DNA of 64,000 bases from Sphingorhabdus rigui. Its GTDB lineage: Bacteria > Pseudomonadota > Alphaproteobacteria > Sphingomonadales > Sphingomonadaceae. Below the pieces are notes generated by a model. That model made no database searches. It saw only the letters and a list, made by a program, of their open reading frames with translations, and was not told the DNA's origin. Positions within the stretch are counted from its first letter, which is position 1. Each line of letters begins with the position of its first letter. The DNA lies in the NCBI RefSeq assembly GCF_014196595.1, contig NZ_JACIEA010000001.1, positions 746,845-810,844 on the forward strand, in the 5' to 3' direction. Below, one piece after another: positions 1-64,000 of this stretch. The position numbers were made by a program, and so were the translations under genes.

Positions 1-766
1 CTGAAGACCCTGCCAATAGGCCGCCGTCCAGATGCACTTCGCTTCCGGTCATATAGGTGGCGTCATCCGATGCCAGCATCAGGGCAATTGCCGCGACTTC
101 TTCGACCGTGCCGAACCGCTTGAGCGGTGTGTCTGCGACCATTGCGGCCATGCGCGCCGCACGATCTGGTCCATCGCCAATTAACGCTTCCCACATCGGT
201 GTCATGATCGCGGCGGGATGGATGGAATTGCAGCGAATCTTCAACCCTTGCCCCGCGCAATATAGCGCCACGGATTTGGTGTGGTTTCGGATCGCGGCTT
301 TGGACGAAGCGTAGGCCGCAGCACCGGGAATACCCACCAAGCCAGAGCGCGAGGACATGTTGATGATGGAGCCCGCTTTCTTGGCGCGCATCGCCTTGAT
401 CGCATAGCGGCAGCCCAAGAACGTTCCGTCCAGATTGATGGCGTGGACGCGGTGCCATTCGGCCAGCGTGGCGTTTTCAGGGTCATGCGGGCCGGGGCTG
501 TCTTCGAACCCGGTTATACCGGCATTATTCACGACGATGTCGATGCCTGGCTGCTGTTTGGCCAAATTGTTCCAATCCTCTTCGGACGAGACATCAAGCG
601 CAACGAAAGTGCCGCCGATTTCTGATGCGACGCGCGTACCGTTTTCGGCATCAACGTCGCCGATGACGACCATCGCACCTTCTTTCGCGAAGCAGCGGGC
701 AATCGCCTCGCCAATCCCGCGGGCACCGCCAGTCACGAGCGCGGATTTATTCTGTAATTTCGGCAT
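1..766 (-). CDS. SDR family NAD(P)-dependent oxidoreductase (3' end cut by window edge)
   Basis: Short-chain dehydrogenase/reductase, a soluble NAD(P)-dependent alcohol/ketone oxidoreductase of unknown substrate. The open frame begins with ATG at 766, preceded by AGGAAA, and runs off the left edge after about 255 codons. Visible motifs: TGGARGIG cofactor loop near residue 12, NNAG in the middle, an active-site serine in NMSSRSG, and the catalytic YASSK pair. The last readable residues ([13 protein letters not shown]) are the usual C-terminus of the family, so only a few residues should be missing. It is divergent from acs. Its class is clear from motifs; the substrate is not. Confidence 0.9.
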
Positions 767-923
767 GTGCGTTTCCTGTATTCAAAGGATATTTGACCAC
801 CGCAACGCTGTGCGGCGGCTATCTGAGCCGTGTGAAGAGCGTTTGCACTCTTTAGCCTTGAATCACTGGACCTACTCCACTTAAGCAGGCCATAAAGATT
901 AACACGGTTACGGGAGAGAGCAA

Positions 924-2876
924 GTGAGTGAGCATCAGGACTGGTTTCCAATTCCCGAGACGGCTGCCCGTAACACGCAATGTAGCGCTGCGGATTATGA
1001 CCTTATGTATGCGCAAAGCATCAGCGCGCCCGATGCATTTTGGGCCGAGCAAGCCAAGCGGATCGATTGGTTCACGCCGCCAACGAAAATTGGCAACTGG
1101 TCGTTCGACCCCGTGTCGATCAAATGGTATGAAGACGGTGTTTTAAACCTCTGCCACAACGCCGTTGACCGCCATGTTGCCGCGGGCAAGGGCGACGCGA
1201 TTGCGTTTATCTTTGAGCCTGATGACCCGGCCAATGATGCGCGCCGGGTTTCCTATTCCGAGCTGCTGGCAGAGGTTAAGCGCATGGCTGGCGCGCTCAA
1301 GACCCTTGGCGTTGGCAAAGGGGACCGCGTCACAATCTATATGCCCATGTGCGTTGAGGGCGCGGTTGCGATGCTCGCCTGCGCACGGATCGGCGCGGTG
1401 CACAGCGTTGTTTTTGGCGGCTTCTCGCCGGAGGCGATCGCTGGGCGTATTCAGGATTGCGGGAGCCGGTTTGTGGTCTGCGCAGACACGGCGTTGCGCG
1501 GTGGCAAGTCGGTGCCGTTAAAGGCGAATATCGATGCGGCGCTGACGAAAGTGGACGGCGTCGATGCCGTTTTGGTTGTGCAGCACACAAGCGAACCCGT
1601 TGCGATGCAGGCTGGCCGCGACCATTGGTATCACGACTTTGGCGCGTCGGACGATTGCCCCTGCGAACCCATGAACGCCGAAGACCCTTTGTTCATATTA
1701 TACACTTCAGGATCAACGGGCAGCCCAAAGGGTGTGTTGCACACCGTCGGTGGCTATTCGGTCTGGACCGCGAGCACATTCCATTATGTCTTCGACTATC
1801 GCCCCGGCGAAGTCTTCTTTTGCTCGGCGGATATTGGTTGGGTCACGGGGCACAGCTATGTCGTGTACGGGCCGCTACAAAATGGCGGCACCAGCCTGAT
1901 ATTCGAAGGCATCCCAAGCTACCCCGATAGCGGGCGTTTCTGGGACATTATTGACCGGCATCAGGTGAACATATTTTACACTGCGCCAACGGCCCTGCGC
2001 GCGTTGATGCGCGATGGCGATGCGCCGGTTTTGGCGCGCTCGCGCAAGTCGCTGCGCTTGCTGGGCACGGTGGGTGAGCCCATCAATCCCGAGGCTTGGC
2101 GCTGGTATCACGCGACGGTGGGCGAGGGGAAATTGCCCATTGTCGACACATGGTGGCAAACTGAGACTGGCGGCGTGATGATTACAACCTTGCCCGGTGC
2201 GCATGGCATGAAACCGGGCAGCGCAGGGCGGCCTTTCTTTGGCATCCAGCCGCAGCTCGTGGATAATGAAGGCGTCGTACTTGCCGATGAACATATTGGC
2301 GGCGCAACGTCGGGCAATCTGTGCATTACGCACAGCTGGCCGGGCCAGGCACGCACCGTCTATGGCGATCATAACCGTTTCGTGCAGACCTATTTTTCGA
2401 CCTATAAGGGGAAATATTTTACAGGCGATGGCTGCCGCAGGGATGAAGATGGCTATTACTGGATTACGGGCCGTGTCGACGACGTTATCAACGTATCGGG
2501 CCACCGCATGGGCACTGCCGAGGTGGAAAGCGCGCTCGTGCTCCATGACAAGGTCGCAGAGGCAGCGGTGGTTGGATTTCCGCACGATATAAAAGGGCAG
2601 GGCATATATTGCTATGTGACCCTGAATGTCGGGGAAGAGCCGTCGGACGAACTCCACGCGGAACTTCGGCAGCAGGTGCGCGTTGAAATCGGACCCATTG
2701 CGTCGCCCGATCATATCCATTTCACGACTGCACTGCCCAAAACGCGATCGGGCAAAATCATGCGGCGCATATTGCGGAAGATTGCCGAAAATGACTTCGG
2801 CGCTTTGGGGGATACCTCAACACTTGCTGACCCAAATGTTGTCGATGCGCTTATTGAGGGACGTCAGAACCGGTGA
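924..2876 (+). CDS. acs: acetyl-CoA synthetase
   Basis: AMP-forming acetate-CoA ligase, converting acetate, ATP and CoA to acetyl-CoA in the cytoplasm. Start is GTG at 924 after a GGGAGAGAG Shine-Dalgarno stretch. At 650 residues it matches bacterial Acs. The adenylation core [12 protein letters not shown] lies near residue 260, [10 protein letters not shown] follows in the middle, and the C-terminal [11 protein letters not shown] contains Lys611, equivalent to the lysine acetylated and regulated in Acs enzymes. It is divergent from the SDR gene and precedes, after a 121-bp gap containing two palindromes, a beta-oxidation operon that makes the same product. Confidence 0.95.
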
Positions 2877-2912
2877 CGTCAGCACAGCGTTAGAATTCCG
2901 AGGTTCAGCTTT

Positions 2913-2932
2913 ACTTGACGCTTGCGTCAAGT
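2913..2932. promoter_or_regulatory. perfect palindrome, candidate operator upstream of beta-oxidation operon
   Basis: ACTTGACGC-TT-GCGTCAAGT, two perfect 9-bp arms around a 2-bp centre, in the gap between acs and the racemase gene. There is no T-tract, so a terminator is less likely than a binding site. TTGACG/CGTCAA palindromes of this size are typical operators of dimeric regulators such as TetR or MerR types; which one binds is unknown. Confidence 0.45.
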
Positions 2933-2957
2933 GCCACGACACCTTAACAGATGCGCC

Positions 2958-2973
2958 TTAATCGCGCGATTAA
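2958..2973. promoter_or_regulatory. second perfect palindrome upstream of racemase gene
   Basis: TTAATCGCGCGATTAA is a perfect 16-bp palindrome 24 bp before the chosen start at 2998. Together with the site at 2913-2932 it suggests two adjacent protein-binding sites controlling the racemase-thiolase-FadB operon. A related half (CCTTAATCG) recurs in the hairpin at 35111-35132. Confidence 0.35.
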
Positions 2974-2997
2974 ATGCGCCATATTGGGAAAAGCTTC

Positions 2998-4155
2998 ATG
3001 ACCGATTCTCCAGCAAAAACGGGTCCCTTAAAAGGCATTAAGGTCGTTGAACTCGCTGGAATTGGGCCGGGGCCATATGCTGGCCAGCTGCTGTCCGACA
3101 TGGGCGCTGATGTCATTGTGATTGACCGGCCCGGCGGCTCGCTGGTTCCCAAGGCGATTGATGCGCGGGGCAAAAGGTCGATGGTGCTGGACCTGAAAAA
3201 ACCGGAAGCGGTCGCGGCTTTGTTAAAGATTGTCGCAACTGCCGACGTCCTGATCGAAGGCCTGCGGCCCGGCGTGACCGAGCGCATGGGTGTTGGCCCC
3301 GATGTCTGTCACGCCATTAACCCGCGTTTGATCTATGGCCGCATGACCGGCTGGGGACAAACTGGCCCATGGAGCCAGATGGCGGGCCATGATATCAACT
3401 ATATCGGTATGACCGGCGTATTGAACGCGATTGGCAAAGATGGGCAGCCGCCCGTTCCGCCGCTCAATATGATCGGTGATTTCGGCGGCGGTTCCATGTT
3501 CCTCGTCAACGGCATCCTTGCCGCAATCATCGAGCGTGCGCAGACGGGCCGTGGCAATATCGTCGATGCCGCGATTGTGGATGGCACGCATAGCCTGATG
3601 AGCTTTGTCCACGGCATGGCCGGCCTTGGCCAATGGCGGACGAAGCGTGAGGCGAATTTGCTCGACGGCGCTGCGCCATTTTATCGTTGTTACATGACGG
3701 CCGATGGCAAGTTCATGGCGGTTGGCTGTATCGAGCCGCAATTTTTTGCCGCGATGATGGAACGTTTGCCCATCGATCGTGAGGCCTATGGCGCGCAGCA
3801 TGACCACGCCGCATTCGCGAAGCAGCATGAAATGCTGGAGGATGTGTTTGCCACCAAAACGCGCGACGCTTGGGAGGCTGTTTTTGCCGGTACCGACGCA
3901 TGCGTAACGCCCGTGCTCGACTATGTTGAGGCGGCGTCACATCCGGTAAATGCCGAACGCCACGCGGTTGTCACCGACGGTCGTTGGCTGCACCCTCAAG
4001 TCGCGCCGCGTCTTGCAACGCAGGCTTTGCCAACCCATTTTGATATCGCAACAAAAGGTGCAGATTACGCTGCCATATTGGCCGAAGCGGGACTCGGCAC
4101 TGATGACATCTCCCAACTGATCGCGGCAGGCGCCGTGGTCGCAAATAAGGACTGA
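2998..4155 (+). CDS. alpha-methylacyl-CoA racemase (CaiB/BaiF family)
   Basis: Class III CoA-transferase fold enzyme most like alpha-methylacyl-CoA racemases, which interconvert 2R- and 2S-methylacyl-CoA so that methyl-branched acids or sterol side chains can enter beta-oxidation. Evidence: GIGPGPYAGQLLSDMGADV at the N-terminus, AGHDINYIG with His131 and MIGDFGGGSMF with Asp161. These align with the catalytic His126/Asp156 pair of the mycobacterial racemase with a constant offset. ATG at 2998 is chosen because GGGAAA precedes it; an in-frame ATG at 2974 has no such site and follows a palindrome directly. Length 385 residues. A 2-bp gap to the thiolase gene indicates an operon. Confidence 0.88.
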   Translation: MTDSPAKTGPLKGIKVVELAGIGPGPYAGQLLSDMGADVIVIDRPGGSLVPKAIDARGKRSMVLDLKKPEAVAALLKIVATADVLIEGLRPGVTERMGVGPDVCHAINPRLIYGRMTGWGQTGPWSQMAGHDINYIGMTGVLNAIGKDGQPPVPPLNMIGDFGGGSMFLVNGILAAIIERAQTGRGNIVDAAIVDGTHSLMSFVHGMAGLGQWRTKREANLLDGAAPFYRCYMTADGKFMAVGCIEPQFFAAMMERLPIDREAYGAQHDHAAFAKQHEMLEDVFATKTRDAWEAVFAGTDACVTPVLDYVEAASHPVNAERHAVVTDGRWLHPQVAPRLATQALPTHFDIATKGADYAAILAEAGLGTDDISQLIAAGAVVANKD

Positions 4156-4157
4156 AT

Positions 4158-5372
4158 ATGACCGAAGCCTATATCTATGATGCGGTGCGTAGCCCGCGTG
4201 GCAAGGGGCGGCCCGATGGCGCGCTGCATGAAATAACGCCCATCGACCTCGCGGCGCAGGTTCTGGCGGCTATTCGCGACCGCAATGGCCTGTCGGGTGA
4301 AGAGATCGAAGATGTGGCCTTTGGTTGCGTATCGCCAGTGGGCGAGCAGGGCGCAGTTATAACGCGCACCGCCGTTTTGGCTGCTGGCTATCCGCACACA
4401 ACGTCGGGTATTCAGGTGAACCGTTTCTGCGGATCGGGCTTGGAAGCGTCGAACATCGCTGCGGCCAAAGTGAAGTCGGGCGAATGCGATCTGGCTGTTG
4501 GCGGCGGCATTGAATCAATGAGCCGCGTGCCCATGGGTTCGGACGGCGGCGCGTGGCCCATCGACCCGCGCTCGGCGATTGCAAATTACTTCATCCCGCA
4601 GGGCATTTCTGCAGACCTTATCGCCACCAGATATGGCTATAGCCGTGATGATGTCGACGCTTATGCGGTCGAGAGCCAAAAGCGGGCTGGCCGGGCATGG
4701 GCTGAAAAGCGTTTTGCGCGTTCCATCCTGCCGATCCGGGATGTCATTGGTGAAGTCGTCCTTGACCATGATGAATTGATGCGTCCGGAAACGGATATGC
4801 AGTCCTTGGGCGCATTGGCCCCTGCATTCCAGATGATGGGCACCATGATGCCGGGTTTTGATGACATTGCCATCATGCGCTATCCTGATGTCGAAAAGAT
4901 CAACCATGTCCACCATGCCGGCAACAGTTCGGGCATCGTCGACGGTTCGGCCGCTGTGCTGATCGGCACCAAAGAAGCTGGCGAGAAATATGGCCTGAAG
5001 GCGCGTGCACGTATCGTATCGATGGCATCCATCGGTTCCGAACCCGCCATCATGCTCACTGGCCCCGAATTCGCCGCGCAAAAGGCGCTGGCGCGCGCCG
5101 GAATGGACAAGAGCGACATTGATGTGTGGGAATTGAACGAAGCCTTTGCCTCGGTCGTTCTGCGCTTCATGGAAGCGATGAATGTCGACCATAGCGACAT
5201 CAACGTCAACGGTGGTGCCATTGCCATGGGACATCCGCTTGGCGCGACAGGTGCGATGATCCTTGGCACCGTGCTGGATGAGCTGGAGCGTTCCGGCAAG
5301 TCGACTGCGCTCACCACGCTGTGCATTGGTGCCGGAATGGGCACTGCAACCATCATCGAACGCGTGAATTGA
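4158..5372 (+). CDS. acetyl-CoA C-acyltransferase (thiolase)
   Basis: Degradative thiolase, cleaving 3-ketoacyl-CoA with CoA to release acetyl-CoA. Length 404 residues, normal for the family. Catalytic Cys91 lies in NRFCGSGLEAS, the NEAFA segment follows, the histidine is in GGAIAMGHPLGATGA, and the second cysteine is in LCIGAGMG near the C-terminus. It starts 2 bp after the racemase and is followed 14 bp later by the FadB-type gene, so the three encode the later steps of fatty acyl-CoA oxidation together. Chain-length preference cannot be read from the sequence. Confidence 0.95.
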   Translation: MTEAYIYDAVRSPRGKGRPDGALHEITPIDLAAQVLAAIRDRNGLSGEEIEDVAFGCVSPVGEQGAVITRTAVLAAGYPHTTSGIQVNRFCGSGLEASNIAAAKVKSGECDLAVGGGIESMSRVPMGSDGGAWPIDPRSAIANYFIPQGISADLIATRYGYSRDDVDAYAVESQKRAGRAWAEKRFARSILPIRDVIGEVVLDHDELMRPETDMQSLGALAPAFQMMGTMMPGFDDIAIMRYPDVEKINHVHHAGNSSGIVDGSAAVLIGTKEAGEKYGLKARARIVSMASIGSEPAIMLTGPEFAAQKALARAGMDKSDIDVWELNEAFASVVLRFMEAMNVDHSDINVNGGAIAMGHPLGATGAMILGTVLDELERSGKSTALTTLCIGAGMGTATIIERVN

Positions 5373-5386
5373 TCGGGAACGAAAAC

Positions 5387-7582
5387 ATGACTTACACAAC
5401 TTTCTCCGTCGATATCGACGCCGATGGCATTGCGCTTCTGACGATCGACCTTCCGGATGCATCCATGAACGTGTGGAATGGCGCGTTGATCGAAGAATTC
5501 GGCAAATGGGTCGACGATTTCACCACGAACGAAGCCGTAAAGGGCGCGGTCATTACATCGGGTAAGAAATCCGGTTTCCTCGCCGGTGCTGACTTGACCA
5601 TGCTGGGCGGCGCAAAGGCGAGCAGCACCAAAGAAGCGTTCGACCAGGCTTTCGCTTTGAACGCATTGCTGCGCAAAATGGAATCCGGCGGTCATTCCGC
5701 CAAGGACCTGAGCAGCGGTAAGGCGTCGGCAAAGCCGGTTGCTTGTGCGCTGAACGGTCTTGCTTTGGGCGGCGGTTTGGAACTCGCGCTTGCGTGCCAT
5801 TACCGCGTCGTTGCGGACAATCCAAAAATCCAACTCGGCATGCCCGAAGTGATGGTTGGCCTGTTGCCCGGTGGCGGCGGAACGCAGCGGACGCCGCGCC
5901 TCATTGGCCTGCAGAACGCGGCGATGATGATTATTCAAGGCAAGTCGCTCGACCCGGCAACAGCAAAGGCGCAGGGACTGGTGCACGACGTCGCGCCGGC
6001 TGCGGATGTGATCGCCAATGCCAAAGCATGGGTAAAGGCCAATCCGAAGGCGACGGCGCCGTGGGACAAGAAGGATTTCAAATTCCCCGGCGGTGCAGGC
6101 GCGATGGACCCACGTGCGGTTCAGCTGTTCGTTGGCCTGAACGCGATGGCGCATAAGGAGAGCAAAGGCAATTTTGACGCCATTAAGGCCATTTTGTCCT
6201 GTCTGTATGAAGGTTCCATCCTGCCGTTCGACACTGCGCTGCGTGTTGAATCCAAATATTTCACCAAACTGCTTTCGGGCAGCCAAGCGAAGAATATGAT
6301 CCGCACCTTGTTCATCAACAAACAGGCCGCTGAAAAGGGCGCTGGCCGCCCCGCAGGTGTCCCTGCGGTTGAGATTAAAAAGGTTGGCGTACTGGGCGGT
6401 GGCCTGATGGGATCGGGTATCACGCACGTTACCGTTAAGGGCGGCATGGACGTTGTCGTTCTCGACCGCAGCCTTGAAGATGCCAATAAGGCGGTCGATT
6501 ACAGCCGCAAGATCATCGACAAGGCCGTCAGCCGTGGCAAGATGACCAAGGAAGCGGGCGACGCGTTCATGGCGCGGATTACACCCACGGACAATTATGA
6601 CGATCTGAAAGATGTCGACCTTATCATTGAAGCCGTGTTTGAACGGCCCGATGTGAAGGCAGACGTCATTAAGAAGGCAGAGGCGGTCATCGGACCCGAT
6701 GTCGTGTTCGCGTCGAATACGTCGACATTGCCGATTACGGGGCTTGCGAAGAATTCCTCACGTCCGGAATTGTTTGTCGGACTGCACTTTTTCTCGCCGG
6801 TTGAAAAAATGCCGTTGCTGGAGATCATTCCCGGTGAACTGACGGGCGAGCGGGCTATGGCTGCGGCGTTTGATTATAACGCAAAGATTAAGAAGACGCC
6901 GATCGTCGTAAAGGACGTTCGCGGCTTCTTCACCAACCGCGTATTCCCGCCTTATATGGGTGAGGCGATGAAGCTGGTAACCGAAGGCGTAAAACCTGCG
7001 CTCATCGAAAATGCCGCCAAGTCGCTTGGCATGCCAATTGGCCCGCTGGCGTTGCTGGATGAAACCACATTGCAGCTTGGCTATGATGTTATGCAGTCGA
7101 CCAAGAAAGAATTGGGCGACGCGTATCAACCAAGCGGCACCGAAGACTTCATGGAATTGATGGTCGTCAAATTGGGCCGTAAGGGCCGTCGTTTCGGCTC
7201 TGGCTTCTATGACTATGATGACAAGGGCGAACGTCTTGGCCTTTGGCAGGGCATGGCGGAGCATTATCCGCTCGCTGAAAACCAGCCGTCAGTCGAAGAA
7301 GTGAAGCAGCGCCTGCTGTACATCCAGTTGATTGCCACAGCGCAATGCTTTGAAGAAGAGGTCGTGCGCGATCCACAGAGTGCTGATCTGGGTGCTATCT
7401 TCGGTTGGGGCTTTGCGCCGTACACCGGCGGCCCGATGAGCTATATCGACACGGTTGGCCTCGAGAACTTCGTCCGCACCGCCGACAATTTGGCGCAGCG
7501 ATTTGGCAATCGTTTTGCCCCACCCAAAAGCTTCCGCGACATGGCGGACAAGGGCGAGACTTTGTATAAAGCTGCTGCATAA
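5387..7582 (+). CDS. FadB/FadJ-type trifunctional 3-hydroxyacyl-CoA dehydrogenase / enoyl-CoA hydratase
   Basis: Bifunctional beta-oxidation enzyme that hydrates enoyl-CoA and oxidises 3-hydroxyacyl-CoA with NAD. The N-terminal crotonase half shows LALGGGLELAL with Glu132 and LGMPEVMVG with Glu154, the two catalytic acids. The dehydrogenase half shows the GVLGGGLMGSG nucleotide loop near residue 333 and the catalytic histidine in LHFFSPVE near 466. Length 731 residues from ATG 5387; the frame is open further upstream, but that part overlaps the thiolase. It probably forms a complex with the thiolase encoded just before it. The operon ends 20 bp later at a strong terminator. Confidence 0.95.
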   Translation: MTYTTFSVDIDADGIALLTIDLPDASMNVWNGALIEEFGKWVDDFTTNEAVKGAVITSGKKSGFLAGADLTMLGGAKASSTKEAFDQAFALNALLRKMESGGHSAKDLSSGKASAKPVACALNGLALGGGLELALACHYRVVADNPKIQLGMPEVMVGLLPGGGGTQRTPRLIGLQNAAMMIIQGKSLDPATAKAQGLVHDVAPAADVIANAKAWVKANPKATAPWDKKDFKFPGGAGAMDPRAVQLFVGLNAMAHKESKGNFDAIKAILSCLYEGSILPFDTALRVESKYFTKLLSGSQAKNMIRTLFINKQAAEKGAGRPAGVPAVEIKKVGVLGGGLMGSGITHVTVKGGMDVVVLDRSLEDANKAVDYSRKIIDKAVSRGKMTKEAGDAFMARITPTDNYDDLKDVDLIIEAVFERPDVKADVIKKAEAVIGPDVVFASNTSTLPITGLAKNSSRPELFVGLHFFSPVEKMPLLEIIPGELTGERAMAAAFDYNAKIKKTPIVVKDVRGFFTNRVFPPYMGEAMKLVTEGVKPALIENAAKSLGMPIGPLALLDETTLQLGYDVMQSTKKELGDAYQPSGTEDFMELMVVKLGRKGRRFGSGFYDYDDKGERLGLWQGMAEHYPLAENQPSVEEVKQRLLYIQLIATAQCFEEEVVRDPQSADLGAIFGWGFAPYTGGPMSYIDTVGLENFVRTADNLAQRFGNRFAPPKSFRDMADKGETLYKAAA

Positions 7583-7601
7583 AACCAGCAAGCAAGGCAC
7601 A

Positions 7602-7636
7602 AAAAAGGGCGACCTCCGCGGAGGCCGCCCTTTTTG
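7602..7636. terminator. bidirectional rho-independent terminator
   Basis: A-tract, then 11-bp arms (7607-7617 and 7620-7630, GGGCGACCTCC with GGAGGCCGCCC, one mismatch on the plus strand that is a G-U pair on the minus strand), then a T-tract. It sits between the convergent FadB-type and TonB receptor genes and can serve both. Confidence 0.93.
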
Positions 7637-7650
7637 TTTGTGTCGTTGGT

Positions 7651-10260
7651 TTAGAACTTGGCGCGGACGGTCATGCCGTACATGCGTGGCTCTTCAACGA
7701 AACCGATACGCGAACGGGTGCCTGCACCACCGCGAAGCGGGGTGTTGGCGGTAACGCCGCGCGTGATTTCGTTGTTCAGGTTCGTACCCCAAATCTCGAA
7801 CGTGTAACGCTCATCCGGCGTTGTTAGGCCGATGCGCGCATTCATCTTGAAGTAGGCGTCCTGATAATCCAGAGGGATTGGCAGGTTATTGGTATCCAAA
7901 GGAATGGTGCTTGTGCGGCGGCGATCCGAATAGTTGATGTTACCATTTACAAGCAAGCCCCAGCCAGCGTCATTGACCTGTCCTTCATAGGTAAGCCCAA
8001 CAACACCTGCGAACTTTGGCGCGTTGGTCAGCGTAGAGCCACACAGCCTCTGCGTTGACGCCAATGCCGCCGCCGCTACACCGTCGGCACAATCGCCAGG
8101 ATAGCGAGAGTTTGCATATGTTGCTGACACATTCGCCGAGATATTGTCGCTCAGCTTGCCAAACAACTCCAGCTCAGCACCTGTTGACCGCGCCGAATGG
8201 ACGTTGAAGGTCAGGAACTGGACGCCGGTGAATTCAAGCACCTGGAAGTCGCTCATTTTCATGTCGAACAGAGCCAGGTTGGCTTTGATCGATCCGAACA
8301 AAGTTGCCTTAACGCCAACTTCGATCTGGTTAACCTTTTCGGACTTAAAGTCTGGTTCGGCATAGACCGGCGCAACAATCACCGGACCACCCGGTGTTGC
8401 CAAACCGGCAAGAATGGCTGCCGAGTTCTGCAAGGTTGCTGATTGTGGATCGAGGTTGAAACCACCTGATTTGAACCCATGGCTGTAACCAGCATAGAAC
8501 AACAGATCTTCAGTCGCCTTATACCCAAGCTGTGCGGTATAGGTAATCTCGTCATCCTTGAACGTGTCCGACCATGCGCGTGGCAAAGGCAGCAATCGGC
8601 TGGCCAAACCACCGCCCAATGCGGTTGGTGCGGTCAGATTGACCGACGTTGCAAATGGGAAGCAGTTGAGACCAATCAGACCTGCACGAAGTGGGGCAGG
8701 TACGGTACCGGCCAACACACCATTCACGCTGGCTTGGCACGCGCTGGCACCTGCACCGGTCGTTGCAGCAAGCTGGTTGAACGATGCGTCCTTGGTTTCA
8801 TTTACGTAACGGGCACCGAGCGTCAAGCTAAGCTTATCGGTGAAATTGACAACATTGTGCGTAAATACCGACCAACTTTTTGCATCCTGCAGGAACCGGT
8901 TTTCGGCATAGTTACCATCGGCATTGACTGGAACGCCGGCATTGCCGAGCGCGGTCAGTGCGAACAACGGGTTGACCCCTGCCGCATTGGCAAAGTTGAA
9001 TGCACCACCCGTCCGCTGGAAATCGGCATTGAGCGTCATCGTCTGGTCAGCGCGGATTTTCTCGCTCGAGTAGAAACCACCAATCAACCAGTCGAGACTG
9101 TCGTTGAGAGCGGTGCCCTGCAAGCGCAGTTCTTGGGTAAAGGTCTTGATATGGTCACCCGATGGCAAAATGCCGGTGCGTGATGTCGGTGCGCCATTAC
9201 CCACTGTGTAGGTGTTGTTGGAGGTGAAGCCGCCGACCGTGGTCGAGCTTGAATCGAACTTACGATATGCAGTAACCGAGGTCAGCTTTGCCGCACCCAG
9301 GTCCCATTTCAGTTCGGCTGAAGTACCCCATTGCTTGGAGCCGTTCAGATAAGGTCCGCCGTTGATCGATAGATTCTTCAGCGCGCTCATTCCGGACTGG
9401 TCTACGCCATCGCTGGCCAAACCATGGAAAGCGGAGAAAGGTGCAAGTTCGGTTTCACGAACGATAACCGCTTCGCAGCATTGTTCGTCGGTCTTGGCAT
9501 AATCGGCCAACAGACGGATGCTGACATCGGCATTTGGTTCGACGTACAATTGTCCGCGCAGCATGTAACGATCACGGTTGTTGCTCTCTACGCCCGATGG
9601 GGTTTTGAGATAGCCGTCGCGTTTGCGCCATGTGCCGGACACCCGGAGGCCCGCAACATCAGTGGTAATTGGCACGCTAACGCCGGCTTGAAGGTTCATG
9701 AAATTGTAATTGCCATAGCTCGCATTTGCGAAGCCTTCGACTTCAGAAAGGCTCGGACGCTTTGTCGAGACGTTCAGCGCGCCAGCCGAAGTGTTGCGGC
9801 CAAACAAAGTGCCCTGAGGTCCGCGCAGGATTTCAAGCCGCTCAAGGTCGACAAGGTCACCCAAAGCAACGCCTGGGCGTGACTGATATACGCCATCGAT
9901 GAAAACACCGACCGAGCTTTCAAGACCGGTGTTGTTCCCGGTCGTGCCGACGCCGCGAATTTTGATCGAGGTACCCTGTGTTTCGGTCTGCGATGATTGA
10001 ATGTTAAAGCTTGGCGAAATGGACGCCAGATTCTTAATATCATTGATTCCCTGACGCTCCAGCGCCTCTGGTGCGACCGCGGTCACGGCAAGCGGAATGT
10101 CTTGCACATCCATCGCGCGCAACGTTGCGGTAACGATAATGGGTTCATCACCACTATCTTCTTCGGCTTGGGCTGTTTGGGCGTAAGCCGCAGGCACGAA
10201 CATCGCGCTGCAGATGGTACTGCACAGGGCAGCCGTGATTACACGGTTAAATCGACGCAT
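7651..10260 (-). CDS. TonB-dependent outer-membrane receptor
   Basis: Outer-membrane 22-strand barrel receptor that imports a ligand using TonB energy. The 869-residue product starts with a signal peptide (positive MRRF, hydrophobic core, cleavage after AYA near residue 27). A TonB-box-like EPIIVTA follows near residue 40, then a plug domain (SIKIRGVG, GVFIDGVYQSR, LEILRGPQGTLFGRNTSAG) to about residue 165, then the barrel ending in an aromatic residue (VRAKF). The ligand is unknown. Iron-siderophore-type sphingomonad receptors and those linked to aromatic or sterol compounds look alike at this level; the convergent acyl-CoA operon hints at a lipid-type substrate but does not prove it. Confidence 0.93.
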   Translation of the reverse strand: MRRFNRVITAALCSTICSAMFVPAAYAQTAQAEEDSGDEPIIVTATLRAMDVQDIPLAVTAVAPEALERQGINDIKNLASISPSFNIQSSQTETQGTSIKIRGVGTTGNNTGLESSVGVFIDGVYQSRPGVALGDLVDLERLEILRGPQGTLFGRNTSAGALNVSTKRPSLSEVEGFANASYGNYNFMNLQAGVSVPITTDVAGLRVSGTWRKRDGYLKTPSGVESNNRDRYMLRGQLYVEPNADVSIRLLADYAKTDEQCCEAVIVRETELAPFSAFHGLASDGVDQSGMSALKNLSINGGPYLNGSKQWGTSAELKWDLGAAKLTSVTAYRKFDSSSTTVGGFTSNNTYTVGNGAPTSRTGILPSGDHIKTFTQELRLQGTALNDSLDWLIGGFYSSEKIRADQTMTLNADFQRTGGAFNFANAAGVNPLFALTALGNAGVPVNADGNYAENRFLQDAKSWSVFTHNVVNFTDKLSLTLGARYVNETKDASFNQLAATTGAGASACQASVNGVLAGTVPAPLRAGLIGLNCFPFATSVNLTAPTALGGGLASRLLPLPRAWSDTFKDDEITYTAQLGYKATEDLLFYAGYSHGFKSGGFNLDPQSATLQNSAAILAGLATPGGPVIVAPVYAEPDFKSEKVNQIEVGVKATLFGSIKANLALFDMKMSDFQVLEFTGVQFLTFNVHSARSTGAELELFGKLSDNISANVSATYANSRYPGDCADGVAAAALASTQRLCGSTLTNAPKFAGVVGLTYEGQVNDAGWGLLVNGNINYSDRRRTSTIPLDTNNLPIPLDYQDAYFKMNARIGLTTPDERYTFEIWGTNLNNEITRGVTANTPLRGGAGTRSRIGFVEEPRMYGMTVRAKF

Positions 10261-10472
10261 TATACTCTCTCCTCCTATTCAACCGACACCCTTGCGGCAT
10301 TTGCTGCTCACTTCGGGCTGCCAGTTTTGACACGCTCACCGGCTGAAATGGTCCGGTGGGCAAGCTCTCTCTCAATCACCATCCTATCGCCGAATTTTAA
10401 CAAATCCAGCGATTTAATCGTGCAGTTGAAATTTATACTTTCCAGTGGCTTTTGTGCCCTTTGGCGCTAATT

Positions 10473-12674
10473 ATGCGGTCTATGTTTGACCGTCCTACGA
10501 TATTAGACGCGGCTTTTCTGCGGCGTGTTGCTGCCCATGACTTTCCCGCGCCGCGTGCGAACGGTGCTGCCGAAGGAGCAGCGTCCCATCTGCTGGTCGA
10601 TTTGTTTGATACGCAAATCATGAACCGCCACCTCGATCTTTGGGCGCGTCGGTCAAAGGGTAAGACCTTTTATTCCATCGGCAGTTCGGGGCATGAAGGG
10701 ACTGCAGCGATGGCGGCGGCGACGCGCGCGACCGACATGGCATTTTTGCATTATCGCGATGGCGCGTTTCTGATTCAGCGCAAAAAGCAGGCGGGCGGCC
10801 TGACGCCATTATATGACATGGCTTTGTCCTTTGCCGCTTCGGCAGATGATCCGATTTCCGGCGGGCGGCACAAGGTTCTGGGATGCGCACACACTTTTGT
10901 CCCTCCGCAGACCAGCACCATTGCCTCGCATTTGCCAAAGGCCGTCGGCGCCGCGCATTCCTTGGGGCTGGCGCGGCGTCTGCAACTCGATGATGCGGTA
11001 CTCCCCCACGATTCTGTCATTTTATGTTCCTTCGGCGATGCATCGGCCAACCACTCGACATCGCAAGGCGCGTTCAACGCCGCCTGCTGGGCTGCGTATC
11101 AGCATTTGCCTATGCCGATTGTCTTCCTGTGTGAGGATAATGGCATTGGTATTTCGGTGCGGACGCCCGGTGGATGGATAGCGGCGAACTTCGCGCATCG
11201 ACCGGCGTTGCATTACATTGCCTGCGACGGGGCGGACCTGAATGATGCTCTGCGTGGTTGCCACGAAGCCGTCGCCTATGCGCGTGCGCGACGCAGGCCC
11301 GTATTTCTGCATATGCAGACAGTGCGCCTCATGGGACATGCGGGGGCAGATGTTGAATTAAGCTACGCACCGATTGCGCAGATTGAAGCCGCCGAAGCGC
11401 AAGATCCATTGTTGCACAGCGCGCGGATTTTGCATGAACAAGCGGGCATGTCGGGCGCGGAGATTGTTGCGCGCTACGAAGATATGCGCGCGCGGGTGGA
11501 CCGCGTTGCCTTGGACGCGCTCGCCAAGCCACGGCTCGTCACCGCGCAAGAGGTGATGGCCTCCATCCTGCCAGAGGAAGGCGCCAAGCCGTCGCGGCCA
11601 TTGCCCGATGCGGCCGCACGCGACGCGCTTTTCACCAAAGACGCACGCAACTTGGCTAAACCTGTCACTTTGGCCAAGAGCATCAATTTTGCTTTGGCGG
11701 ATATCATGCTGCAATATCCCAATGTCGCGGTGTTCGGCGAAGATGTTGCGCGCAAAGGCGGCGTTTATGGCGTGACACAGGGGCTGCAGGAAAAATTCGG
11801 CGCAGCGCGTGTGTTTGATACGTTGTTGGACGAACAGACCATTCTTGGGCTGGCCATCGGCATGGGGCATAATGGCTTTGTTCCTATCCCCGAAATCCAG
11901 TTTTTGGCCTATCTGCATAATGCCGAGGACCAAATCCGGGGCGAAGCGGCGACCTTGTCCTTCTTTTCAAACCGTCAATATCGCAACCCTATGGTCGTGC
12001 GTATCGCTGGCTTGCCCTATCAAAAGGGCTTTGGCGGGCATTTCCACAATGACAACAGCATCGCTGTCCTTACCGACATTCCCGGTATCATTGTCGCATG
12101 TCCGTCCAATGCCGCTGATGCGCCTGCTATGCTGCGTGAATGCGTCCGGCTTGCGCATGAGGATGGCCGTGTTGTGATCTTCCTTGAACCCATCGCACTG
12201 TATCACACAACGGACCTTCATGGTGCGGAGGATGGGGCGTGGTCTGCGGAATATACAGCGCCGACGGACGCGCGTGAAATCGTCTTTGGTGCGCTTGGGC
12301 AATTTGGCAACGGCACTGAACTTGCGATTATAACATATGGAAATGGTTATTATTTATCGCGTCAGGCTGCGCCCGAATTGGAAGCGTTGGGCATCACATT
12401 ACGCATCATTGACCTGCGTTGGTTACATCCGTTGAATGCGGACGCAATTGTGGCTGCGGTGGCGGATTGTTCGAATATCCTGATTGTTGACGAAAGCCGC
12501 CGATCGGGAAGCTTGAGTGAAAAGCTGATGACCATATTGACGGAGGCTGGTCGTGGTAACGCCGTTAGCCGAATTACGGCGGAAGATTGCTTCATCCCGC
12601 TTGGGCCCGCGGCTGAGCTGGTATTGCCAAGCAAGCAATCGATCGTGGAAGCCGCCAAGGCAGCGGTCGCATGA
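10473..12674 (+). CDS. fused E1 alpha/beta 2-oxoacid (branched-chain type) dehydrogenase
   Basis: Thiamine-diphosphate enzyme that decarboxylates a 2-oxoacid and transfers the acyl group, with alpha and beta subunits fused in one chain. Residues about 1-370 are E1-alpha-like (SIGSSGHEGTAAMA, HYRDGAFLIQRKKQAGG, and a GDASANHSTSQG cofactor loop ending in CEDNGIGIS). Residues about 390-733 are E1-beta-like (FGEDVARKGGVYGVTQGL, LDEQTILGLAIGMG, a central PEIQFLAYLHNAEDQI). The frame extends to TTG 10452; ATG 10473 or 10482 is more likely, without a clear Shine-Dalgarno. No E2 or E3 gene is adjacent. Instead it overlaps a FabD-like acyltransferase gene by 4 bp. The exact substrate is uncertain. Confidence 0.85.
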   Translation: MRSMFDRPTILDAAFLRRVAAHDFPAPRANGAAEGAASHLLVDLFDTQIMNRHLDLWARRSKGKTFYSIGSSGHEGTAAMAAATRATDMAFLHYRDGAFLIQRKKQAGGLTPLYDMALSFAASADDPISGGRHKVLGCAHTFVPPQTSTIASHLPKAVGAAHSLGLARRLQLDDAVLPHDSVILCSFGDASANHSTSQGAFNAACWAAYQHLPMPIVFLCEDNGIGISVRTPGGWIAANFAHRPALHYIACDGADLNDALRGCHEAVAYARARRRPVFLHMQTVRLMGHAGADVELSYAPIAQIEAAEAQDPLLHSARILHEQAGMSGAEIVARYEDMRARVDRVALDALAKPRLVTAQEVMASILPEEGAKPSRPLPDAAARDALFTKDARNLAKPVTLAKSINFALADIMLQYPNVAVFGEDVARKGGVYGVTQGLQEKFGAARVFDTLLDEQTILGLAIGMGHNGFVPIPEIQFLAYLHNAEDQIRGEAATLSFFSNRQYRNPMVVRIAGLPYQKGFGGHFHNDNSIAVLTDIPGIIVACPSNAADAPAMLRECVRLAHEDGRVVIFLEPIALYHTTDLHGAEDGAWSAEYTAPTDAREIVFGALGQFGNGTELAIITYGNGYYLSRQAAPELEALGITLRIIDLRWLHPLNADAIVAAVADCSNILIVDESRRSGSLSEKLMTILTEAGRGNAVSRITAEDCFIPLGPAAELVLPSKQSIVEAAKAAVA

Positions 12675-13705
12675 AGAAGCGCGCATTGGTCGTTTGCCCG
12701 GGACGCGGCACCTACAACGCGTCCGAGCTTGGATATGTGCAGAAGCACCATGCGGCGCGCGCTGACGTGGTCGGCATTGTTGATGCGGTGCGTGCGGAAA
12801 AGGGCCAAGTGCCGGTATCGACGCTCGATAAAGCCGAGAAATACGCGCCATCGGTACATATGACCGGCGATAACGCATCCCCGCTGATTTACGCATCTGC
12901 CCTCGCGGATTTCGCTGCGATTGATCGTGATAAATTTGATGTCGTTGCGGTGACGGGCAATTCAATGGGCTGGTATCTCGCGCTGGCCTGTGCGGGTATC
13001 GTCGATCTGGCGGCGGGTGCGCGGCTTGTGAACAATATGGGCCTGTTAATGCATGAACATGGCACCGGCGGGCAGATCGTATGGCCGATTGTCGATGCCG
13101 ACTGGAACATTGACCAAGAAAAAATGCATTTTATCAATACTTTACTAGATGAAGCAAAGAATATTTCTGATATTTTCATATCGGTGTCGATACGCCTCGG
13201 CGGGATGGTGGTGTTCGCAGGAGACGAAGCCGGACTGAAATGGCTCGCCGAAAAACTGCCGAAGGACGACCGCTTCCCATTGCGGCTGATGCACCATGCG
13301 GCATTCCATAGCCCGTTGCTGCAGCATATCGTGCCGATGGCGCGCGCGCAGAATCCCGTGGCGGATTTCGGCCCGGGCAACATTCCGGCAATTGACGGGC
13401 AGGGCAAGATTTGGTCGCCGCATGCCTTTAGCCAAGACGCGATCTACGCCTACACGCTTGGCGCGCAATTGACCGAGACATATGATTTTAGCCGTGCGGT
13501 GCAGGTTGCTGCGGCAGAATTCGCGCCGGACGTTGTGATCGTGCTTGGGCCCGGAACCACCTTGGGCGCGCCAACGGCACAAGCGCTGATTGCATCGGGT
13601 TGGCGTGGCCTTTCGGGCAAAGCAGACTTTCAGGCACGGCAGCAGGACGAACCCATATTGATTTCCATGGGTATGGACGAACAGCGCGCCTGGGCATCAC
13701 GTTAA
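12671..13705 (+). CDS. FabD-like ACP acyltransferase family protein
   Basis: Member of the malonyl-CoA:ACP transacylase fold. The nucleophile elbow is VTGNSMGWY with Ser98, and HHAAFHSPLLQ near residue 213 matches the catalytic-histidine FHSPL segment of FabD. The rest diverges from housekeeping FabD: the N-terminus ALVVCPGRGTYNASE replaces the usual FPGQGSQ. Length 344 residues. Its ATG overlaps the stop of the E1 fusion gene (ATGA), so the two are probably translated together. The partner acyl carrier and acyl group are unknown; it may handle the acyl product of the E1 enzyme (inference). Confidence 0.72.
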   Translation: MKKRALVVCPGRGTYNASELGYVQKHHAARADVVGIVDAVRAEKGQVPVSTLDKAEKYAPSVHMTGDNASPLIYASALADFAAIDRDKFDVVAVTGNSMGWYLALACAGIVDLAAGARLVNNMGLLMHEHGTGGQIVWPIVDADWNIDQEKMHFINTLLDEAKNISDIFISVSIRLGGMVVFAGDEAGLKWLAEKLPKDDRFPLRLMHHAAFHSPLLQHIVPMARAQNPVADFGPGNIPAIDGQGKIWSPHAFSQDAIYAYTLGAQLTETYDFSRAVQVAAAEFAPDVVIVLGPGTTLGAPTAQALIASGWRGLSGKADFQARQQDEPILISMGMDEQRAWASR

Positions 13706-13733
13706 ACGTTGCATACGAATAAGCGCTAGACGC

Positions 13734-13762
13734 TTGTGCCCTGCAGGATAAAGGGGGCACAA
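13734..13762. other. hairpin in zwf leader / end of preceding operon
   Basis: TTGTGCCC (13734-13741) pairs perfectly with GGGCACAA (13755-13762) across a 13-base loop, in the 100-bp gap between the FabD-like gene and zwf. No T-tract follows, so it may be a weak terminator for the upstream pair or a leader structure. Confidence 0.3.
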
Positions 13763-13805
13763 TTGGTAAGGCGACCGACCGGTGCCTTGCATGGAGACGA
13801 ACAGA

Positions 13806-15251
13806 ATGAGCATGCACAGTTCCACCTTGCTGTTGTTTGGGGCCACGGGTGACCTTTCACGGCGCATGCTGCTGCCGTCCTTATATGCGCTGCATGCCGA
13901 TGGCCTGATTAATCCTGACCTGCGTATTTTCGGCACCGCACGCAGCGCGCTTACCGATGATGCCTTTCGCGACATGGCACGCGCGGCATTGTGTGAATTT
14001 CTGCCCGATGACCGCAAGGCAGAGGGCCTGATTGACGCATTTCTGCAAAGGCTGTCCTACGTCGCGCTGGATGCGTCCGATCCGCAAGGCTTTGCCGCAT
14101 TGGCGGACAAGATTGGCGACATATCAGGCGGATTGTCGATTTTCCTGTCCACCGCGCCATCTTTGTTTGAGCCAACAATCAAGGGCCTCCACAATGCTGG
14201 CCTGTCTGGTGAAAATGTACGCATTGGTTTGGAAAAGCCATTGGGCAATGATTTGGCGTCATCGCAGCATATCAATGACGCCGTGAACGCGGTTTTCCCG
14301 GAAACGCGGACGTTCCGCATCGACCATTATCTGGGCAAGGAAACGGTCCAGAACCTGATGGCGCTTCGTTTTGCCAATATGTTGTTTGAGCCGCTGTGGA
14401 ATGCCAATGCCATTGAGCATGTGCAGATTACGGTGAGCGAGACCGTCGGGCTGGAGGGGCGGGCCGGATTTTATGACGATACCGGCGCGCTGCGCGACAT
14501 GGTGCAAAACCATATGCTGCAATTGCTGGCGCTGACAGCCATGGAGCCACCGGCAAGTCTGGATGCGACGGCCATCCGAGATGAAAAGGTAAAGGTCCTG
14601 CGCGCGCTGCGTCCGGTGGTGGAAGGTGACGTCGTGACCGGGCAATATAATGACGGTGCGGTCAACGGCGAAGCGGTCAAAGGCTATGACAGCGACCTCG
14701 GCAAACCATCCGACACCGAAACCTTTGTCGCGATCAAAGCCTATGTCGACAATTGGCGGTGGCAGGGCGTGCCGTTTTTCCTGCGCACCGGGAAACGTTT
14801 GCCCGAACGCCGCAGTGAAATCGTCATCCAGTTCAAACCCGTCCCGCACAATGTGTTCAAGGACCGTGGTGGTCGGCTGGAGGCAAATACGCTGGTTATC
14901 CGGTTACAGCCGGAGGAATATGTGCGGCTGTTGGTGATGGCCAAAGAACCCGGGCTGGATCGCGGCGGGGTCACCTTGCGTGAAGTGCCGCTTGATCTGT
15001 CACTCACCGCCGCCTTTGCCGGATCGCGGCGGCGGATTGCATATGAACGCCTGCTTCTCGACCTCATAGAAGGCGACCAGACGCTATTTGTCCGCCGTGA
15101 CGAGGTCGAGGCCCAGTGGAAGTGGATCGATGCCATACGGGCGCTGTGGGACGCGACAGCGTTGAAGCCAAAGGGCTATGGTGCCGGTAGCTGGGGCCCC
15201 AGTGCCGCGATTGCCCTCACCGAACGAGATGGAGTGAGCTGGCATGAGTAA
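13806..15251 (+). CDS. zwf: glucose-6-phosphate 1-dehydrogenase
   Basis: Oxidises glucose 6-phosphate to 6-phosphogluconolactone with NAD(P), the entry step of the Entner-Doudoroff and oxidative pentose phosphate routes. [11 protein letters not shown] at the N-terminus is the nucleotide-binding segment and [19 protein letters not shown] is the active-site signature with catalytic His and Lys. ATG 13806 is preferred to the open-frame start at 13782 because GGAGA lies 9 bases before it; this gives 481 residues. First gene of a tight five-gene operon; its end overlaps edd by 8 bp. No local sugar regulator is seen. Confidence 0.95.
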
Positions 15252-17067
15252 AATGCACGCAACCGTTGAAGCCGTCACCGCGCGCATCATCGAACGGTCC
15301 AAGCCCGGGCGTCAGGCCTATCTCGATCTGATCGCCAAGCAGCGCGATGCAGGCGTAAACCGGCCCACGTTAAGCTGCGGCAATCTGGCGCATGGCTTTG
15401 CCGCGAGCGGTGAGGATAAGCCTGCCATTCGTGGCGGCAAAGCGATGAACATCGGCATTGTCAGTGCCTATAACGACATGCTGTCGGCGCATCAGCCATA
15501 TGGCCGCTACCCCGAGCAGATGAAAATATTCGCGCGCGAGGTCGGCGCGACGGCGCAGGTCGCAGGCGCGGTGCCCGCGATGTGCGATGGGGTGACGCAG
15601 GGGCAGGATTCGATGGAGCTGTCGTTGTTCAGCCGCGATGTCATTGCCATGGCAACCGCGGTTGGCCTGAGCCACGGGATGTTTGAAAGCGTCGCGATGT
15701 TGGGCATTTGTGACAAGATTGTCCCGGGCCTGCTGATCGGCGCGTTGCGCTTTGGCCATTTGCCGACCGTCCTCGTGCCCGCAGGCCCAATGCCGTCGGG
15801 CCTTGCCAACAAAGAAAAACAGCGTGTCCGTCAGCTATATGCAGAGGGCAAAGTAGGCCGCGCCGAATTGCTGGAGGCGGAAGCCGCGTCCTATCACAGC
15901 GCTGGCACATGTACTTTTTACGGCACCGCCAATTCCAACCAGATGATGATGGAGGTCATGGGGCTGCATATCCCAGGCGCCGCATTCATCAATCCGGGGA
16001 ACAAGCTACGTACCGAATTGACACGCGCTGCGGTCCATCGGTTGAGCGAAATTGGCTGGGACGGCGATGATTACCGGCCCTTAGGGCTGTGCGTCGACGA
16101 AAAAGCAATCGTCAACGCTTGTGTCGGCTTGCTGGCAACAGGCGGATCGACGAACCATGCGCTGCACATTCCGGCCATCGCACGCGCCGCCGGTATCGTC
16201 ATCGATTGGGAAGATTTGGATCAGCTGTCCGCAGTGGTGCCGTTGATCGCCCGCGTGTATCCGAACGGCTCTGGGGATGTGAACCATTTCCACGCCGCAG
16301 GCGGAATAGGCTATGTCATCCGCGAACTGATAGACGCAGGGCTTCTCCACCGCGATATCATGACGGTCGCGGGACAGGATTTGGCCGATTATGGGCGTGA
16401 GCCCATGTTGGAAGACGACAAGCTTGTGTGGCGCGACGCACCTGCGGTGACCGCCGATGACACGATGCTGCGCCCGCCGTCCGCGCCGTTCAGCCCCGAT
16501 GGTGGCATGCGTTTGGTGACAGGTAATTTGGGCCGTGCGACGTTCAAGACCAGTGCGGTTGATCCAGCCCGCTGGACCATCGAAGCACCGGTGCGCGTAT
16601 TTCACGAACAAAATGATGTACTTGCAGCCTTTAAGGCGGGCGAGCTTGATCGCGATGTCATTGTCGTCATCCGTTTTCAGGGGCCTGCCGCCAACGGCAT
16701 GCCTGAACTGCACAAGCTGACGCCGCCATTGGGTGTGTTGCAGGATAAGGGCTTTAACGTCGCGCTCGTGACCGACGGGCGCATGTCCGGTGCATCCGGC
16801 AAAGTGCCAGCCGCGATCCATTTAAGTCCGGAAGCTGCACGTGGCGGGGCAATTGCGAAGCTTCAGGATGGCGACGTCGTGCGCCTGTGCGCCACCAGCG
16901 GCACTTTGTCCGTGCTGGTCGATGACAGCGAATGGACCGGTCGCGCACCCGCCCCGACGCCCGTGGCGCATGTCGGCACCGGACGCGAGCTGTTTGCACT
17001 GATGCGCGCTACGGCCGATGAAGCGGAAAAGGGCGGGTCAGCCATGCTCGCGGCGGCAGGGCTATGA
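15244..17067 (+). CDS. edd: 6-phosphogluconate dehydratase
   Basis: Fe-S enzyme of the IlvD/Edd family that dehydrates 6-phosphogluconate to KDPG, the committed Entner-Doudoroff step. Length 607 residues, right for Edd and longer than typical IlvD. Family segments seen include [65 protein letters not shown] and [11 protein letters not shown]; the cysteines in AMCDG and GTCTFYG are candidates for the cluster ligands. It overlaps zwf upstream and glk downstream (ATGA overlap at 17064-17067), so translation is coupled. Confidence 0.95.
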
Positions 17068-18044
17068 CCGCGATTGTCGCCGTCGATATCGGCGGAACCC
17101 ACGCGCGCTTTACGCTTGCTGAAGTGGATGCGGGCAAGGTCATCAACCTTGGCGAGGCGGTAACGCTGAAAACAGCAGAGCATGCCAGTTTCCAAACCGC
17201 GTGGCAGGAATTTCAACGGATGAACGGAGCGCCGCTTCCGCGCGCAACCGCCATTGCTATTGCAGGGCCCGTTGATGTTGACGTGATTAAGCTCACCAAC
17301 AATCCGTGGATCATTCGCCGGTCGATGGTGTGTGAAAAGCTGAATGTCGACAGGTTCGTTATCGTCAATGATTTCGGGGCCGTGGGCCATGCGGTTGCGC
17401 AAGCGGGGCCAGAACATTTCCACCATTTGACGGGACCTGATCAGGCGTTTGCGCCCGAAGGCACGCTGAGCATCATTGGCCCGGGAACCGGTCTTGGCGT
17501 CGCACACGTCGCGCGCAGCGGCGGTGCCTATCATGTGCAAGCGACCGAAGGCGGGCATATCGATTTTGCACCGCTCGATGCCATTGAAGATGCCGTGTTG
17601 GCGCGCTTGCGTAAACGCTACCGCAGGGTGTCGATTGAACGCGTCGTGTCGGGGCCGGGCTTGGTTGATCTTTACGAAACGCTGGCCGCTATCGAAGGCC
17701 GCGCGGTTCAGCAATATGATGACAAGACGCTCTGGCAAATGGGTATGTCCGGTGAGGATAGCCTTGCCGCGGCGGCTGTTGACCGTTTTTGCCTGTCGCT
17801 GGGCAGCGTTGCCGGTGACATCACGCTAGCTCAGGGCGGCTTTGCAGGGGTCGTCATCGCAGGCGGCCTAGGGCTACGTATCAAGGACAGTCTTGTCCGT
17901 TCGGGCTTTGCCGAACGTTTCCGCGCCAAAGGCCGCTTTGAAGGGTTAATGGCCTCCATCCCTGTGAAACTCATTACCCATCCGCAGCCCGGCCTTTTTG
18001 GGGCAGCGGCGGCCTATGCCCAGCAATATATTGAGAAAGAATAG
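17064..18044 (+). CDS. glk: glucokinase
   Basis: Phosphorylates glucose with ATP to glucose 6-phosphate, feeding zwf. The product has 326 residues, with [10 protein letters not shown] phosphate loop at residues 6-15, [11 protein letters not shown] in the middle, and [10 protein letters not shown] typical of the proteobacterial glucokinase family rather than ROK kinases. It lies inside the Entner-Doudoroff operon, overlapping edd by 4 bp and followed 3 bp later by eda, so intracellular glucose can be taken to pyruvate and glyceraldehyde 3-phosphate by one transcript. Confidence 0.94.
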
Positions 18045-18047
18045 CCG

Positions 18048-18662
18048 ATGTCGCCCGTTGAAAAAATCATGCGTACTGCGCCCGTTATCCCCGTTCTGGT
18101 GATTGAAGATGCGGCGTATGCACGCGCGATAGCGGAGGCATTGGTTGCGGGTGGTTTGCCAGTGTTAGAGGTCACGTTGCGCACAGCCGCGGCATTGGAC
18201 GCCATTGCCGAAATGAAGAAAGTGCCGGGCGCAATTGTTGGTGCAGGCACCGTTGTTGATGTGGCAGGCCTGGACAGCGCAATCGCGGCTGGGGCGGAGT
18301 TTATCGTTTCGCCCGGCCTGACCGACAATTTGGGCAAAGCCGCCATCGCCAAGAATATTCCGTTCCTGCCCGGCGTCGCGAGCGCGGGCGATATCATGCG
18401 CGGACTTGATCTGGGCCTGACGCATTTCAAATTCTTTCCGGCGGAAGCAAATGGCGGTCTTCCTGCGCTGAAATCGCTTATCGGCCCCTTTGGTCAGTGC
18501 AAATTCTGCCCGACCGGCGGTATCAAACAGGAAACGGCGGCAGACTGGCTCGCGGTTCCCGAAATTTTATGTGTTGGTGGAAGCTGGCTTGTTGGTAAAG
18601 GCGTTCCTGATGTTGCCGCGATAGAATCTGCAGCGCGGGCAGCATCGGCATTACGCAACTAA
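18048..18662 (+). CDS. eda: KDPG aldolase (2-dehydro-3-deoxyphosphogluconate aldolase)
   Basis: Class I aldolase that splits KDPG into pyruvate and glyceraldehyde 3-phosphate. 204 residues, the normal size. VLEVTLRT contains the general-base glutamate, GAGTV the phosphate region, and HFKFFPAE the Schiff-base lysine; KFCPTGG near the C-terminus binds phosphate. Starts 3 bp after glk and is followed 16 bp later by pgl. Confidence 0.95.
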   Translation: MSPVEKIMRTAPVIPVLVIEDAAYARAIAEALVAGGLPVLEVTLRTAAALDAIAEMKKVPGAIVGAGTVVDVAGLDSAIAAGAEFIVSPGLTDNLGKAAIAKNIPFLPGVASAGDIMRGLDLGLTHFKFFPAEANGGLPALKSLIGPFGQCKFCPTGGIKQETAADWLAVPEILCVGGSWLVGKGVPDVAAIESAARAASALRN

Positions 18663-18678
18663 CGGAGACGCAAGGCAC

Positions 18679-19386
18679 ATGGCCGAAGAAATTGAATGGT
18701 GGGACTTTGACGCAGCAGAAGATTTGATCGACGCTGTTGTCGGCGACGTCAGCTTCATCATCGAAAGTGCACTTGATGCCCGTGGCCAAGCGTTGGTTGC
18801 GTTTCCGGGCGGTTCGACACCAAAGCCTATTTTGGAAAAGCTGGCGCAAGCCAATATCCGCTGGAAAAGTGTGACGATCATTCCGACCGATGACCGGTTG
18901 GTTCCAGTCGACAATGCGCTTTCGAATGTTGCGATGATTGCAAAGATATTCATTCCGAAAGGCGCGCGCGTGTTGCCGATCACCAGCGATGCTGCGGACT
19001 ATAAATTGGCCGGAGGGGCAGCAAATGCCCGTCTTGCGGACTTGCATTGGCCACCCGATCTCGTCTGGCTGGGTATGGGCGCTGATGGGCATACTGCGTC
19101 GATATTCCCGGGACCTGATCTCGAAACTGCGCTCGAAGGCGGCAAGGATGTGCGCGCCGTCGGTGTTGCACCAGACCCGCTCCCGCCCGAAGCTCCGGTC
19201 AACCGGGTTACCTTGACCGCATCTGCAATCGGTACCGCGCGTACGGCGATATTGGTTATCAATGGTGCCGAGAAGCGTGCCGTGCTTGAGGCCGCGATTG
19301 AGCAGGGAGGTAAGTCAGCTTACCCGGTTGGCCGCGTGCTCGACAAAATTGCCGTCCCTGTCGACATATATTGCTTGGATGATTGA
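18679..19386 (+). CDS. pgl: 6-phosphogluconolactonase
   Basis: Hydrolyses 6-phosphogluconolactone to 6-phosphogluconate, linking zwf to edd. 235 residues of the glucosamine-6-phosphate isomerase-like lactonase family (DevB type), with FPGGSTPKPILEKL near residue 36 and LGMGADGHTASIFP near 132. It is the last gene of the operon, and its stop lies one base from the stop of the convergent PilZ gene. Confidence 0.93.
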   Translation: MAEEIEWWDFDAAEDLIDAVVGDVSFIIESALDARGQALVAFPGGSTPKPILEKLAQANIRWKSVTIIPTDDRLVPVDNALSNVAMIAKIFIPKGARVLPITSDAADYKLAGGAANARLADLHWPPDLVWLGMGADGHTASIFPGPDLETALEGGKDVRAVGVAPDPLPPEAPVNRVTLTASAIGTARTAILVINGAEKRAVLEAAIEQGGKSAYPVGRVLDKIAVPVDIYCLDD

Positions 19387-19387
19387 T

Positions 19388-19777
19388 TTAAACGCGGCGT
19401 AGCTTGCCATGTGCGGGCGGCGTCGTATTCAGCTTTTGAAGATATAGGGGCAGGTCGAGCGCGCCAGTGCTAACAGGCTTGCGCGCATCTTTCGGATTGA
19501 TGTGGTGATCAAACGCAATGCCCGCACGGCCCTCGGTCACCCATGCAATGTGACCGCTGACCCAACCGATGCTGCGCAGGTTTATCTCCACCGGTTCACC
19601 GCGCGGTGCATTTGTTGGGATTTCAGCCATCAGCCCGCCTGCTGACAGGTTGCGAATGCGTACTTCGTGCTCACCTTTTGTGTTGGGAAAGCGCAGAACG
19701 GCCTTCAGAAACAGGCTGTCGCGATCCATGCTCCGCTTTGCAGCCGACATGTTAATTTCGCCGAATGAGTCATTCAT
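19388..19777 (-). CDS. PilZ domain protein
   Basis: Small cytoplasmic protein with one PilZ-like domain, a fold that often binds cyclic di-GMP. The segments RIRNLSAGGLMAE and GHIAWVTEGRAGIAFD are the core PilZ strands (NxSxxG and the tryptophan/AGI-F pattern). The strict RxxxR switch motif is not obvious, so c-di-GMP binding is uncertain. The frame is open to 19891, but ATG 19777 (129 residues) or 19750 fits the domain; neither has a strong Shine-Dalgarno. Convergent with pgl. Confidence 0.72.
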   Translation of the reverse strand: MNDSFGEINMSAAKRSMDRDSLFLKAVLRFPNTKGEHEVRIRNLSAGGLMAEIPTNAPRGEPVEINLRSIGWVSGHIAWVTEGRAGIAFDHHINPKDARKPVSTGALDLPLYLQKLNTTPPAHGKLRRV

Positions 19778-19915
19778 AATGCAGCACCAAGCACAGAATT
19801 GGGAATAATTCAGGCTCGGACAATGCCAGCTAAGTGTAGCCAAAAGGTTAATTTGCGGATCAACCTGATGGACTTCACATGGTTGCATCAACCATGATCA
19901 TTGAACATCGCGGCG

Positions 19916-20380
19916 TTAATCGTCGCGCGAAACGCGTTCCTGCCGTTCGTGTCGTTCCTGCGCCTCAAGCGTCATTGTCGCGATTGGGCGGGCGCGCAGT
20001 CGGGCAAGTGAAATCGGCTCGCCTGTTACCTGACAATAACCATATTCGCCTTCGGTAATGCGGCGAAGCGCAGATTCGATTTTGGAGATCAGTTTGCGTT
20101 GACGGTCGCGGGTTCGTAATTCGATACCCCAATCCGTTTCACTCGATGCGCGGTCGTTCAGATCAGGTTCGCGCATAGGGCCATCCTGAAGCTGATTCAG
20201 CGTGCCTTGCGATTCCGCCAAGATACTGTTTTTCCAGTCAATCAGCTGCTTCTCAAAATATTTCAGCTGACGATCGTTCATGAAAGGCTCGTCGTCGCTG
20301 GGGATATATGAAGGGTCAATATCGTAACCGGAATTGTTCAATTCTCCGGTATTCTTTTGAGGCTCGGCGCTTGCGCCCAT
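19916..20380 (-). CDS. dksA: DksA/TraR family RNA polymerase-binding factor
   Basis: Transcription factor that binds RNA polymerase through the secondary channel and works with ppGpp. 154 residues: a charged N-terminus, a coiled-coil (FEKQLIDWKNSILAESQGTL to RKLISKIESALRRI), and the zinc-finger region YGYCQVTGEPISLARLRARP followed by ATMTLEAQERHE. Only one of the four classical finger cysteines is present, a pattern found in alphaproteobacterial DksA. GGTGGAG precedes ATG 20380. Divergent from serS. Confidence 0.92.
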   Translation of the reverse strand: MGASAEPQKNTGELNNSGYDIDPSYIPSDDEPFMNDRQLKYFEKQLIDWKNSILAESQGTLNQLQDGPMREPDLNDRASSETDWGIELRTRDRQRKLISKIESALRRITEGEYGYCQVTGEPISLARLRARPIATMTLEAQERHERQERVSRDD

Positions 20381-20671
20381 GTTAGATTCTCCACCTCTGG
20401 CGGGCCCCGCAAAACCAAGGTTGCCGCGTCCAAATCCACTCTCGTCGGCGCTATAGACTCACGCCAAAACCCGCACAAGCAGCAAATGTTACAGAAAGTC
20501 ATACTATCCATAAAAGCTGTGGAAACGGCGCGCCTTCACACATTCGATTGCTCCAAACAGCGCCAAGAATGAAAAAGGTCCGTATTATGTCCGTACGCAT
20601 GGCTTTCGCGAAATTATGTGCCTGCCCTTTTTCATTGCGAAACCGATGCGCGAACGGCATAGCCAGCCACC
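20381..20671. other. dksA-serS divergent intergenic region
   Basis: 291 bp without a credible gene. It must hold the promoters of dksA (leftward) and serS (rightward). I see no strong -35/-10 pair, terminator or structured RNA in it. Confidence 0.5.
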
Positions 20672-21952
20672 ATGCATGACCTAAAATATATCCGCGAAAA
20701 TCCGCAAGCCTTTGACGCAGCACTTGTCCGCAGGGGCGCTGCACCCGTTGCTGAATCGGTTCTGGCGCTGGATGAAAATCGCCGCGCCTTGTTGACCGAA
20801 ATGCAAAATGCGCAAGCACGCCGCAACGAAGCGTCCAAAGCAATCGGCGCTGCCATGGGCAAGGGCGATACCGCGACCGCAGAGGCGCTGAAAGCCGAAG
20901 TTGCCGCGTTGAAGGACACCTTGCCAGCATTGGAAGAGCAGGAACGCGCTGCAGGCGAAGAATTGGATACGCTGCTCGCCGGATTACCCAATTTGCCTGC
21001 CGACGACACACCCGACGGCGCAGACGAGACAGAAAATGTTGAAGTCGCGCGGTGGGGAACCCCGCGTAGTTTTGAATTTGAACCGCGCGATCATGCCGAT
21101 TTGGGGCCAGTGCTTGGCCTCGACTTTGAAACGGGCGTTGCGATTTCAGGCGCACGCTTTACCTTCATGCGCGGACAAATGGCGCGGCTTAATCGCGCGC
21201 TTGGTCAGTTCATGTTGGATTACCAGACCGGACAGCGCGGGTACACAGAATGCGCCACGCCCTATCTGGTGCGTCAGGAATCGCTGTTTGGTACCGGACA
21301 GCTTCCAAAGTTTGCCGAAGACAATTTCCAGACGACAGATGGCCGTTGGCTGATTCCAACCGCCGAAGTGTCGTTGACCAATAGCGTGCGCGAACAGATT
21401 CTGGACGAGAGCGCGTTGCCGATCCGTATGACCGCGTTAACGCCGTGTTTCCGTTCCGAAGCAGGCGCGGCGGGACGCGATACGAAAGGCCTGATCCGCC
21501 AACACCAGTTTGAAAAGGTGGAGCTGGTTTCCATCGTTCGCCCCGAAGACAGCGCTGCCGAACATGAACGTATGGTCGAAAGTGCCGAGGGTATCTTGCA
21601 AGCACTTGAGTTGCCGTATCGCAAGATGCTGCTGTGCACGGGTGACATGGGTGCCAGTGCGCGCAAGACATATGACCTTGAGGTCTGGTTGCCGGGGCAG
21701 GGGCTATACCGTGAAATTTCGAGCTGTTCGAACTGCGGTGACTGGCAGGCGCGCCGTATGAACACGCGTTACCGCCCTGCGGAAAGCAAAGGCAATGTGT
21801 TCGTACACACGTTGAATGGTTCTGGCTTGGCCGTTGGCCGTACGCTGGTTGCCGTCCTTGAAAATCATCAGCAAGCGGACGGCAGCGTGACCGTTCCAGC
21901 CGCGCTGCTGCCATATATGGGCGGCTTGACAAAGCTAGAGATTACAGCCTGA
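20672..21952 (+). CDS. serS: seryl-tRNA synthetase
   Basis: Class II aminoacyl-tRNA synthetase charging tRNA-Ser (and tRNA-Sec where present). 426 residues. The N-terminal [22 protein letters not shown] leads into the long antiparallel coiled-coil arm (about residues 25-100). Motif 2 is [22 protein letters not shown] and motif 3 is [20 protein letters not shown] 20672 has no clear Shine-Dalgarno. Its last base is the first base of the surE start codon (TGATG junction), so the pair is an operon. Confidence 0.97.
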
Positions 21953-22719
21953 TGCGCATTTTATTGACCAATGATGATGGTGTGAATGCGCCGGGTCTTA
22001 AGGTGTTGGAAGCGATCGCCCGTACCCTGAGCGATGACATCTGGATTGTCGCACCGGCGGAGGAAAATTCCGGCGCAGGCCATTCGCTTACGCTGACCAA
22101 GCCTGTCCGCATCCGCCAACATGGCGAAAAACATTACTCGGTTGCAGGAACGCCGACGGATTCTGTGATGCTCGGCATTGGTGTCATCATGAAAGACGCC
22201 AAACCCGACCTGATTTTGTCCGGCGTCAACCGTGGTGCCAATCTTGGCGATGATATCACTTATTCGGGCACGGTCGCTGCGGCGATGGAAGGCGCGTTGG
22301 CGGGGATCCGATCCATTGCGTTGAGCCAAGTATATAGCAAAGAAGGCATGGCGGATGCCGTACCTTTTTCAGCCGCCGAAGCATGGGGCGAGCGCGTGCT
22401 GCGTCCGTTATTGGACACGCCGCATACGCCGCGCACGTTAACCAACATCAACTTCCCGCCGCTTTTGCCGCAGGATGTTAAAGGCATCAAAGTCGCGCGG
22501 CAGGGGTTCCATGACTATAGCCGCGGTTCAATCGTCAAGGGCACGGATCCGCGCGGCTACGACTATTATTGGTTCGGGCTTCATGGAATGGTGCACACGC
22601 CCGGCCATGATACCGACCTTGAGGTGATTGAGGATGGCTATATCGCCGTGACCCCGCTGCAACTTGACTTAACCCATAGCGAGTCCCTCGCCAATCTGCG
22701 GAGCGCTTACAGCGGATAA
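21952..22719 (+). CDS. surE: 5'/3'-nucleotidase SurE
   Basis: Metal-dependent nucleoside monophosphate phosphatase linked to stationary-phase survival. 255 residues. [16 protein letters not shown] carries the metal-binding aspartates, VSGVNRGANLGDDITYSGTV the second signature, and SAGHS/GTPTDSV segments are also present. Translationally coupled to serS. In many proteobacteria surE is followed by pcm; here a convergent hypothetical gene follows instead. Confidence 0.95.
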   Translation: MRILLTNDDGVNAPGLKVLEAIARTLSDDIWIVAPAEENSGAGHSLTLTKPVRIRQHGEKHYSVAGTPTDSVMLGIGVIMKDAKPDLILSGVNRGANLGDDITYSGTVAAAMEGALAGIRSIALSQVYSKEGMADAVPFSAAEAWGERVLRPLLDTPHTPRTLTNINFPPLLPQDVKGIKVARQGFHDYSRGSIVKGTDPRGYDYYWFGLHGMVHTPGHDTDLEVIEDGYIAVTPLQLDLTHSESLANLRSAYSG

Positions 22720-22772
22720 GGGAAAACCATTCGCTGCAGCGACCCAAATTACCCGTTAATTTGCGTTCGGGA

Positions 22773-23279
22773 TCATCGTTCATCCCACTGAAATTCGGCG
22801 ACATGCCCAGCCTTCGCAACCAACCAGATGGATTGAAACGCGGCAATCCGCGTGCGTACGGCCTCAATGGATTGGGGCGTCAGCGCAGGCATTGCTACAA
22901 ATGAAGCCTCGCAGGCGGTTGCCGCAATAGCAATAAAGGTTTCGGCATCTGCCGGGGCACCCCAGGCATCGGATTCGAAACATTCCACCAAGCGTTCTGC
23001 CTGAAGCAACTGCACAATATGTTCGTCGGGCGTCTGCGCCCGTGACGCGCTGGCGTGACCCGCCTGTTTTGCAATTTCCTGAATATCTTCGGGGCTATGT
23101 CCTTTTGCCACCATTCCCCAAAATGCCATTGGCAAGTTCAACTCGGTTTCGACGAAATAATGGATCGCATCATGCGGCGTGACGCCTTTTTTCGGGAAGG
23201 TTGCGGTCTCCGTCGAGCCGTCGTTCCTAACAATAGCGAGAAAATCGCGATCCGTGCCTTTGGTGATTTTTATGATCAT
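22773..23279 (-). CDS. conserved hypothetical protein
   Basis: 168 residues of unknown function. No signal peptide or membrane segment is apparent. The N-terminal half ([28 protein letters not shown], then [12 protein letters not shown]) has alternating strands and reads like a small alpha/beta domain; the C-terminal half is alanine-rich and helical ([30 protein letters not shown]). Start ATG 23279 has only a distant AGGA. It is convergent with surE and divergent from rimO. Codon use resembles its neighbours, which supports a real gene. Confidence 0.7.
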
Positions 23280-23362
23280 TGTTGGATTGTTATCCTGATG
23301 CGCACCGCAAATCTATACTGCCCGTGACAAGCCTGCCGAAACCCGCTATGCGGCCCGCCATC

Positions 23363-24727
23363 ATGGCAACTCAAATCAAAGCAGCGCCGAAGGTCGGCAT
23401 GGTATCACTTGGCTGTCCCAAGGCGCTGGTCGATAGCGAACGGATTCTCACAAAGCTGCGTGCCGATGGCTATGGCTTGTCGCCCGATTATGCGGGTGCC
23501 GACGTTGTGCTGGTCAATACCTGTGGCTTTCTGGACTCCGCAAAGGAAGAGAGCCTTGAGGCTATTGGAGAGGCCATCGCAGAAAATGGCCGCGTGATTG
23601 TCACAGGCTGCATGGGTAATGAAGCCGACGTGATCCGCGCGCGCTTCCCTGATGTGCTCGCGATTACCGGCGCGCATCAATATGAAGCCGTCGTTTCGGC
23701 GGTTCATGAAGCGGCGCCGCCGACACGCGGTGCATTCGTGGATCTGGTGCCCGAAGGCGGCTTGAAGCTGACCCCGCGCCATTACAGCTATTTAAAGATT
23801 TCCGAAGGGTGCAACCACAGCTGCGCCTTCTGCATCATTCCGTCGTTGCGCGGAAAGCTTGCAAGCCGACGGATTGACGCCGTGTTGCGTGAGGCGGAGA
23901 AACTGGTCGCTGCGGGCACCAAAGAGCTTTTGGTTATTTCGCAAGATACCTCCGCCTATGGCGTTGATACGCGGCACGAGCCACGCGCGTGGCAGGGGCG
24001 TCAGGTGCGCGCACATATGACTGACCTCGCCCGCGAATTGGGCAGCTTGCGGACTAGCGAAGGCATCGCGCCGTGGGTGCGGCTGCATTATGTCTATCCT
24101 TACCCCCATGTTGATGACGTTATTCCCTTGATGGCGGAAGGCTATCTGACGCCATATCTCGACATTCCGTTTCAACATGCCGCGCCGAATGTCCTAAAGG
24201 CAATGAAGCGCCCCGCCAATGAAGCGAAGGTGCTGGAGCGCATTCGTAATTGGCGCAGCATCGCGCCCGATATCGCTATCCGGTCAAGCTTTGTGGTCGG
24301 ATTTCCGGGCGAAACCGATGCGGATTTTCAATATCTGCTTGATTGGTTGGACGAAGCGCAGTTGGACCGCGTCGGCGCTTTCCGTTTTGAACCGGTGGAA
24401 GGTGCGCAAGCGAACGATCTGCCAAACCCTGTTCCTGAAGAGGTGAAGGAAGAGCGGTTCCAGCGTATCATGGAAAAGACGGCGGCGATTAGCGCGGCCA
24501 AGCTTGCCGCAAAGGTTGGACGCAATATCCCCGTCATTATCGACGAAATCGGCGATGCCGATGAAGATGGCAGCGTTGGCGCCACCGGACGGTCGCAAGC
24601 CGATGCGCCGGAGATCGATGGCCACGTCTATTTGCGTGACGTTGCACCTAGCTTAAAAGCGGGGGACATTGTGCAGGTCGACATCGAGGATGCGGACGAG
24701 CACGACCTGTTTGGCGTTGTTGCCTGA
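23363..24727 (+). CDS. rimO: ribosomal protein S12 methylthiotransferase
   Basis: Radical SAM enzyme that adds a methylthio group to Asp88 of ribosomal protein S12. Order of domains: UPF0004 ([33 protein letters not shown] with three cluster cysteines), radical SAM core with [11 protein letters not shown] near residue 149, and a C-terminal TRAM domain (ending in [16 protein letters not shown]). ATG 23363 gives 454 residues; in-frame ATG 23348 and an open frame to 23279 are possible but lie in the divergent promoter region. Followed by the convergent DUF1295 gene. Confidence 0.94.
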
Positions 24728-24772
24728 TTTAGGGCACCTAAATGGGCGTAACGGGCGTCCGCCTTTAACGGC

Positions 24773-25582
24773 TTAGCGCGACTTTGGCGGCAGCGGGAAG
24801 AAGCCTGAGGTGCGCGCGACATATTCCGCATAGCCGGGCCGCGTTTTCTTCATGCCATATTCTAGCATTGGCTTGCCCGACCAGCGCGTGAGCGTGAAGG
24901 TCAGGAATATCGGGCCAATGATGCTGATCCAACCTGGCAGGCCAGTCTCACACGCGACGAGCCAGATGCCCCACCATGTGCAGGCATCGCCAAAGTAATT
25001 GGGGTGGCGGGTATAGCGCCATAGGCCCGTGTCGAGCACCTTGCCTTTGTTGGCAGGGTCGGCCCGGAAGGCGTTTAGCTGCGCATCACCAATGGTTTCA
25101 AACAATATGCCGATGATCGCAATAATCGCGCCGGCAAATGCAAGCGGACCTAATGCTGTATTCGTGCCATCACTGTACGCAATGCCGAGCTGGGCGGGTA
25201 GGCAGGTGATGAACAGCAATGGGGCTTGGGTCAGAAAAACTGACAGCAGCGACGTTTTGCTCCAGCTCCAGCCCTTTTTCTCCATCACACTGCGCATGAT
25301 TTTTTCATAACGCGGATCTTCGCCATGCGCGCGCCAGCGTGTCCACAAATGCAGCGAAAGCCGAAGCCCCCACAATGTTGTCAGGCCAAGCAGCACATGC
25401 GAAAGCGCGCCCGGTGCATCGGATTGCGTCCAGCTTGCCCACGCAAGCAGCACCATTCCGAACGCCCAAAACGCATCAATGAACGAAACATCGCGGATCT
25501 TGACCGAATACGCCCAGAGCAGGAGTATGACTGCAAGAAGGGCAGTCGCGTTGATTGCAAGTGTTTGACCGATAGCTGTCAT
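24773..25582 (-). CDS. DUF1295 (steroid 5-alpha-reductase-like) membrane protein
   Basis: Integral membrane protein of 269 residues with about six hydrophobic segments, beginning with a helix at residues 8-25. The C-terminal RYTRHPNYFGDACTWWGIW is the hallmark of the DUF1295/isoprenylcysteine methyltransferase-like/5-alpha-reductase group, where it binds a cofactor (NADPH or SAM). The substrate is unknown; a lipid or sterol-like compound is likely. Its start overlaps the stop of the acyltransferase gene by 4 bp (ATGA, 25579-25582), so the pair is co-translated. Confidence 0.85.
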   Translation of the reverse strand: MTAIGQTLAINATALLAVILLLWAYSVKIRDVSFIDAFWAFGMVLLAWASWTQSDAPGALSHVLLGLTTLWGLRLSLHLWTRWRAHGEDPRYEKIMRSVMEKKGWSWSKTSLLSVFLTQAPLLFITCLPAQLGIAYSDGTNTALGPLAFAGAIIAIIGILFETIGDAQLNAFRADPANKGKVLDTGLWRYTRHPNYFGDACTWWGIWLVACETGLPGWISIIGPIFLTFTLTRWSGKPMLEYGMKKTRPGYAEYVARTSGFFPLPPKSR

Positions 25583-26184
25583 GTTTCATCCTTTGCAAAA
25601 ATGCCGGTCATCCCTTTCGCAGGGTATTTCGGCACGACAGTAGAATAGATTTCGGCGACCTTTTTCATGTCAGCCTTATAATCGCCCGTGGGCCAAATTT
25701 CCGGCCCTAAACCACCGGTTTTCGACTGATAATCCATCATGCCAACGACCAGCGGCACGCCGGCACCCATGGCGATATGGTAAAAACCCGTTTTCCACGC
25801 TTTGACGTTGCCCCGTGTGCCCTCAGGCGCGATGGTGAGCATGAATTCTTTTCGCCGTTTGAATTCGTCAATCATCTGCTGAACATAATTTTTGTTCGAC
25901 GAGCGGTCCACTGGCACGCCGCCCATGTCGAGCATGAAGTTGGTAAATGGCCAACGGAAGAGAGAAGATTTTCCCATGAAATGCGGCATAATTCCAAGGT
26001 CATCTGTTAACCCCAGAAAATACACAAAATCCCAGTTGCTGGTGTGTGGCGCCGCAATCAACACGAATTTACGCGATTCGGGCACGACGCCATGGGCATG
26101 CCATCCGCCGCGTTTGTATATTCCGACCAATACCCGCCTGACCAGCCGGGACAGCCAGCTAGGCTGACGTTCCTTCAAAGACAT
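25579..26184 (-). CDS. lysophospholipid acyltransferase family protein (PlsC-like)
   Basis: 201-residue acyltransferase of the PlsC superfamily. The catalytic HX4D motif is in IAAPHTSNWDF near residue 47, a GGVPVDRSS segment follows near 90, and IAPEGTRG near 119 is the third conserved block. It probably acylates a lipid or lysophospholipid at the inner membrane. ATG 26184 is preceded by GGAAGA. Short versions with the HTSNWD variant are typical of a distinct clade, so the substrate should not be assumed to be lysophosphatidate. Confidence 0.85.
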   Translation of the reverse strand: MSLKERQPSWLSRLVRRVLVGIYKRGGWHAHGVVPESRKFVLIAAPHTSNWDFVYFLGLTDDLGIMPHFMGKSSLFRWPFTNFMLDMGGVPVDRSSNKNYVQQMIDEFKRRKEFMLTIAPEGTRGNVKAWKTGFYHIAMGAGVPLVVGMMDYQSKTGGLGPEIWPTGDYKADMKKVAEIYSTVVPKYPAKGMTGIFAKDET

Positions 26185-26305
26185 ATTTTGTCTTCCTCCC
26201 CCGTTGCTTCCATAACTGCGTTACAAACCTTTTCAAACGTCTTGTTTCATAAATACGCAAGCGCTAGGCACGCGGACGCAATCACAAAAACAAGCGGGAA
26301 AAAAC

Positions 26306-27445
26306 ATGTCGCATTCAGCGCACGGCGCCATACCGGTCATTTCAGCTACTGGCTTATTCACGCCAACCGATACCATCAGCAATGCGGAGCTTGTTGCCAG
26401 CTTTAACGCTTATGCCGATCGGTATAACGCAGCGCATCCCGATGCAGAGCCATTGACGCACAGCTCGGTTGAATTTGTCGAAAAGGCGAGCGGTATAAAG
26501 TCGCGCCATGTTATGGACAAAACCGCGATATTAGATCCGGACATTATGGAACCACGGTACGCAGAGCGTCCGAATGACGAGATTTCGCTTATGGCGGAAA
26601 TCGGTGTTGCTGCGTGCCGGGACGCATTGGCTAAGGCTGGGCGAGACATTGCCGACGTCGATGCAGTTTTGTGCGCCGCGTCCAATATGCAGCGTGCCTA
26701 TCCTGCTATGGCGGTCGAAATTCAGCATGAATTGGGTATGCAGCGCGGCTTCGCCTTTGATATGAATGTGGCGTGCTCGTCGGCCACCTTTGGTATCCAG
26801 ACGGCTGCCGACTATATCCGCAGCGGCAACGCACGTTCAGTTTTGGTCGTAAATCCCGAAATTACGTCCGGCCATCTGAACTGGCGCGATCGTGATAGCC
26901 ACTTTATCTTTGGTGACGTGGCAACCGCCATTTTGGTCGAAGCAAAGGACTTGGCGCCCGCGCAGCATTGGGAAATTTTGGGGACCCGTTTGAAAACCCA
27001 GTTTTCAAACAACATCCGCAACAACTTCGGATTTCTGAACCGTGCGCATGGCAATGGCCCTGTCGACCAGAGCGGACCGCGCAATGACAAATTGTTCGTC
27101 CAAGAAGGCCGTAAGGTTTTCAAGGAAGTCGTGCCTATGGTTGGGCAAATGATCCTTGAGCACGCAGAAAGCCTTGGCCTGTCGGGGTCAGATTTGCGTC
27201 GCTTGTGGCTGCATCAGGCCAATACCGGAATGAACCGGCTTATCGCGCAAAAGGTGCTCGGGCATGAAGCCGTTGAGGACGAGAGCCCAACGGTTCTCGA
27301 CACATATGCCAACACCTCAAGCGCCGGTTCCATAATCGCCTTCCACAAGCATAATCAGGATCTGAAAGCAGGTGACCTTGGTCTCATCTGCTCCTTTGGG
27401 GCGGGCTATTCGGCCGGGTCGGTTTTTGTGCGCAAGGTTGGCTAG
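26306..27445 (+). CDS. beta-ketoacyl-ACP synthase III (FabH-like)
   Basis: Thiolase-superfamily condensing enzyme. The cysteine nucleophile is in NVACSSATFGIQTAADYI near residue 157; the histidine is in LWLHQANTGMN; the asparagine is in TYANTSSAGSI. This gives the FabH-type Cys-His-Asn triad. At 379 residues it is longer than housekeeping FabH (about 320), with an extended N-terminal part (residues 15-60), typical of a paralogous group. Divergent from the acyltransferase/DUF1295 pair, suggesting a shared lipid function (inference). Confidence 0.88.
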   Translation: MSHSAHGAIPVISATGLFTPTDTISNAELVASFNAYADRYNAAHPDAEPLTHSSVEFVEKASGIKSRHVMDKTAILDPDIMEPRYAERPNDEISLMAEIGVAACRDALAKAGRDIADVDAVLCAASNMQRAYPAMAVEIQHELGMQRGFAFDMNVACSSATFGIQTAADYIRSGNARSVLVVNPEITSGHLNWRDRDSHFIFGDVATAILVEAKDLAPAQHWEILGTRLKTQFSNNIRNNFGFLNRAHGNGPVDQSGPRNDKLFVQEGRKVFKEVVPMVGQMILEHAESLGLSGSDLRRLWLHQANTGMNRLIAQKVLGHEAVEDESPTVLDTYANTSSAGSIIAFHKHNQDLKAGDLGLICSFGAGYSAGSVFVRKVG

Positions 27446-27459
27446 GTCCGGTAACGCTC

Positions 27460-27493
27460 GCAATTAGGCGGCAACGAACTGCCGCTTAATTGC
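27460..27493. terminator. stem-loop between convergent genes
   Basis: GCAATTAGGCGGC (27460-27472) and GCCGCTTAATTGC (27481-27493) form a 13-bp stem with one G-U pair and an 8-base loop. There is no T-tract. Its position between the FabH-like gene and the convergent PilZ gene (whose stop it overlaps) suggests a shared terminator. Confidence 0.6.
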
Positions 27494-27818
27494 GGACTTT
27501 GAATAACGGATATCTGCGGACAATGTCGTCGTACACGGCCGCATGCAGCCGTTGGACAAATTCACAGCCATAATATTCAATTTCGTGCCATGCGATGCGC
27601 GCTTCGAGCGGGTTATATCCTGGCAATGTCAGGAATATTATCCGGTCAGGTGCTATGAAAGATGCCGTTCGCATGCGAAACCCGGCTTGCGACAGGTCGA
27701 CAATTTCAACCTGTTGCCGACCCCCGCCTTGTTCGCGGACGCTTGCCGTGATGGAGACCCCGCTACGCGTAAATGCGCGGTGTTCATGTCCACGGCTGTC
27801 AAAAACGTCCCCGGCCAT
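27486..27818 (-). CDS. PilZ domain protein
   Basis: 110 residues from ATG 27818, which has AGGAG 6-7 bases upstream; the open frame to 28001 has no support. VEIVDLSQAGFRMRT and ARIAWHEIEYYGCEFVQRL match PilZ strands (D/NxSxxG and the C-terminal hydrophobic strand). It is the second PilZ protein in the window and is not a close copy of that at 19388-19777. Cyclic di-GMP binding is possible but not shown. Convergent with the FabH-like gene. Confidence 0.7.
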   Translation of the reverse strand: MAGDVFDSRGHEHRAFTRSGVSITASVREQGGGRQQVEIVDLSQAGFRMRTASFIAPDRIIFLTLPGYNPLEARIAWHEIEYYGCEFVQRLHAAVYDDIVRRYPLFKVRN

Positions 27819-27871
27819 CGGTGGCTCCTGATCCCTTGATCCTCCAACAGACGGTAGCGAAATAATCAGAT

Positions 27872-28048
27872 TTAGTCGAGTATCATCGCCAGCAGGATGT
27901 AGATCAGGACGGGTGAGCCAAAGCCAACCACGGTGGCGACCGCAAAAATCAGGCGAATGATCATCGCGTCTATGCCAGACCAGTTGGCCAATCCGGCACA
28001 TACGCCGAGAATTTTCTTATTGGTTTTGTCCAATGTTAAACGTGTCAT
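27872..28048 (-). CDS. small PspC domain protein
   Basis: 58-residue membrane protein: MTRLTLDKTNKKILGVCAG, then LANWSGIDAMIIRL, then a single hydrophobic helix (about residues 32-56, IFAVATVVGFGSPVLIYILL). The pattern KKILGVCAGLA...D..IIRLIF is that of PspC domains, which sit in the inner membrane and are associated with envelope stress. It has only the domain core, unlike longer PspC proteins. GGGAG lies 7 bases before ATG 28048, and the next small gene lies 36 bp upstream on the same strand. Confidence 0.82.
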   Translation of the reverse strand: MTRLTLDKTNKKILGVCAGLANWSGIDAMIIRLIFAVATVVGFGSPVLIYILLAMILD

Positions 28049-28084
28049 TTCTTCACTCCCTTGTTTTGAACTGCATTAATATGT

Positions 28085-28204
28085 TTAGGCCACGATAGCT
28101 GCAGCAGGCGCTACGGCTGGTGCAATGCTGATACCGATGGTGATGACCGCGCAAAGTACAGCGGCAAAGGCTGAAACGATTTGGGTGCGTGCATAATGTG
28201 TCAT
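28085..28204 (-). CDS. 39-residue putative membrane protein
   Basis: Tiny open frame encoding MTHYARTQIVSAFAAVLCAV and then a hydrophobic run rich in Ala, Ile and Val (to IVA at the end). AGGAA is well placed before ATG 28204, and the PspC gene follows 36 bp downstream. The protein could be one membrane helix or a signal-like peptide. No family is recognised with certainty; the support is Shine-Dalgarno, spacing and amino acid composition. Confidence 0.55.
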   Translation of the reverse strand: MTHYARTQIVSAFAAVLCAVITIGISIAPAVAPAAAIVA

Positions 28205-28428
28205 GTGACGTTCCTGTAAATTCTACCGGACTATTCCGGCCATGCGGGATAGTTTGCACAGGCCGTGCCAAATTGGATATATTTTATAAAATCATATAGT
28301 TAGGTGTATTCTCGGTATCGGACGGGCGTAAAACAATTTCATATATTGGGAAAAAATACCAATATTTGGTTTGGCGATTTTCCGACAAGCAGCTTGACCG
28401 GAACATGCCACTATAGCAGGCAGTTTAT
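28205..28428. other. AT-rich region between small membrane genes and recF
   Basis: 224 bp, visibly AT-richer than its surroundings, particularly 28275-28310 and 28335-28375. It should contain the leftward promoter of the two small genes and the recF promoter. ATATTGG (28343-28349) and CCAATAT (28359-28365) form a small inverted repeat. No gene is visible. Confidence 0.4.
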
Positions 28429-29487
28429 ATGGTCCTGTCCCGCCTGTCCTTGAATGATTTTCGCAACCATGCCGCGCTTGAGATCCGTCCCAATGCGCAG
28501 TTCATTGCGCTTCATGGGTCAAATGGTGCCGGCAAGACGAACATTCTGGAGGCCGTTTCGCTGTTGGTTCCGGGGCGCGGCCTTCGCCGCGCTGCCATGT
28601 CGGATATGGTCCGCGCTGGCGGTGGTGGTGGATTTGCCATCGTTGCTGAAGTGTCGGGGAATGTGATCGGAACGGGAGTGAGCGCGCAGCAGCCCGAGCG
28701 CCGCAAAGTCCGCGTGAACGAAAGCAATGCGTCCATTAACAGCCTTGCTGAATGGCTTTCGGTTATTTGGCTTACGCCGGCGATGGACCGCCTGTTTGCA
28801 GATGGCTCAGCCGCGCGTCGCCGGTTTCTGGACCGCCTCGTGCTGGCACTCAGTCCTCAGCATGCCCGTCACAGCAGCCGCTATGAAAAGGCAATGCAGC
28901 AACGCAACAAGCTGTTGTCAGGGACGGTGCCCGCCGACCCGCTTTGGTTGGATGCTCTTGAACAACAGATGGCCGACAGCGCCCACGCCATTCAGGCTGC
29001 GCGTACCGGCTTGGTTGATGCCCTGCGCGATCAATTGCAAAGCGCGCCTTCGGGGCCGTTCGCGGTTCCGCTGATCAGCCTTGTCGATAAGGCTGGTCCA
29101 GCAGAGGGCGATCTGGCCATGATCTGGCGCAAGGGCCGCAACCGTGATGCCGCCGCCGGGCGCACATTATGTGGTCCACATCGCGCCGACCTTGACGTCA
29201 TACATAAGGATTCTGGCCAAATGGCGGAGCAGTGTTCGACCGGCGAACAAAAAGCGCTGCTGCTATCGCTCATCCTCGCGCACGCCGCACTGGTGTCCGC
29301 GCAGCGTCAGGCACCGCCAATCCTGCTTCTGGATGAAGTTGCAGCGCATCTCGATCCGTCAAGACGCGCTGCATTGTTTGCGTTACTTGCGGAAACCGGC
29401 GCGCAGGTCTGGATGACCGGAACCGAGCCCGAATTATTTAACGGTATAGGGCCTTCTGCCCAACTGCTGCCAGTCGGGCAGAATTAG
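28429..29487 (+). CDS. recF: DNA replication and repair protein RecF
   Basis: SMC-like ATPase that loads RecA at gaps with RecO/RecR. 352 residues. The N-terminal SLNDFRNHAALEI is typical, Walker A is GSNGAGKTNILEA near residue 30, the ABC signature region is STGEQKALLLSLILAHA, and Walker B is PILLLDEVAAHLD. Codon use matches its neighbours. It is not next to dnaA/dnaN/gyrB here. Its stop is 5 bp from the stop of convergent clpA. Confidence 0.95.
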   Translation: MVLSRLSLNDFRNHAALEIRPNAQFIALHGSNGAGKTNILEAVSLLVPGRGLRRAAMSDMVRAGGGGGFAIVAEVSGNVIGTGVSAQQPERRKVRVNESNASINSLAEWLSVIWLTPAMDRLFADGSAARRRFLDRLVLALSPQHARHSSRYEKAMQQRNKLLSGTVPADPLWLDALEQQMADSAHAIQAARTGLVDALRDQLQSAPSGPFAVPLISLVDKAGPAEGDLAMIWRKGRNRDAAAGRTLCGPHRADLDVIHKDSGQMAEQCSTGEQKALLLSLILAHAALVSAQRQAPPILLLDEVAAHLDPSRRAALFALLAETGAQVWMTGTEPELFNGIGPSAQLLPVGQN

Positions 29488-29492
29488 ACGCA

Positions 29493-31835
29493 TCAATCAG
29501 CCTTGCTTGCCTTTTTCACGACCTTTTTCTTGGGTGCCTTAGGCTTTGTAGCCTTCGGTGCAGCGGGCGTTACTTCAAAACTTGGTGCGCCGTCCTTCAT
29601 GTGCACAGCCACTTCGCCGCCATGCACGAGTTTTCCAAACAGAAGCTCTTCAGCAAGCGGCTGTTTGATCTTCTCTTGGATCAGCCGTCCCATGGGCCGT
29701 GCGCCATATAGCTTGTCATAGCCACGTTCGGTGAGCCATGCGCGCGCTTCGTCATCCAGTTTGATGTGCACATTTTGGTCGGCGAGTTGCAGTTCAAGCT
29801 GCAGAATGAACTTGTCGACAACGCGCGCTACAACGTCGGTTGGCAGATAACCAAATGGCACGGTTGCATCCAGACGGTTGCGGAATTCCGGCGCAAACAT
29901 CTTTTTGACCGCTTCGTCGCCAGCATCTTCCTTGCTGATGTTGTTGCCGAAACCAATGCCTTCTTTTGCCATGTCGCTGGCACCCGCATTGGTTGTCATA
30001 ATCAAAATGACGTTCCGGAAATCAACGGTCTTGCCATGATGGTCGGTTAGACGGCCGTTATCCATGACCTGAAGCAGGATGTTGAACAGGTCAGGATGCG
30101 CTTTTTCGATTTCGTCGAGCAACAACACGCTGTGCGGGCTTTGGTCGACGGCATCGGTCAGCAAACCGCCTTGGTCAAAACCGACATAGCCAGGAGGCGC
30201 ACCGATCAGGCGGCTGACGCTGTGGCGCTCCATATATTCGGACATGTCGAAACGCTTAAGCGGAATGCCAAGGATGGAGGCGAGCTGACGCGCGACTTCG
30301 GTCTTGCCGACGCCCGTGGGGCCGCTGAACAAATAGCTGCCGATGGGCTTTTCAGTGTCACGCAAGCCAGCACGGCTGAGCTTGATGGCGCTGGCCAGCA
30401 CCTCAATGGCCTTGTCCTGTCCAAACACAACGCGCTTCAGGTCGGCTTCAAGCGTGCCGAGGGCGGTCTTGTCGTCGCTGGACACCTGCTTTGGCGGAAT
30501 GCGGGCGATGGTGGCGATAACAGCCTCAATCTCGCGCGCAGTGATGAGCTTCCGGCGCTTTGACGGCGCAACCAGCATTTGCATCGCGCCAACCTCGTCA
30601 ATGACGTCGATGGCCTTATCGGGCTGCTTGCGGTCATTGATATAGCGCGATGACAGTTCTACCGCTGCCTTAATGGCCTCTGGCGTGTACTTCACCTTAT
30701 GATGCTCTTCGAATGCAGACCGCAGGCCGGCGAGGATTTTGATGGTATCCTCAATGCTTGGTTCGTTGACGTCGATCTTTTGGAACCGGCGCAGCAACGC
30801 GCGGTCTTTTTCGAAATGGTTGCGGAATTCCTTGTACGTCGTCGAACCGATGCAGCGAATGGTGCCGCCGGATAAAGCAGGCTTCAGTAAATTGGACGCA
30901 TCCATCGCGCCGCCGCTGGTTGCGCCCGCGCCGATGACCGTATGGATTTCGTCAATAAACAATATCGCGTCGGGCAGCTTTTCGAGTTCCGACACCACAG
31001 CCTTTAACCGCTCTTCGAAATCACCACGGTAGCGAGTACCGGCCAAAAGCGCGCCCATATCGAGTGAATAAATCACCGCGGGCAACAATACTTCTGGAAC
31101 CTGCTTTTCAACGATACGGCGCGCCAGACCTTCGGCGATGGCCGTTTTGCCGACGCCGGGTTCACCGACATATAATGGGTTGTTCTTCGACCGGCGGCAC
31201 AAAATCTGCACCGTGCGATCAACCTCAGCCGCGCGGCCGATGAGCGGATCAATGCGGCCCTGCTTAGCTTTTTCGTTCAGATTGACGGTGAACTGGTCAA
31301 GCGCGCCCTCTTTCTTGTCCTTCTTTGCCTTTGTATCCTCAGGTTCCTCGCCCTTTTGCTCAGAACCCGTGACCGGGCGCGGCTCGGCAAGTTTGCCGTC
31401 CTTGCCAATGCCATGGCTGATATATGAAACGGCGTCGAGGCGGCTCATATCCTGCTGCTGCAGGAAATAGACGGCGTAGCTTTCGCGTTCGGAGAACAGG
31501 GCCACGAGAACATTGGCGCCCGTCACGACATCTTTACCGGAGCTTTGGACGTGCAATATCGCGCGCTGAACCACGCGTTGGAAACCGCTGGTGGGGGAGG
31601 GATCTACCTTGCCTTCGACCCGCAAGCTTTCGAGTTCGGTGTCGAGATAGGTGATGATGATGTCGGACAGCTCGCCCAGGTCGACTCCGCATGCCTGCAT
31701 AACCTTTGCCGCATCTGCATCATCGATGAGCGCGAGCAGCAAATGTTCAAGCGTCGCATATTCATGCGCACGGTCGCCAGCGTGTTTCAAAGCGTTGTGA
31801 AGCGTTGCTTCCAGCGACTCCGCAAATGATGGCAT
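29493..31835 (-). CDS. clpA: ATP-dependent Clp protease ATP-binding subunit ClpA
   Basis: Hexameric AAA+ unfoldase that feeds substrates to ClpP. Order: Clp_N repeats (residues 1-150), a charged linker, AAA module 1 with GEPGVGKT near 223, AAA module 2 with GPTGVGKT near 505, and the ClpP-docking loop EGIGFGNN near 626. Length 780 residues, slightly above E. coli ClpA because of a lysine/proline/alanine-rich C-terminal tail of about 25 residues (KATKPKAPKKKVVKKASKAD). No clpS adjacent. Convergent with recF. Confidence 0.95.
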   Translation of the reverse strand: MPSFAESLEATLHNALKHAGDRAHEYATLEHLLLALIDDADAAKVMQACGVDLGELSDIIITYLDTELESLRVEGKVDPSPTSGFQRVVQRAILHVQSSGKDVVTGANVLVALFSERESYAVYFLQQQDMSRLDAVSYISHGIGKDGKLAEPRPVTGSEQKGEEPEDTKAKKDKKEGALDQFTVNLNEKAKQGRIDPLIGRAAEVDRTVQILCRRSKNNPLYVGEPGVGKTAIAEGLARRIVEKQVPEVLLPAVIYSLDMGALLAGTRYRGDFEERLKAVVSELEKLPDAILFIDEIHTVIGAGATSGGAMDASNLLKPALSGGTIRCIGSTTYKEFRNHFEKDRALLRRFQKIDVNEPSIEDTIKILAGLRSAFEEHHKVKYTPEAIKAAVELSSRYINDRKQPDKAIDVIDEVGAMQMLVAPSKRRKLITAREIEAVIATIARIPPKQVSSDDKTALGTLEADLKRVVFGQDKAIEVLASAIKLSRAGLRDTEKPIGSYLFSGPTGVGKTEVARQLASILGIPLKRFDMSEYMERHSVSRLIGAPPGYVGFDQGGLLTDAVDQSPHSVLLLDEIEKAHPDLFNILLQVMDNGRLTDHHGKTVDFRNVILIMTTNAGASDMAKEGIGFGNNISKEDAGDEAVKKMFAPEFRNRLDATVPFGYLPTDVVARVVDKFILQLELQLADQNVHIKLDDEARAWLTERGYDKLYGARPMGRLIQEKIKQPLAEELLFGKLVHGGEVAVHMKDGAPSFEVTPAAPKATKPKAPKKKVVKKASKAD

Positions 31836-31977
31836 GTTATCGTCTCCCTTAAATGAGTCGCTGTCGCTTGAACTCTATATTGGCGCGGCCTTCTTTGCTT
31901 TCAAGCAACATGAGCGAGATAACGGTTTTCATCCCCAGTTTCTTAATCCTATGGGCCGGATTTACGCCATCTGCCGT

Positions 31978-32175
31978 TTATTTTTTGAACAAAGCGTCGG
32001 CAACACTGCGATGCTTGCTGGCAAAGGCTATCTTACCCTCACAGCGCACAATTTCCGCCTTTAAAGCCGCGATACGGAATTCAAGTTCTGCAACAGAAAG
32101 GGAATCAATATCTTGCTTAACAAGAGTATTGAGCGGGTCGTCCCGGCGTAACGGTAGATTGTCGTCGATTTCCAT
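31978..32175 (-). CDS. DUF1192 family small protein
   Basis: 65 residues, beginning MEIDDNLPLRRDDPLNTLV and followed by SVAELEFRIAALKAEIVRCEGKI, a short amphipathic coiled-coil. This layout (acidic start, RxDDPL, ELxxRIxxLxxEIxR) is characteristic of DUF1192, found in alphaproteobacteria. Function unknown. Divergent from the quinone oxidoreductase gene and 142 bp upstream of clpA on the same strand; that gap shows no gene. Confidence 0.85.
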   Translation of the reverse strand: MEIDDNLPLRRDDPLNTLVKQDIDSLSVAELEFRIAALKAEIVRCEGKIAFASKHRSVADALFKK

Positions 32176-32259
32176 GGTTCATATTTTACCCATGAGCGGT
32201 TGCTGTCAATATGATGCTTCCCTAAAAGGCATCTCAATTGACATGGGGATGCAATAGAC

Positions 32260-33258
32260 ATGGAAAAACTGCCTGAATTGATGACGGCTATCGAGATTTC
32301 GACGTCGGGTGGCCCTGAAGTACTGATCGCGGCGGAGCGGCCAGTGCCAAGCCCTGGCGACGGTGAGCTGCTTTTGAAGGTCGCCTTTGCCGGCGTAAAC
32401 AGACCCGATGTCATTCAACGCAAAGGTCTATATCCGCCGCCGCCCGGCGCGAGCGATCTGCCCGGATTGGAAGTATCGGGCGTGGTCGTTGCGGTGGGCG
32501 CGGGCGTGTCCCGCGAATTATTGGGCACGCGCCAATGTGCGTTGGTATCGGGCGGCGGATATGCCGAATATTGCATCGCCCGCGCCGACGTTTGCTTGCC
32601 CGTTCCAGCGGGAATGGACATGGCGCAAGCTGCGGCATTGCCTGAAACGCTGTTCACCGTGTGGCACAATGTGTTTGAACGTGGCTACGCGGCGTCCGGC
32701 GAAACGATCCTCATCCATGGCGGCACGAGCGGCATTGGAACCATGGCGATCAAATTGGGCAAATTATTTGATCTCAATGTCATTGTGACCTGCGGTTCGG
32801 ACGACAAATGCGCCGCAGCAAAGGCGATTGGCGCGGATCATGCCATAAATTACAACAGCACAGATTTTGTCGCTGAAGTACAAACGATTACCAACGGCGC
32901 GGGCGTGCATCTCGTTCTGGACATGGTCGCAGGTCCTTATGTTGCGCGCAATCTTCAGTGCCTGCGCGAAGATGGCCGTCATGTGACCATTGCGGTTCAG
33001 GGCGGGATGATCGCTGAGCTCAATATGGCCTATATCATGTCCCGCCGGTTGATGCTGACCGGATCCACGCTACGACCGCGCACAAAAGAGTTTAAGGCAT
33101 TGCTGGCGCAGGAAATATCAACAACGGTTTGGCCAATGGTGTGCGACGGCGCGTTGCGGCCCGAGATGGACCGGATATTTCCGTTGGCCGATGCCGCCGG
33201 CGCGCACGCCTATATGGAATCCGGCACGCATGTTGGCAAAATTCTGCTCGAAGTTTAG
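32260..33258 (+). CDS. NAD(P)H-quinone oxidoreductase (zinc-free MDR, PIG3-like)
   Basis: Medium-chain reductase that uses NADPH to reduce quinones or related enones. 332 residues from ATG 32260, which has GGGGAT about 10 bases upstream; ATG 32281 is an alternative. GVNRPDVIQRKGLYPPPPGASDLPGLEVSG is the signature of the PIG3/zinc-free quinone reductases, and IHGGTSGIGTMAIKLGKLF is the nucleotide-binding loop. The cysteines that bind structural zinc in alcohol dehydrogenases are missing. Divergent from DUF1192. Confidence 0.9.
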   Translation: MEKLPELMTAIEISTSGGPEVLIAAERPVPSPGDGELLLKVAFAGVNRPDVIQRKGLYPPPPGASDLPGLEVSGVVVAVGAGVSRELLGTRQCALVSGGGYAEYCIARADVCLPVPAGMDMAQAAALPETLFTVWHNVFERGYAASGETILIHGGTSGIGTMAIKLGKLFDLNVIVTCGSDDKCAAAKAIGADHAINYNSTDFVAEVQTITNGAGVHLVLDMVAGPYVARNLQCLREDGRHVTIAVQGGMIAELNMAYIMSRRLMLTGSTLRPRTKEFKALLAQEISTTVWPMVCDGALRPEMDRIFPLADAAGAHAYMESGTHVGKILLEV

Positions 33259-33267
33259 GTCCTGACT

Positions 33268-34233
33268 CTAAGCGGCTGGTGGCGGTAAGCCATCCAGCCA
33301 TGCTTTTACATCGGCAGCGCTCTTCTCCGGAATTTCTTCCATCGGGATATGGCCCACGCCCGGATAAATAATCAGCTTGGCTTGCGGCAATGCGTCCGCG
33401 AACCACCGCGCAGCACTTACGGGGATGAGGTTATCCTCTTCTCCCCACATGATCATCGCGGGCACCTTGATCGCCGCCAGCTTCTCTGTGTTGCCGGCGT
33501 GCATGTTTCGCAGGTTTGCAAAGCGCTTCATGGTTGCTTCGCGGTTACCGGGATAGCGGTTAAGCTCCCAATAGCGGTCGACCAGTTGTGCGTCGATTTT
33601 CGATTGAACGCTCATGGAGGTTTTGACGCTGGCTTCAAAAATGCTGCGTGGGGCAATAAAGCGCGCAGCCTCTTTGATGACCGGCATCCGCATCAAACGG
33701 AAACCAATTGGTAAATTACCCGATTTGGCAGTAGGCTGGCCGCTGGCATCAACCAGCAACATCGCCTCGACCTTTTCGGGGTGCGTGAGGGTGTACATCC
33801 AGGTGACGCCGCCGCCCATTGAGTTGCCGCCGATTATGGCCTTTTTGACATTCAGCCGCGTCAGCAATCTGTCGACGACCCCGACATAAGTCGCGCTGTC
33901 ATAGGTGCCGGATGGATTTTGCCCGGTAAGGCCATGGCCGGGAAGGTCCATCGAAATGATACGATATTCCTTGCTTAATATCTGGACCCACGGCTCCCAC
34001 GTATGCAGCGAGGCGTTCGATCCGTGAATGAGGACAAGAACACGGCCGTCTCGATTGCCTTCATCGCGATAATGAACGCGCAGGCCGGGTTCCAGTTCTG
34101 CAAAGCGTGATGCGCTGCTGCTATATTTGGTTTCCATCGCTGCCGCATCGGTATCTGGCGCATATCCCCAGATAAAGACGGCGGCGACCGCGATCACGAG
34201 CGCAACAACGAGCCATTTGATAAGACGTTTCAT
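33268..34233 (-). CDS. alpha/beta hydrolase with N-terminal membrane anchor
   Basis: 321 residues from ATG 34233, preceded by GGGGGAAGAA; the open frame also extends to a TTG at 34245. KRLIKWLVVALVIAVAAVFIW at the N-terminus is a membrane anchor or uncleaved signal. HGSNASLHTW is the oxyanion segment, IGGNSMGGG the nucleophile elbow, and PGVGHIPMEE contains the catalytic histidine. This is a serine hydrolase of unknown substrate, probably facing the periplasm. Convergent with the quinone oxidoreductase gene. Confidence 0.87.
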   Translation of the reverse strand: MKRLIKWLVVALVIAVAAVFIWGYAPDTDAAAMETKYSSSASRFAELEPGLRVHYRDEGNRDGRVLVLIHGSNASLHTWEPWVQILSKEYRIISMDLPGHGLTGQNPSGTYDSATYVGVVDRLLTRLNVKKAIIGGNSMGGGVTWMYTLTHPEKVEAMLLVDASGQPTAKSGNLPIGFRLMRMPVIKEAARFIAPRSIFEASVKTSMSVQSKIDAQLVDRYWELNRYPGNREATMKRFANLRNMHAGNTEKLAAIKVPAMIMWGEEDNLIPVSAARWFADALPQAKLIIYPGVGHIPMEEIPEKSAADVKAWLDGLPPPAA

Positions 34234-34261
34234 TTCTTCCCCCAATCAGTGGCTGGATTGC

Positions 34262-34380
34262 ATGCCAGGCGGGCAATGCGCAAGCCCCCACGCGCATTGT
34301 CGCTTGCCGATGCGGTAAAGTTCGCCTAATGCACTTTTCAAGATTTTCAGGCCGCTCCGTAAGGGGCGGCCCTTATTATT
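34262..34380 (+). ncRNA. possible small RNA or structured leader upstream of trcR
   Basis: The gap before trcR has two stem-loops on the plus strand. CAATGCGC (34274-34281) pairs with GCGCATTG (34292-34299). GGCCGCTCC (34350-34358) pairs with GGGGCGGCC (34363-34371) around a GTAA loop, followed by CTTATTATT, which resembles an intrinsic terminator. The gene upstream is on the other strand, so this terminator would end a transcript starting within the gap: either a short RNA of about 100 nt or an attenuated trcR leader. No known RNA family is recognised. Confidence 0.4.
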
Positions 34381-34392
34381 GGAGCAAAAGAC

Positions 34393-35094
34393 ATGGCCAC
34401 CCCTTTGATGCCACATGCGACTGCCGCTTGGTTGGTCGACAATACTGGTTTGAGCTTCTCGCAAATTGCCGAGTTCTGCGGCATCCACATTCTTGAAGTT
34501 CAGGCTATGGCCGATGACATGACTGGCTCGAAATACACCGGTCGCGACCCAGTGCACGCTGGCGAATTGTCGATGGAAGAAATCGAAAAGGGTCAGGCAG
34601 ATGAAGACTATGTCCTTCAAATGTCCAAGGGTCCGGATCAGGTGCGCCGCACAAAGGGGCCGCGCTATACGCCAGTTTCAAAGCGTCAGGATAAGCCAGA
34701 CGGCATCGCTTGGCTGTTGCGTAACCATCCGGAAATTTCCGATGGCGCCATCTGCAAGTTGATCGGAACGACGCGCAACACCATCGCCGCCATTCGCGAT
34801 CGCAGCCATTGGAACATTGCTGAAATCCAGCCAAAGGATCCCGTAACGCTTGGTCTGACTTCGCAACGCGAGCTTGATGCCATCGTTAATCGTGCCGCCA
34901 AAAAGGCAGGCATTGATAACACGGCGGCAAATGATGCCCGCCTTGGCACGGATCGTGACGCGCTGATCCAAGAATTGCGCGCAGAACGTACCGAAGCGGC
35001 GCGCCGCGCGGAAGCTGCTCTCAACGGTGAAGTAGAACCCACTGAAAAGGTCGAGCTGACCGCGGATACCTTGTTCAAAAAAGCTGGCGAATAA
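34393..35094 (+). CDS. trcR: cell cycle transcriptional regulator TrcR (DUF1013)
   Basis: 233-residue DUF1013 protein, an alphaproteobacterial regulator tied to the cell cycle and RNA polymerase. The N-terminal PHATAAWLVDNTGLSFSQIAEF and central ICKLIGTTRNTIAAIRDRSHW are helix-turn-helix-like, and VTLGLTSQRELDAIVNRAAKKAG is strongly conserved in the family. The last 60 residues are charged and helical. The leader carries two stem-loops. A palindromic hairpin follows the stop. Confidence 0.9.
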   Translation: MATPLMPHATAAWLVDNTGLSFSQIAEFCGIHILEVQAMADDMTGSKYTGRDPVHAGELSMEEIEKGQADEDYVLQMSKGPDQVRRTKGPRYTPVSKRQDKPDGIAWLLRNHPEISDGAICKLIGTTRNTIAAIRDRSHWNIAEIQPKDPVTLGLTSQRELDAIVNRAAKKAGIDNTAANDARLGTDRDALIQELRAERTEAARRAEAALNGEVEPTEKVELTADTLFKKAGE

Positions 35095-35110
35095 GGACGA
35101 CGTCGTCATT

Positions 35111-35132
35111 GCCTTAATCGCTTGATTAAGGC
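35111..35132. terminator. hairpin after trcR
   Basis: GCCTTAATC (35111-35119), 4-base loop GCTT, GATTAAGGC (35124-35132): a perfect 9-bp stem in the 49-bp gap between trcR and the next gene. It lacks a T-tract; it may attenuate read-through or be a binding site. Confidence 0.45.
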
Positions 35133-35143
35133 ACGGGTGGGCT

Positions 35144-36244
35144 ATGGCTACCAAAGCAACCCCTGATTACGACGCGTCGCTTGCCGACCATGGATTTGAA
35201 GCAAAAGAGTTTAAGGGGCTAACATACCCCTTGGGGGATCATGCGCCGGCTTATGGCGAAATCTACCCCATCGCGCCGGACATTGGCTGGACGCGTATGC
35301 CGGTGCCCGGCAATTTGGCCCATATCAACCTGTGGCTGTTGGACGAGGGCGATGCTGGCTATGCGCTCGTCGATACCGGCCTGTTCATGCCGCCGACCAT
35401 TGAACAGTGGAAAGCGATGTTCGCGGGCAATTTGGCCGACCGCGAGCTCAAGCGGATTTTTGTAACCCATTTCCACCCCGACCATGTTGGTTGCGCGGGA
35501 TGGCTTTCAAACAAGTTCAAAGTCCCTGTCTGGATGAACCGGACCGAATGGTTGATGGCACGGATGCTCGTTGCAGATCAGGCGGATCAGCCGCCGGAAG
35601 ATATACTGAACAACCGGCGTTTTGCGGGTTTTAACGAAGAACGCATCGACGCCGTGCGTAAGCGTGGTTGGGGCGGATTCGCGCGTGCAGTATCGCGGCT
35701 GCCGACCGGGCATGTGCGCATGGACGACGGACAAGTCATCCGCGTTGGTCAGCGGGATTGGACCGTGATGACCGGCGGAGGACACACACCTGAACATGCC
35801 TGCCTTGTTGATTTCGACAATGGCATGATCATTGCGGGTGACCAGATTTTGCCGCGTATAACCTCAAATGTCTCTGTCATGGACAGTGAGCCCAATGCTG
35901 ACCCGTTGGGTGAATGGCTCGACTCCATAACAAAATTTCGGGCTGCGTTGCCTGCGGATATGCTCGTCCTGCCAGCGCATGGGGAACCGTTTACCGGGGT
36001 GCATGTCCGGTTGGACAGACTGGCGTCTGGCCACCATGAACGGCTCGACAAGTTGGAAGCTGCCCTACGACACACAGAAATGCGGGCGGTCGATACATTT
36101 GCATTGCTGTTCGACCGGGAAATTGATGAGACGGTTTACGGTTTGGCGACCGGCGAGGCGCAGGCGCATTTGCGCTACCTGCACTTTGCCGGTCGGATAA
36201 AATGTGAAATCCGCGATGGTGTTGGATGGTATCACGCGGCATAA
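35144..36244 (+). CDS. metallo-beta-lactamase-fold hydrolase
   Basis: 366-residue MBL-fold protein. FVTHFHPDHVGC near residue 108 is the HxHxDH zinc motif, GGGHTPEHACLVD holds the third-site histidine, IIAGDQILPRI the bridging aspartate, and VLPAHGEPFTG the last histidine. The C-terminal 100 residues are helical, as in thioesterase- or lactonase-like MBL proteins. Next gene is a FadD-like ligase only 7 bp away, so an acyl-CoA or thioester substrate is plausible (inference). Confidence 0.88.
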   Translation: MATKATPDYDASLADHGFEAKEFKGLTYPLGDHAPAYGEIYPIAPDIGWTRMPVPGNLAHINLWLLDEGDAGYALVDTGLFMPPTIEQWKAMFAGNLADRELKRIFVTHFHPDHVGCAGWLSNKFKVPVWMNRTEWLMARMLVADQADQPPEDILNNRRFAGFNEERIDAVRKRGWGGFARAVSRLPTGHVRMDDGQVIRVGQRDWTVMTGGGHTPEHACLVDFDNGMIIAGDQILPRITSNVSVMDSEPNADPLGEWLDSITKFRAALPADMLVLPAHGEPFTGVHVRLDRLASGHHERLDKLEAALRHTEMRAVDTFALLFDREIDETVYGLATGEAQAHLRYLHFAGRIKCEIRDGVGWYHAA

Positions 36245-36251
36245 AGGGCGC

Positions 36252-37934
36252 ATGACCCAAAATATCTGGAACAGTCGTTACCTGCACCCTGTAAAATGGG
36301 ACCAACATTTTGCGCCGTTGGCCTTGCACGATATGTTTTTCCAGTCCGCCGAACGGATGGGCCGTGCGGCAATCGCCGATTTCATGGGTCGTAAATATAG
36401 CTACGCCAATATGGCGGACACCGTCCGGCGGGTTGCCCGTGGTCTTCAGGATAAAGGTATTGGCAAGGGTGACCACATTGGTCTCTTTCTGCCGAACGTC
36501 CCGCAATATATCGCGGCTTATTATGGCGCGCTTGCCGCCGGGGCGACCGTGGTTAACTTCTCGCCTTTATATACCGTTGATGAACTGGCGCATCAGGTGG
36601 CGGACAGCGGCACGTCTATTTTATTCACCGTTTCAGCTGCGGCATTGCTGCCGACCGCTATCAAGGTTCTGGACAATAGCAGCCTGAAGGAACTGATTGT
36701 GGGCAGCGTCGCCGAAGCATTGCCCAAGGCGAAAAGCTGGGCCTATCGGTTGCTGAAACGCAGCGACATTGCCGCAATACCTGACGACAGCAGAATTACC
36801 CATTATGCGGCGCTGATCGCAAATGATGGCGATTATGCCGTCCAGCCTTGCGCGCCGGAACAAGACATTGCGCAGCTTCAATATACAGGCGGGACGACAG
36901 GTACGCCAAAGGGTGCGATGCTCAGCCACCAGAATATAACAGCGAATGCGCGGCAGATTAACATGCTTGATCCGCACAGCGAGGTGAACCAGCCCAATCG
37001 TCCCGCAGATGACCGGATTCTGGGTGTGTTGCCGTTCTTCCACGTGTTCGCCAATGCAACTGTACTTAATCGCACCGTCGTCAATGGCGGCGAAATTGTC
37101 ATGCTGCCACGTTTCGAGGCGCGCGCTGCGTTGGCGGCCATTAACCGCACAAAAGTGACATCATTGCCCGGCGTGCCGACAATGTATCAGGCGCTGCTTG
37201 ATTGCCCCGATATTGCAAAGACCGATTTCACCAGCTTGCGCGTATGTATCTCGGGTGGCGCACCTTTGGCGGCGGAATTGAAAGAACGTTTTGAAAAGAT
37301 AACGGGCGCAGTGGTGATCGAAGGTTATGGGCTGACCGAAAGCTCAGGCGTTGTGTCTTGCAATCCTTACGAAGGTATCAACAAGATCGGCAGCATTGGT
37401 CAGCCCCTTCCCGGGACAGATGTGAAATTGGTCGACAAGGAAGACCCGAACAAGCCAGCGCCGGACGGTGAACCGGGTGAATTGGTGTTTTCAGGTCCGC
37501 AGACGATGTGCGGATATTGGAACCGCAAAGATGCGGATGCCGAGGTATTTCTAGGCAAATATTTGCGCACAGGCGACGTTGCGACGATTGACGAAGACGG
37601 CTTCATCCACATCGTTGACCGGTTGAAAGACATGATCGCGGTGGGTGGCTTCAAGGTGTTCCCAAGTCAGGTCGAAGATGTCCTCTACCAGCATCCTGCG
37701 GTCAAAGAGGCGCTCGTTATTGGCGTGCCGGATGCGTATCTCGGCGAAGTACCGCGCGCATTTGTAACATTGCACGATGGCGCTGAGGAGGATGGTGCCG
37801 AATTGACGACATGGCTGAACCCGCGTCTTGGCAAGCATGAACGGGTTCAAGGTGTCACCATCCTCGACGTCCTGCCCAAAACCATGATCGGAAAGCTTGA
37901 CCGCAAGGCGTTGCGTTCCGCGGTCGGGTCCTAA
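36252..37934 (+). CDS. long-chain fatty-acid-CoA ligase (FadD-like)
   Basis: AMP-forming acyl-CoA ligase activating fatty acids for beta-oxidation or lipid synthesis. 560 residues from ATG 36252; the frame is open to 36204 inside the MBL gene. LQYTGGTTGTPKGAMLSHQN is the AMP-binding motif, EGYGLTESSGVVSCNP the second core, and RLKDMIAVGGFKVFPSQVEDVL plus MIGKLDRKALR form the C-terminal domain with catalytic lysine. It follows the MBL gene by 7 bp and precedes dinB by 12 bp. Confidence 0.92.
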   Translation: MTQNIWNSRYLHPVKWDQHFAPLALHDMFFQSAERMGRAAIADFMGRKYSYANMADTVRRVARGLQDKGIGKGDHIGLFLPNVPQYIAAYYGALAAGATVVNFSPLYTVDELAHQVADSGTSILFTVSAAALLPTAIKVLDNSSLKELIVGSVAEALPKAKSWAYRLLKRSDIAAIPDDSRITHYAALIANDGDYAVQPCAPEQDIAQLQYTGGTTGTPKGAMLSHQNITANARQINMLDPHSEVNQPNRPADDRILGVLPFFHVFANATVLNRTVVNGGEIVMLPRFEARAALAAINRTKVTSLPGVPTMYQALLDCPDIAKTDFTSLRVCISGGAPLAAELKERFEKITGAVVIEGYGLTESSGVVSCNPYEGINKIGSIGQPLPGTDVKLVDKEDPNKPAPDGEPGELVFSGPQTMCGYWNRKDADAEVFLGKYLRTGDVATIDEDGFIHIVDRLKDMIAVGGFKVFPSQVEDVLYQHPAVKEALVIGVPDAYLGEVPRAFVTLHDGAEEDGAELTTWLNPRLGKHERVQGVTILDVLPKTMIGKLDRKALRSAVGS

Positions 37935-37946
37935 GCATTCGGTTGC

Positions 37947-39056
37947 GTGGTGGCCGACACCGGAGAAATACGCAAAATCATCCATGTTGATATGGATGCG
38001 TTCTACGCCAGCGTAGAGCAGCGTGATAATCCCGAACTGCGCGGTAAGCCGGTCGCCGTCGGCGGATCGTCCAAACGCGGCGTTGTGGCGGCGGCTAGCT
38101 ATGAAGCACGGGCATTTGGCGTGCGGTCTGCCATGCCTTCGGTAACTGCATTGCGGCAATGTCCGGACCTTATTTTCGTGAAGCCGCGGTTTGAGGCGTA
38201 CAAGGCTGTGTCGCGTCACATTCGGGAGATATTTGCCCGGCACACCGATGTAATTCAGCCTTTATCGCTGGATGAGGCGTATCTTGACGTCACGCACGAT
38301 AAACAGGGCATTGGGTCCGCCGTCAAAATTGCGAAAGCCATTCGCGCGGCCATTCGCGAAGAAACCGGACTGACGGCAAGCGCTGGCGTGAGCTACAACA
38401 AATTCATCGCCAAGCTGGCAAGCGACCAAAATAAACCTGATGGCATGTGCGTGATACTGCCCGAACAGGGACCGGAATTTGTGGCAAGCTTACCGGTGCG
38501 GCGGTTCCACGGTGTGGGGCCACGCACGGCTGAAAAAATGGCCAAGTTGGGCGTGCATACTGGTGCAGACCTTGCCCAAAAGGACGAGATTTGGCTGTCG
38601 CAGCATTTTGGCAGTTGGGGCGCTTATCTGTTTCATGCGGCGCGCGGGATCGACAACCGCCCCGTCAACGCAAATGCTGTGCGTAAATCCATCGGCGCTG
38701 AAAGCACCTATTTCGAAGATAAACGCAGCGAGGATGAATTACGCGAAGCGTTAGACGATATTGTCGAGATCGTTTGGGATCGTATCGACCGTAATCAGGC
38801 TCAAGGAAAAACCTTGGTCTTAAAGGCGCGTTATTCCGATTTTCGGACCGTCACACGGTCGCGGACGGTTGGGCACATATTATCTGACCGTTCGGCAATC
38901 GCGACGCTGGGGCATGCGCTTTTGGACCAGATTTTGCCCGTCGAAATGGGCGTTCGTTTGCTTGGGCTGACATTGTCGGGACTTGTTGATCAAGGCGAGA
39001 TTGCAACAGCGCCAGCCATGCAAGGACAGTTCACATTTGATCACGTTGAAAAATGA
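37947..39056 (+). CDS. dinB: DNA polymerase IV
   Basis: Y-family translesion polymerase. 369 residues, starting with GTG 37947. HVDMDAFYASVEQRDNPEL and LSLDEAYLDVT contain the catalytic acidic residues; ASAGVSYNKFIAKLASD and the helix-hairpin-helix region RFHGVGPRTAEKMAKLG follow; the little-finger domain is C-terminal. No clear beta-clamp motif is obvious at the very end. No LexA box was recognised upstream, and the tight spacing suggests transcription with fadD. Confidence 0.94.
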   Translation: MVADTGEIRKIIHVDMDAFYASVEQRDNPELRGKPVAVGGSSKRGVVAAASYEARAFGVRSAMPSVTALRQCPDLIFVKPRFEAYKAVSRHIREIFARHTDVIQPLSLDEAYLDVTHDKQGIGSAVKIAKAIRAAIREETGLTASAGVSYNKFIAKLASDQNKPDGMCVILPEQGPEFVASLPVRRFHGVGPRTAEKMAKLGVHTGADLAQKDEIWLSQHFGSWGAYLFHAARGIDNRPVNANAVRKSIGAESTYFEDKRSEDELREALDDIVEIVWDRIDRNQAQGKTLVLKARYSDFRTVTRSRTVGHILSDRSAIATLGHALLDQILPVEMGVRLLGLTLSGLVDQGEIATAPAMQGQFTFDHVEK

Positions 39057-39078
39057 AACAATCGGCGTTATATCAGAA

Positions 39079-39098
39079 AACTGTTATGCAGTTATAAT
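39079..39098 (+). promoter_or_regulatory. candidate TetR operator and -10 element
   Basis: AACTG-TTATG-CAGTT (39079-39093) is an inverted repeat just upstream of the TetR-family gene and merges into TATAAT (39093-39098). AGGAAG before ATG 39111 is its Shine-Dalgarno. The layout suits autorepression, but -10 and start codon are very close and no good -35 is seen. Confidence 0.4.
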
Positions 39099-39110
39099 AC
39101 AGGAAGCAGA

Positions 39111-39755
39111 ATGGCGCGGCCACAAACTGATATAGAAGCCGGTAGAACTGCGTTGCTTGAAGTCGTCGATGACCTTGTTCGCAAACGCGGTTCGGTCGAT
39201 ATTTCCATGACCGATTTGGCCGCGGCGGCGGGTATGTCGCCGTCGAACCTGTATCGCTTTTTCGACAACAAGGAAGCGTTGTTAGAGGCTGTAGCCGAGC
39301 GTTTCTTCGCGGAAAAAATCCGTATCATGGTGGAAGTGACCGAGTCCGACTTGCCGGTTCGCGACAAAATGTACCAATATTTTGCCCGGCGCTATTTGGC
39401 CTCGGTCGAGCAGTATGAGGCTGAGCCCGAGCTGTTAAAAAGCTATCTGGAAATTGGTCAGCAACATTTCGAAGTGGTGCGCGGTTACGTGGACCTTGGC
39501 GACCATTATCTTGCGATCATCGTGGCCGAAGCAATGGATCAAGGCTATTTCCAAGGCCTGTCTATTGACGAGGCGGTGTCGCTCATCAACCAAATGCTGC
39601 ATTGCTATACAAACCCCGACATACTTTTTTACATCGGGACAACGAAGCTAAGCGTTACCAAATTGGCCATGATTGTGGACGCCGTGTTTCAAGGGCTGGG
39701 TAAAAAGATAGCGACGCAATCGGTGCCCGGTTCGCATATGAAAATCGTGTCTTAA
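39111..39755 (+). CDS. TetR family transcriptional regulator
   Basis: 214-residue repressor-like regulator. The N-terminal DNA-binding domain (about residues 10-57) has VRKRGSVDISMTDLAAAAGMSPSNLYRFFDNKEALLEAVAE, the classical TetR helix-turn-helix. The C-terminal helical part binds an unknown ligand. It probably controls itself through the inverted repeat at 39079-39093, and perhaps the acyl-CoA cluster from 39878 onward, which is on the same strand (inference). Confidence 0.9.
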   Translation: MARPQTDIEAGRTALLEVVDDLVRKRGSVDISMTDLAAAAGMSPSNLYRFFDNKEALLEAVAERFFAEKIRIMVEVTESDLPVRDKMYQYFARRYLASVEQYEAEPELLKSYLEIGQQHFEVVRGYVDLGDHYLAIIVAEAMDQGYFQGLSIDEAVSLINQMLHCYTNPDILFYIGTTKLSVTKLAMIVDAVFQGLGKKIATQSVPGSHMKIVS

Positions 39756-39877
39756 CCGCCCATATTGGCCTTCAAACTTATCGTCATCACGGCAATGTAG
39801 CGACCAGCACATATTCGCTTTTACAACACGCCTCCTCTGATTTAAGCAGATGATTAAATTAGGGGGAGCGAACAACG

Positions 39878-40291
39878 ATGCGGGTAGAAAACGCCGTTTT
39901 TCCAGGCACGGAGCAAATCACGTCCTTTTTCGGCGGTCCTGAAAATGGACCCTTTGTGATGGTCAACCTTCTGAAATTCAAAGAGACCGCAGAATATGCC
40001 GATGGCAGCGATGCTGACCTTAGTGGCGCTAGGGCTTATGCCCGTTATGGCAAGGCTATTCAGGCATGTCTCGCCGCGGTCGATGGCAGGCAGATTTATG
40101 CCGGGCCCGTAACGGGCCTGATGATTGGCGAGGTTGAAGAGCTTTGGGACATGGTTGCGCTGGTCGAATATCCGTCGCTGGCGGCCATGCAGAAAATGAT
40201 GTCCTCCCCGGAATATCGGGCGATTGAAGTTCATCGCAAAGCTGGCCTCGCCGGCCAACTCAACATCCGCACGAGCCAGATTGGACGCTGA
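39878..40291 (+). CDS. DUF1330 domain protein
   Basis: 137 residues. FVMVNLLKFKETAEYADGSD, then an ARYGKAI helix and EYPSLAAMQKMMSSPEYRAIEVHRKAGL, follow the dimeric alpha-beta barrel pattern of DUF1330 proteins; function unknown. AGGGGGAGCG precedes ATG 39878. ATTTAA (39840-39845) and TTAAAT (39854-39859) form a weak inverted repeat upstream. The next gene starts 4 bp after its stop. Confidence 0.78.
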   Translation: MRVENAVFPGTEQITSFFGGPENGPFVMVNLLKFKETAEYADGSDADLSGARAYARYGKAIQACLAAVDGRQIYAGPVTGLMIGEVEELWDMVALVEYPSLAAMQKMMSSPEYRAIEVHRKAGLAGQLNIRTSQIGR

Positions 40292-40295
40292 CATT

Positions 40296-41237
40296 ATGAA
40301 ACCTATTAAAAACCGCATCACCGAATTGCTTGGCGTTGAATATCCGATCATTCAGGCCCCCATGGGCTGGATCGCGCGGGCGCAACTGGCTTCGGCCGTT
40401 TCAAACGCCGGGGGACTTGGCATCATTGAAACGTCGTCCGGCCAATTGGAGGAAGTGCGCGCAGAGATCATCAAGATGCGCGAACTGACGGACAAGCCCT
40501 TTGGCGTGAACATTGCGCAAGCCTTTGTCCGTGATCCCGGCATCGTTGATTTTGTGGTCGATCAGGGCGTTAAGTTTGTCACGACGTCGGCAGGCGACCC
40601 GAACAAATATTGCGGTCCGTTAAAGGCTGCAGGGCTAACCGTATTTCACGTTGTGCCGACTTTGGCCGGCGCGTTGAAGGCGATTGAGGCTGGCGTCGAT
40701 GGCTTGGTTGTCGAAGGCGGCGAGGGCGGCGGGTTTAAAAATCCCAAAGATGTTGCGCTCATGGTCCTGTTGCCGCTCATCCGCAGCAAAGTTGACGTGC
40801 CGATTGTCGCAGCTGGCGGTATGGTCTGCGGACGGACGATGGCGGCGGCTTTTGCGCTTGGCGCAGAAGCGGTGCAAATGGGCACGCGGATGGTCAGCGC
40901 GGCGGAATCCCCAGTTCATCAAAACTGGAAAGACGCGATCATCAATGCCAAGGAAACCGACACGCTGTTCCTGAACCGTCATGGCCCGGGCCCCGCGTTG
41001 CGTGCGTTGCGTACCGACCGGACCGAAAAGCTGGATGTGACGCCATCAGAAAATATTATGGGCGAAATGCGCGGCGTGCTCGATTTGTATTTTGGCGGTG
41101 ACATGGAGGCCGCGATCGCGCTGTCCGGACAAGTTGCCGGACGGATTGATACGGTCAAGCCTGCCAAACAAATCATCGACGAAGTCATGGAAGAATTTCA
41201 CGACGTGATGAACAATATGCGCAACGACTATCTTTAG
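40296..41237 (+). CDS. nitronate monooxygenase family FMN enzyme
   Basis: TIM-barrel flavoenzyme of the nitronate monooxygenase/FabK-like family. 313 residues from ATG 40296; an upstream open frame lies inside DUF1330. IIQAPMGWIARAQLASAVSNAGGLGIIE binds FMN, GGEGGGFKNPK and VPIVAAGGMVCGRTMAAAFALGAEAVQMGTRM bind phosphate. Many members are annotated as enoyl reductases or 2-nitropropane dioxygenases. In this acyl-CoA cluster a reductive or oxidative step on a CoA ester is as likely as nitronate detoxification. Confidence 0.88.
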   Translation: MKPIKNRITELLGVEYPIIQAPMGWIARAQLASAVSNAGGLGIIETSSGQLEEVRAEIIKMRELTDKPFGVNIAQAFVRDPGIVDFVVDQGVKFVTTSAGDPNKYCGPLKAAGLTVFHVVPTLAGALKAIEAGVDGLVVEGGEGGGFKNPKDVALMVLLPLIRSKVDVPIVAAGGMVCGRTMAAAFALGAEAVQMGTRMVSAAESPVHQNWKDAIINAKETDTLFLNRHGPGPALRALRTDRTEKLDVTPSENIMGEMRGVLDLYFGGDMEAAIALSGQVAGRIDTVKPAKQIIDEVMEEFHDVMNNMRNDYL

Positions 41238-41245
41238 GAGCCACT

Positions 41246-41641
41246 TTGGACCCTGTCCTTGAAGAATTTCTGAGCGATCCCGCGGCGGATGTTTCCGCGC
41301 TGCACGATGTTGCACGGATTAAGGCAATTCTGGAGCAATGCGCGCGCGATGGCCGGGCAATCAGCTATTCTGAGTTGCTGCTGAACCTTGGTTTCCGGTT
41401 TACACGGCCAAAGATGCGCGCGGTTTGCAAGACGTTGGATAAGATTGACCAGATTACACTTGCCGAAGGTCGACCCGCGCTTGCCGTGCTCGTGGTGCGC
41501 GAAGGCCACGGCCTGCCGGGGCAAGGGTGGTGGACCGGGCGCACCGACTATCAGGGCGAATGGACCGGGCCACAAGCGCAAGCCCATATCCGGCAGTTAC
41601 AGGACGGCATATTTGCATATTGGCAAGGGCAACCCGTTTGA
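41246..41641 (+). CDS. conserved hypothetical protein, winged-helix-like
   Basis: 131 residues starting at TTG 41246, supported by AGGAG 5 bases upstream. The central segment RAISYSELLLNLGFRFTRPKMRAVCKTLDKI followed by GRPALAVLVVREGHGLPGQGWW resembles a winged-helix pattern seen in small DNA-binding or nuclease-associated domains, but I do not recognise the family with confidence. No signal or membrane segment. It lies between the nitronate monooxygenase-like and kinase genes, overlapping the latter. Confidence 0.6.
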   Translation: MDPVLEEFLSDPAADVSALHDVARIKAILEQCARDGRAISYSELLLNLGFRFTRPKMRAVCKTLDKIDQITLAEGRPALAVLVVREGHGLPGQGWWTGRTDYQGEWTGPQAQAHIRQLQDGIFAYWQGQPV

Positions 41642-42969
41642 GCGACGATATCGCCTTATTGGTCACGGCCTTTGCGCGGCGGGTGTTCGGGGGAACCGCC
41701 GACGTTGAGAGCCTTGTCCGGCTGACTGGCGGCGCCAACATGGACAGCTGGTCGTTTGATTATGCGGGGCAGGGATATGTGCTGCGGCGGTCGCCATCGG
41801 CGGACATGATGGCGGGCAGAACTTATGGCCATGACGTGGAGGCGGCTGTCGTTCGCGCGGCCTTTGCGGCGGGCGTGAAGGCACCAGAAATATTGGGTGA
41901 GGTAACGGCCGCGGATAATCTTGGAACCGGCTATGTGATGCGCCGTGTGGAGGCAGAGGTTAACCCTGTAAAGATCTTGCCGTACGCTCCACCGGGATTG
42001 TTGCATGATTTCGCACGTGAACTCGCCGCAATTCATGCGGTGCGGTCTGATACGCTGCCGCAGTTACCTGAAACCAGCGCGGAGAGCTTGCTGGCCGAGT
42101 TGCGGGGACGGTTCATCAACTTTGGCGGCGATCGCCCGGTGATGGCGCTCGCGTTTAAATGGCTTGAGGACCATTTGCCTGCGCCCGTTCCCGCAGTCTT
42201 GCTTCATGGCGATTTTCGCATGGGCAATATCATGGCGGATGCTGATGGACTCGCAGCTGTTCTGGATTGGGAATTGGCGCATCTGGGGGACCGGCATCAG
42301 GATCTCGCCTTTGGCTGCATTAACAGCTGGCGGTTTGGATATATTGACCGGCCCGCATTTGGCATTGGCCCGTTGGACGAATTTTTTGCCGCCTATGAAA
42401 GCGTGAGCGGTACATCGGTCGAACCTGAACGCTTCCGTTGGTGGCTTGTCTATTCGACGTTGTGGTGGGGCGTCTGCTGCCTGCAAATGGCCGATATCTG
42501 GCGCAGTGGTCTCGATGAAGGGTTAGAGCGTGCCGTGATTGGACGGCGTACTTCGGAAACCGAAATTGATTTGCTGATGCTATTGGAAGAGGATGCGCCT
42601 GAAACCGAACGTGGCCCCATTGCGCTGCCGTCACCTGCAGCACCTCGACGGCTGGGGGAGCCATCCGCAACAGAAATGCTGGAGGCGCTCGCGCGTTGGA
42701 TTGAGACCGATATCAAACCGCAGGCAAAGGGACGTGACCGTTTCATGGCTGCCGTCGCCGTGAACGCACTGGGCATGTTGCAGCGCGAAGCGACTGCGCA
42801 ATTAAACGTGCATGATAGGTCGCTTTGCGATGCATTATTAGCAGGTCGACAATCACTCACCACCCCGGGGTTGCTGGCCCAGTTAAAGGCGCAATCGCTC
42901 GCCAAACTTGCGGCTGACCAACCCAAATATTCAGGCTTGGCCGCGGCCAGAAAAAAATGGACAATCTAA
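41638..42969 (+). CDS. APH-type phosphotransferase (acyl-CoA-cluster kinase)
   Basis: 443-residue kinase-fold protein. LTGGANMDSWSFD is the glycine loop, LLHGDFRMGNIM the Brenner catalytic loop, and AVLDWELAHLGD the metal-binding aspartate segment. It probably starts at TTG 41638, overlapping the preceding TGA; no ATG lies nearby in frame. C-terminal 100 residues are an extra helical domain. Its stop overlaps the acyl-CoA dehydrogenase start (TAATG). Such kinase/dehydrogenase pairs are fused in ACAD10/11 and occur in levulinate catabolism (LvaA), where a 4-hydroxyacyl-CoA is phosphorylated. Confidence 0.87.
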   Translation: MSDDIALLVTAFARRVFGGTADVESLVRLTGGANMDSWSFDYAGQGYVLRRSPSADMMAGRTYGHDVEAAVVRAAFAAGVKAPEILGEVTAADNLGTGYVMRRVEAEVNPVKILPYAPPGLLHDFARELAAIHAVRSDTLPQLPETSAESLLAELRGRFINFGGDRPVMALAFKWLEDHLPAPVPAVLLHGDFRMGNIMADADGLAAVLDWELAHLGDRHQDLAFGCINSWRFGYIDRPAFGIGPLDEFFAAYESVSGTSVEPERFRWWLVYSTLWWGVCCLQMADIWRSGLDEGLERAVIGRRTSETEIDLLMLLEEDAPETERGPIALPSPAAPRRLGEPSATEMLEALARWIETDIKPQAKGRDRFMAAVAVNALGMLQREATAQLNVHDRSLCDALLAGRQSLTTPGLLAQLKAQSLAKLAADQPKYSGLAAARKKWTI

Positions 42970-44234
42970 TGCTCTTCGAAATTCCCACAGAGATTACCGA
43001 CTATTTGGCCGAACTTGACGCGTTCATTGATCGGGAGATCAAGCCGATCGAGGCGCGCGACGACAATATACGTTTTTTTGATCATCGCCGGGAAAATGCG
43101 CGGACCGATTGGGAAAATGACGGCCATCCGCGTGCCGATTGGTGGGCATTGCTGGCCGAAATGCGGCAGGTGGCGGACAAGGCCGGGCACTATCGCTTTG
43201 CGATCCCGGAAGAATTTGGCGGGAAAAATGGGTCCAACCTGGCGATGGCGGTCATCCGGCATCATTTGGCGCATAAGGGGTTAGGGCTGCATAACGACCT
43301 GCAGAACGAAAGCAGCATTGTAGGCAATCTCGTGCAGGTTTTGATGCTGCGTGATTTTGGAACGCCGCAGCAAAAGGCCGCGTTTATTCCGCCGATGCTC
43401 GAGGGCAAAATGGGGTGGAGCTTTGGCCTGACCGAAGAAGATCATGGCTCCGACGCGACGCATATGGATACGCGCGCCGTGCCTGAAATGCGTGACGGCG
43501 TTGCAGGCTATCGCATCAATGGCAACAAGATGTGGACGACCGGACTGCCCTATACATCGCATGTGATGACCTTTACGCGCACCAGCGGCGAAGATGGCAA
43601 AGCACGCGGCATTACGTGCTTTGTCGTGCCAACGGACGCGCCAGGATTTGAAATTGGCGAATATATGTGGACGTTCAATATGCCCACCGACCACCCCAAG
43701 GTTAAATACACCGATGTCTGGGTGCCGGAAAGCGCCATCCTTGGGGAATTGGACAATGGCCTGGCTGTTGCGCAGCATTTTGTGCACGAGAACCGCATTC
43801 GCCAAGCCGCAAGTTCGCTCGGCGCGGCCCAATATTGCATCGATGAAGCGGTGAAATACGCACGTGAGCGTAAGCCATTTGGCAAACCTCTTGCGGTAAA
43901 TCAGGCCATTCAGTTCCCATTGGTCGAACTGCAAACCGACGCGGAGATGCTGCGCCTTTTGATTTACAAGACCGCCGCCGAAATGGACAGCATGACCAAG
44001 CCTGAAGTCGCAGTGCGGTTATCGGACAAAGTCAGCATGTGTAATTACAAGGCAAATCGGTTGGTCTGCAACGCTGCGGACTTCGCGATGCAGGTGCATG
44101 GCGGGATTGGCTATTCACGCCATAAACCGTTCGAGCATATCTACCGACACCATCGGCGCTACCGCATTACCGAAGGTGCAGAGGAAATCCAGATGCGCAA
44201 AGTGGCGGGACATTTATTCGGATTTATGGGGTGA
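42969..44234 (+). CDS. acyl-CoA dehydrogenase family protein
   Basis: FAD enzyme of 421 residues from ATG 42969, which overlaps the preceding TAA; ATG 42957 (425 residues) is an alternative. Features: GWSFGLTEEDHGSDATHM, GNKMWTTGLPYTSHV, AVQ-FAD helix region (FVHENRIRQAASSLGAAQYCIDEAVKYA), and C-terminal HGGIGYSRHKPFEHIYRHHRRYRITEGAEEIQ. Coupled tightly to the kinase gene. It may dehydrogenate acyl-CoA or, with the kinase, eliminate phosphate from a phosphorylated hydroxyacyl-CoA (inference). Confidence 0.9.
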   Translation: MLFEIPTEITDYLAELDAFIDREIKPIEARDDNIRFFDHRRENARTDWENDGHPRADWWALLAEMRQVADKAGHYRFAIPEEFGGKNGSNLAMAVIRHHLAHKGLGLHNDLQNESSIVGNLVQVLMLRDFGTPQQKAAFIPPMLEGKMGWSFGLTEEDHGSDATHMDTRAVPEMRDGVAGYRINGNKMWTTGLPYTSHVMTFTRTSGEDGKARGITCFVVPTDAPGFEIGEYMWTFNMPTDHPKVKYTDVWVPESAILGELDNGLAVAQHFVHENRIRQAASSLGAAQYCIDEAVKYARERKPFGKPLAVNQAIQFPLVELQTDAEMLRLLIYKTAAEMDSMTKPEVAVRLSDKVSMCNYKANRLVCNAADFAMQVHGGIGYSRHKPFEHIYRHHRRYRITEGAEEIQMRKVAGHLFGFMG

Positions 44235-45043
44235 TGGTGATGCAGCAGGCAACCGACTTTTTGGAAGAGAGCAGAGCATTGGCAGGGCTTCTTGCTGCAC
44301 TGTCCGATTTGGATTTCGAAACGCAAACGCAGTTCAAAGGATGGACGATCAACAACATCATCCGGCATTTGCATGTCTGGAATATCGCGGTCGACCTGTC
44401 GTTGCAGGATGAAGCGGCATTTGGTGCATTTGTTACCGCGATGATGGAGGGAGTCCGGGGCGGGAAATTACCTGCTTTTGAGGCGTCCTATTTGGACGGA
44501 CTCTCTGGACAGGCTTTGCTCCATGCGTGGCTGGAACGGGCTGAGGCCGTTGCTGCGGCTTTTGCCAAGGCCGATCCGAAACTGCGGCTGAAATGGGTCG
44601 GGCCCGATATGAGCGCGCTAAGTTCCATAACCGCGCGTCTCATGGAAACATGGGCGCATGCACAGGCGGTTTATGATGTTTTGGGCGTCGCGCGTGAGGA
44701 TACGGACCGCATCGGCAATATCGTCCGGTTGGGCGTCAATACATGGGGCTTTACGTGGAAAAACCGGCGCCAAGACCCGCCGGGGCCAATGCCGCAGATC
44801 CGTCTGACTGCGCCATCCGGTACGATATGGGAATATGGCGAGGCGTCGGACAGTGGGATGATTACCGGCAGCGCGACCGAATTTTGTCAGGTTGTGACGC
44901 AATGCCGCAACATTGCCGATACGTCGCTTGCAGTCACCGGAGAAGTCGCGCATCAGTGGATGTCCGTTGCACAATGTTTTGCCGGTCCACCGCAAGATCC
45001 GCCGCCAGCGGGATCGCGCTGCATGGCCAATAGGGGAGTTTGA
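44234..45043 (+). CDS. TIGR03084 family (DinB-like) protein
   Basis: 269 residues. FKGWTINNIIRHLHVWNIAVDLSL near the start, ETWAHAQAVYDVLG in the middle, and a C-terminal strand-rich domain (GTIWEYGEA, GEVAHQWMSVAQCFAGPP) match the TIGR03084 group, related to mycothiol/maleylpyruvate isomerase-like helical bundles that bind metal through histidines. It is usually found in acyl-CoA catabolic clusters, as here. ATG 44234 overlaps the preceding TGA; GTG 44231 is an alternative. Confidence 0.75.
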   Translation: MVMQQATDFLEESRALAGLLAALSDLDFETQTQFKGWTINNIIRHLHVWNIAVDLSLQDEAAFGAFVTAMMEGVRGGKLPAFEASYLDGLSGQALLHAWLERAEAVAAAFAKADPKLRLKWVGPDMSALSSITARLMETWAHAQAVYDVLGVAREDTDRIGNIVRLGVNTWGFTWKNRRQDPPGPMPQIRLTAPSGTIWEYGEASDSGMITGSATEFCQVVTQCRNIADTSLAVTGEVAHQWMSVAQCFAGPPQDPPPAGSRCMANRGV

Positions 45044-45047
45044 ACGA

Positions 45048-46352
45048 ATGAAGATGTTTGCTTTTGTTTCACTGAGTGCGGCTTTGTTGGCAAGCTCTCC
45101 CCTTGCGGCCCAGACGGTAGAACAAGTCACCGTCGTCCATGCCGGGCAATTGCTCGATAAGCCGGGAACAGCGCCGCGCGGTCCGTCTACGGTCATCATT
45201 CGTAATGGCAAGGTGGCCGAGATTTTGGTCGGGTATCAGGCCGGACCAGCGGGGGCAAAGTTGATCGATTTGAAGGACAAGTTTGTGCTTCCCGGTTTGA
45301 TTGACAGCCATGTGCATCTCGGTAGCGACGCGGGCGGCAATGCAGCGTTGATTGAGGCTGTGACCGATAGTCCTGCCCGCGCTGCATACCGTACCGCCGG
45401 AAACGCAAAGAAGACGCTGATGGCGGGTTTTACCACGGTGCGCAATTTGGGCGATGGCAGTGGCGCGACATTGGCGCTCCGCGATGCCGTTGCCGCCGGT
45501 GAACTACCGGGGCCGCGGATCATCGATGCCGGGCGCTCTATTTCGACGACAAGCGGACATATGGATGCGACACTTTCGGTTTCGGAAGATCTGCACGACA
45601 GTATCAACCAAGACAATCTGTGCGATGGCGTCGAAAGCTGTCGTCAGGCTGTGCGTAAGCAAATTCGGCGCGGCGTAGATGTCATCAAAATTGCGACAAC
45701 TGGCGGCGTTAACAGCCGCATCGGCTCGGGGCTTGGCCGCCAAGTGTTTGACGATGAAGTTAAGGCATTGGTCGATACCGCACATTTATATGGTAAGAAA
45801 ATTGCCGTGCACGCTCATGGTGATGATGGCGTTAATGCAGCGCTTGCCGTTGGTGCCGACTCTATCGAACATGGGACGATGCTGACCGATGCGAGCATCA
45901 AATTGTTCAAAACGGCGGGCGCATATTATGTTCCGACGCTCTCAACCGTGAATGGGTACATTGAACGGCTTGCTGCGAACCCCAATGCCTATCCACCAGA
46001 CGTGTTGGCAAAGGTTAAATGGCGCATTGGCGTTACGGGTAAAAGTCTTGAAAAGGCCTATCCTGCCGGTGTGAAAATTGCGTTCGGGACAGATGCTGGT
46101 GTCTCAAAACATGGAAAGAACGCTGACGAGTTCGAGCTGATGGTCAAGCATGGCATGCCCGCCAGCGCAGCCATTCAGGCTGCGACGATGAACGCGGCAA
46201 CTTTGTTAGGCGTGGAGAAGGAAGTGGGCAGCCTTGAACCCGGCAAAGCTGCCGATCTTATTGCCGTTGCAGGTGATCCCACATCAGATGTCACCGTTTT
46301 GAAAGCGGTGAAGTTCGTCATGAAGGACGGCCGGGTTTTTAAGGACGAATGA
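45048..46352 (+). CDS. secreted amidohydrolase family protein
   Basis: 434 residues from ATG 45048 with GGGGAG upstream; the signal peptide is MKMFAFVSLSAALLASSPLAAQ, so it is exported. LPGLIDSHVHLGSDAGG contains the metal-binding HxH, IAVHAHGDDGV and SIEHGTML the later histidines, and IAFGTDAGV the catalytic aspartate. Resembles Xaa-Pro dipeptidase/imidazolonepropionase-like exported amidohydrolases; substrate unknown. Its end overlaps the convergent DUF2855 gene by 14 bp. Confidence 0.88.
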   Translation: MKMFAFVSLSAALLASSPLAAQTVEQVTVVHAGQLLDKPGTAPRGPSTVIIRNGKVAEILVGYQAGPAGAKLIDLKDKFVLPGLIDSHVHLGSDAGGNAALIEAVTDSPARAAYRTAGNAKKTLMAGFTTVRNLGDGSGATLALRDAVAAGELPGPRIIDAGRSISTTSGHMDATLSVSEDLHDSINQDNLCDGVESCRQAVRKQIRRGVDVIKIATTGGVNSRIGSGLGRQVFDDEVKALVDTAHLYGKKIAVHAHGDDGVNAALAVGADSIEHGTMLTDASIKLFKTAGAYYVPTLSTVNGYIERLAANPNAYPPDVLAKVKWRIGVTGKSLEKAYPAGVKIAFGTDAGVSKHGKNADEFELMVKHGMPASAAIQAATMNAATLLGVEKEVGSLEPGKAADLIAVAGDPTSDVTVLKAVKFVMKDGRVFKDE

Positions 46353-47427
46353 TAATCCCGATCGCGGGATCTGCTTTGCCCTGAAATGTGTCGGTGAACG
46401 CGGGAATAGCTGTCGTTATTCCAGTGCGTTCATCGATTTCCACGACACCGTCCACGGCGCCAAGGAAGCTTTTCCAGCTTGTGGCAACCGCTTCGCCAAA
46501 GCCTTTTGGACCAAGTTCCTGAATGGTGGCGACGGCGTGATCGGGTGCGAAGAAAAGAATGGGCTTGGGGCCTGGCATTGCGTCGCCGTTGCCGCCCGGG
46601 CTGTTCGCGCCGCGTGCATCGACATGCGTTGCGCCGACAAGGCAGCTATATTTTAGATGCTCCCCAAGCGCGTCATGAATGCCACGCAGCAATCCGCTGT
46701 TGCCGGCAAAATCAACGGCTACCGAGGCAGCAGCCGGCAAACTGCCAACGTCATCATAAGCGATGACTTCGTCATAGAGACCTGAATTGGCAACGAATGC
46801 GACATTGCCTTTTGATGTCAGGCCAATCCGCTTGATATGCGGCGACAAGTCCTTCGCAACGCTCGCGAGGCTCATGGACGTTTTCGATGACGCGCTGGTC
46901 ATGACCAAATTCTGCGCGCCGAACCAATCTTCGCGGCGGAACATGGCTTCAATGAGAAAGCCCGTTTTGAACAAAGGCCCAAATAGCATGCGCTCTGCCT
47001 CTTTGGTGGGATCATGCTCGGGGTCCGCATTGATACGGCTATACTGGTTATAGATCGGGCTCATGGGCTGCCGATGGGCTGCGGTGTCGGTGAAGCCGCT
47101 GGCGCTCACTTTCCCGGGCAAGACGTCCAAATGCGTACCCATCGGAAGATAGCCGTATACGCGCTCACCAACCCCGATTTCGGGGTGGCGGGATTCGGTG
47201 ACCACCGCGTGCCCCCACATGGGAACGACGCCCCACGCGCCTTCAGCCGGAAAGAAGTTCCAATATCCGAACATATCGCCAATGACGGCATAAGTGATGT
47301 TGTTTGCGGTTACCGAGAAGCTTTCGATTTTCAGCCGGAGCGCGCCATCCGCCAATATGGGCAGGTCAGCATCATGGACCATATTTTCCGAAAGCTTCGC
47401 TTTGTTTACCCATATTGTCTGCGCCAT
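46339..47427 (-). CDS. DUF2855 family protein
   Basis: 362 residues of the MDR-like DUF2855 family: KIESFSVTANNITYAVIGDMFGYWNFFPAE, WGVVPMWGHAVV, ERVYGYLPMGTHL and MTSASSKTSMSLA. The layout resembles quinone oxidoreductases without a clear cofactor loop; activity is unknown. GGAGAG precedes ATG 47427. Divergent from ribBX across a 103-bp region full of inverted repeats. Confidence 0.85.
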   Translation of the reverse strand: MAQTIWVNKAKLSENMVHDADLPILADGALRLKIESFSVTANNITYAVIGDMFGYWNFFPAEGAWGVVPMWGHAVVTESRHPEIGVGERVYGYLPMGTHLDVLPGKVSASGFTDTAAHRQPMSPIYNQYSRINADPEHDPTKEAERMLFGPLFKTGFLIEAMFRREDWFGAQNLVMTSASSKTSMSLASVAKDLSPHIKRIGLTSKGNVAFVANSGLYDEVIAYDDVGSLPAAASVAVDFAGNSGLLRGIHDALGEHLKYSCLVGATHVDARGANSPGGNGDAMPGPKPILFFAPDHAVATIQELGPKGFGEAVATSWKSFLGAVDGVVEIDERTGITTAIPAFTDTFQGKADPAIGIIIRP

Positions 47428-47446
47428 TACCGTCTCTCCAACACAT

Positions 47447-47477
47447 CAATGTGATTCATGCTTTGACAATCACATTG
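47447..47477. promoter_or_regulatory. inverted repeat in DUF2855/ribB divergent region
   Basis: CAATGTGATT (47447-47456) and AATCACATTG (47468-47477), perfect 10-bp arms separated by 11 bp. A third related half-site, CAGTGTGA, follows at 47478-47485. TTGACA at 47463-47468, a candidate -35 for ribB, falls between the arms. Confidence 0.55.
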
Positions 47478-47486
47478 CAGTGTGAA

Positions 47487-47510
47487 AATAGCGAATCATG
47501 TTTCGCTATT
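47487..47510. promoter_or_regulatory. inverted repeat at ribB promoter / leader
   Basis: AATAGCGAA (47487-47495) and TTCGCTATT (47502-47510), perfect 9-bp arms with a 6-base centre, ending 20 bp before the ribB start. It may be an operator at the transcription start or an RNA hairpin near the GGAGG Shine-Dalgarno. No FMN riboswitch is seen here. Confidence 0.5.
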
Positions 47511-47530
47511 CTGCGAATGTTGGAGGTCAT

Positions 47531-48832
47531 ATGTCCACCCAGTTAATTGAAAAGCTTCGTAATCTCGTCAACGAAGGTGGCTTGTCCCGCTCGGGGCTTG
47601 CGCGTGCGGCGGGTCTTCATGCCAATACCTTGCGTGATCTGGATGACGCCGGCTGGAATCCAACGGCGGAAACACTGCGTAAGTTGGAAAGCTATCTCTT
47701 TTCGAACGATGACACGCCAGCGCTCGTTCCGATCGAAGAAATCATCGAAGAAGCCCGCAATGGCCGTATGTATATCCTTGTTGATGATGAAGACCGCGAA
47801 AATGAAGGCGACCTTATCATTCCAGCGCAAATGGCAACGCCGGACGCGATCAACTTCATGGCGACCCATGGCCGTGGCCTGATCTGTCTTTCGATGACAA
47901 AGCTGCGCTGCGAGCAGCTTGGCCTGACGCCGATGGCGCGCGAGAACCGCGAAAGCATGCAGACTGCCTTTACGGTGTCCATAGAAGCGCGCGAGGGCGT
48001 CACGACCGGCATTAGCGCCGCTGACCGCGCACGCACGATTTCGGTGGCTGTCGATGCCTCCATGGGGCCGGACGACATTGTTTCCCCCGGCCATGTCTTC
48101 CCGCTGACCGCGCGCGATGGCGGCGTTCTCGTGCGGGCAGGGCATACCGAGGCGGCCGTCGACATCAGCCGTCTTGCCGGTCTCAATCCGTCGGGCGTGA
48201 TCTGTGAGATCATGAAAGACGATGGCACCATGGCCCGGATGGATGACCTTGTCGCGTTTGCCCGCATGCACAATTTGAAAATGGGCACGATCCGCGATTT
48301 AATCGCCTATCGCCGTCAGCATGACCATCTGGTCGAAAAGCGCGCGGAAATGAAGTTTCAAAGCAAGTGGGGCGGTGAATGGGTCGCAATGACCTTTTAC
48401 AACAAAGCCACTGGCGACGAGACAATGGCGCTGGTGAAAGGGCGTATCGATCCCGAAAAGCCGACACTTGTCCGTATGCACACCATGTCGATGTTTGTGG
48501 ACGTGTTCGGCGAAGAAAACGAGCGTTCCGGGCTTCTTTCGCGTTCGATGGAGTCCATTGCTGCCGAAGGCTCTGGCGTTATCGTCGTGATTAACAAGCC
48601 GATGAAGGGTATGGTTTCGCGTTTCATGCAGCTTCGCGCCGAAGGCAAGCAGGCTGGCGCGCCCGAAATCGAAGAGCTGCGCGATTATGGTGGCGGTGCA
48701 CAAATCCTGACCGAGCTGGGTGTGCATGACATGATTTTGCTGACCAACACGCATCACACGCTGGTTGGCCTCGAAGGCTATGGCCTGTCCATTGTGGGCG
48801 AGCGCGCGATCCCCGGCACCGGAGGCGAATAA
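47531..48832 (+). CDS. ribB: HTH-RibB-RibX fusion: 3,4-dihydroxy-2-butanone-4-phosphate synthase
   Basis: Makes the four-carbon precursor of riboflavin from ribulose 5-phosphate. Three parts in 433 residues. Residues 1-58 are a Cro/CI-like helix-turn-helix (LSRSGLARAAGLHANTLRDL). Residues about 64-265 are RibB, with DDEDRENEGDL (85-95), GHVFPL and GHTEAAVDIS. The C-terminal part is a GTP cyclohydrolase II-like fold lacking the zinc-binding cysteine cluster, as in proteins called RibBX. ATG 47531 has GGAGG 5 bases upstream. The HTH could let the enzyme regulate its own promoter (inference). Confidence 0.92.
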   Translation: MSTQLIEKLRNLVNEGGLSRSGLARAAGLHANTLRDLDDAGWNPTAETLRKLESYLFSNDDTPALVPIEEIIEEARNGRMYILVDDEDRENEGDLIIPAQMATPDAINFMATHGRGLICLSMTKLRCEQLGLTPMARENRESMQTAFTVSIEAREGVTTGISAADRARTISVAVDASMGPDDIVSPGHVFPLTARDGGVLVRAGHTEAAVDISRLAGLNPSGVICEIMKDDGTMARMDDLVAFARMHNLKMGTIRDLIAYRRQHDHLVEKRAEMKFQSKWGGEWVAMTFYNKATGDETMALVKGRIDPEKPTLVRMHTMSMFVDVFGEENERSGLLSRSMESIAAEGSGVIVVINKPMKGMVSRFMQLRAEGKQAGAPEIEELRDYGGGAQILTELGVHDMILLTNTHHTLVGLEGYGLSIVGERAIPGTGGE

Positions 48833-48836
48833 CCGC

Positions 48837-49676
48837 GTGTCGGTCAGCGCCGGCCTTGCTCTGGCAGGGGTGTCCGCCTTTACAGCGGCGACATCGCACG
48901 CCTATTTAAAGGCGGGTGAAGACAAGTTGGCGGTGCGTGTCTGGTCGGCCTTGCTATGTGCAGCCTTGGCCTTGCCCGTGGCGCTATGGGCGGGAAATTT
49001 GTCGCCTAATTTGTGGCTGTTACTCGCGGGCTTTGCGCTGCTGAGTTTCATCAACCAACTTACGATGGTTGTGTCTTACGAACTCAGCGATTTCTCCCAT
49101 GCTTACCCGGTAGCGCGCGGGGTGGTGCCGCTCGCAATGGCGATTTTGGGGGTTTTCTATCTCGGCGACACACTGACCATCCCTGCAATTTTTGGTATTT
49201 TCTCGATAACGTTGGGAATACTGGCGCTGGCGCTTGGTCGGGGGATGAGCCGTCATGGCTGGGGCGCGGCAGCGTTCACGGGGCTTACGACAATCATTTA
49301 TAGTTTAGTCGCGGCGCAGGGCATGCGCGAAGCGGACGACATCGTTGCTTTTCTGGCATGGCTATTTGTTACCGACGGCATTTTGCTGCCGATCTATCTG
49401 GCGTGGCGGTTTCGGCGAGACGCTGTGCCGCGTTTGCGGTTGGCATGGCCAATCGGGTGGCAAGCCGGTTTGCTGACGTTGATTTCTTTTGCGACTTGGT
49501 CGTTCGCTGTCCGGCTCGCTCCGGTCGGCTTGGTGGCTGCCATTCGCGAATCCAGCGTGTTAATTGCGCTTGTCTTGGCGTCGCTGATGCTAAAAGAGCG
49601 TTTAGATCAATGGCGCATCGCCGCGGGATTACTGATAGTATCTGGTGCCGCCGCAATCATTTTGGGAGCAGGATAA
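48837..49676 (+). CDS. DMT/EamA-type membrane transporter
   Basis: 279 residues from GTG 48837 with GGAGG 11 bases upstream; about ten hydrophobic helices in two EamA-like halves. Typical segments are [19 protein letters not shown] at the end of half one and [29 protein letters not shown] in half two. Located between ribBX and ribH, it is a candidate flavin transporter, as RibN importers belong to this superfamily. Other DMT substrates cannot be excluded. Confidence 0.82.
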
Positions 49677-49678
49677 TA

Positions 49679-50098
49679 ATGGCAAAGTTTTTAATAGTTG
49701 AAGCGCGGTTCTACGACCATTTGAATGATATGCTGGTCGCCGGTGCAAAAGCCGCGTTGAAAGCCAAGGGGCATGAGGTCGAAGTCATCACCGTTCCTGG
49801 TGCGCTGGAAATTCCCGGCACGATTGCGATGGCCGCCGAAGCGCAATTATATGACGGCTTTGTCGCCATTGGCGTCGTTATTCGCGGGGAAACCTATCAT
49901 TTCGAAATCGTCGCTGGCGAAAGCGCGCGCGGTATCATGGCGTTGACGATGGACGGCATTGCCATCGGTAACGGCATCCTCACCGTCGAGAATGAAGAAC
50001 AAGCCATTGTTCGCGCTGATCCCAAGCAGAAAGACAAGGGCGGCGAGGCAGCTGTTGCTGCGATGGCCTTGCTAAATCTGCAAAATCGTTTCAACTGA
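49679..50098 (+). CDS. ribH: 6,7-dimethyl-8-ribityllumazine synthase
   Basis: Lumazine synthase, condensing the RibB product with the pyrimidine to form the riboflavin precursor. 139 residues from ATG 49679; the frame is open far upstream inside the transporter gene. [55 protein letters not shown] with the catalytic histidine, and [11 protein letters not shown] are all present. GGAG lies before it. Short form of the family, as in other alphaproteobacterial paralogues. Confidence 0.94.
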
Positions 50099-50102
50099 AA
50101 CG

Positions 50103-51704
50103 ATGAGCGCACCGACTTTATCGACCCAAATCAACACCGAATCTGACGACTACAAAAAACGTGTCGCGCACAACCGTGCGCTGCGCGATGAACTGTGGGC
50201 AAAGGTTGCCGAAGCCGCATTGGGCGGCAATGAAAAGTCACGCGAGCGGCATACATCGCGTGGCAAACTGCTACCGCGCGAGCGTGTCGAACGTCTGCTT
50301 GATCCCGGCTCACCATTTTTGGAAATCGGCCAGCTTGCGGCCAATGACCTTTACGATGGCGAGATTCCCGGCGCGGGTTTGATTTGCGGGGTAGGCCGTG
50401 TTTCCGGGCGACAGTGCATGATTGTGTGCAATGACGCGACGGTGAAGGGTGGAACTTATTACCCGATGACCGTCAAAAAGCATTTGCGCGCACAGGAAAT
50501 TGCCGAGGCCAATCACCTGCCGTGCATCTATCTGGTCGACAGCGGCGGTGCGAACCTGCCGCATCAGGACGAGGTCTTTCCGGACCGCGAGCATTTCGGG
50601 CGTATATTCTTCAATCAAGCGAATATGAGCGCCAAGGGCATTCCGCAAATCGCCTGCGTCATGGGCAGTTGTACCGCGGGTGGCGCCTATGTTCCGGCGA
50701 TGTCCGACGAGAGCGTCATTGTTCGCAACCAAGGCACAATCTTCTTGGCCGGCCCGCCATTGGTCAAGGCCGCGACGGGTGAAGAAATCAGTGCCGAAGA
50801 TTTGGGTGGCGGCGATCTGCATGGCCGCAAATCGGGCGTGGTCGATCATGTCGCGGAGAATGACGAACATGCGCTGACCATCGTGCGCGATATCATCAGC
50901 CACTTAGGGCCAACCTACAAACCCGGCATTGATTTAAAGGAACCACGGGCCCCCAAATACGACACCGACGAACTTTACGGCGTCATCCCCGACGATGTTC
51001 GCGCGCCTTATGATGTGCACGAAGTCATCGCGCGGTTGGTCGACGGCAGCGAATTTCATGAGTTCAAGGCGCTGTATGGCACGACCTTGGTCTGCGGCTT
51101 TGCGCATATCTGGGGCATGCCCGTCGCGATCCTCGCCAATAACGGCGTGTTGTTTTCGGAAAGCGCGGTCAAAGGCGCGCATTTCATTGAACTTGCCTGT
51201 CAGCGGCGGATACCGTTGCTGTTCCTGCAGAACATCAGCGGCTTCATGGTCGGCGGCAAATATGAGGCGGAGGGCATCGCCAAGCATGGCGCAAAACTCG
51301 TCACCGCCGTCGCCACCGCGAGCGTGCCCAAAATCACCGTCTTGATCGGCGGCAGCTTTGGCGCGGGCAATTACGGCATGTGCGGACGGGCTTATAGCCC
51401 ACGCTTCCTGTTCACTTGGCCCAATGCGCGGATTTCCGTGATGGGCGGCGAGCAGGCCGCGAGCGTACTTGCGACCGTCCACCGCGACGCTGCGACATGG
51501 ACGCCAGAAGAAGCCGAAGCATTTAAGGCGCCCATCCGGCAGAAATATGAAGACGAGGGCAACCCCTATTACGCGACATCGCGCCTGTGGGATGACGGGA
51601 TTATCGACCCGGCGCAGACACGCGATGTGCTGGGGCTGGCCTTTGCCGCAGCGCTGAATGCACCCGTCGAGGAGGCGCCCCGCTTTGGGGTGTTCCGGAT
51701 GTGA
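50103..51704 (+). CDS. liuB: methylcrotonyl-CoA carboxylase beta (carboxyltransferase) subunit
   Basis: Transfers carboxyl from biotin to 3-methylcrotonyl-CoA in leucine and isoprenoid breakdown. 533 residues, with two crotonase-like carboxyltransferase halves. [58 protein letters not shown] and [24 protein letters not shown] are distinctive for methylcrotonyl-CoA, rather than propionyl-CoA, carboxylases. Starts 4 bp after ribH and overlaps the alpha subunit gene. Confidence 0.92.
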
Positions 51705-53569
51705 GTCAGATGATCAAATCCCTCCTCATCGCCAACCGTGGCGAAATTGCCTGCCGGATCATCCGCACGGCGCGTTCGATGGGTATTCGCACCGTTGCGG
51801 TCTATTCGGATGCCGATGCCAAGGCGCTGCATGTGCGGGAAGCCGATGCGGCGGTGCATATCGGGGCGTCTGCGGCGCGTGAGAGCTATTTGGTGGGTGA
51901 GAAGATCATCGCCGCGGCAAAGGCCAGCGGAGCCGAGGCGATCCATCCGGGCTATGGCTTTCTTTCCGAAAACGCCGAATTTGCGCAGGCCGTGATCGAC
52001 GCTGGCCTCATCTGGGTCGGGCCGGCACCGGCCAGCATCACCGCAATGGGGCTGAAGGATGCGGCGAAGGCATTGATGGCGGAGGCGGGCGTGCCCGTCA
52101 CCCCCGGCTATATGGGTGCAAATCAAGACCCGGCGTTCCTTGGGCAACAAGCCGCAGAAATCGGCTATCCCGTGCTTATTAAGGCCGTCGCGGGCGGCGG
52201 CGGCAAGGGGATGCGCAAGGTCGATGACGCGGCGGACTTCGCCGACGCGCTCGCCTCTTGTCAGCGCGAAGCCACCGCGTCTTTCGGCAACGCGCATGTC
52301 CTGATCGAAAAATATATCCAGCGCCCGCGCCATATTGAGGTGCAGGTGTTTGGCGACACGCACGGCAATATCGTCCATCTGTTCGAACGCGATTGTTCGC
52401 TGCAACGCCGCCACCAGAAGGTGATCGAGGAAGCCCCTGCGCCAGGCATGGACGAAGCAACGCGCGAACAGCTTTGCGCGGCGGCGGTTAAGGCCGCCAA
52501 GGCGGTCGATTATGTCGGCGCAGGTACAATCGAGTTCATCGCCGACGCCTCCGAAGGCCTGCGCGCCGACCGGATATGGTTCATGGAAATGAACACGCGG
52601 TTGCAGGTCGAACATCCCGTGACCGAGGAGATCACTGGCGTTGATCTTGTCGAGTGGCAGTTGCGCGTGGCGAGCTGTGAACCGCTTCCGCTTCGGCAAG
52701 ATGAGTTGCGCATTGATGGTCATGCCATCGAAGCGCGGCTTTATGCCGAAGATCCGGCGAAGGGCTTCTTGCCGAGCGTTGGCAGGTTAGAGTTTTTTGA
52801 GCTCGACGGCAGTGTCCGGATTGATACCGGCGTTTGTCAGGGGTCCGAAGTCTCACCATTTTATGACCCAATGATTGCCAAAATGATCGCCCATGATTTG
52901 GACCGCGAAGGCGCGATACAGTCGCTTGCATGGGCTTTGAACGACAGCAAAATTTGGCCGGTTAAAAACAATGCTGCGTTTCTTATCAACGCGCTTGAGC
53001 ATCCTGATTTTGCGTCCGGCAACGTCGATACCGGCCTGCTACAGCGCGCGGGCGACGATTTGATGCCTGACGAGAACGCGGATATTAATGATCTGGCGCG
53101 GAGCGCAGAGCAGTATACCCATCAGGCCATTGCGGGGTTCAGGCTCAACGGGGATCGCAATCACAAGGCGGTTCTGTCGGTTGACGGGATTGCAACCGAA
53201 GTCGACATTCCAATTGTTGAATATGTCGACCCGCGGCCGTTCGTTTTTAGCCAGAACGCCCCAAGCGGATTTTTCCAGACTGGAAATGGGCAGACTTGGT
53301 GGGTCGAACCTTATCGCTATGCAGGCGGCGCGCATGCTTCAGCGCATGACGGAGGCATACTCTCCCCCATGCCGGGCCGGATCATCGCGGTGGACGTCGC
53401 GGCGGGCGATGTGGTGACCAAGGGTCAGAGGCTCCTCACGCTCGAAGCAATGAAGATGGAACACAGCCTAACCGCCCCCTTTGACGGGGTGGTTGCGGAG
53501 CTAAACGCAGAAGCCGGCGCGCAGGTGCAGGTCGAGGCCTTGTTGGTGCGGATCGAGGCGGCGGAGTGA
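51701..53569 (+). CDS. liuD: methylcrotonyl-CoA carboxylase alpha (biotin carboxylase/BCCP) subunit
   Basis: Carries biotin carboxylase and biotin carrier domains. 622 residues from GTG 51701, overlapping the preceding TGA; ATG 51710 is an alternative. [19 protein letters not shown] begins the biotin carboxylase domain, [14 protein letters not shown] is the ATP loop, [20 protein letters not shown] the active site, and [10 protein letters not shown] near residue 584 holds the biotinylated lysine. With liuB it forms the alpha6beta6 carboxylase. Confidence 0.94.
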
Positions 53570-53581
53570 TGGATAAACGTC

Positions 53582-53651
53582 TCGTCATCCTGAACGTGTT
53601 TCAGGATAGCGGATCACCGTCGCGTGTTATCCCGAAACACGTTCGTGATAA
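53582..53651. repeat. palindromic repeat pair after liuD
   Basis: Two hairpins facing each other. ATCCTGAA-CGTGT-TTCAGGAT (53587-53607) is a perfect 8-bp stem; ATCCCGAA-ACACG-TTCGTGAT (53629-53649) has one mismatch. The two halves also pair with each other over about 22 bp with three mismatches. This is the same class of element as those at 58020-60310. Confidence 0.75.
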
Positions 53652-53675
53652 CTAACTAAGAAGCGGGAGCTGACA

Positions 53676-54134
53676 GTGGCAGGCAAATATTTCAATCAAT
53701 GGCAAATCGGCGACACTATCGTCCATGACATCCGGCGCTCGGTGACTGAGACCGATAATCTGCTGTTCTCGGTCATGACCCATAACCCACAGCCGCTGCA
53801 CATTGATGCAGAGGCAGCAAAGGCGAGCGAGTTTGGTCAAATCCTCGTCAACGGCACCTTTACCTTTGCCCTCATGGTGGGGCTGTCCGTTGGCGACACG
53901 ACCTTGGGTACGCTCGTGGCGAACCTTGGCTATGACAAGCTGATCATGCCTAAACCGGTGTTTATCGGAGATACGCTCCGCGCCGAAACCGAGGTGATTG
54001 GGCTAAAAGAAAGCAAGTCGCGTCCTGATGCCGGCGTTGTAACGTTCCTGCACCGATGCCTCAATCAGCGCGACGAGGTAGTATGCAGTTGTGAGCGCGC
54101 GGCGTTGCTAAAGAAAGCGCCGGCTGATATCTAG
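53676..54134 (+). CDS. MaoC family dehydratase
   Basis: Single hot-dog fold hydratase of 152 residues. VTETDNLLFSVMTHNPQPLHIDAEAA is the MaoC catalytic segment with Asp and His, and FGQILVNGTFTFALMVG the adjacent block. It hydrates a 2-enoyl-CoA-type bond. GTG 53676, with GGGAG before it. It lies between MCC genes and a CitE-like lyase gene, so it might act in leucine, methylmalonyl-type or itaconyl-CoA metabolism. Confidence 0.88.
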   Translation: MAGKYFNQWQIGDTIVHDIRRSVTETDNLLFSVMTHNPQPLHIDAEAAKASEFGQILVNGTFTFALMVGLSVGDTTLGTLVANLGYDKLIMPKPVFIGDTLRAETEVIGLKESKSRPDAGVVTFLHRCLNQRDEVVCSCERAALLKKAPADI

Positions 54135-54143
54135 GCCGTAGTG

Positions 54144-54194
54144 CTGAGCCTGTCGAAGCACGCCCCGCCGATAAGCGCCCTTCGACAGGCTCAG
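54144..54194. repeat. 15-bp perfect inverted repeat
   Basis: CTGAGCCTGTCGAAG (54144-54158) and CTTCGACAGGCTCAG (54180-54194) are exact complements with a 21-base loop. This motif is a recurrent dispersed repeat in sphingomonads. It fills the gap before the CitE-like gene and may also end the MaoC transcript. Confidence 0.85.
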
Positions 54195-54225
54195 GGCTAT
54201 GATGAAGTTGAAAGGCGTCGCCTCC

Positions 54226-55073
54226 ATGAAACTGCGTTCACTGCTCTTCGTCCCGGGCGACCGGCCTGATCGTTTCGCCAAGGCATCCGCCAGCGGTGCC
54301 GACGCGATTATCATCGACTTGGAAGACTCGGTTGCCGTGGACCGCAAGGTTGCTGCGCGTGAGGCGACTGCGGAGTTTTTGTCAGGGGACCGGTCCGTGC
54401 CGGTGTTTGTCCGCGTAAATCCGCAGGATAGCCATTTGACCCATGACGATCTGGCGTCGGTTTTGCCCTATATGCCGGACGGCATTGTCCTGCCCAAGGC
54501 GGAGGGGGCACGTTCGGTCCATTGGCTCCGCGCAGAAGCCGCAGCGGTGGCGGACAGTCAGGATGGCGAAGCCCCGCTGATCTTGCCGATCGCGACCGAA
54601 ACCCCCGGTGCTGTATTTGATCTGGGCACTTTGCGCGAAGTTTCGCATTATCTGGCGGGTGTGAGCTGGGGGGCGGAGGATTTGCCCGCGGCGGTTGGCG
54701 CCGCAACGGCGCGTGAGGCCGATGGTCGCTACACAGCGCCGTATGAGATGGTGCGCAGCCTGACGCTCTTCGCGGCGCATGCCGCTGGCGTTGCGGCCAT
54801 CGATACGGTCTTTCCGAATATCAGCGATGAGGCTGGGTTGTCAGCCTATGTTTCGCGCGCGGCGCGGGATGGCTTTACCGGAATGCTTGCCATTCATCCA
54901 TCGCAAGTAAAGTCGATTAACGCCGGCTTCACACCATCGCCCGAGCAGATTGCGCATGCCCAATCGATCGTTGATGCATTCGCCGCCAACCCCGGAGCGG
55001 GTGTGTTACAAATCGACGGGAAAATGATCGACGCGCCGCATTTGAAGGCGGCGCTGTCGATCTTAGCGCGCGT

Positions 55074-55077
<4 letters not shown>
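54226..55077 (+). CDS. HpcH/HpaI (CitE-like) CoA-ester lyase
   Basis: TIM-barrel lyase of the citrate lyase beta/malyl-CoA lyase group, 283 residues from ATG 54226; ATG 54199 directly follows the repeat and adds nine residues. [32 protein letters not shown] has the metal-binding region, VFVRVNP the arginine, LPKAEG the lysine, and LPIATET the glutamate. Likely splits a 3-hydroxy dicarboxyl-CoA such as malyl- or citramalyl-CoA. It follows a MaoC hydratase and its stop overlaps the convergent acnA by 4 bp. Confidence 0.87.
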
Positions 55078-57749
<2,672 letters not shown>

Positions 57750-58019
57750 GTTGGTACTACCCCTTCAAAATTGAGGCTTTTGGCCGGATGGGGAAGACGA
57801 CACGGTAGGCGCTTGCTGCAACCCATGAAACGCGCGTCAAACCAGCGTAAAAGCGGGAGATTCGTTTGCTGGCCGCGCCTTAGCGCGGATGGGGTGGGGG
57901 TGCAAGGTGGCGGCGGGGAAAATTGCCGGTGGGTGGATGGAGGATTTTTGGCGCGGGGAGGCACGAAGAGTAGGAAGGGAGGGTGGGGAAGGGGCGTGGC
58001 GGCGGCGGGCCATGTTACA

Positions 58020-58065
58020 CCCCACCTCGTCACCCTGAACTTGTTTCAGGGTCTTAATTCTGGAC
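58020..58065. repeat. 46-bp direct repeat, copy 1 (palindromic element)
   Basis: Identical to 58703-58748. Includes the stem ACCCTGAA-CTTGT-TTCAGGGT and the tail CTTAATTCTGGAC. With 58077-58109 it forms a large imperfect inverted repeat. Confidence 0.9.
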
Positions 58066-58076
58066 GGTGTGGGAAA

Positions 58077-58109
58077 AAGTAAGACCCTGAAACGAGTTCA
58101 GGGTGACGG
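58077..58109. repeat. 33-bp repeat, inverted relative to 58020-58065
   Basis: Identical to 60278-60310. Stem ACCCTGAA-ACGAG-TTCAGGGT. It is the reverse complement, with two central mismatches, of the core of 58020-58065. Confidence 0.9.
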
Positions 58110-58236
58110 TGTGGGGAGGTGATGGAATGTGTGGGTGACGGAGGGGAGGCGGCCGAGTTTGTGGGTGACGGTGTGTGGGCGCGGTTGCGGCGTTGTCTGG
58201 CAGTGCCGCCCCGCACGCGTTTTGGCTCTGCCCGCA

Positions 58237-58560
58237 TCAGTAAACCGGCAGCGGAGGAAAACCCAAATCCTCTGCCAGATCGCGCCATGTCGGGTTGGTT
58301 GCGGTGACATGGTTTATCTTCCATTGGCGGTGCCAGTTTTTCAGCTGCTTTTCCCGCGCGATGGCGGCCTCCATTGTCGCGAATATTTCAAACAACACGA
58401 GCCGTTGGATATTGTATTTCTTGCTATGCCCGTCGAAAAATCCTTCGCGATGCTGGCTTATGCGTTTCATCAAATCCGATGTCACGCCGATGTAGAGCGC
58501 CTGATCATTGAAGCTGCCCATGATGTAGACACAGGGCTGAAAATCGAGGCGTTTGGTCAT
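58237..58560 (-). CDS. GIY-YIG nuclease family protein
   Basis: 107-residue stand-alone GIY-YIG domain. PCVYIMGSFNDQALYIGVTSDLMKRISQHREGF contains the GIY-like (VYI) and YIG strands and the catalytic arginine; AIAREKQLKNWHRQWK contains the likely catalytic glutamate and C-terminal helix. Related to the UPF0213/YhbQ-type group; the target DNA is unknown. The gene is bracketed by copies of the same palindromic element (58020-58109 and 58627-58748), which is unusual for a housekeeping nuclease. Confidence 0.88.
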   Translation of the reverse strand: MTKRLDFQPCVYIMGSFNDQALYIGVTSDLMKRISQHREGFFDGHSKKYNIQRLVLFEIFATMEAAIAREKQLKNWHRQWKINHVTATNPTWRDLAEDLGFPPLPVY

Positions 58561-58626
58561 GTTGGTTCCAAATTTTGCATGGTCGTGCGGGGGTTTTCCA
58601 ACATTGGGGGTTTAAGAAAAATTAAG

Positions 58627-58647
58627 ATGCTGAAACAAGTTCAGCAT
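58627..58647. repeat. variant palindromic repeat with compensating changes
   Basis: ATGCTGAA-ACAAG-TTCAGCAT, a perfect 8-bp stem. Compared with ACCCTGAA-ACGAG-TTCAGGGT at 58077-58109, two positions differ on each arm, and each change on one arm is matched on the other. Flanking bases (TTAAG before, GACGG after) are shared. Confidence 0.85.
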
Positions 58648-58702
58648 GACGGGGTGGGTGTTGAACGGCCGTGCCTTTGCCCTTCCTCGCCGCCTTCTAT
58701 TG

Positions 58703-58748
58703 CCCCACCTCGTCACCCTGAACTTGTTTCAGGGTCTTAATTCTGGAC
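58703..58748. repeat. 46-bp direct repeat, copy 2
   Basis: Exact copy of 58020-58065, 637 bp apart, on the other side of the GIY-YIG gene. It is also inverted with respect to 60278-60310, so this pair flanks the HEPN gene. Confidence 0.9.
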
Positions 58749-58782
58749 ATCGCAAAAAATAAGAAACAGCACGGCCATGTCC

Positions 58783-58831
58783 AATTTGTCACAAATATTG
58801 ACAAATTAGACGTTCGCTTCATCATTATAAT
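58783..58831 (+). promoter_or_regulatory. palindromic operator and promoter-like elements of HEPN gene
   Basis: AATTTGTCA (58783-58791), 7-base spacer, TGACAAATT (58799-58807): perfect 9-bp arms. TTGACA (58798-58803) lies in the right arm and TATAAT at 58826-58831, but the 22-bp spacing is longer than normal for a sigma-70 promoter. A regulator bound here would cover the -35. Confidence 0.45.
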
Positions 58832-58843
58832 CAGAGGGAGCTG

Positions 58844-58882
58844 ATGATGCGTTTTTCCAACATATTGGTTACGGCATGGTAG
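58844..58882 (+). CDS. 12-residue leader peptide overlapping HEPN gene
   Basis: ATGATG at 58844 encodes MMRFSNILVTAW and stops at TAG 58880-58882, overlapping the HEPN start (ATG 58876) by 7 bp in another frame. It has the best Shine-Dalgarno of the region (GAGGGAG about 5 bases before), whereas ATG 58876 has none. This suggests translational coupling; it may also be the mark of a shifted start. Confidence 0.4.
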   Translation: MMRFSNILVTAW

Positions 58883-60231
58883 AAGATTCGGAACTGTTCG
58901 ATGCGATGTGGCGTTGGACGCAAACTGCAATCAATAACCTTCACAATATTAGTAGCGACGGTTCAGTCATAGTCGCCGGAGGGCAGGGATGGGCTTGCGA
59001 TCCAGATGGTCGAATTGTCCTTGGACATCGACACGTTCTCTTCCATCCACCGATGATCGAAAACCTACTTTACGAAAATGCAGAGTGGAAAACTCTTGAA
59101 GAAATGTCGCGCAATCACACTCGGATGGCAATGCATTGCGATATACCAGTTGGCACACCCTATGACGGTACAAGCCAACATTCAGCTAAAGATTTCTGTT
59201 ATAGCCTGCTTCCCACGCCATATATTGGCGGACAAGGTTTTTCTCTAACCGACGTTGAAGGCACAGCGGATCGAATTACCAATTTGATCAACGAATTTAA
59301 CGATGATTACGTTACAATGACGACGGTTTGGCCAATCTGTGGAATGCGCGTGCGCCAGCCACTGTACCTAGATGATGAGCAATGTTTTCGACCTTTGACC
59401 GAGCAAGAAAAACTGTCGGTATTGAATTTCAAAATAATCGACGTTTATGAGGGGCAAACGGTTCTCGATCCAAATCAAACAGATTGGTATGGTTTTGTTT
59501 TAAATGAACGCTTCGAAAAATTGTTGGGCCACATCGAAACGACGCCAGACGATTTGGCGGAGAAGTGTAATCGTCGCGACAAATGCCTTGAAATGTTTTT
59601 ATCCGTCGCACCGGTCGTTACCGACTTCGTTGCTTATCATGGCGGTGGAAATTCCCACGCACCTCGATTTTCATCGCGCGGGATTTTAAGTCGAGGCGAA
59701 ACTGGCTATTTGGCAGGGCCTGGCGGAATTAGATTTCTATTTCCTGATTACGGCGTGACGTTGACAGACGACCAATCGGCAAGGTTCATTCATGTCTGGA
59801 AGCTGGTTTCTGGTACCGGTCCCAACAACAATAAAACCGCCAAAGCGTTGCGTAACGCCATGCGCCGCTTGTTTTACGCAGAAACTCGGGTTTTACCTCA
59901 GGATCGCCTCGTCGATCTTATGATCGCCGCAGAGTCTATTTATACGATAGACAGTAAGGCCGAACTGTCGTTTCAATTATCGCAAAATGCCGCGCTCTGG
60001 CACGATGGAACCAACATGGAGCGACGCGCTGCCTTTAAGGTAATGCGAGACGCGTACAAACTACGCAGCGATATTGTGCATGGTTCGATGGTCGATGACG
60101 ATAAGGTTGCTCTGGCTGCATCGAACGTTCGAACTCTGTTAAAGGCCGGAATTGCCAAGGCAATTGATGCTCATCTCTCTGATGGATTTCGGCCGAAATG
60201 GGAGGAATTGGTGTTTCCTCTGACGGAATGA
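58876..60231 (+). CDS. uncharacterised protein with C-terminal Apea-like HEPN domain
   Basis: 451 residues. The C-terminal part (about 344-440) has the pattern of Apea-like HEPN domains: RLVDLMIAAESIY, AELSFQLSQNAALW, then YKLRSDIVHGS. RSDIVH (Arg397 to His402) is the RX4H motif of HEPN ribonucleases. The N-terminal 340 residues match nothing I know; they have no signal peptide or membrane helix, with a few Cys and His scattered. Base composition is visibly more AT-rich than the neighbouring genes and codon choice differs, suggesting transfer. It lies alone between inverted repeats. HEPN proteins of this kind (for example ApeA) act in phage defence, but that role here is inference. Confidence 0.78.
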   Translation: MVEDSELFDAMWRWTQTAINNLHNISSDGSVIVAGGQGWACDPDGRIVLGHRHVLFHPPMIENLLYENAEWKTLEEMSRNHTRMAMHCDIPVGTPYDGTSQHSAKDFCYSLLPTPYIGGQGFSLTDVEGTADRITNLINEFNDDYVTMTTVWPICGMRVRQPLYLDDEQCFRPLTEQEKLSVLNFKIIDVYEGQTVLDPNQTDWYGFVLNERFEKLLGHIETTPDDLAEKCNRRDKCLEMFLSVAPVVTDFVAYHGGGNSHAPRFSSRGILSRGETGYLAGPGGIRFLFPDYGVTLTDDQSARFIHVWKLVSGTGPNNNKTAKALRNAMRRLFYAETRVLPQDRLVDLMIAAESIYTIDSKAELSFQLSQNAALWHDGTNMERRAAFKVMRDAYKLRSDIVHGSMVDDDKVALAASNVRTLLKAGIAKAIDAHLSDGFRPKWEELVFPLTE

Positions 60232-60277
60232 TTAGGTGCGTGCGCTTCGCAGTTTCCTGCTAGTCACCGTGGTCGGG

Positions 60278-60310
60278 AAGTAAGACCCTGAAACGAGTTC
60301 AGGGTGACGG
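60278..60310. repeat. 33-bp repeat, copy downstream of HEPN gene
   Basis: Identical to 58077-58109; inverted relative to 58703-58748. It closes the HEPN gene on the right. Confidence 0.9.
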
Positions 60311-60354
60311 AGTGGGATGATTCACTAAGGGTAACGGAGTGTGCTGATTCACGA
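60301..60354. repeat. 27-bp imperfect tandem duplication
   Basis: 60301-60327 and 60328-60354 are two adjacent 27-bp units (AGGGTRACGGAGTG...GATTCAC) differing at four positions. The first unit overlaps the end of the palindromic repeat at 60278-60310. Confidence 0.8.
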
Positions 60355-60371
60355 CGGCTGCGGCCCGTCCC

Positions 60372-60644
60372 TCACACCAAAACCCGCACCCTTTTGTCCC
60401 GCGCGGTTTGGCCGTGGGTGATTTCCAACTGGCTGACCGATACTTCCAGCAACTTGGCCAAGATGGCCAGCACGGCCTTGTTCGCCTTGCCATCTTCCGG
60501 TGCGGTGCGGAGCCAGATTTTGAGGGCGCCGTTTTCAATCGCGGCCTTTTCCACCTTTGCCCCCGGCACCACGCGCAGCGATAGCTCGTTTCGGTCGGAT
60601 ATCAGCGCGGTGATCGCTTCCGGGGTCAATGTGGGTGCAGCCAT
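60372..60644 (-). CDS. DUF167 family protein (YggU-like)
   Basis: 90-residue UPF0235/DUF167 protein. LSLRVVPGAKVEKAAIENGALKIWLRTAPEDGKANKAVLAILAKLL is the whole family signature. Cytoplasmic; the function remains unknown, though structures show a small alpha/beta fold. ATG 60644; divergent from the HTH gene. It marks the right border of the repeat-rich segment. Confidence 0.9.
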   Translation of the reverse strand: MAAPTLTPEAITALISDRNELSLRVVPGAKVEKAAIENGALKIWLRTAPEDGKANKAVLAILAKLLEVSVSQLEITHGQTARDKRVRVLV

Positions 60645-60728
60645 GTTGGTGCGATAGCGCAGGAACCGCTTTCCTACAACATTCCATATAGGTTATTATA
60701 TTTTATATAATGAACCAATGGAGTTTAT

Positions 60729-61463
60729 ATGGCACGCAAAACCAACGCTTCTGACCTTGTTTTGACAATATTGCCCGATTCGGCGCAGCGCATTCCGTCC
60801 GGGCCGCGGGTGAACCGCAACCGGTTGATGCCCGGATTGCGCGTGCGGCATGACGGGTGGACGGAGGAGCGGACGCAGCGCTTTTTTGACGCCTTGGGCC
60901 ATACCGGTTGTGTGCGCGATGCGGCGCGGGTGGCGGGGGTTTCCAATGCGGCGGCGTACCGGATGAAGCGGCGCTTTCCGTTATTCGCGCAAGCATGGGA
61001 GGATGCGCTGGACCGGGCGGGGCAGGGGCTGTTGGCGATTGCGTATAAGCGCGCGGTGGAGGGGCGGGAGACGGTGATCATTCGCGGCGGGCAGGAATAT
61101 GAACGGCGGATTACGCCGTCGGACGCGATCCTTGGCCTGTTGCTCAAACGCGGCGATATGGCGGGGACGGGCGCGCTGCCGGGGGGCAAATTGCCCGATG
61201 ATCTGTTAAGCTTTGACGAATGGCAACGGCACAAGCGCTTTGACGATTATGGGCGGAAGATCGAGATTGAGGACCCCGAAACATCGAAGGATAAGTTTAT
61301 CGCCAAGCTGACCGAAATCCGCAACCGGTTGAAAGAATATGGGCGGCAGGGCGTGGCATGCCCCACTTGTCATCAGCCATTGCCCGACGGGTGGCCGAAC
61401 CAGTCCATGGCGGTGCTGGTTGCGTCGGGATTGGTGGGCCCCAATGAGCTGTTTGATGATTAG
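60729..61463 (+). CDS. HTH domain protein, terminase small-subunit-like
   Basis: 244 residues of uncertain role. WTEERTQRFFDALGHTGCVRDAARVAGVSNAAAYRMKRRFPLFAQAW (about residues 40-90) is a helix-turn-helix with the layout of phage small terminases and related sphingomonad proteins. The end has a CPTCHQPLPDG knuckle with only two cysteines. GGAG precedes ATG 60729, and TATAAT lies at 60706-60711 in an AT-rich stretch. No large terminase or other phage gene is adjacent, so it may be a stand-alone DNA-binding protein. Confidence 0.7.
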   Translation: MARKTNASDLVLTILPDSAQRIPSGPRVNRNRLMPGLRVRHDGWTEERTQRFFDALGHTGCVRDAARVAGVSNAAAYRMKRRFPLFAQAWEDALDRAGQGLLAIAYKRAVEGRETVIIRGGQEYERRITPSDAILGLLLKRGDMAGTGALPGGKLPDDLLSFDEWQRHKRFDDYGRKIEIEDPETSKDKFIAKLTEIRNRLKEYGRQGVACPTCHQPLPDGWPNQSMAVLVASGLVGPNELFDD

Positions 61464-61496
61464 TCGGGGCAATATGCGGTGCATCGCCCGCGTGGT

Positions 61497-61682
61497 CTAT
61501 CCCTGACGCAAAAGATCGGTAACTTCATCCAACGTGCCGCGCACGCGCAGCAGCTGATCCTTGCCAAAGACGATCAGGCATTCATTATCGCTATTGTCGG
61601 CGGTGCGGACGAATTGGACGATTTCGGGGTTCACCGATATGCGCTGGCCGCGGTTATCGGTCATCATAACGAAGGGGATCAT
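61497..61682 (-). CDS. FlbD-like small protein
   Basis: 61 residues: MIPFVMMTDNRGQRISVNPEIVQF, then LIVFGKDQLLRVRGTLDEVTDLL. The pattern of strands with VNPE..V and a C-terminal helix T.DEV..LL resembles FlbD-type flagellar small proteins and uncharacterised homologues. No flagellar gene is nearby, so only similarity is claimed. Convergent with the HTH gene, 33 bp apart. Confidence 0.6.
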   Translation of the reverse strand: MIPFVMMTDNRGQRISVNPEIVQFVRTADNSDNECLIVFGKDQLLRVRGTLDEVTDLLRQG

Positions 61683-61838
61683 GGGCTGTCCTTTGGAGAG
61701 ATTTTCAGCGCGTCCTTAACATAGGTGCACCCTGCGCTCTAACACTTCCGTCCGCCGCGCCTTTCGCACGCAAGCTGGTTCAGCCGCGCCCATTGGTTTG
61801 GCTGGCTTTTCCGCGCAAGCGCCGCTACAGCGACGGCG

Positions 61839-62216
61839 ATGAATCCCGTAATCCTTGTCATGTCCGGCGGAGCGATAGGTGCAGCACTGCGCTATGGCCT
61901 GTCGCGTGCGATGCCGATGAACGTCGGGGGTTGGCCGTGGCCGACCTTTGCCGCGAACCTGCTTGGCGGGTTGGCCATGGGGTTGCTGGCGGCGTGGTTG
62001 GTGCGCGGCGATGGAGCTGCAGAGCCCTTGCGTCTGTTTTTGGGTGTGGGTGTTTTGGGCGGCTTTACGACGTTCAGCGCATTTAGCCTTGAAATGGCGC
62101 AGATGGTGCAACGCGGGCAGGGAATGATGGCGGCGGCATATGCTGCGGTTTCGGTAATATTGGCATTGGGTGCGGTCTTCGCCGGAATGATGCTGGCAAG
62201 GACAATTTGGACATGA
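61839..62216 (+). CDS. crcB: fluoride efflux transporter CrcB
   Basis: 125-residue four-helix membrane protein of the Fluc family, exporting fluoride. GGAIGAALRYGLSR starts helix 1, PTFAANLLGGLAMGLL helix 2, LGVGVLGGFTTFSAFSLEM helix 3 with the TFSTF-like pore segment, and the last helix follows. No fluoride riboswitch is recognised upstream. The stop overlaps the pseudouridine synthase start (ATGA). Confidence 0.94.
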   Translation: MNPVILVMSGGAIGAALRYGLSRAMPMNVGGWPWPTFAANLLGGLAMGLLAAWLVRGDGAAEPLRLFLGVGVLGGFTTFSAFSLEMAQMVQRGQGMMAAAYAAVSVILALGAVFAGMMLARTIWT

Positions 62217-63448
62217 GTAAGCAAGACGAAAAAGGCATTCGGCAATTCGTCGTCGCCCCTGATGATGACGGCATTCGCCTGGACCGTTGGTTTAAGCGGC
62301 ATTTGCCCGACGCATCGTTCAACATCGTATCGCGTTGGGCGCGCACGGGGCAGTTGCGCGTTGATGGCAAGCGCGCGACGCCGGGCGATCGGCTGTTGGC
62401 GGGGCAAACGCTGCGCGTGCCGCCTGCTGATGTGTCGGCATCGTCCAGCGCGCGTCCGGTGCGCAAGCGCCGCGATCTGACCGAAGACGAAATGGAATTT
62501 GCGCTGAGCATGGTGATCCACAAGGATGACGCGGCGCTGGTGATCAACAAACCCGCTGGCCTTGCGACGCAGGGCGGCACCAAGACCGAGAACCATGTTG
62601 ATGGTTTGCTCGACGCCTTAGGATTTGAACTCGATAACCGGCCAAAGCTGGTGCACCGGTTGGACAAGGACACGTCGGGCGCGCTTTTGTTGGCGCGCAC
62701 GTCGCGGTCGGCAGGGCATTTTGCCAAGGCATTTTCATCACGCACCGCGCGCAAGGTATATTGGGCTTTGGTCGTTGGCGTGCCCGATATCGCCGATGGT
62801 TTCATCGACCTGCCGATTGGCAAGCAGCCCGGCAGCGGCGGCGAGAAAATGCATGTCGATGAAAAGGACGGGCAGTCGGCCCGCACCCGTTATCGCATTG
62901 TCGAACGCGCCGGAAACGCCACCGCATGGGTCGAATTGCAGCCCTATACCGGCCGCACCCACCAGTTGCGCGTGCATATGGCCGCCATTGGGCACCCGAT
63001 CGTTGGCGACGGCAAATATGGCGGCAAGGACGCGTTTCTGACGGGCACGATCAGCCGCAAAATGCATTTGCACGCGCGCCGCATCCGCATCGACCATCCA
63101 TCCGGGCACCAGATTGACGTGCGCGCCGACATGCCCCCGCATATGAAGTCGAGCTTTGACGATTTGGGCTTCGACATCGAAATGGGCGATGCACTGGTGC
63201 TGGATGCACCGAAGTTCAGCGAAACGGCGGAAGGCAAAAAGCGCGTTGCCGCCAATATCGCCAAATCTGCGCGCAAGGAACGCAAGGGCGAACGCCGCTC
63301 GCGCGGTTCCGTGTCGGACAAGCCCAAGGACAACAAACGCAGCCAAATGGCCGCCGGCAAGAAAATCGCCGCCAAAAAGCCAGTGATCAAAAAAGTCGCC
63401 AGCAAAAAACCGGCGGGGAAGAAGGTCACGTCAAAGGGTAAGCCCTGA
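62213..63448 (+). CDS. RluA-family RNA pseudouridine synthase (RluC-like)
   Basis: Isomerises uridine in 23S rRNA or similar RNA. 411 residues from ATG 62213. S4 RNA-binding domain at residues about 18-75 (RLDRWFKRHL, ARTGQLRVDGKRATPGDRL), then the catalytic domain with KLVHRLDKDTSGALLLAR containing the active aspartate, and GRTHQLRVHMAAIGHPIVGD. The last 65 residues are a lysine-rich, repeat-like tail (KKIAAKKPVIKKVASKKPAG), probably an RNA-binding extension. Overlaps crcB by 4 bp and the PaiB-like gene by 1 bp. Confidence 0.92.
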   Translation: MSKQDEKGIRQFVVAPDDDGIRLDRWFKRHLPDASFNIVSRWARTGQLRVDGKRATPGDRLLAGQTLRVPPADVSASSSARPVRKRRDLTEDEMEFALSMVIHKDDAALVINKPAGLATQGGTKTENHVDGLLDALGFELDNRPKLVHRLDKDTSGALLLARTSRSAGHFAKAFSSRTARKVYWALVVGVPDIADGFIDLPIGKQPGSGGEKMHVDEKDGQSARTRYRIVERAGNATAWVELQPYTGRTHQLRVHMAAIGHPIVGDGKYGGKDAFLTGTISRKMHLHARRIRIDHPSGHQIDVRADMPPHMKSSFDDLGFDIEMGDALVLDAPKFSETAEGKKRVAANIAKSARKERKGERRSRGSVSDKPKDNKRSQMAAGKKIAAKKPVIKKVASKKPAGKKVTSKGKP

Positions 63449-64000
63449 TGCATCCCAATGCTGCATTTCGTTGGGAAGATCGCGCCGCCATGCGCGCTTT
63501 GGCCAAGGATATCAGCTTTGGCATGTTGTTCCTGAATACCCCCGATGGGCCGCATGTCGCGCATCTGCCATTTGTATTTCTGGACGATGATCGCATCGGT
63601 TTCCATATGGCGCGCAACAATGCGATAGCGCGCCATCTAGACGGCGCAGAGGCATTGTTCGTCATCAACGGGCCGGACGGGTATATCAGCCCCGATTATT
63701 ACGGCATTCCTGACCAGGTGCCGACATGGAATTATGTCGCGGTTGAGCTTGTGGGCGCCGTTCGGAAAATGGACGAAGCCGCGTTAATTGCCCAATCGGA
63801 CGCGCTGTCCCATCATCAAGAATTGAAGCTGGCGCCCAAACCCGTTTGGACGCGCGCCAAAATGGCCGACGGCATGTTGGAAAAAATGCTGCGCGGGATT
63901 TACGGTTTTGAAATGCAGATCACGACGTGGCGCAGCACGTTGAAGCTGGGTCAAAATAAAGCCGAAGCTGTCCGGTTATCGGCAGCAGATGGCGCAGAGG
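63448..64000 (+). CDS. FMN-binding negative regulator, PaiB family (3' end cut by window edge)
   Basis: Starts at ATG 63448, overlapping the preceding TGA; 184 codons are visible. FRWEDRAAMRALAKDISFGMLF, HLPFVFLDDDRIGFHMARNNAIARH, FVINGPDGYISPDYYG, VPTWNYVAVELVGAV and KPVWTRAKM are the family's ordered segments. PaiB-type proteins bind FMN and are described as sporulation or protease repressors in Bacillus; their role in sphingomonads is unknown. Only the last part of the family length is missing. Confidence 0.9.
   Translation, partial: MHPNAAFRWEDRAAMRALAKDISFGMLFLNTPDGPHVAHLPFVFLDDDRIGFHMARNNAIARHLDGAEALFVINGPDGYISPDYYGIPDQVPTWNYVAVELVGAVRKMDEAALIAQSDALSHHQELKLAPKPVWTRAKMADGMLEKMLRGIYGFEMQITTWRSTLKLGQNKAEAVRLSAADGAE

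Follow-up and report, generated by a model that had tools for sequence, protein, structure and literature searches.

A candidate single-gene anti-phage HEPN ribonuclease in a cargo-swapping locus between acnA and a DUF167 gene of Sphingorhabdus rigui

The interval between acnA and a DUF167 gene in Sphingorhabdus rigui raises the question of what a compositionally deviant gene for a HEPN-domain protein is doing there: serving in phage defense, acting as an orphan toxin, representing a diverged branch of the ApeA family, or simply riding along. The window (i.e., the entire 64,000-nucleotide stretch of DNA that was analyzed) contains, as originally predicted, an open reading frame (ORF) of 451 codons that is richer in AT than its surroundings: among the 48 nonoverlapping ORFs in the window that reach 150 aa, it has the lowest GC content, 0.477 (mean, 0.564; standard deviation, 0.027), and its GC3 is 0.46, versus 0.66 to 0.76 in eight nearby genes. 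The expected absence from relatives also held, with the gene found in just one of 61 genomes sampled, its own, and missing from all 60 relatives (0 of 36 congeners). A profile search of 397 genomes of the family yielded eight matches, the seven others (L013 to L019) scoring only 28 to 45 bits, and a search of viral contigs, plasmids, and phages returned no relatives. For the genus as sampled, this is firmly an accessory gene in a cargo-swapping locus.

The variable segment holding the gene lies between the conserved flank upstream of acnA (aconitase; the name comes from the original prediction) and the DUF167 gene (Table 1). DUF167 is present in 16 of 45 genomes of the genus, and its region was compared in 11 of the 15 other genomes (G012, G026, G033, and G449 were left out). 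In eight of these 11 regions, acnA and DUF167 occur together; a contig end truncates a ninth, L043, whose left end still matches window positions 57756 to 57926; and the 12 kb covered in L047 and L049 shows no acnA. The acnA protein is 98 to 100% identical in L039 to L042. The edges of the segment vary with the near congener used for comparison, from 57918 to 57978 on the left and from 60328 to 60385 on the right. On the left side, window positions 57000 to 57918 are 97% identical to L039 and L040, and matches end at 57922 in L041, 57926 in L043, and 57978 in L042; on the right, where identity resumes at 60379 (L039), 60363 (L040), 60385 (L041), 60353 (L043), and 60328 (L042), the resumption adjoins the DUF167 stop codon at 60372.

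This geometry changes two elements of the initial picture, that of a solitary island flanked by inverted repeats. The segment also holds a gene for a GIY-YIG protein, and the HEPN gene is therefore not alone there; the GIY-YIG gene has no match in any of the 11 congeneric regions and has a second copy elsewhere in the genome (41% identity). The palindromes at 58703 to 58748 and 60278 to 60310 are indeed present and mutually inverted, but they do not end an island: five copies occur in the window, all inside the variable segment (at most six mismatches in 28), and a 74-nt query containing the palindrome has 36 matches across the 2.47-Mb genome, frequently paired in inverted orientation at short distance. 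The palindrome is thus a dispersed element, which we label REP-like, and an island bounded by inverted repeats was rejected, as the measured edges do not fall at 58703 and 60310. Reading of the variable segment revealed no transposase-like ORF.

Table 1. Features of the acnA–DUF167 interval, in window coordinates
Feature	Position	Strand	Remark
acnA, left conserved flank	55074..57749	-	
Variable (cargo) segment	57919..60384		
Two REP-like palindromes	58029-58056, 58080-58107		
GIY-YIG protein gene, 107 aa	58237..58560	-	PF01541, E = 9e-16
Two REP-like palindromes	58623-58650, 58712-58739		
TTTGTCA-N7-TGACAAA palindrome	58785..58805		Possible operator; sole copy in window
12-codon leader ORF	58844..58882	+	Preceded by AGAGGGA; read from sequence
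HEPN-domain protein gene, 451 aa	58876..60231	+	ORF
N-terminal region, residues 1-312	58876..59811	+	Alpha/beta; proposed sensor
C-terminal HEPN domain, residues 313-451	59812..60228	+	
RX4H motif, R397-SDIV-H402	60064..60081	+	Invariant in 15/15 alignment rows
REP-like palindrome between HEPN gene and DUF167	60281..60308		
DUF167 gene, right flank	60372..60644	-	PF02594; 3' end is cargo edge

What the congeners carry at this position differs from one to the next. L039 has a PD-Lambda-5_A match (E = 1e-68) adjoining a DpnI-family gene; PD-Lambda-5 is described as an experimentally selected defense system (PMC9519451). A GmrSD_N/NsnA protein is found at the locus in L041. L040 encodes, along with TonB receptors recognized by reading, a probable second HEPN protein with a different N-terminus, a 469-aa ORF (oriented positions 499 to 1908 of 4900-15400) that is comparable in length to the window protein, is low in GC (0.44), has no Pfam or PADLOC match, and was picked up by a profile match over columns 317 to 445 (probability, 76%; E = 2e-5). 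No defense-like gene was recognized on reading in L042 and L043. Defense-like cargo is accordingly present in four of the six near loci, the window included, one of the four by way of the 76%-probability HEPN match; four more-distant congeners (L044, L045, L046, and L048) share a 732-aa protein, GGDEF-EAL by reading, at the locus. With its flanks conserved and the defense-like cargo between them differing, the locus has the pattern of a defense hotspot. As a separate observation, the interval in L041 includes a very AT-rich two-gene unit (ORFs of 228 and 374 aa; GC, 0.36 to 0.38), in which the GmrSD_N protein is accompanied by a partner with neither a Pfam nor a PADLOC match that by eye resembles a nucleotidyltransferase.

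Extra copies of the DUF167 3' end, in direct orientation and lying between or beside cargo modules, occur in L040 (157 bp, 90%), L041 (87 bp, 80%), and L042 (197 bp, 91%), the last of these extending into the adjoining palindrome (window 60277 to 60565, 83%). These duplicated ends suggest that recombination, either at the DUF167 tail or at the palindromes, is what swaps the cargo. No integrase was recognized on reading in the intervals of L040, L041, and L042, and the window contains no duplicated DUF167 3' end. To the eye, the duplicates look as if each acquisition had replaced the tail of the gene.

The product of the gene is firmly a HEPN protein. It has no match to a Pfam, NCBIfam, or PADLOC model at an E value of ≤1 (for Pfam, not even at ≤10) and no sequence match in the PDB. 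Its AF2 model (451 aa; pLDDT, 81.9; pTM, 0.80) contains the helical bundle of a HEPN domain, and the top fold matches of the model include the HEPN toxins of HEPN-MNT pairs (8yuf, 8xdj, 8xeh, and 5yep); matches to the Csm6/Csx1 CRISPR ancillary ribonucleases (6tug, 8y7g, and 5yjc) are weaker than those to single HEPN domains. R397 and H402 sit within YKLRSDIVHG and are conserved throughout the 15-row alignment of the window protein and 14 relatives. Among the 24 residues that are invariant in this alignment, 17 fall within the last 139, and conservation is lower in the N-terminal than in the C-terminal part in all 14 comparisons, although the gap narrows to only 1 to 2 points for the three closest relatives. 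In the model, the N-terminal region is mixed alpha/beta, and no clear fold match was found for it in the PDB. The HEPN fold, the Arg397/His402 motif, and the N-terminal domain that defies assignment had all been proposed beforehand, and all three are borne out; moreover, none of the outcomes that had been set in advance as refuting (the gene present in all relatives with normal composition, no HEPN fold, RX4H residues unconserved) was found. HEPN domains are described as typically dimeric, nonspecific RNases with an RX4H site (PMC11087260), and the window protein is very likely an RNA-cutting HEPN enzyme, an activity that we infer.

Given its position at a site where related bacteria exchange genes, many of them for phage defense, the HEPN gene probably constitutes an anti-virus system by itself. 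Defense-like company, which the original prediction had proposed as a check, is found at the locus itself and also near distant relatives, four of eight of which have a known defense gene in their readable context (L010 and L059 to L065, with the short contigs L011 and L012 left out; the neighbors scanned were picked by reading). In L010, a Rhodobacteraceae MAG (7980-11269), the relative's ORF, when read at its longest, starts 14 bp downstream of a gene for an OLD-type nuclease (PADLOC Old, 3e-54), and the two are possibly a two-gene OLD-HEPN system; an integrase and a resolvase lie close by. L059 contains a cytosine methylase, Vsr, EcoRII, and an integrase; L062 contains McrC, with LmuB (2e-172) about 5 kb away; and L064 contains PD-Lambda-4_A (E = 0). 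No known defense gene was recognized on reading in L060 and L061, nor in L063 and L065, for each of which one neighbor was scanned against Pfam.

Taken as a whole, we think it on balance probable that the gene was acquired horizontally and that the HEPN ribonuclease it encodes acts, as a single-gene system, as a phage-defense effector of the abortive-infection type; phage defense as such is likely, and dimerization, RNA cleavage, sensing, and protection are what we infer. Counting against this explanation are the lack of a match between the protein and any database defense model, the two of six near loci and four of eight distant contexts in which no defense gene was recognized, and the failure of relatives to turn up in viral contigs, plasmids, or phages. 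In such a system, the C-terminal HEPN domains of two chains would pair, and the R397 and H402 of each chain would together form one RNA-cutting site, which the N-terminal domain of about 312 residues would hold inactive. An infection cue sensed by the N-terminal domain, whose role as a sensor is suggested by analogy, would release the site, and RNA cleavage would then stop both growth and phage production. The working model for this mechanism is Tha, which is encoded by Staphylococcus aureus prophages; it acts without a partner through a C-terminal HEPN domain, is described as an infection-triggered RNase conferring abortive-type defense, and does not slow growth when merely expressed (PMC11087260). 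Compared by published architecture, the two are alike (a single effector with an unassigned N-terminus and a C-terminal HEPN domain with RX4H), and Tha differs in being 301 aa in size, prophage borne, and accompanied by an inhibitor, Ith (PMC11087260).

The strongest competitor, which we regard as unlikely although it carries some weight, is that the gene encodes a HEPN toxin standing alone or a stress-response ribonuclease, i.e., an orphan toxin with its own leader and operator that slows growth under stress and does not sense phages. It draws on the presence of HEPN-MNT toxins among the top fold matches, and on the palindrome and 12-codon leader that precede the gene. The right arm of the palindrome (TTTGTCA-N7-TGACAAA) contains a TTGACA hexamer, and among 67 loci the palindrome occurs only in four that overlap this same place. 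The leader ORF has a good ribosome-binding site and overlaps the HEPN start codon, which has no such site of its own; together, these features form a possible operator and a possible case of translational coupling. Against a toxin stand the defense-like neighbors in relatives, as well as the size of the window protein, which is more than three times as long as the HEPN-MNT toxin chains (124 to 134 aa) by virtue of a conserved extra domain of about 312 residues. No MNT nucleotidyltransferase or antitoxin-like gene could be recognized by reading beside the HEPN gene either, in agreement with the partnerless state originally described and in contrast to the toxin-antitoxin pairs: seven ORFs of 20 to 203 aa overlap the 315 bp upstream (58561 to 58875) and four of 21 to 117 aa overlap the 140 bp downstream (60232 to 60371), all judged on reading to be overlaps with palindromes or flanking genes.

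A second alternative concerns a known family. ApeA is a single-gene anti-phage system, and the window protein had been called Apea-like; a true member (HEPN_Apea plus ApeA-NTD1) that has diverged too far for the models, and hence is perhaps activated by deoxydinucleotides, is an explanation that we consider improbable. Its appeal lies in the similar order of a single gene product, with an N-terminus of about 300 residues followed by a C-terminal HEPN domain with a conserved R..H motif, and in two findings among relatives: P0007 bears the source name "Apea-like HEPN," and one of the 14 relatives, not the window protein, matches PF18739 at an E value of 0.13. ApeA-NTD1 is described as a poorly conserved domain of about 300 aa, mostly beta strands, fused to HEPN (PMC3710099); the N-terminal model here is mixed alpha/beta, and the window protein has no Pfam match to this domain. 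Activation of ApeA by deoxydinucleotides is the subject of a preprint whose title is cited in PMC13405049. Profile comparison with six PF18739-derived proteins gave a probability of 2.5% (E = 0.019) over 34 columns around the motif only, in a shallow alignment, with no significant similarity beyond it, and the absence of any Pfam, NCBIfam, or PADLOC match for the window protein also argues against the Apea-like assignment, which was therefore dropped. The proteins for this comparison come from 349 genomes of the phylum, nine of which match PF18739, six over the cutoff; the profile combines L050 and L052 to L056, five of them over the cutoff and L056 under it, with L051, L057, and L058 left out. 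Scanning 119 genomes of the family with PF18739 gave no match, a result that is uninformative alone given that the controls were equally silent.

The same kind of comparison with L013 to L019, from the same bacterial family, yielded a probability of 99.5% (E = 2e-22; columns 75 to 447), a value that is not independent, since these proteins were chosen by a profile search with the window family; the similarity shows most clearly toward the C-terminus in the printed alignment. By these tests, the window protein belongs to a broader HEPN group that has no name and is not an ApeA. A sequence search of 5.8 billion proteins (8000 candidates scored) listed 14 relatives at 28 to 90% identity, one of which is a fragment, and a profile search (8000 scored) listed 16, three of them under new identifiers and P0011 not again among them. 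Of the new ones, P0016, which the source names "HEPN domain-containing protein," is the sequence of L012 that was already in the query; like L013 to L019, it is uncharacterized and resembles the window protein by profile match. Several weak rows from the model searches were taken to be chance matches: PF17824 (DUF5586) in 5 of 14 relatives (best E, 0.0044) and three single-member Pfam rows; PADLOC SIR2 in 1 of 14 (E = 0.028), the sole PADLOC row of the family; and five single-member NCBIfam rows among the 15 members (best E, 0.037).

That the gene is a passenger or decaying acquisition with no current function is very improbable: its absence from every other genome sampled within the genus and the mixed cargo of the hotspot would fit, but the ORF is intact with all 24 family-invariant residues, and nine full-length relatives (63 to 90% identity) exist on other contigs, so the reading frame has been maintained.

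A broader form of the phage-defense reading, which we advance tentatively and with the balance somewhat against it, is that of an undescribed one-protein anti-phage system, combining a HEPN RNase with a new N-terminal sensor fold, in a new sphingomonad hotspot whose cargo would be exchanged by recombination at the DUF167 3' end and the REP palindrome, leaving tail duplicates and needing no integrase in cis. Among the entries listed in literature searches on a Sphingomonas defense hotspot and on HEPN/ApeA, judged by title and opening of the abstract, none describes the acnA–DUF167 hotspot or the window protein. If confirmed, the protein would be a compact, partner-free HEPN defense effector whose trigger domain lacks a recognized fold, and the acnA–DUF167 interval would be a chromosomal address at which to mine further unrecognized defense genes in the genus: position alone has led to PD-Lambda-5-like and GmrSD/NsnA-like cargo and to two HEPN proteins with different N-termini. 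On the far side of DUF167, a 244-aa protein (60729-61463) has by eye the look of a phage terminase small subunit; it has no Pfam match near the cutoff and is 89 to 98% identical in L039 to L041.
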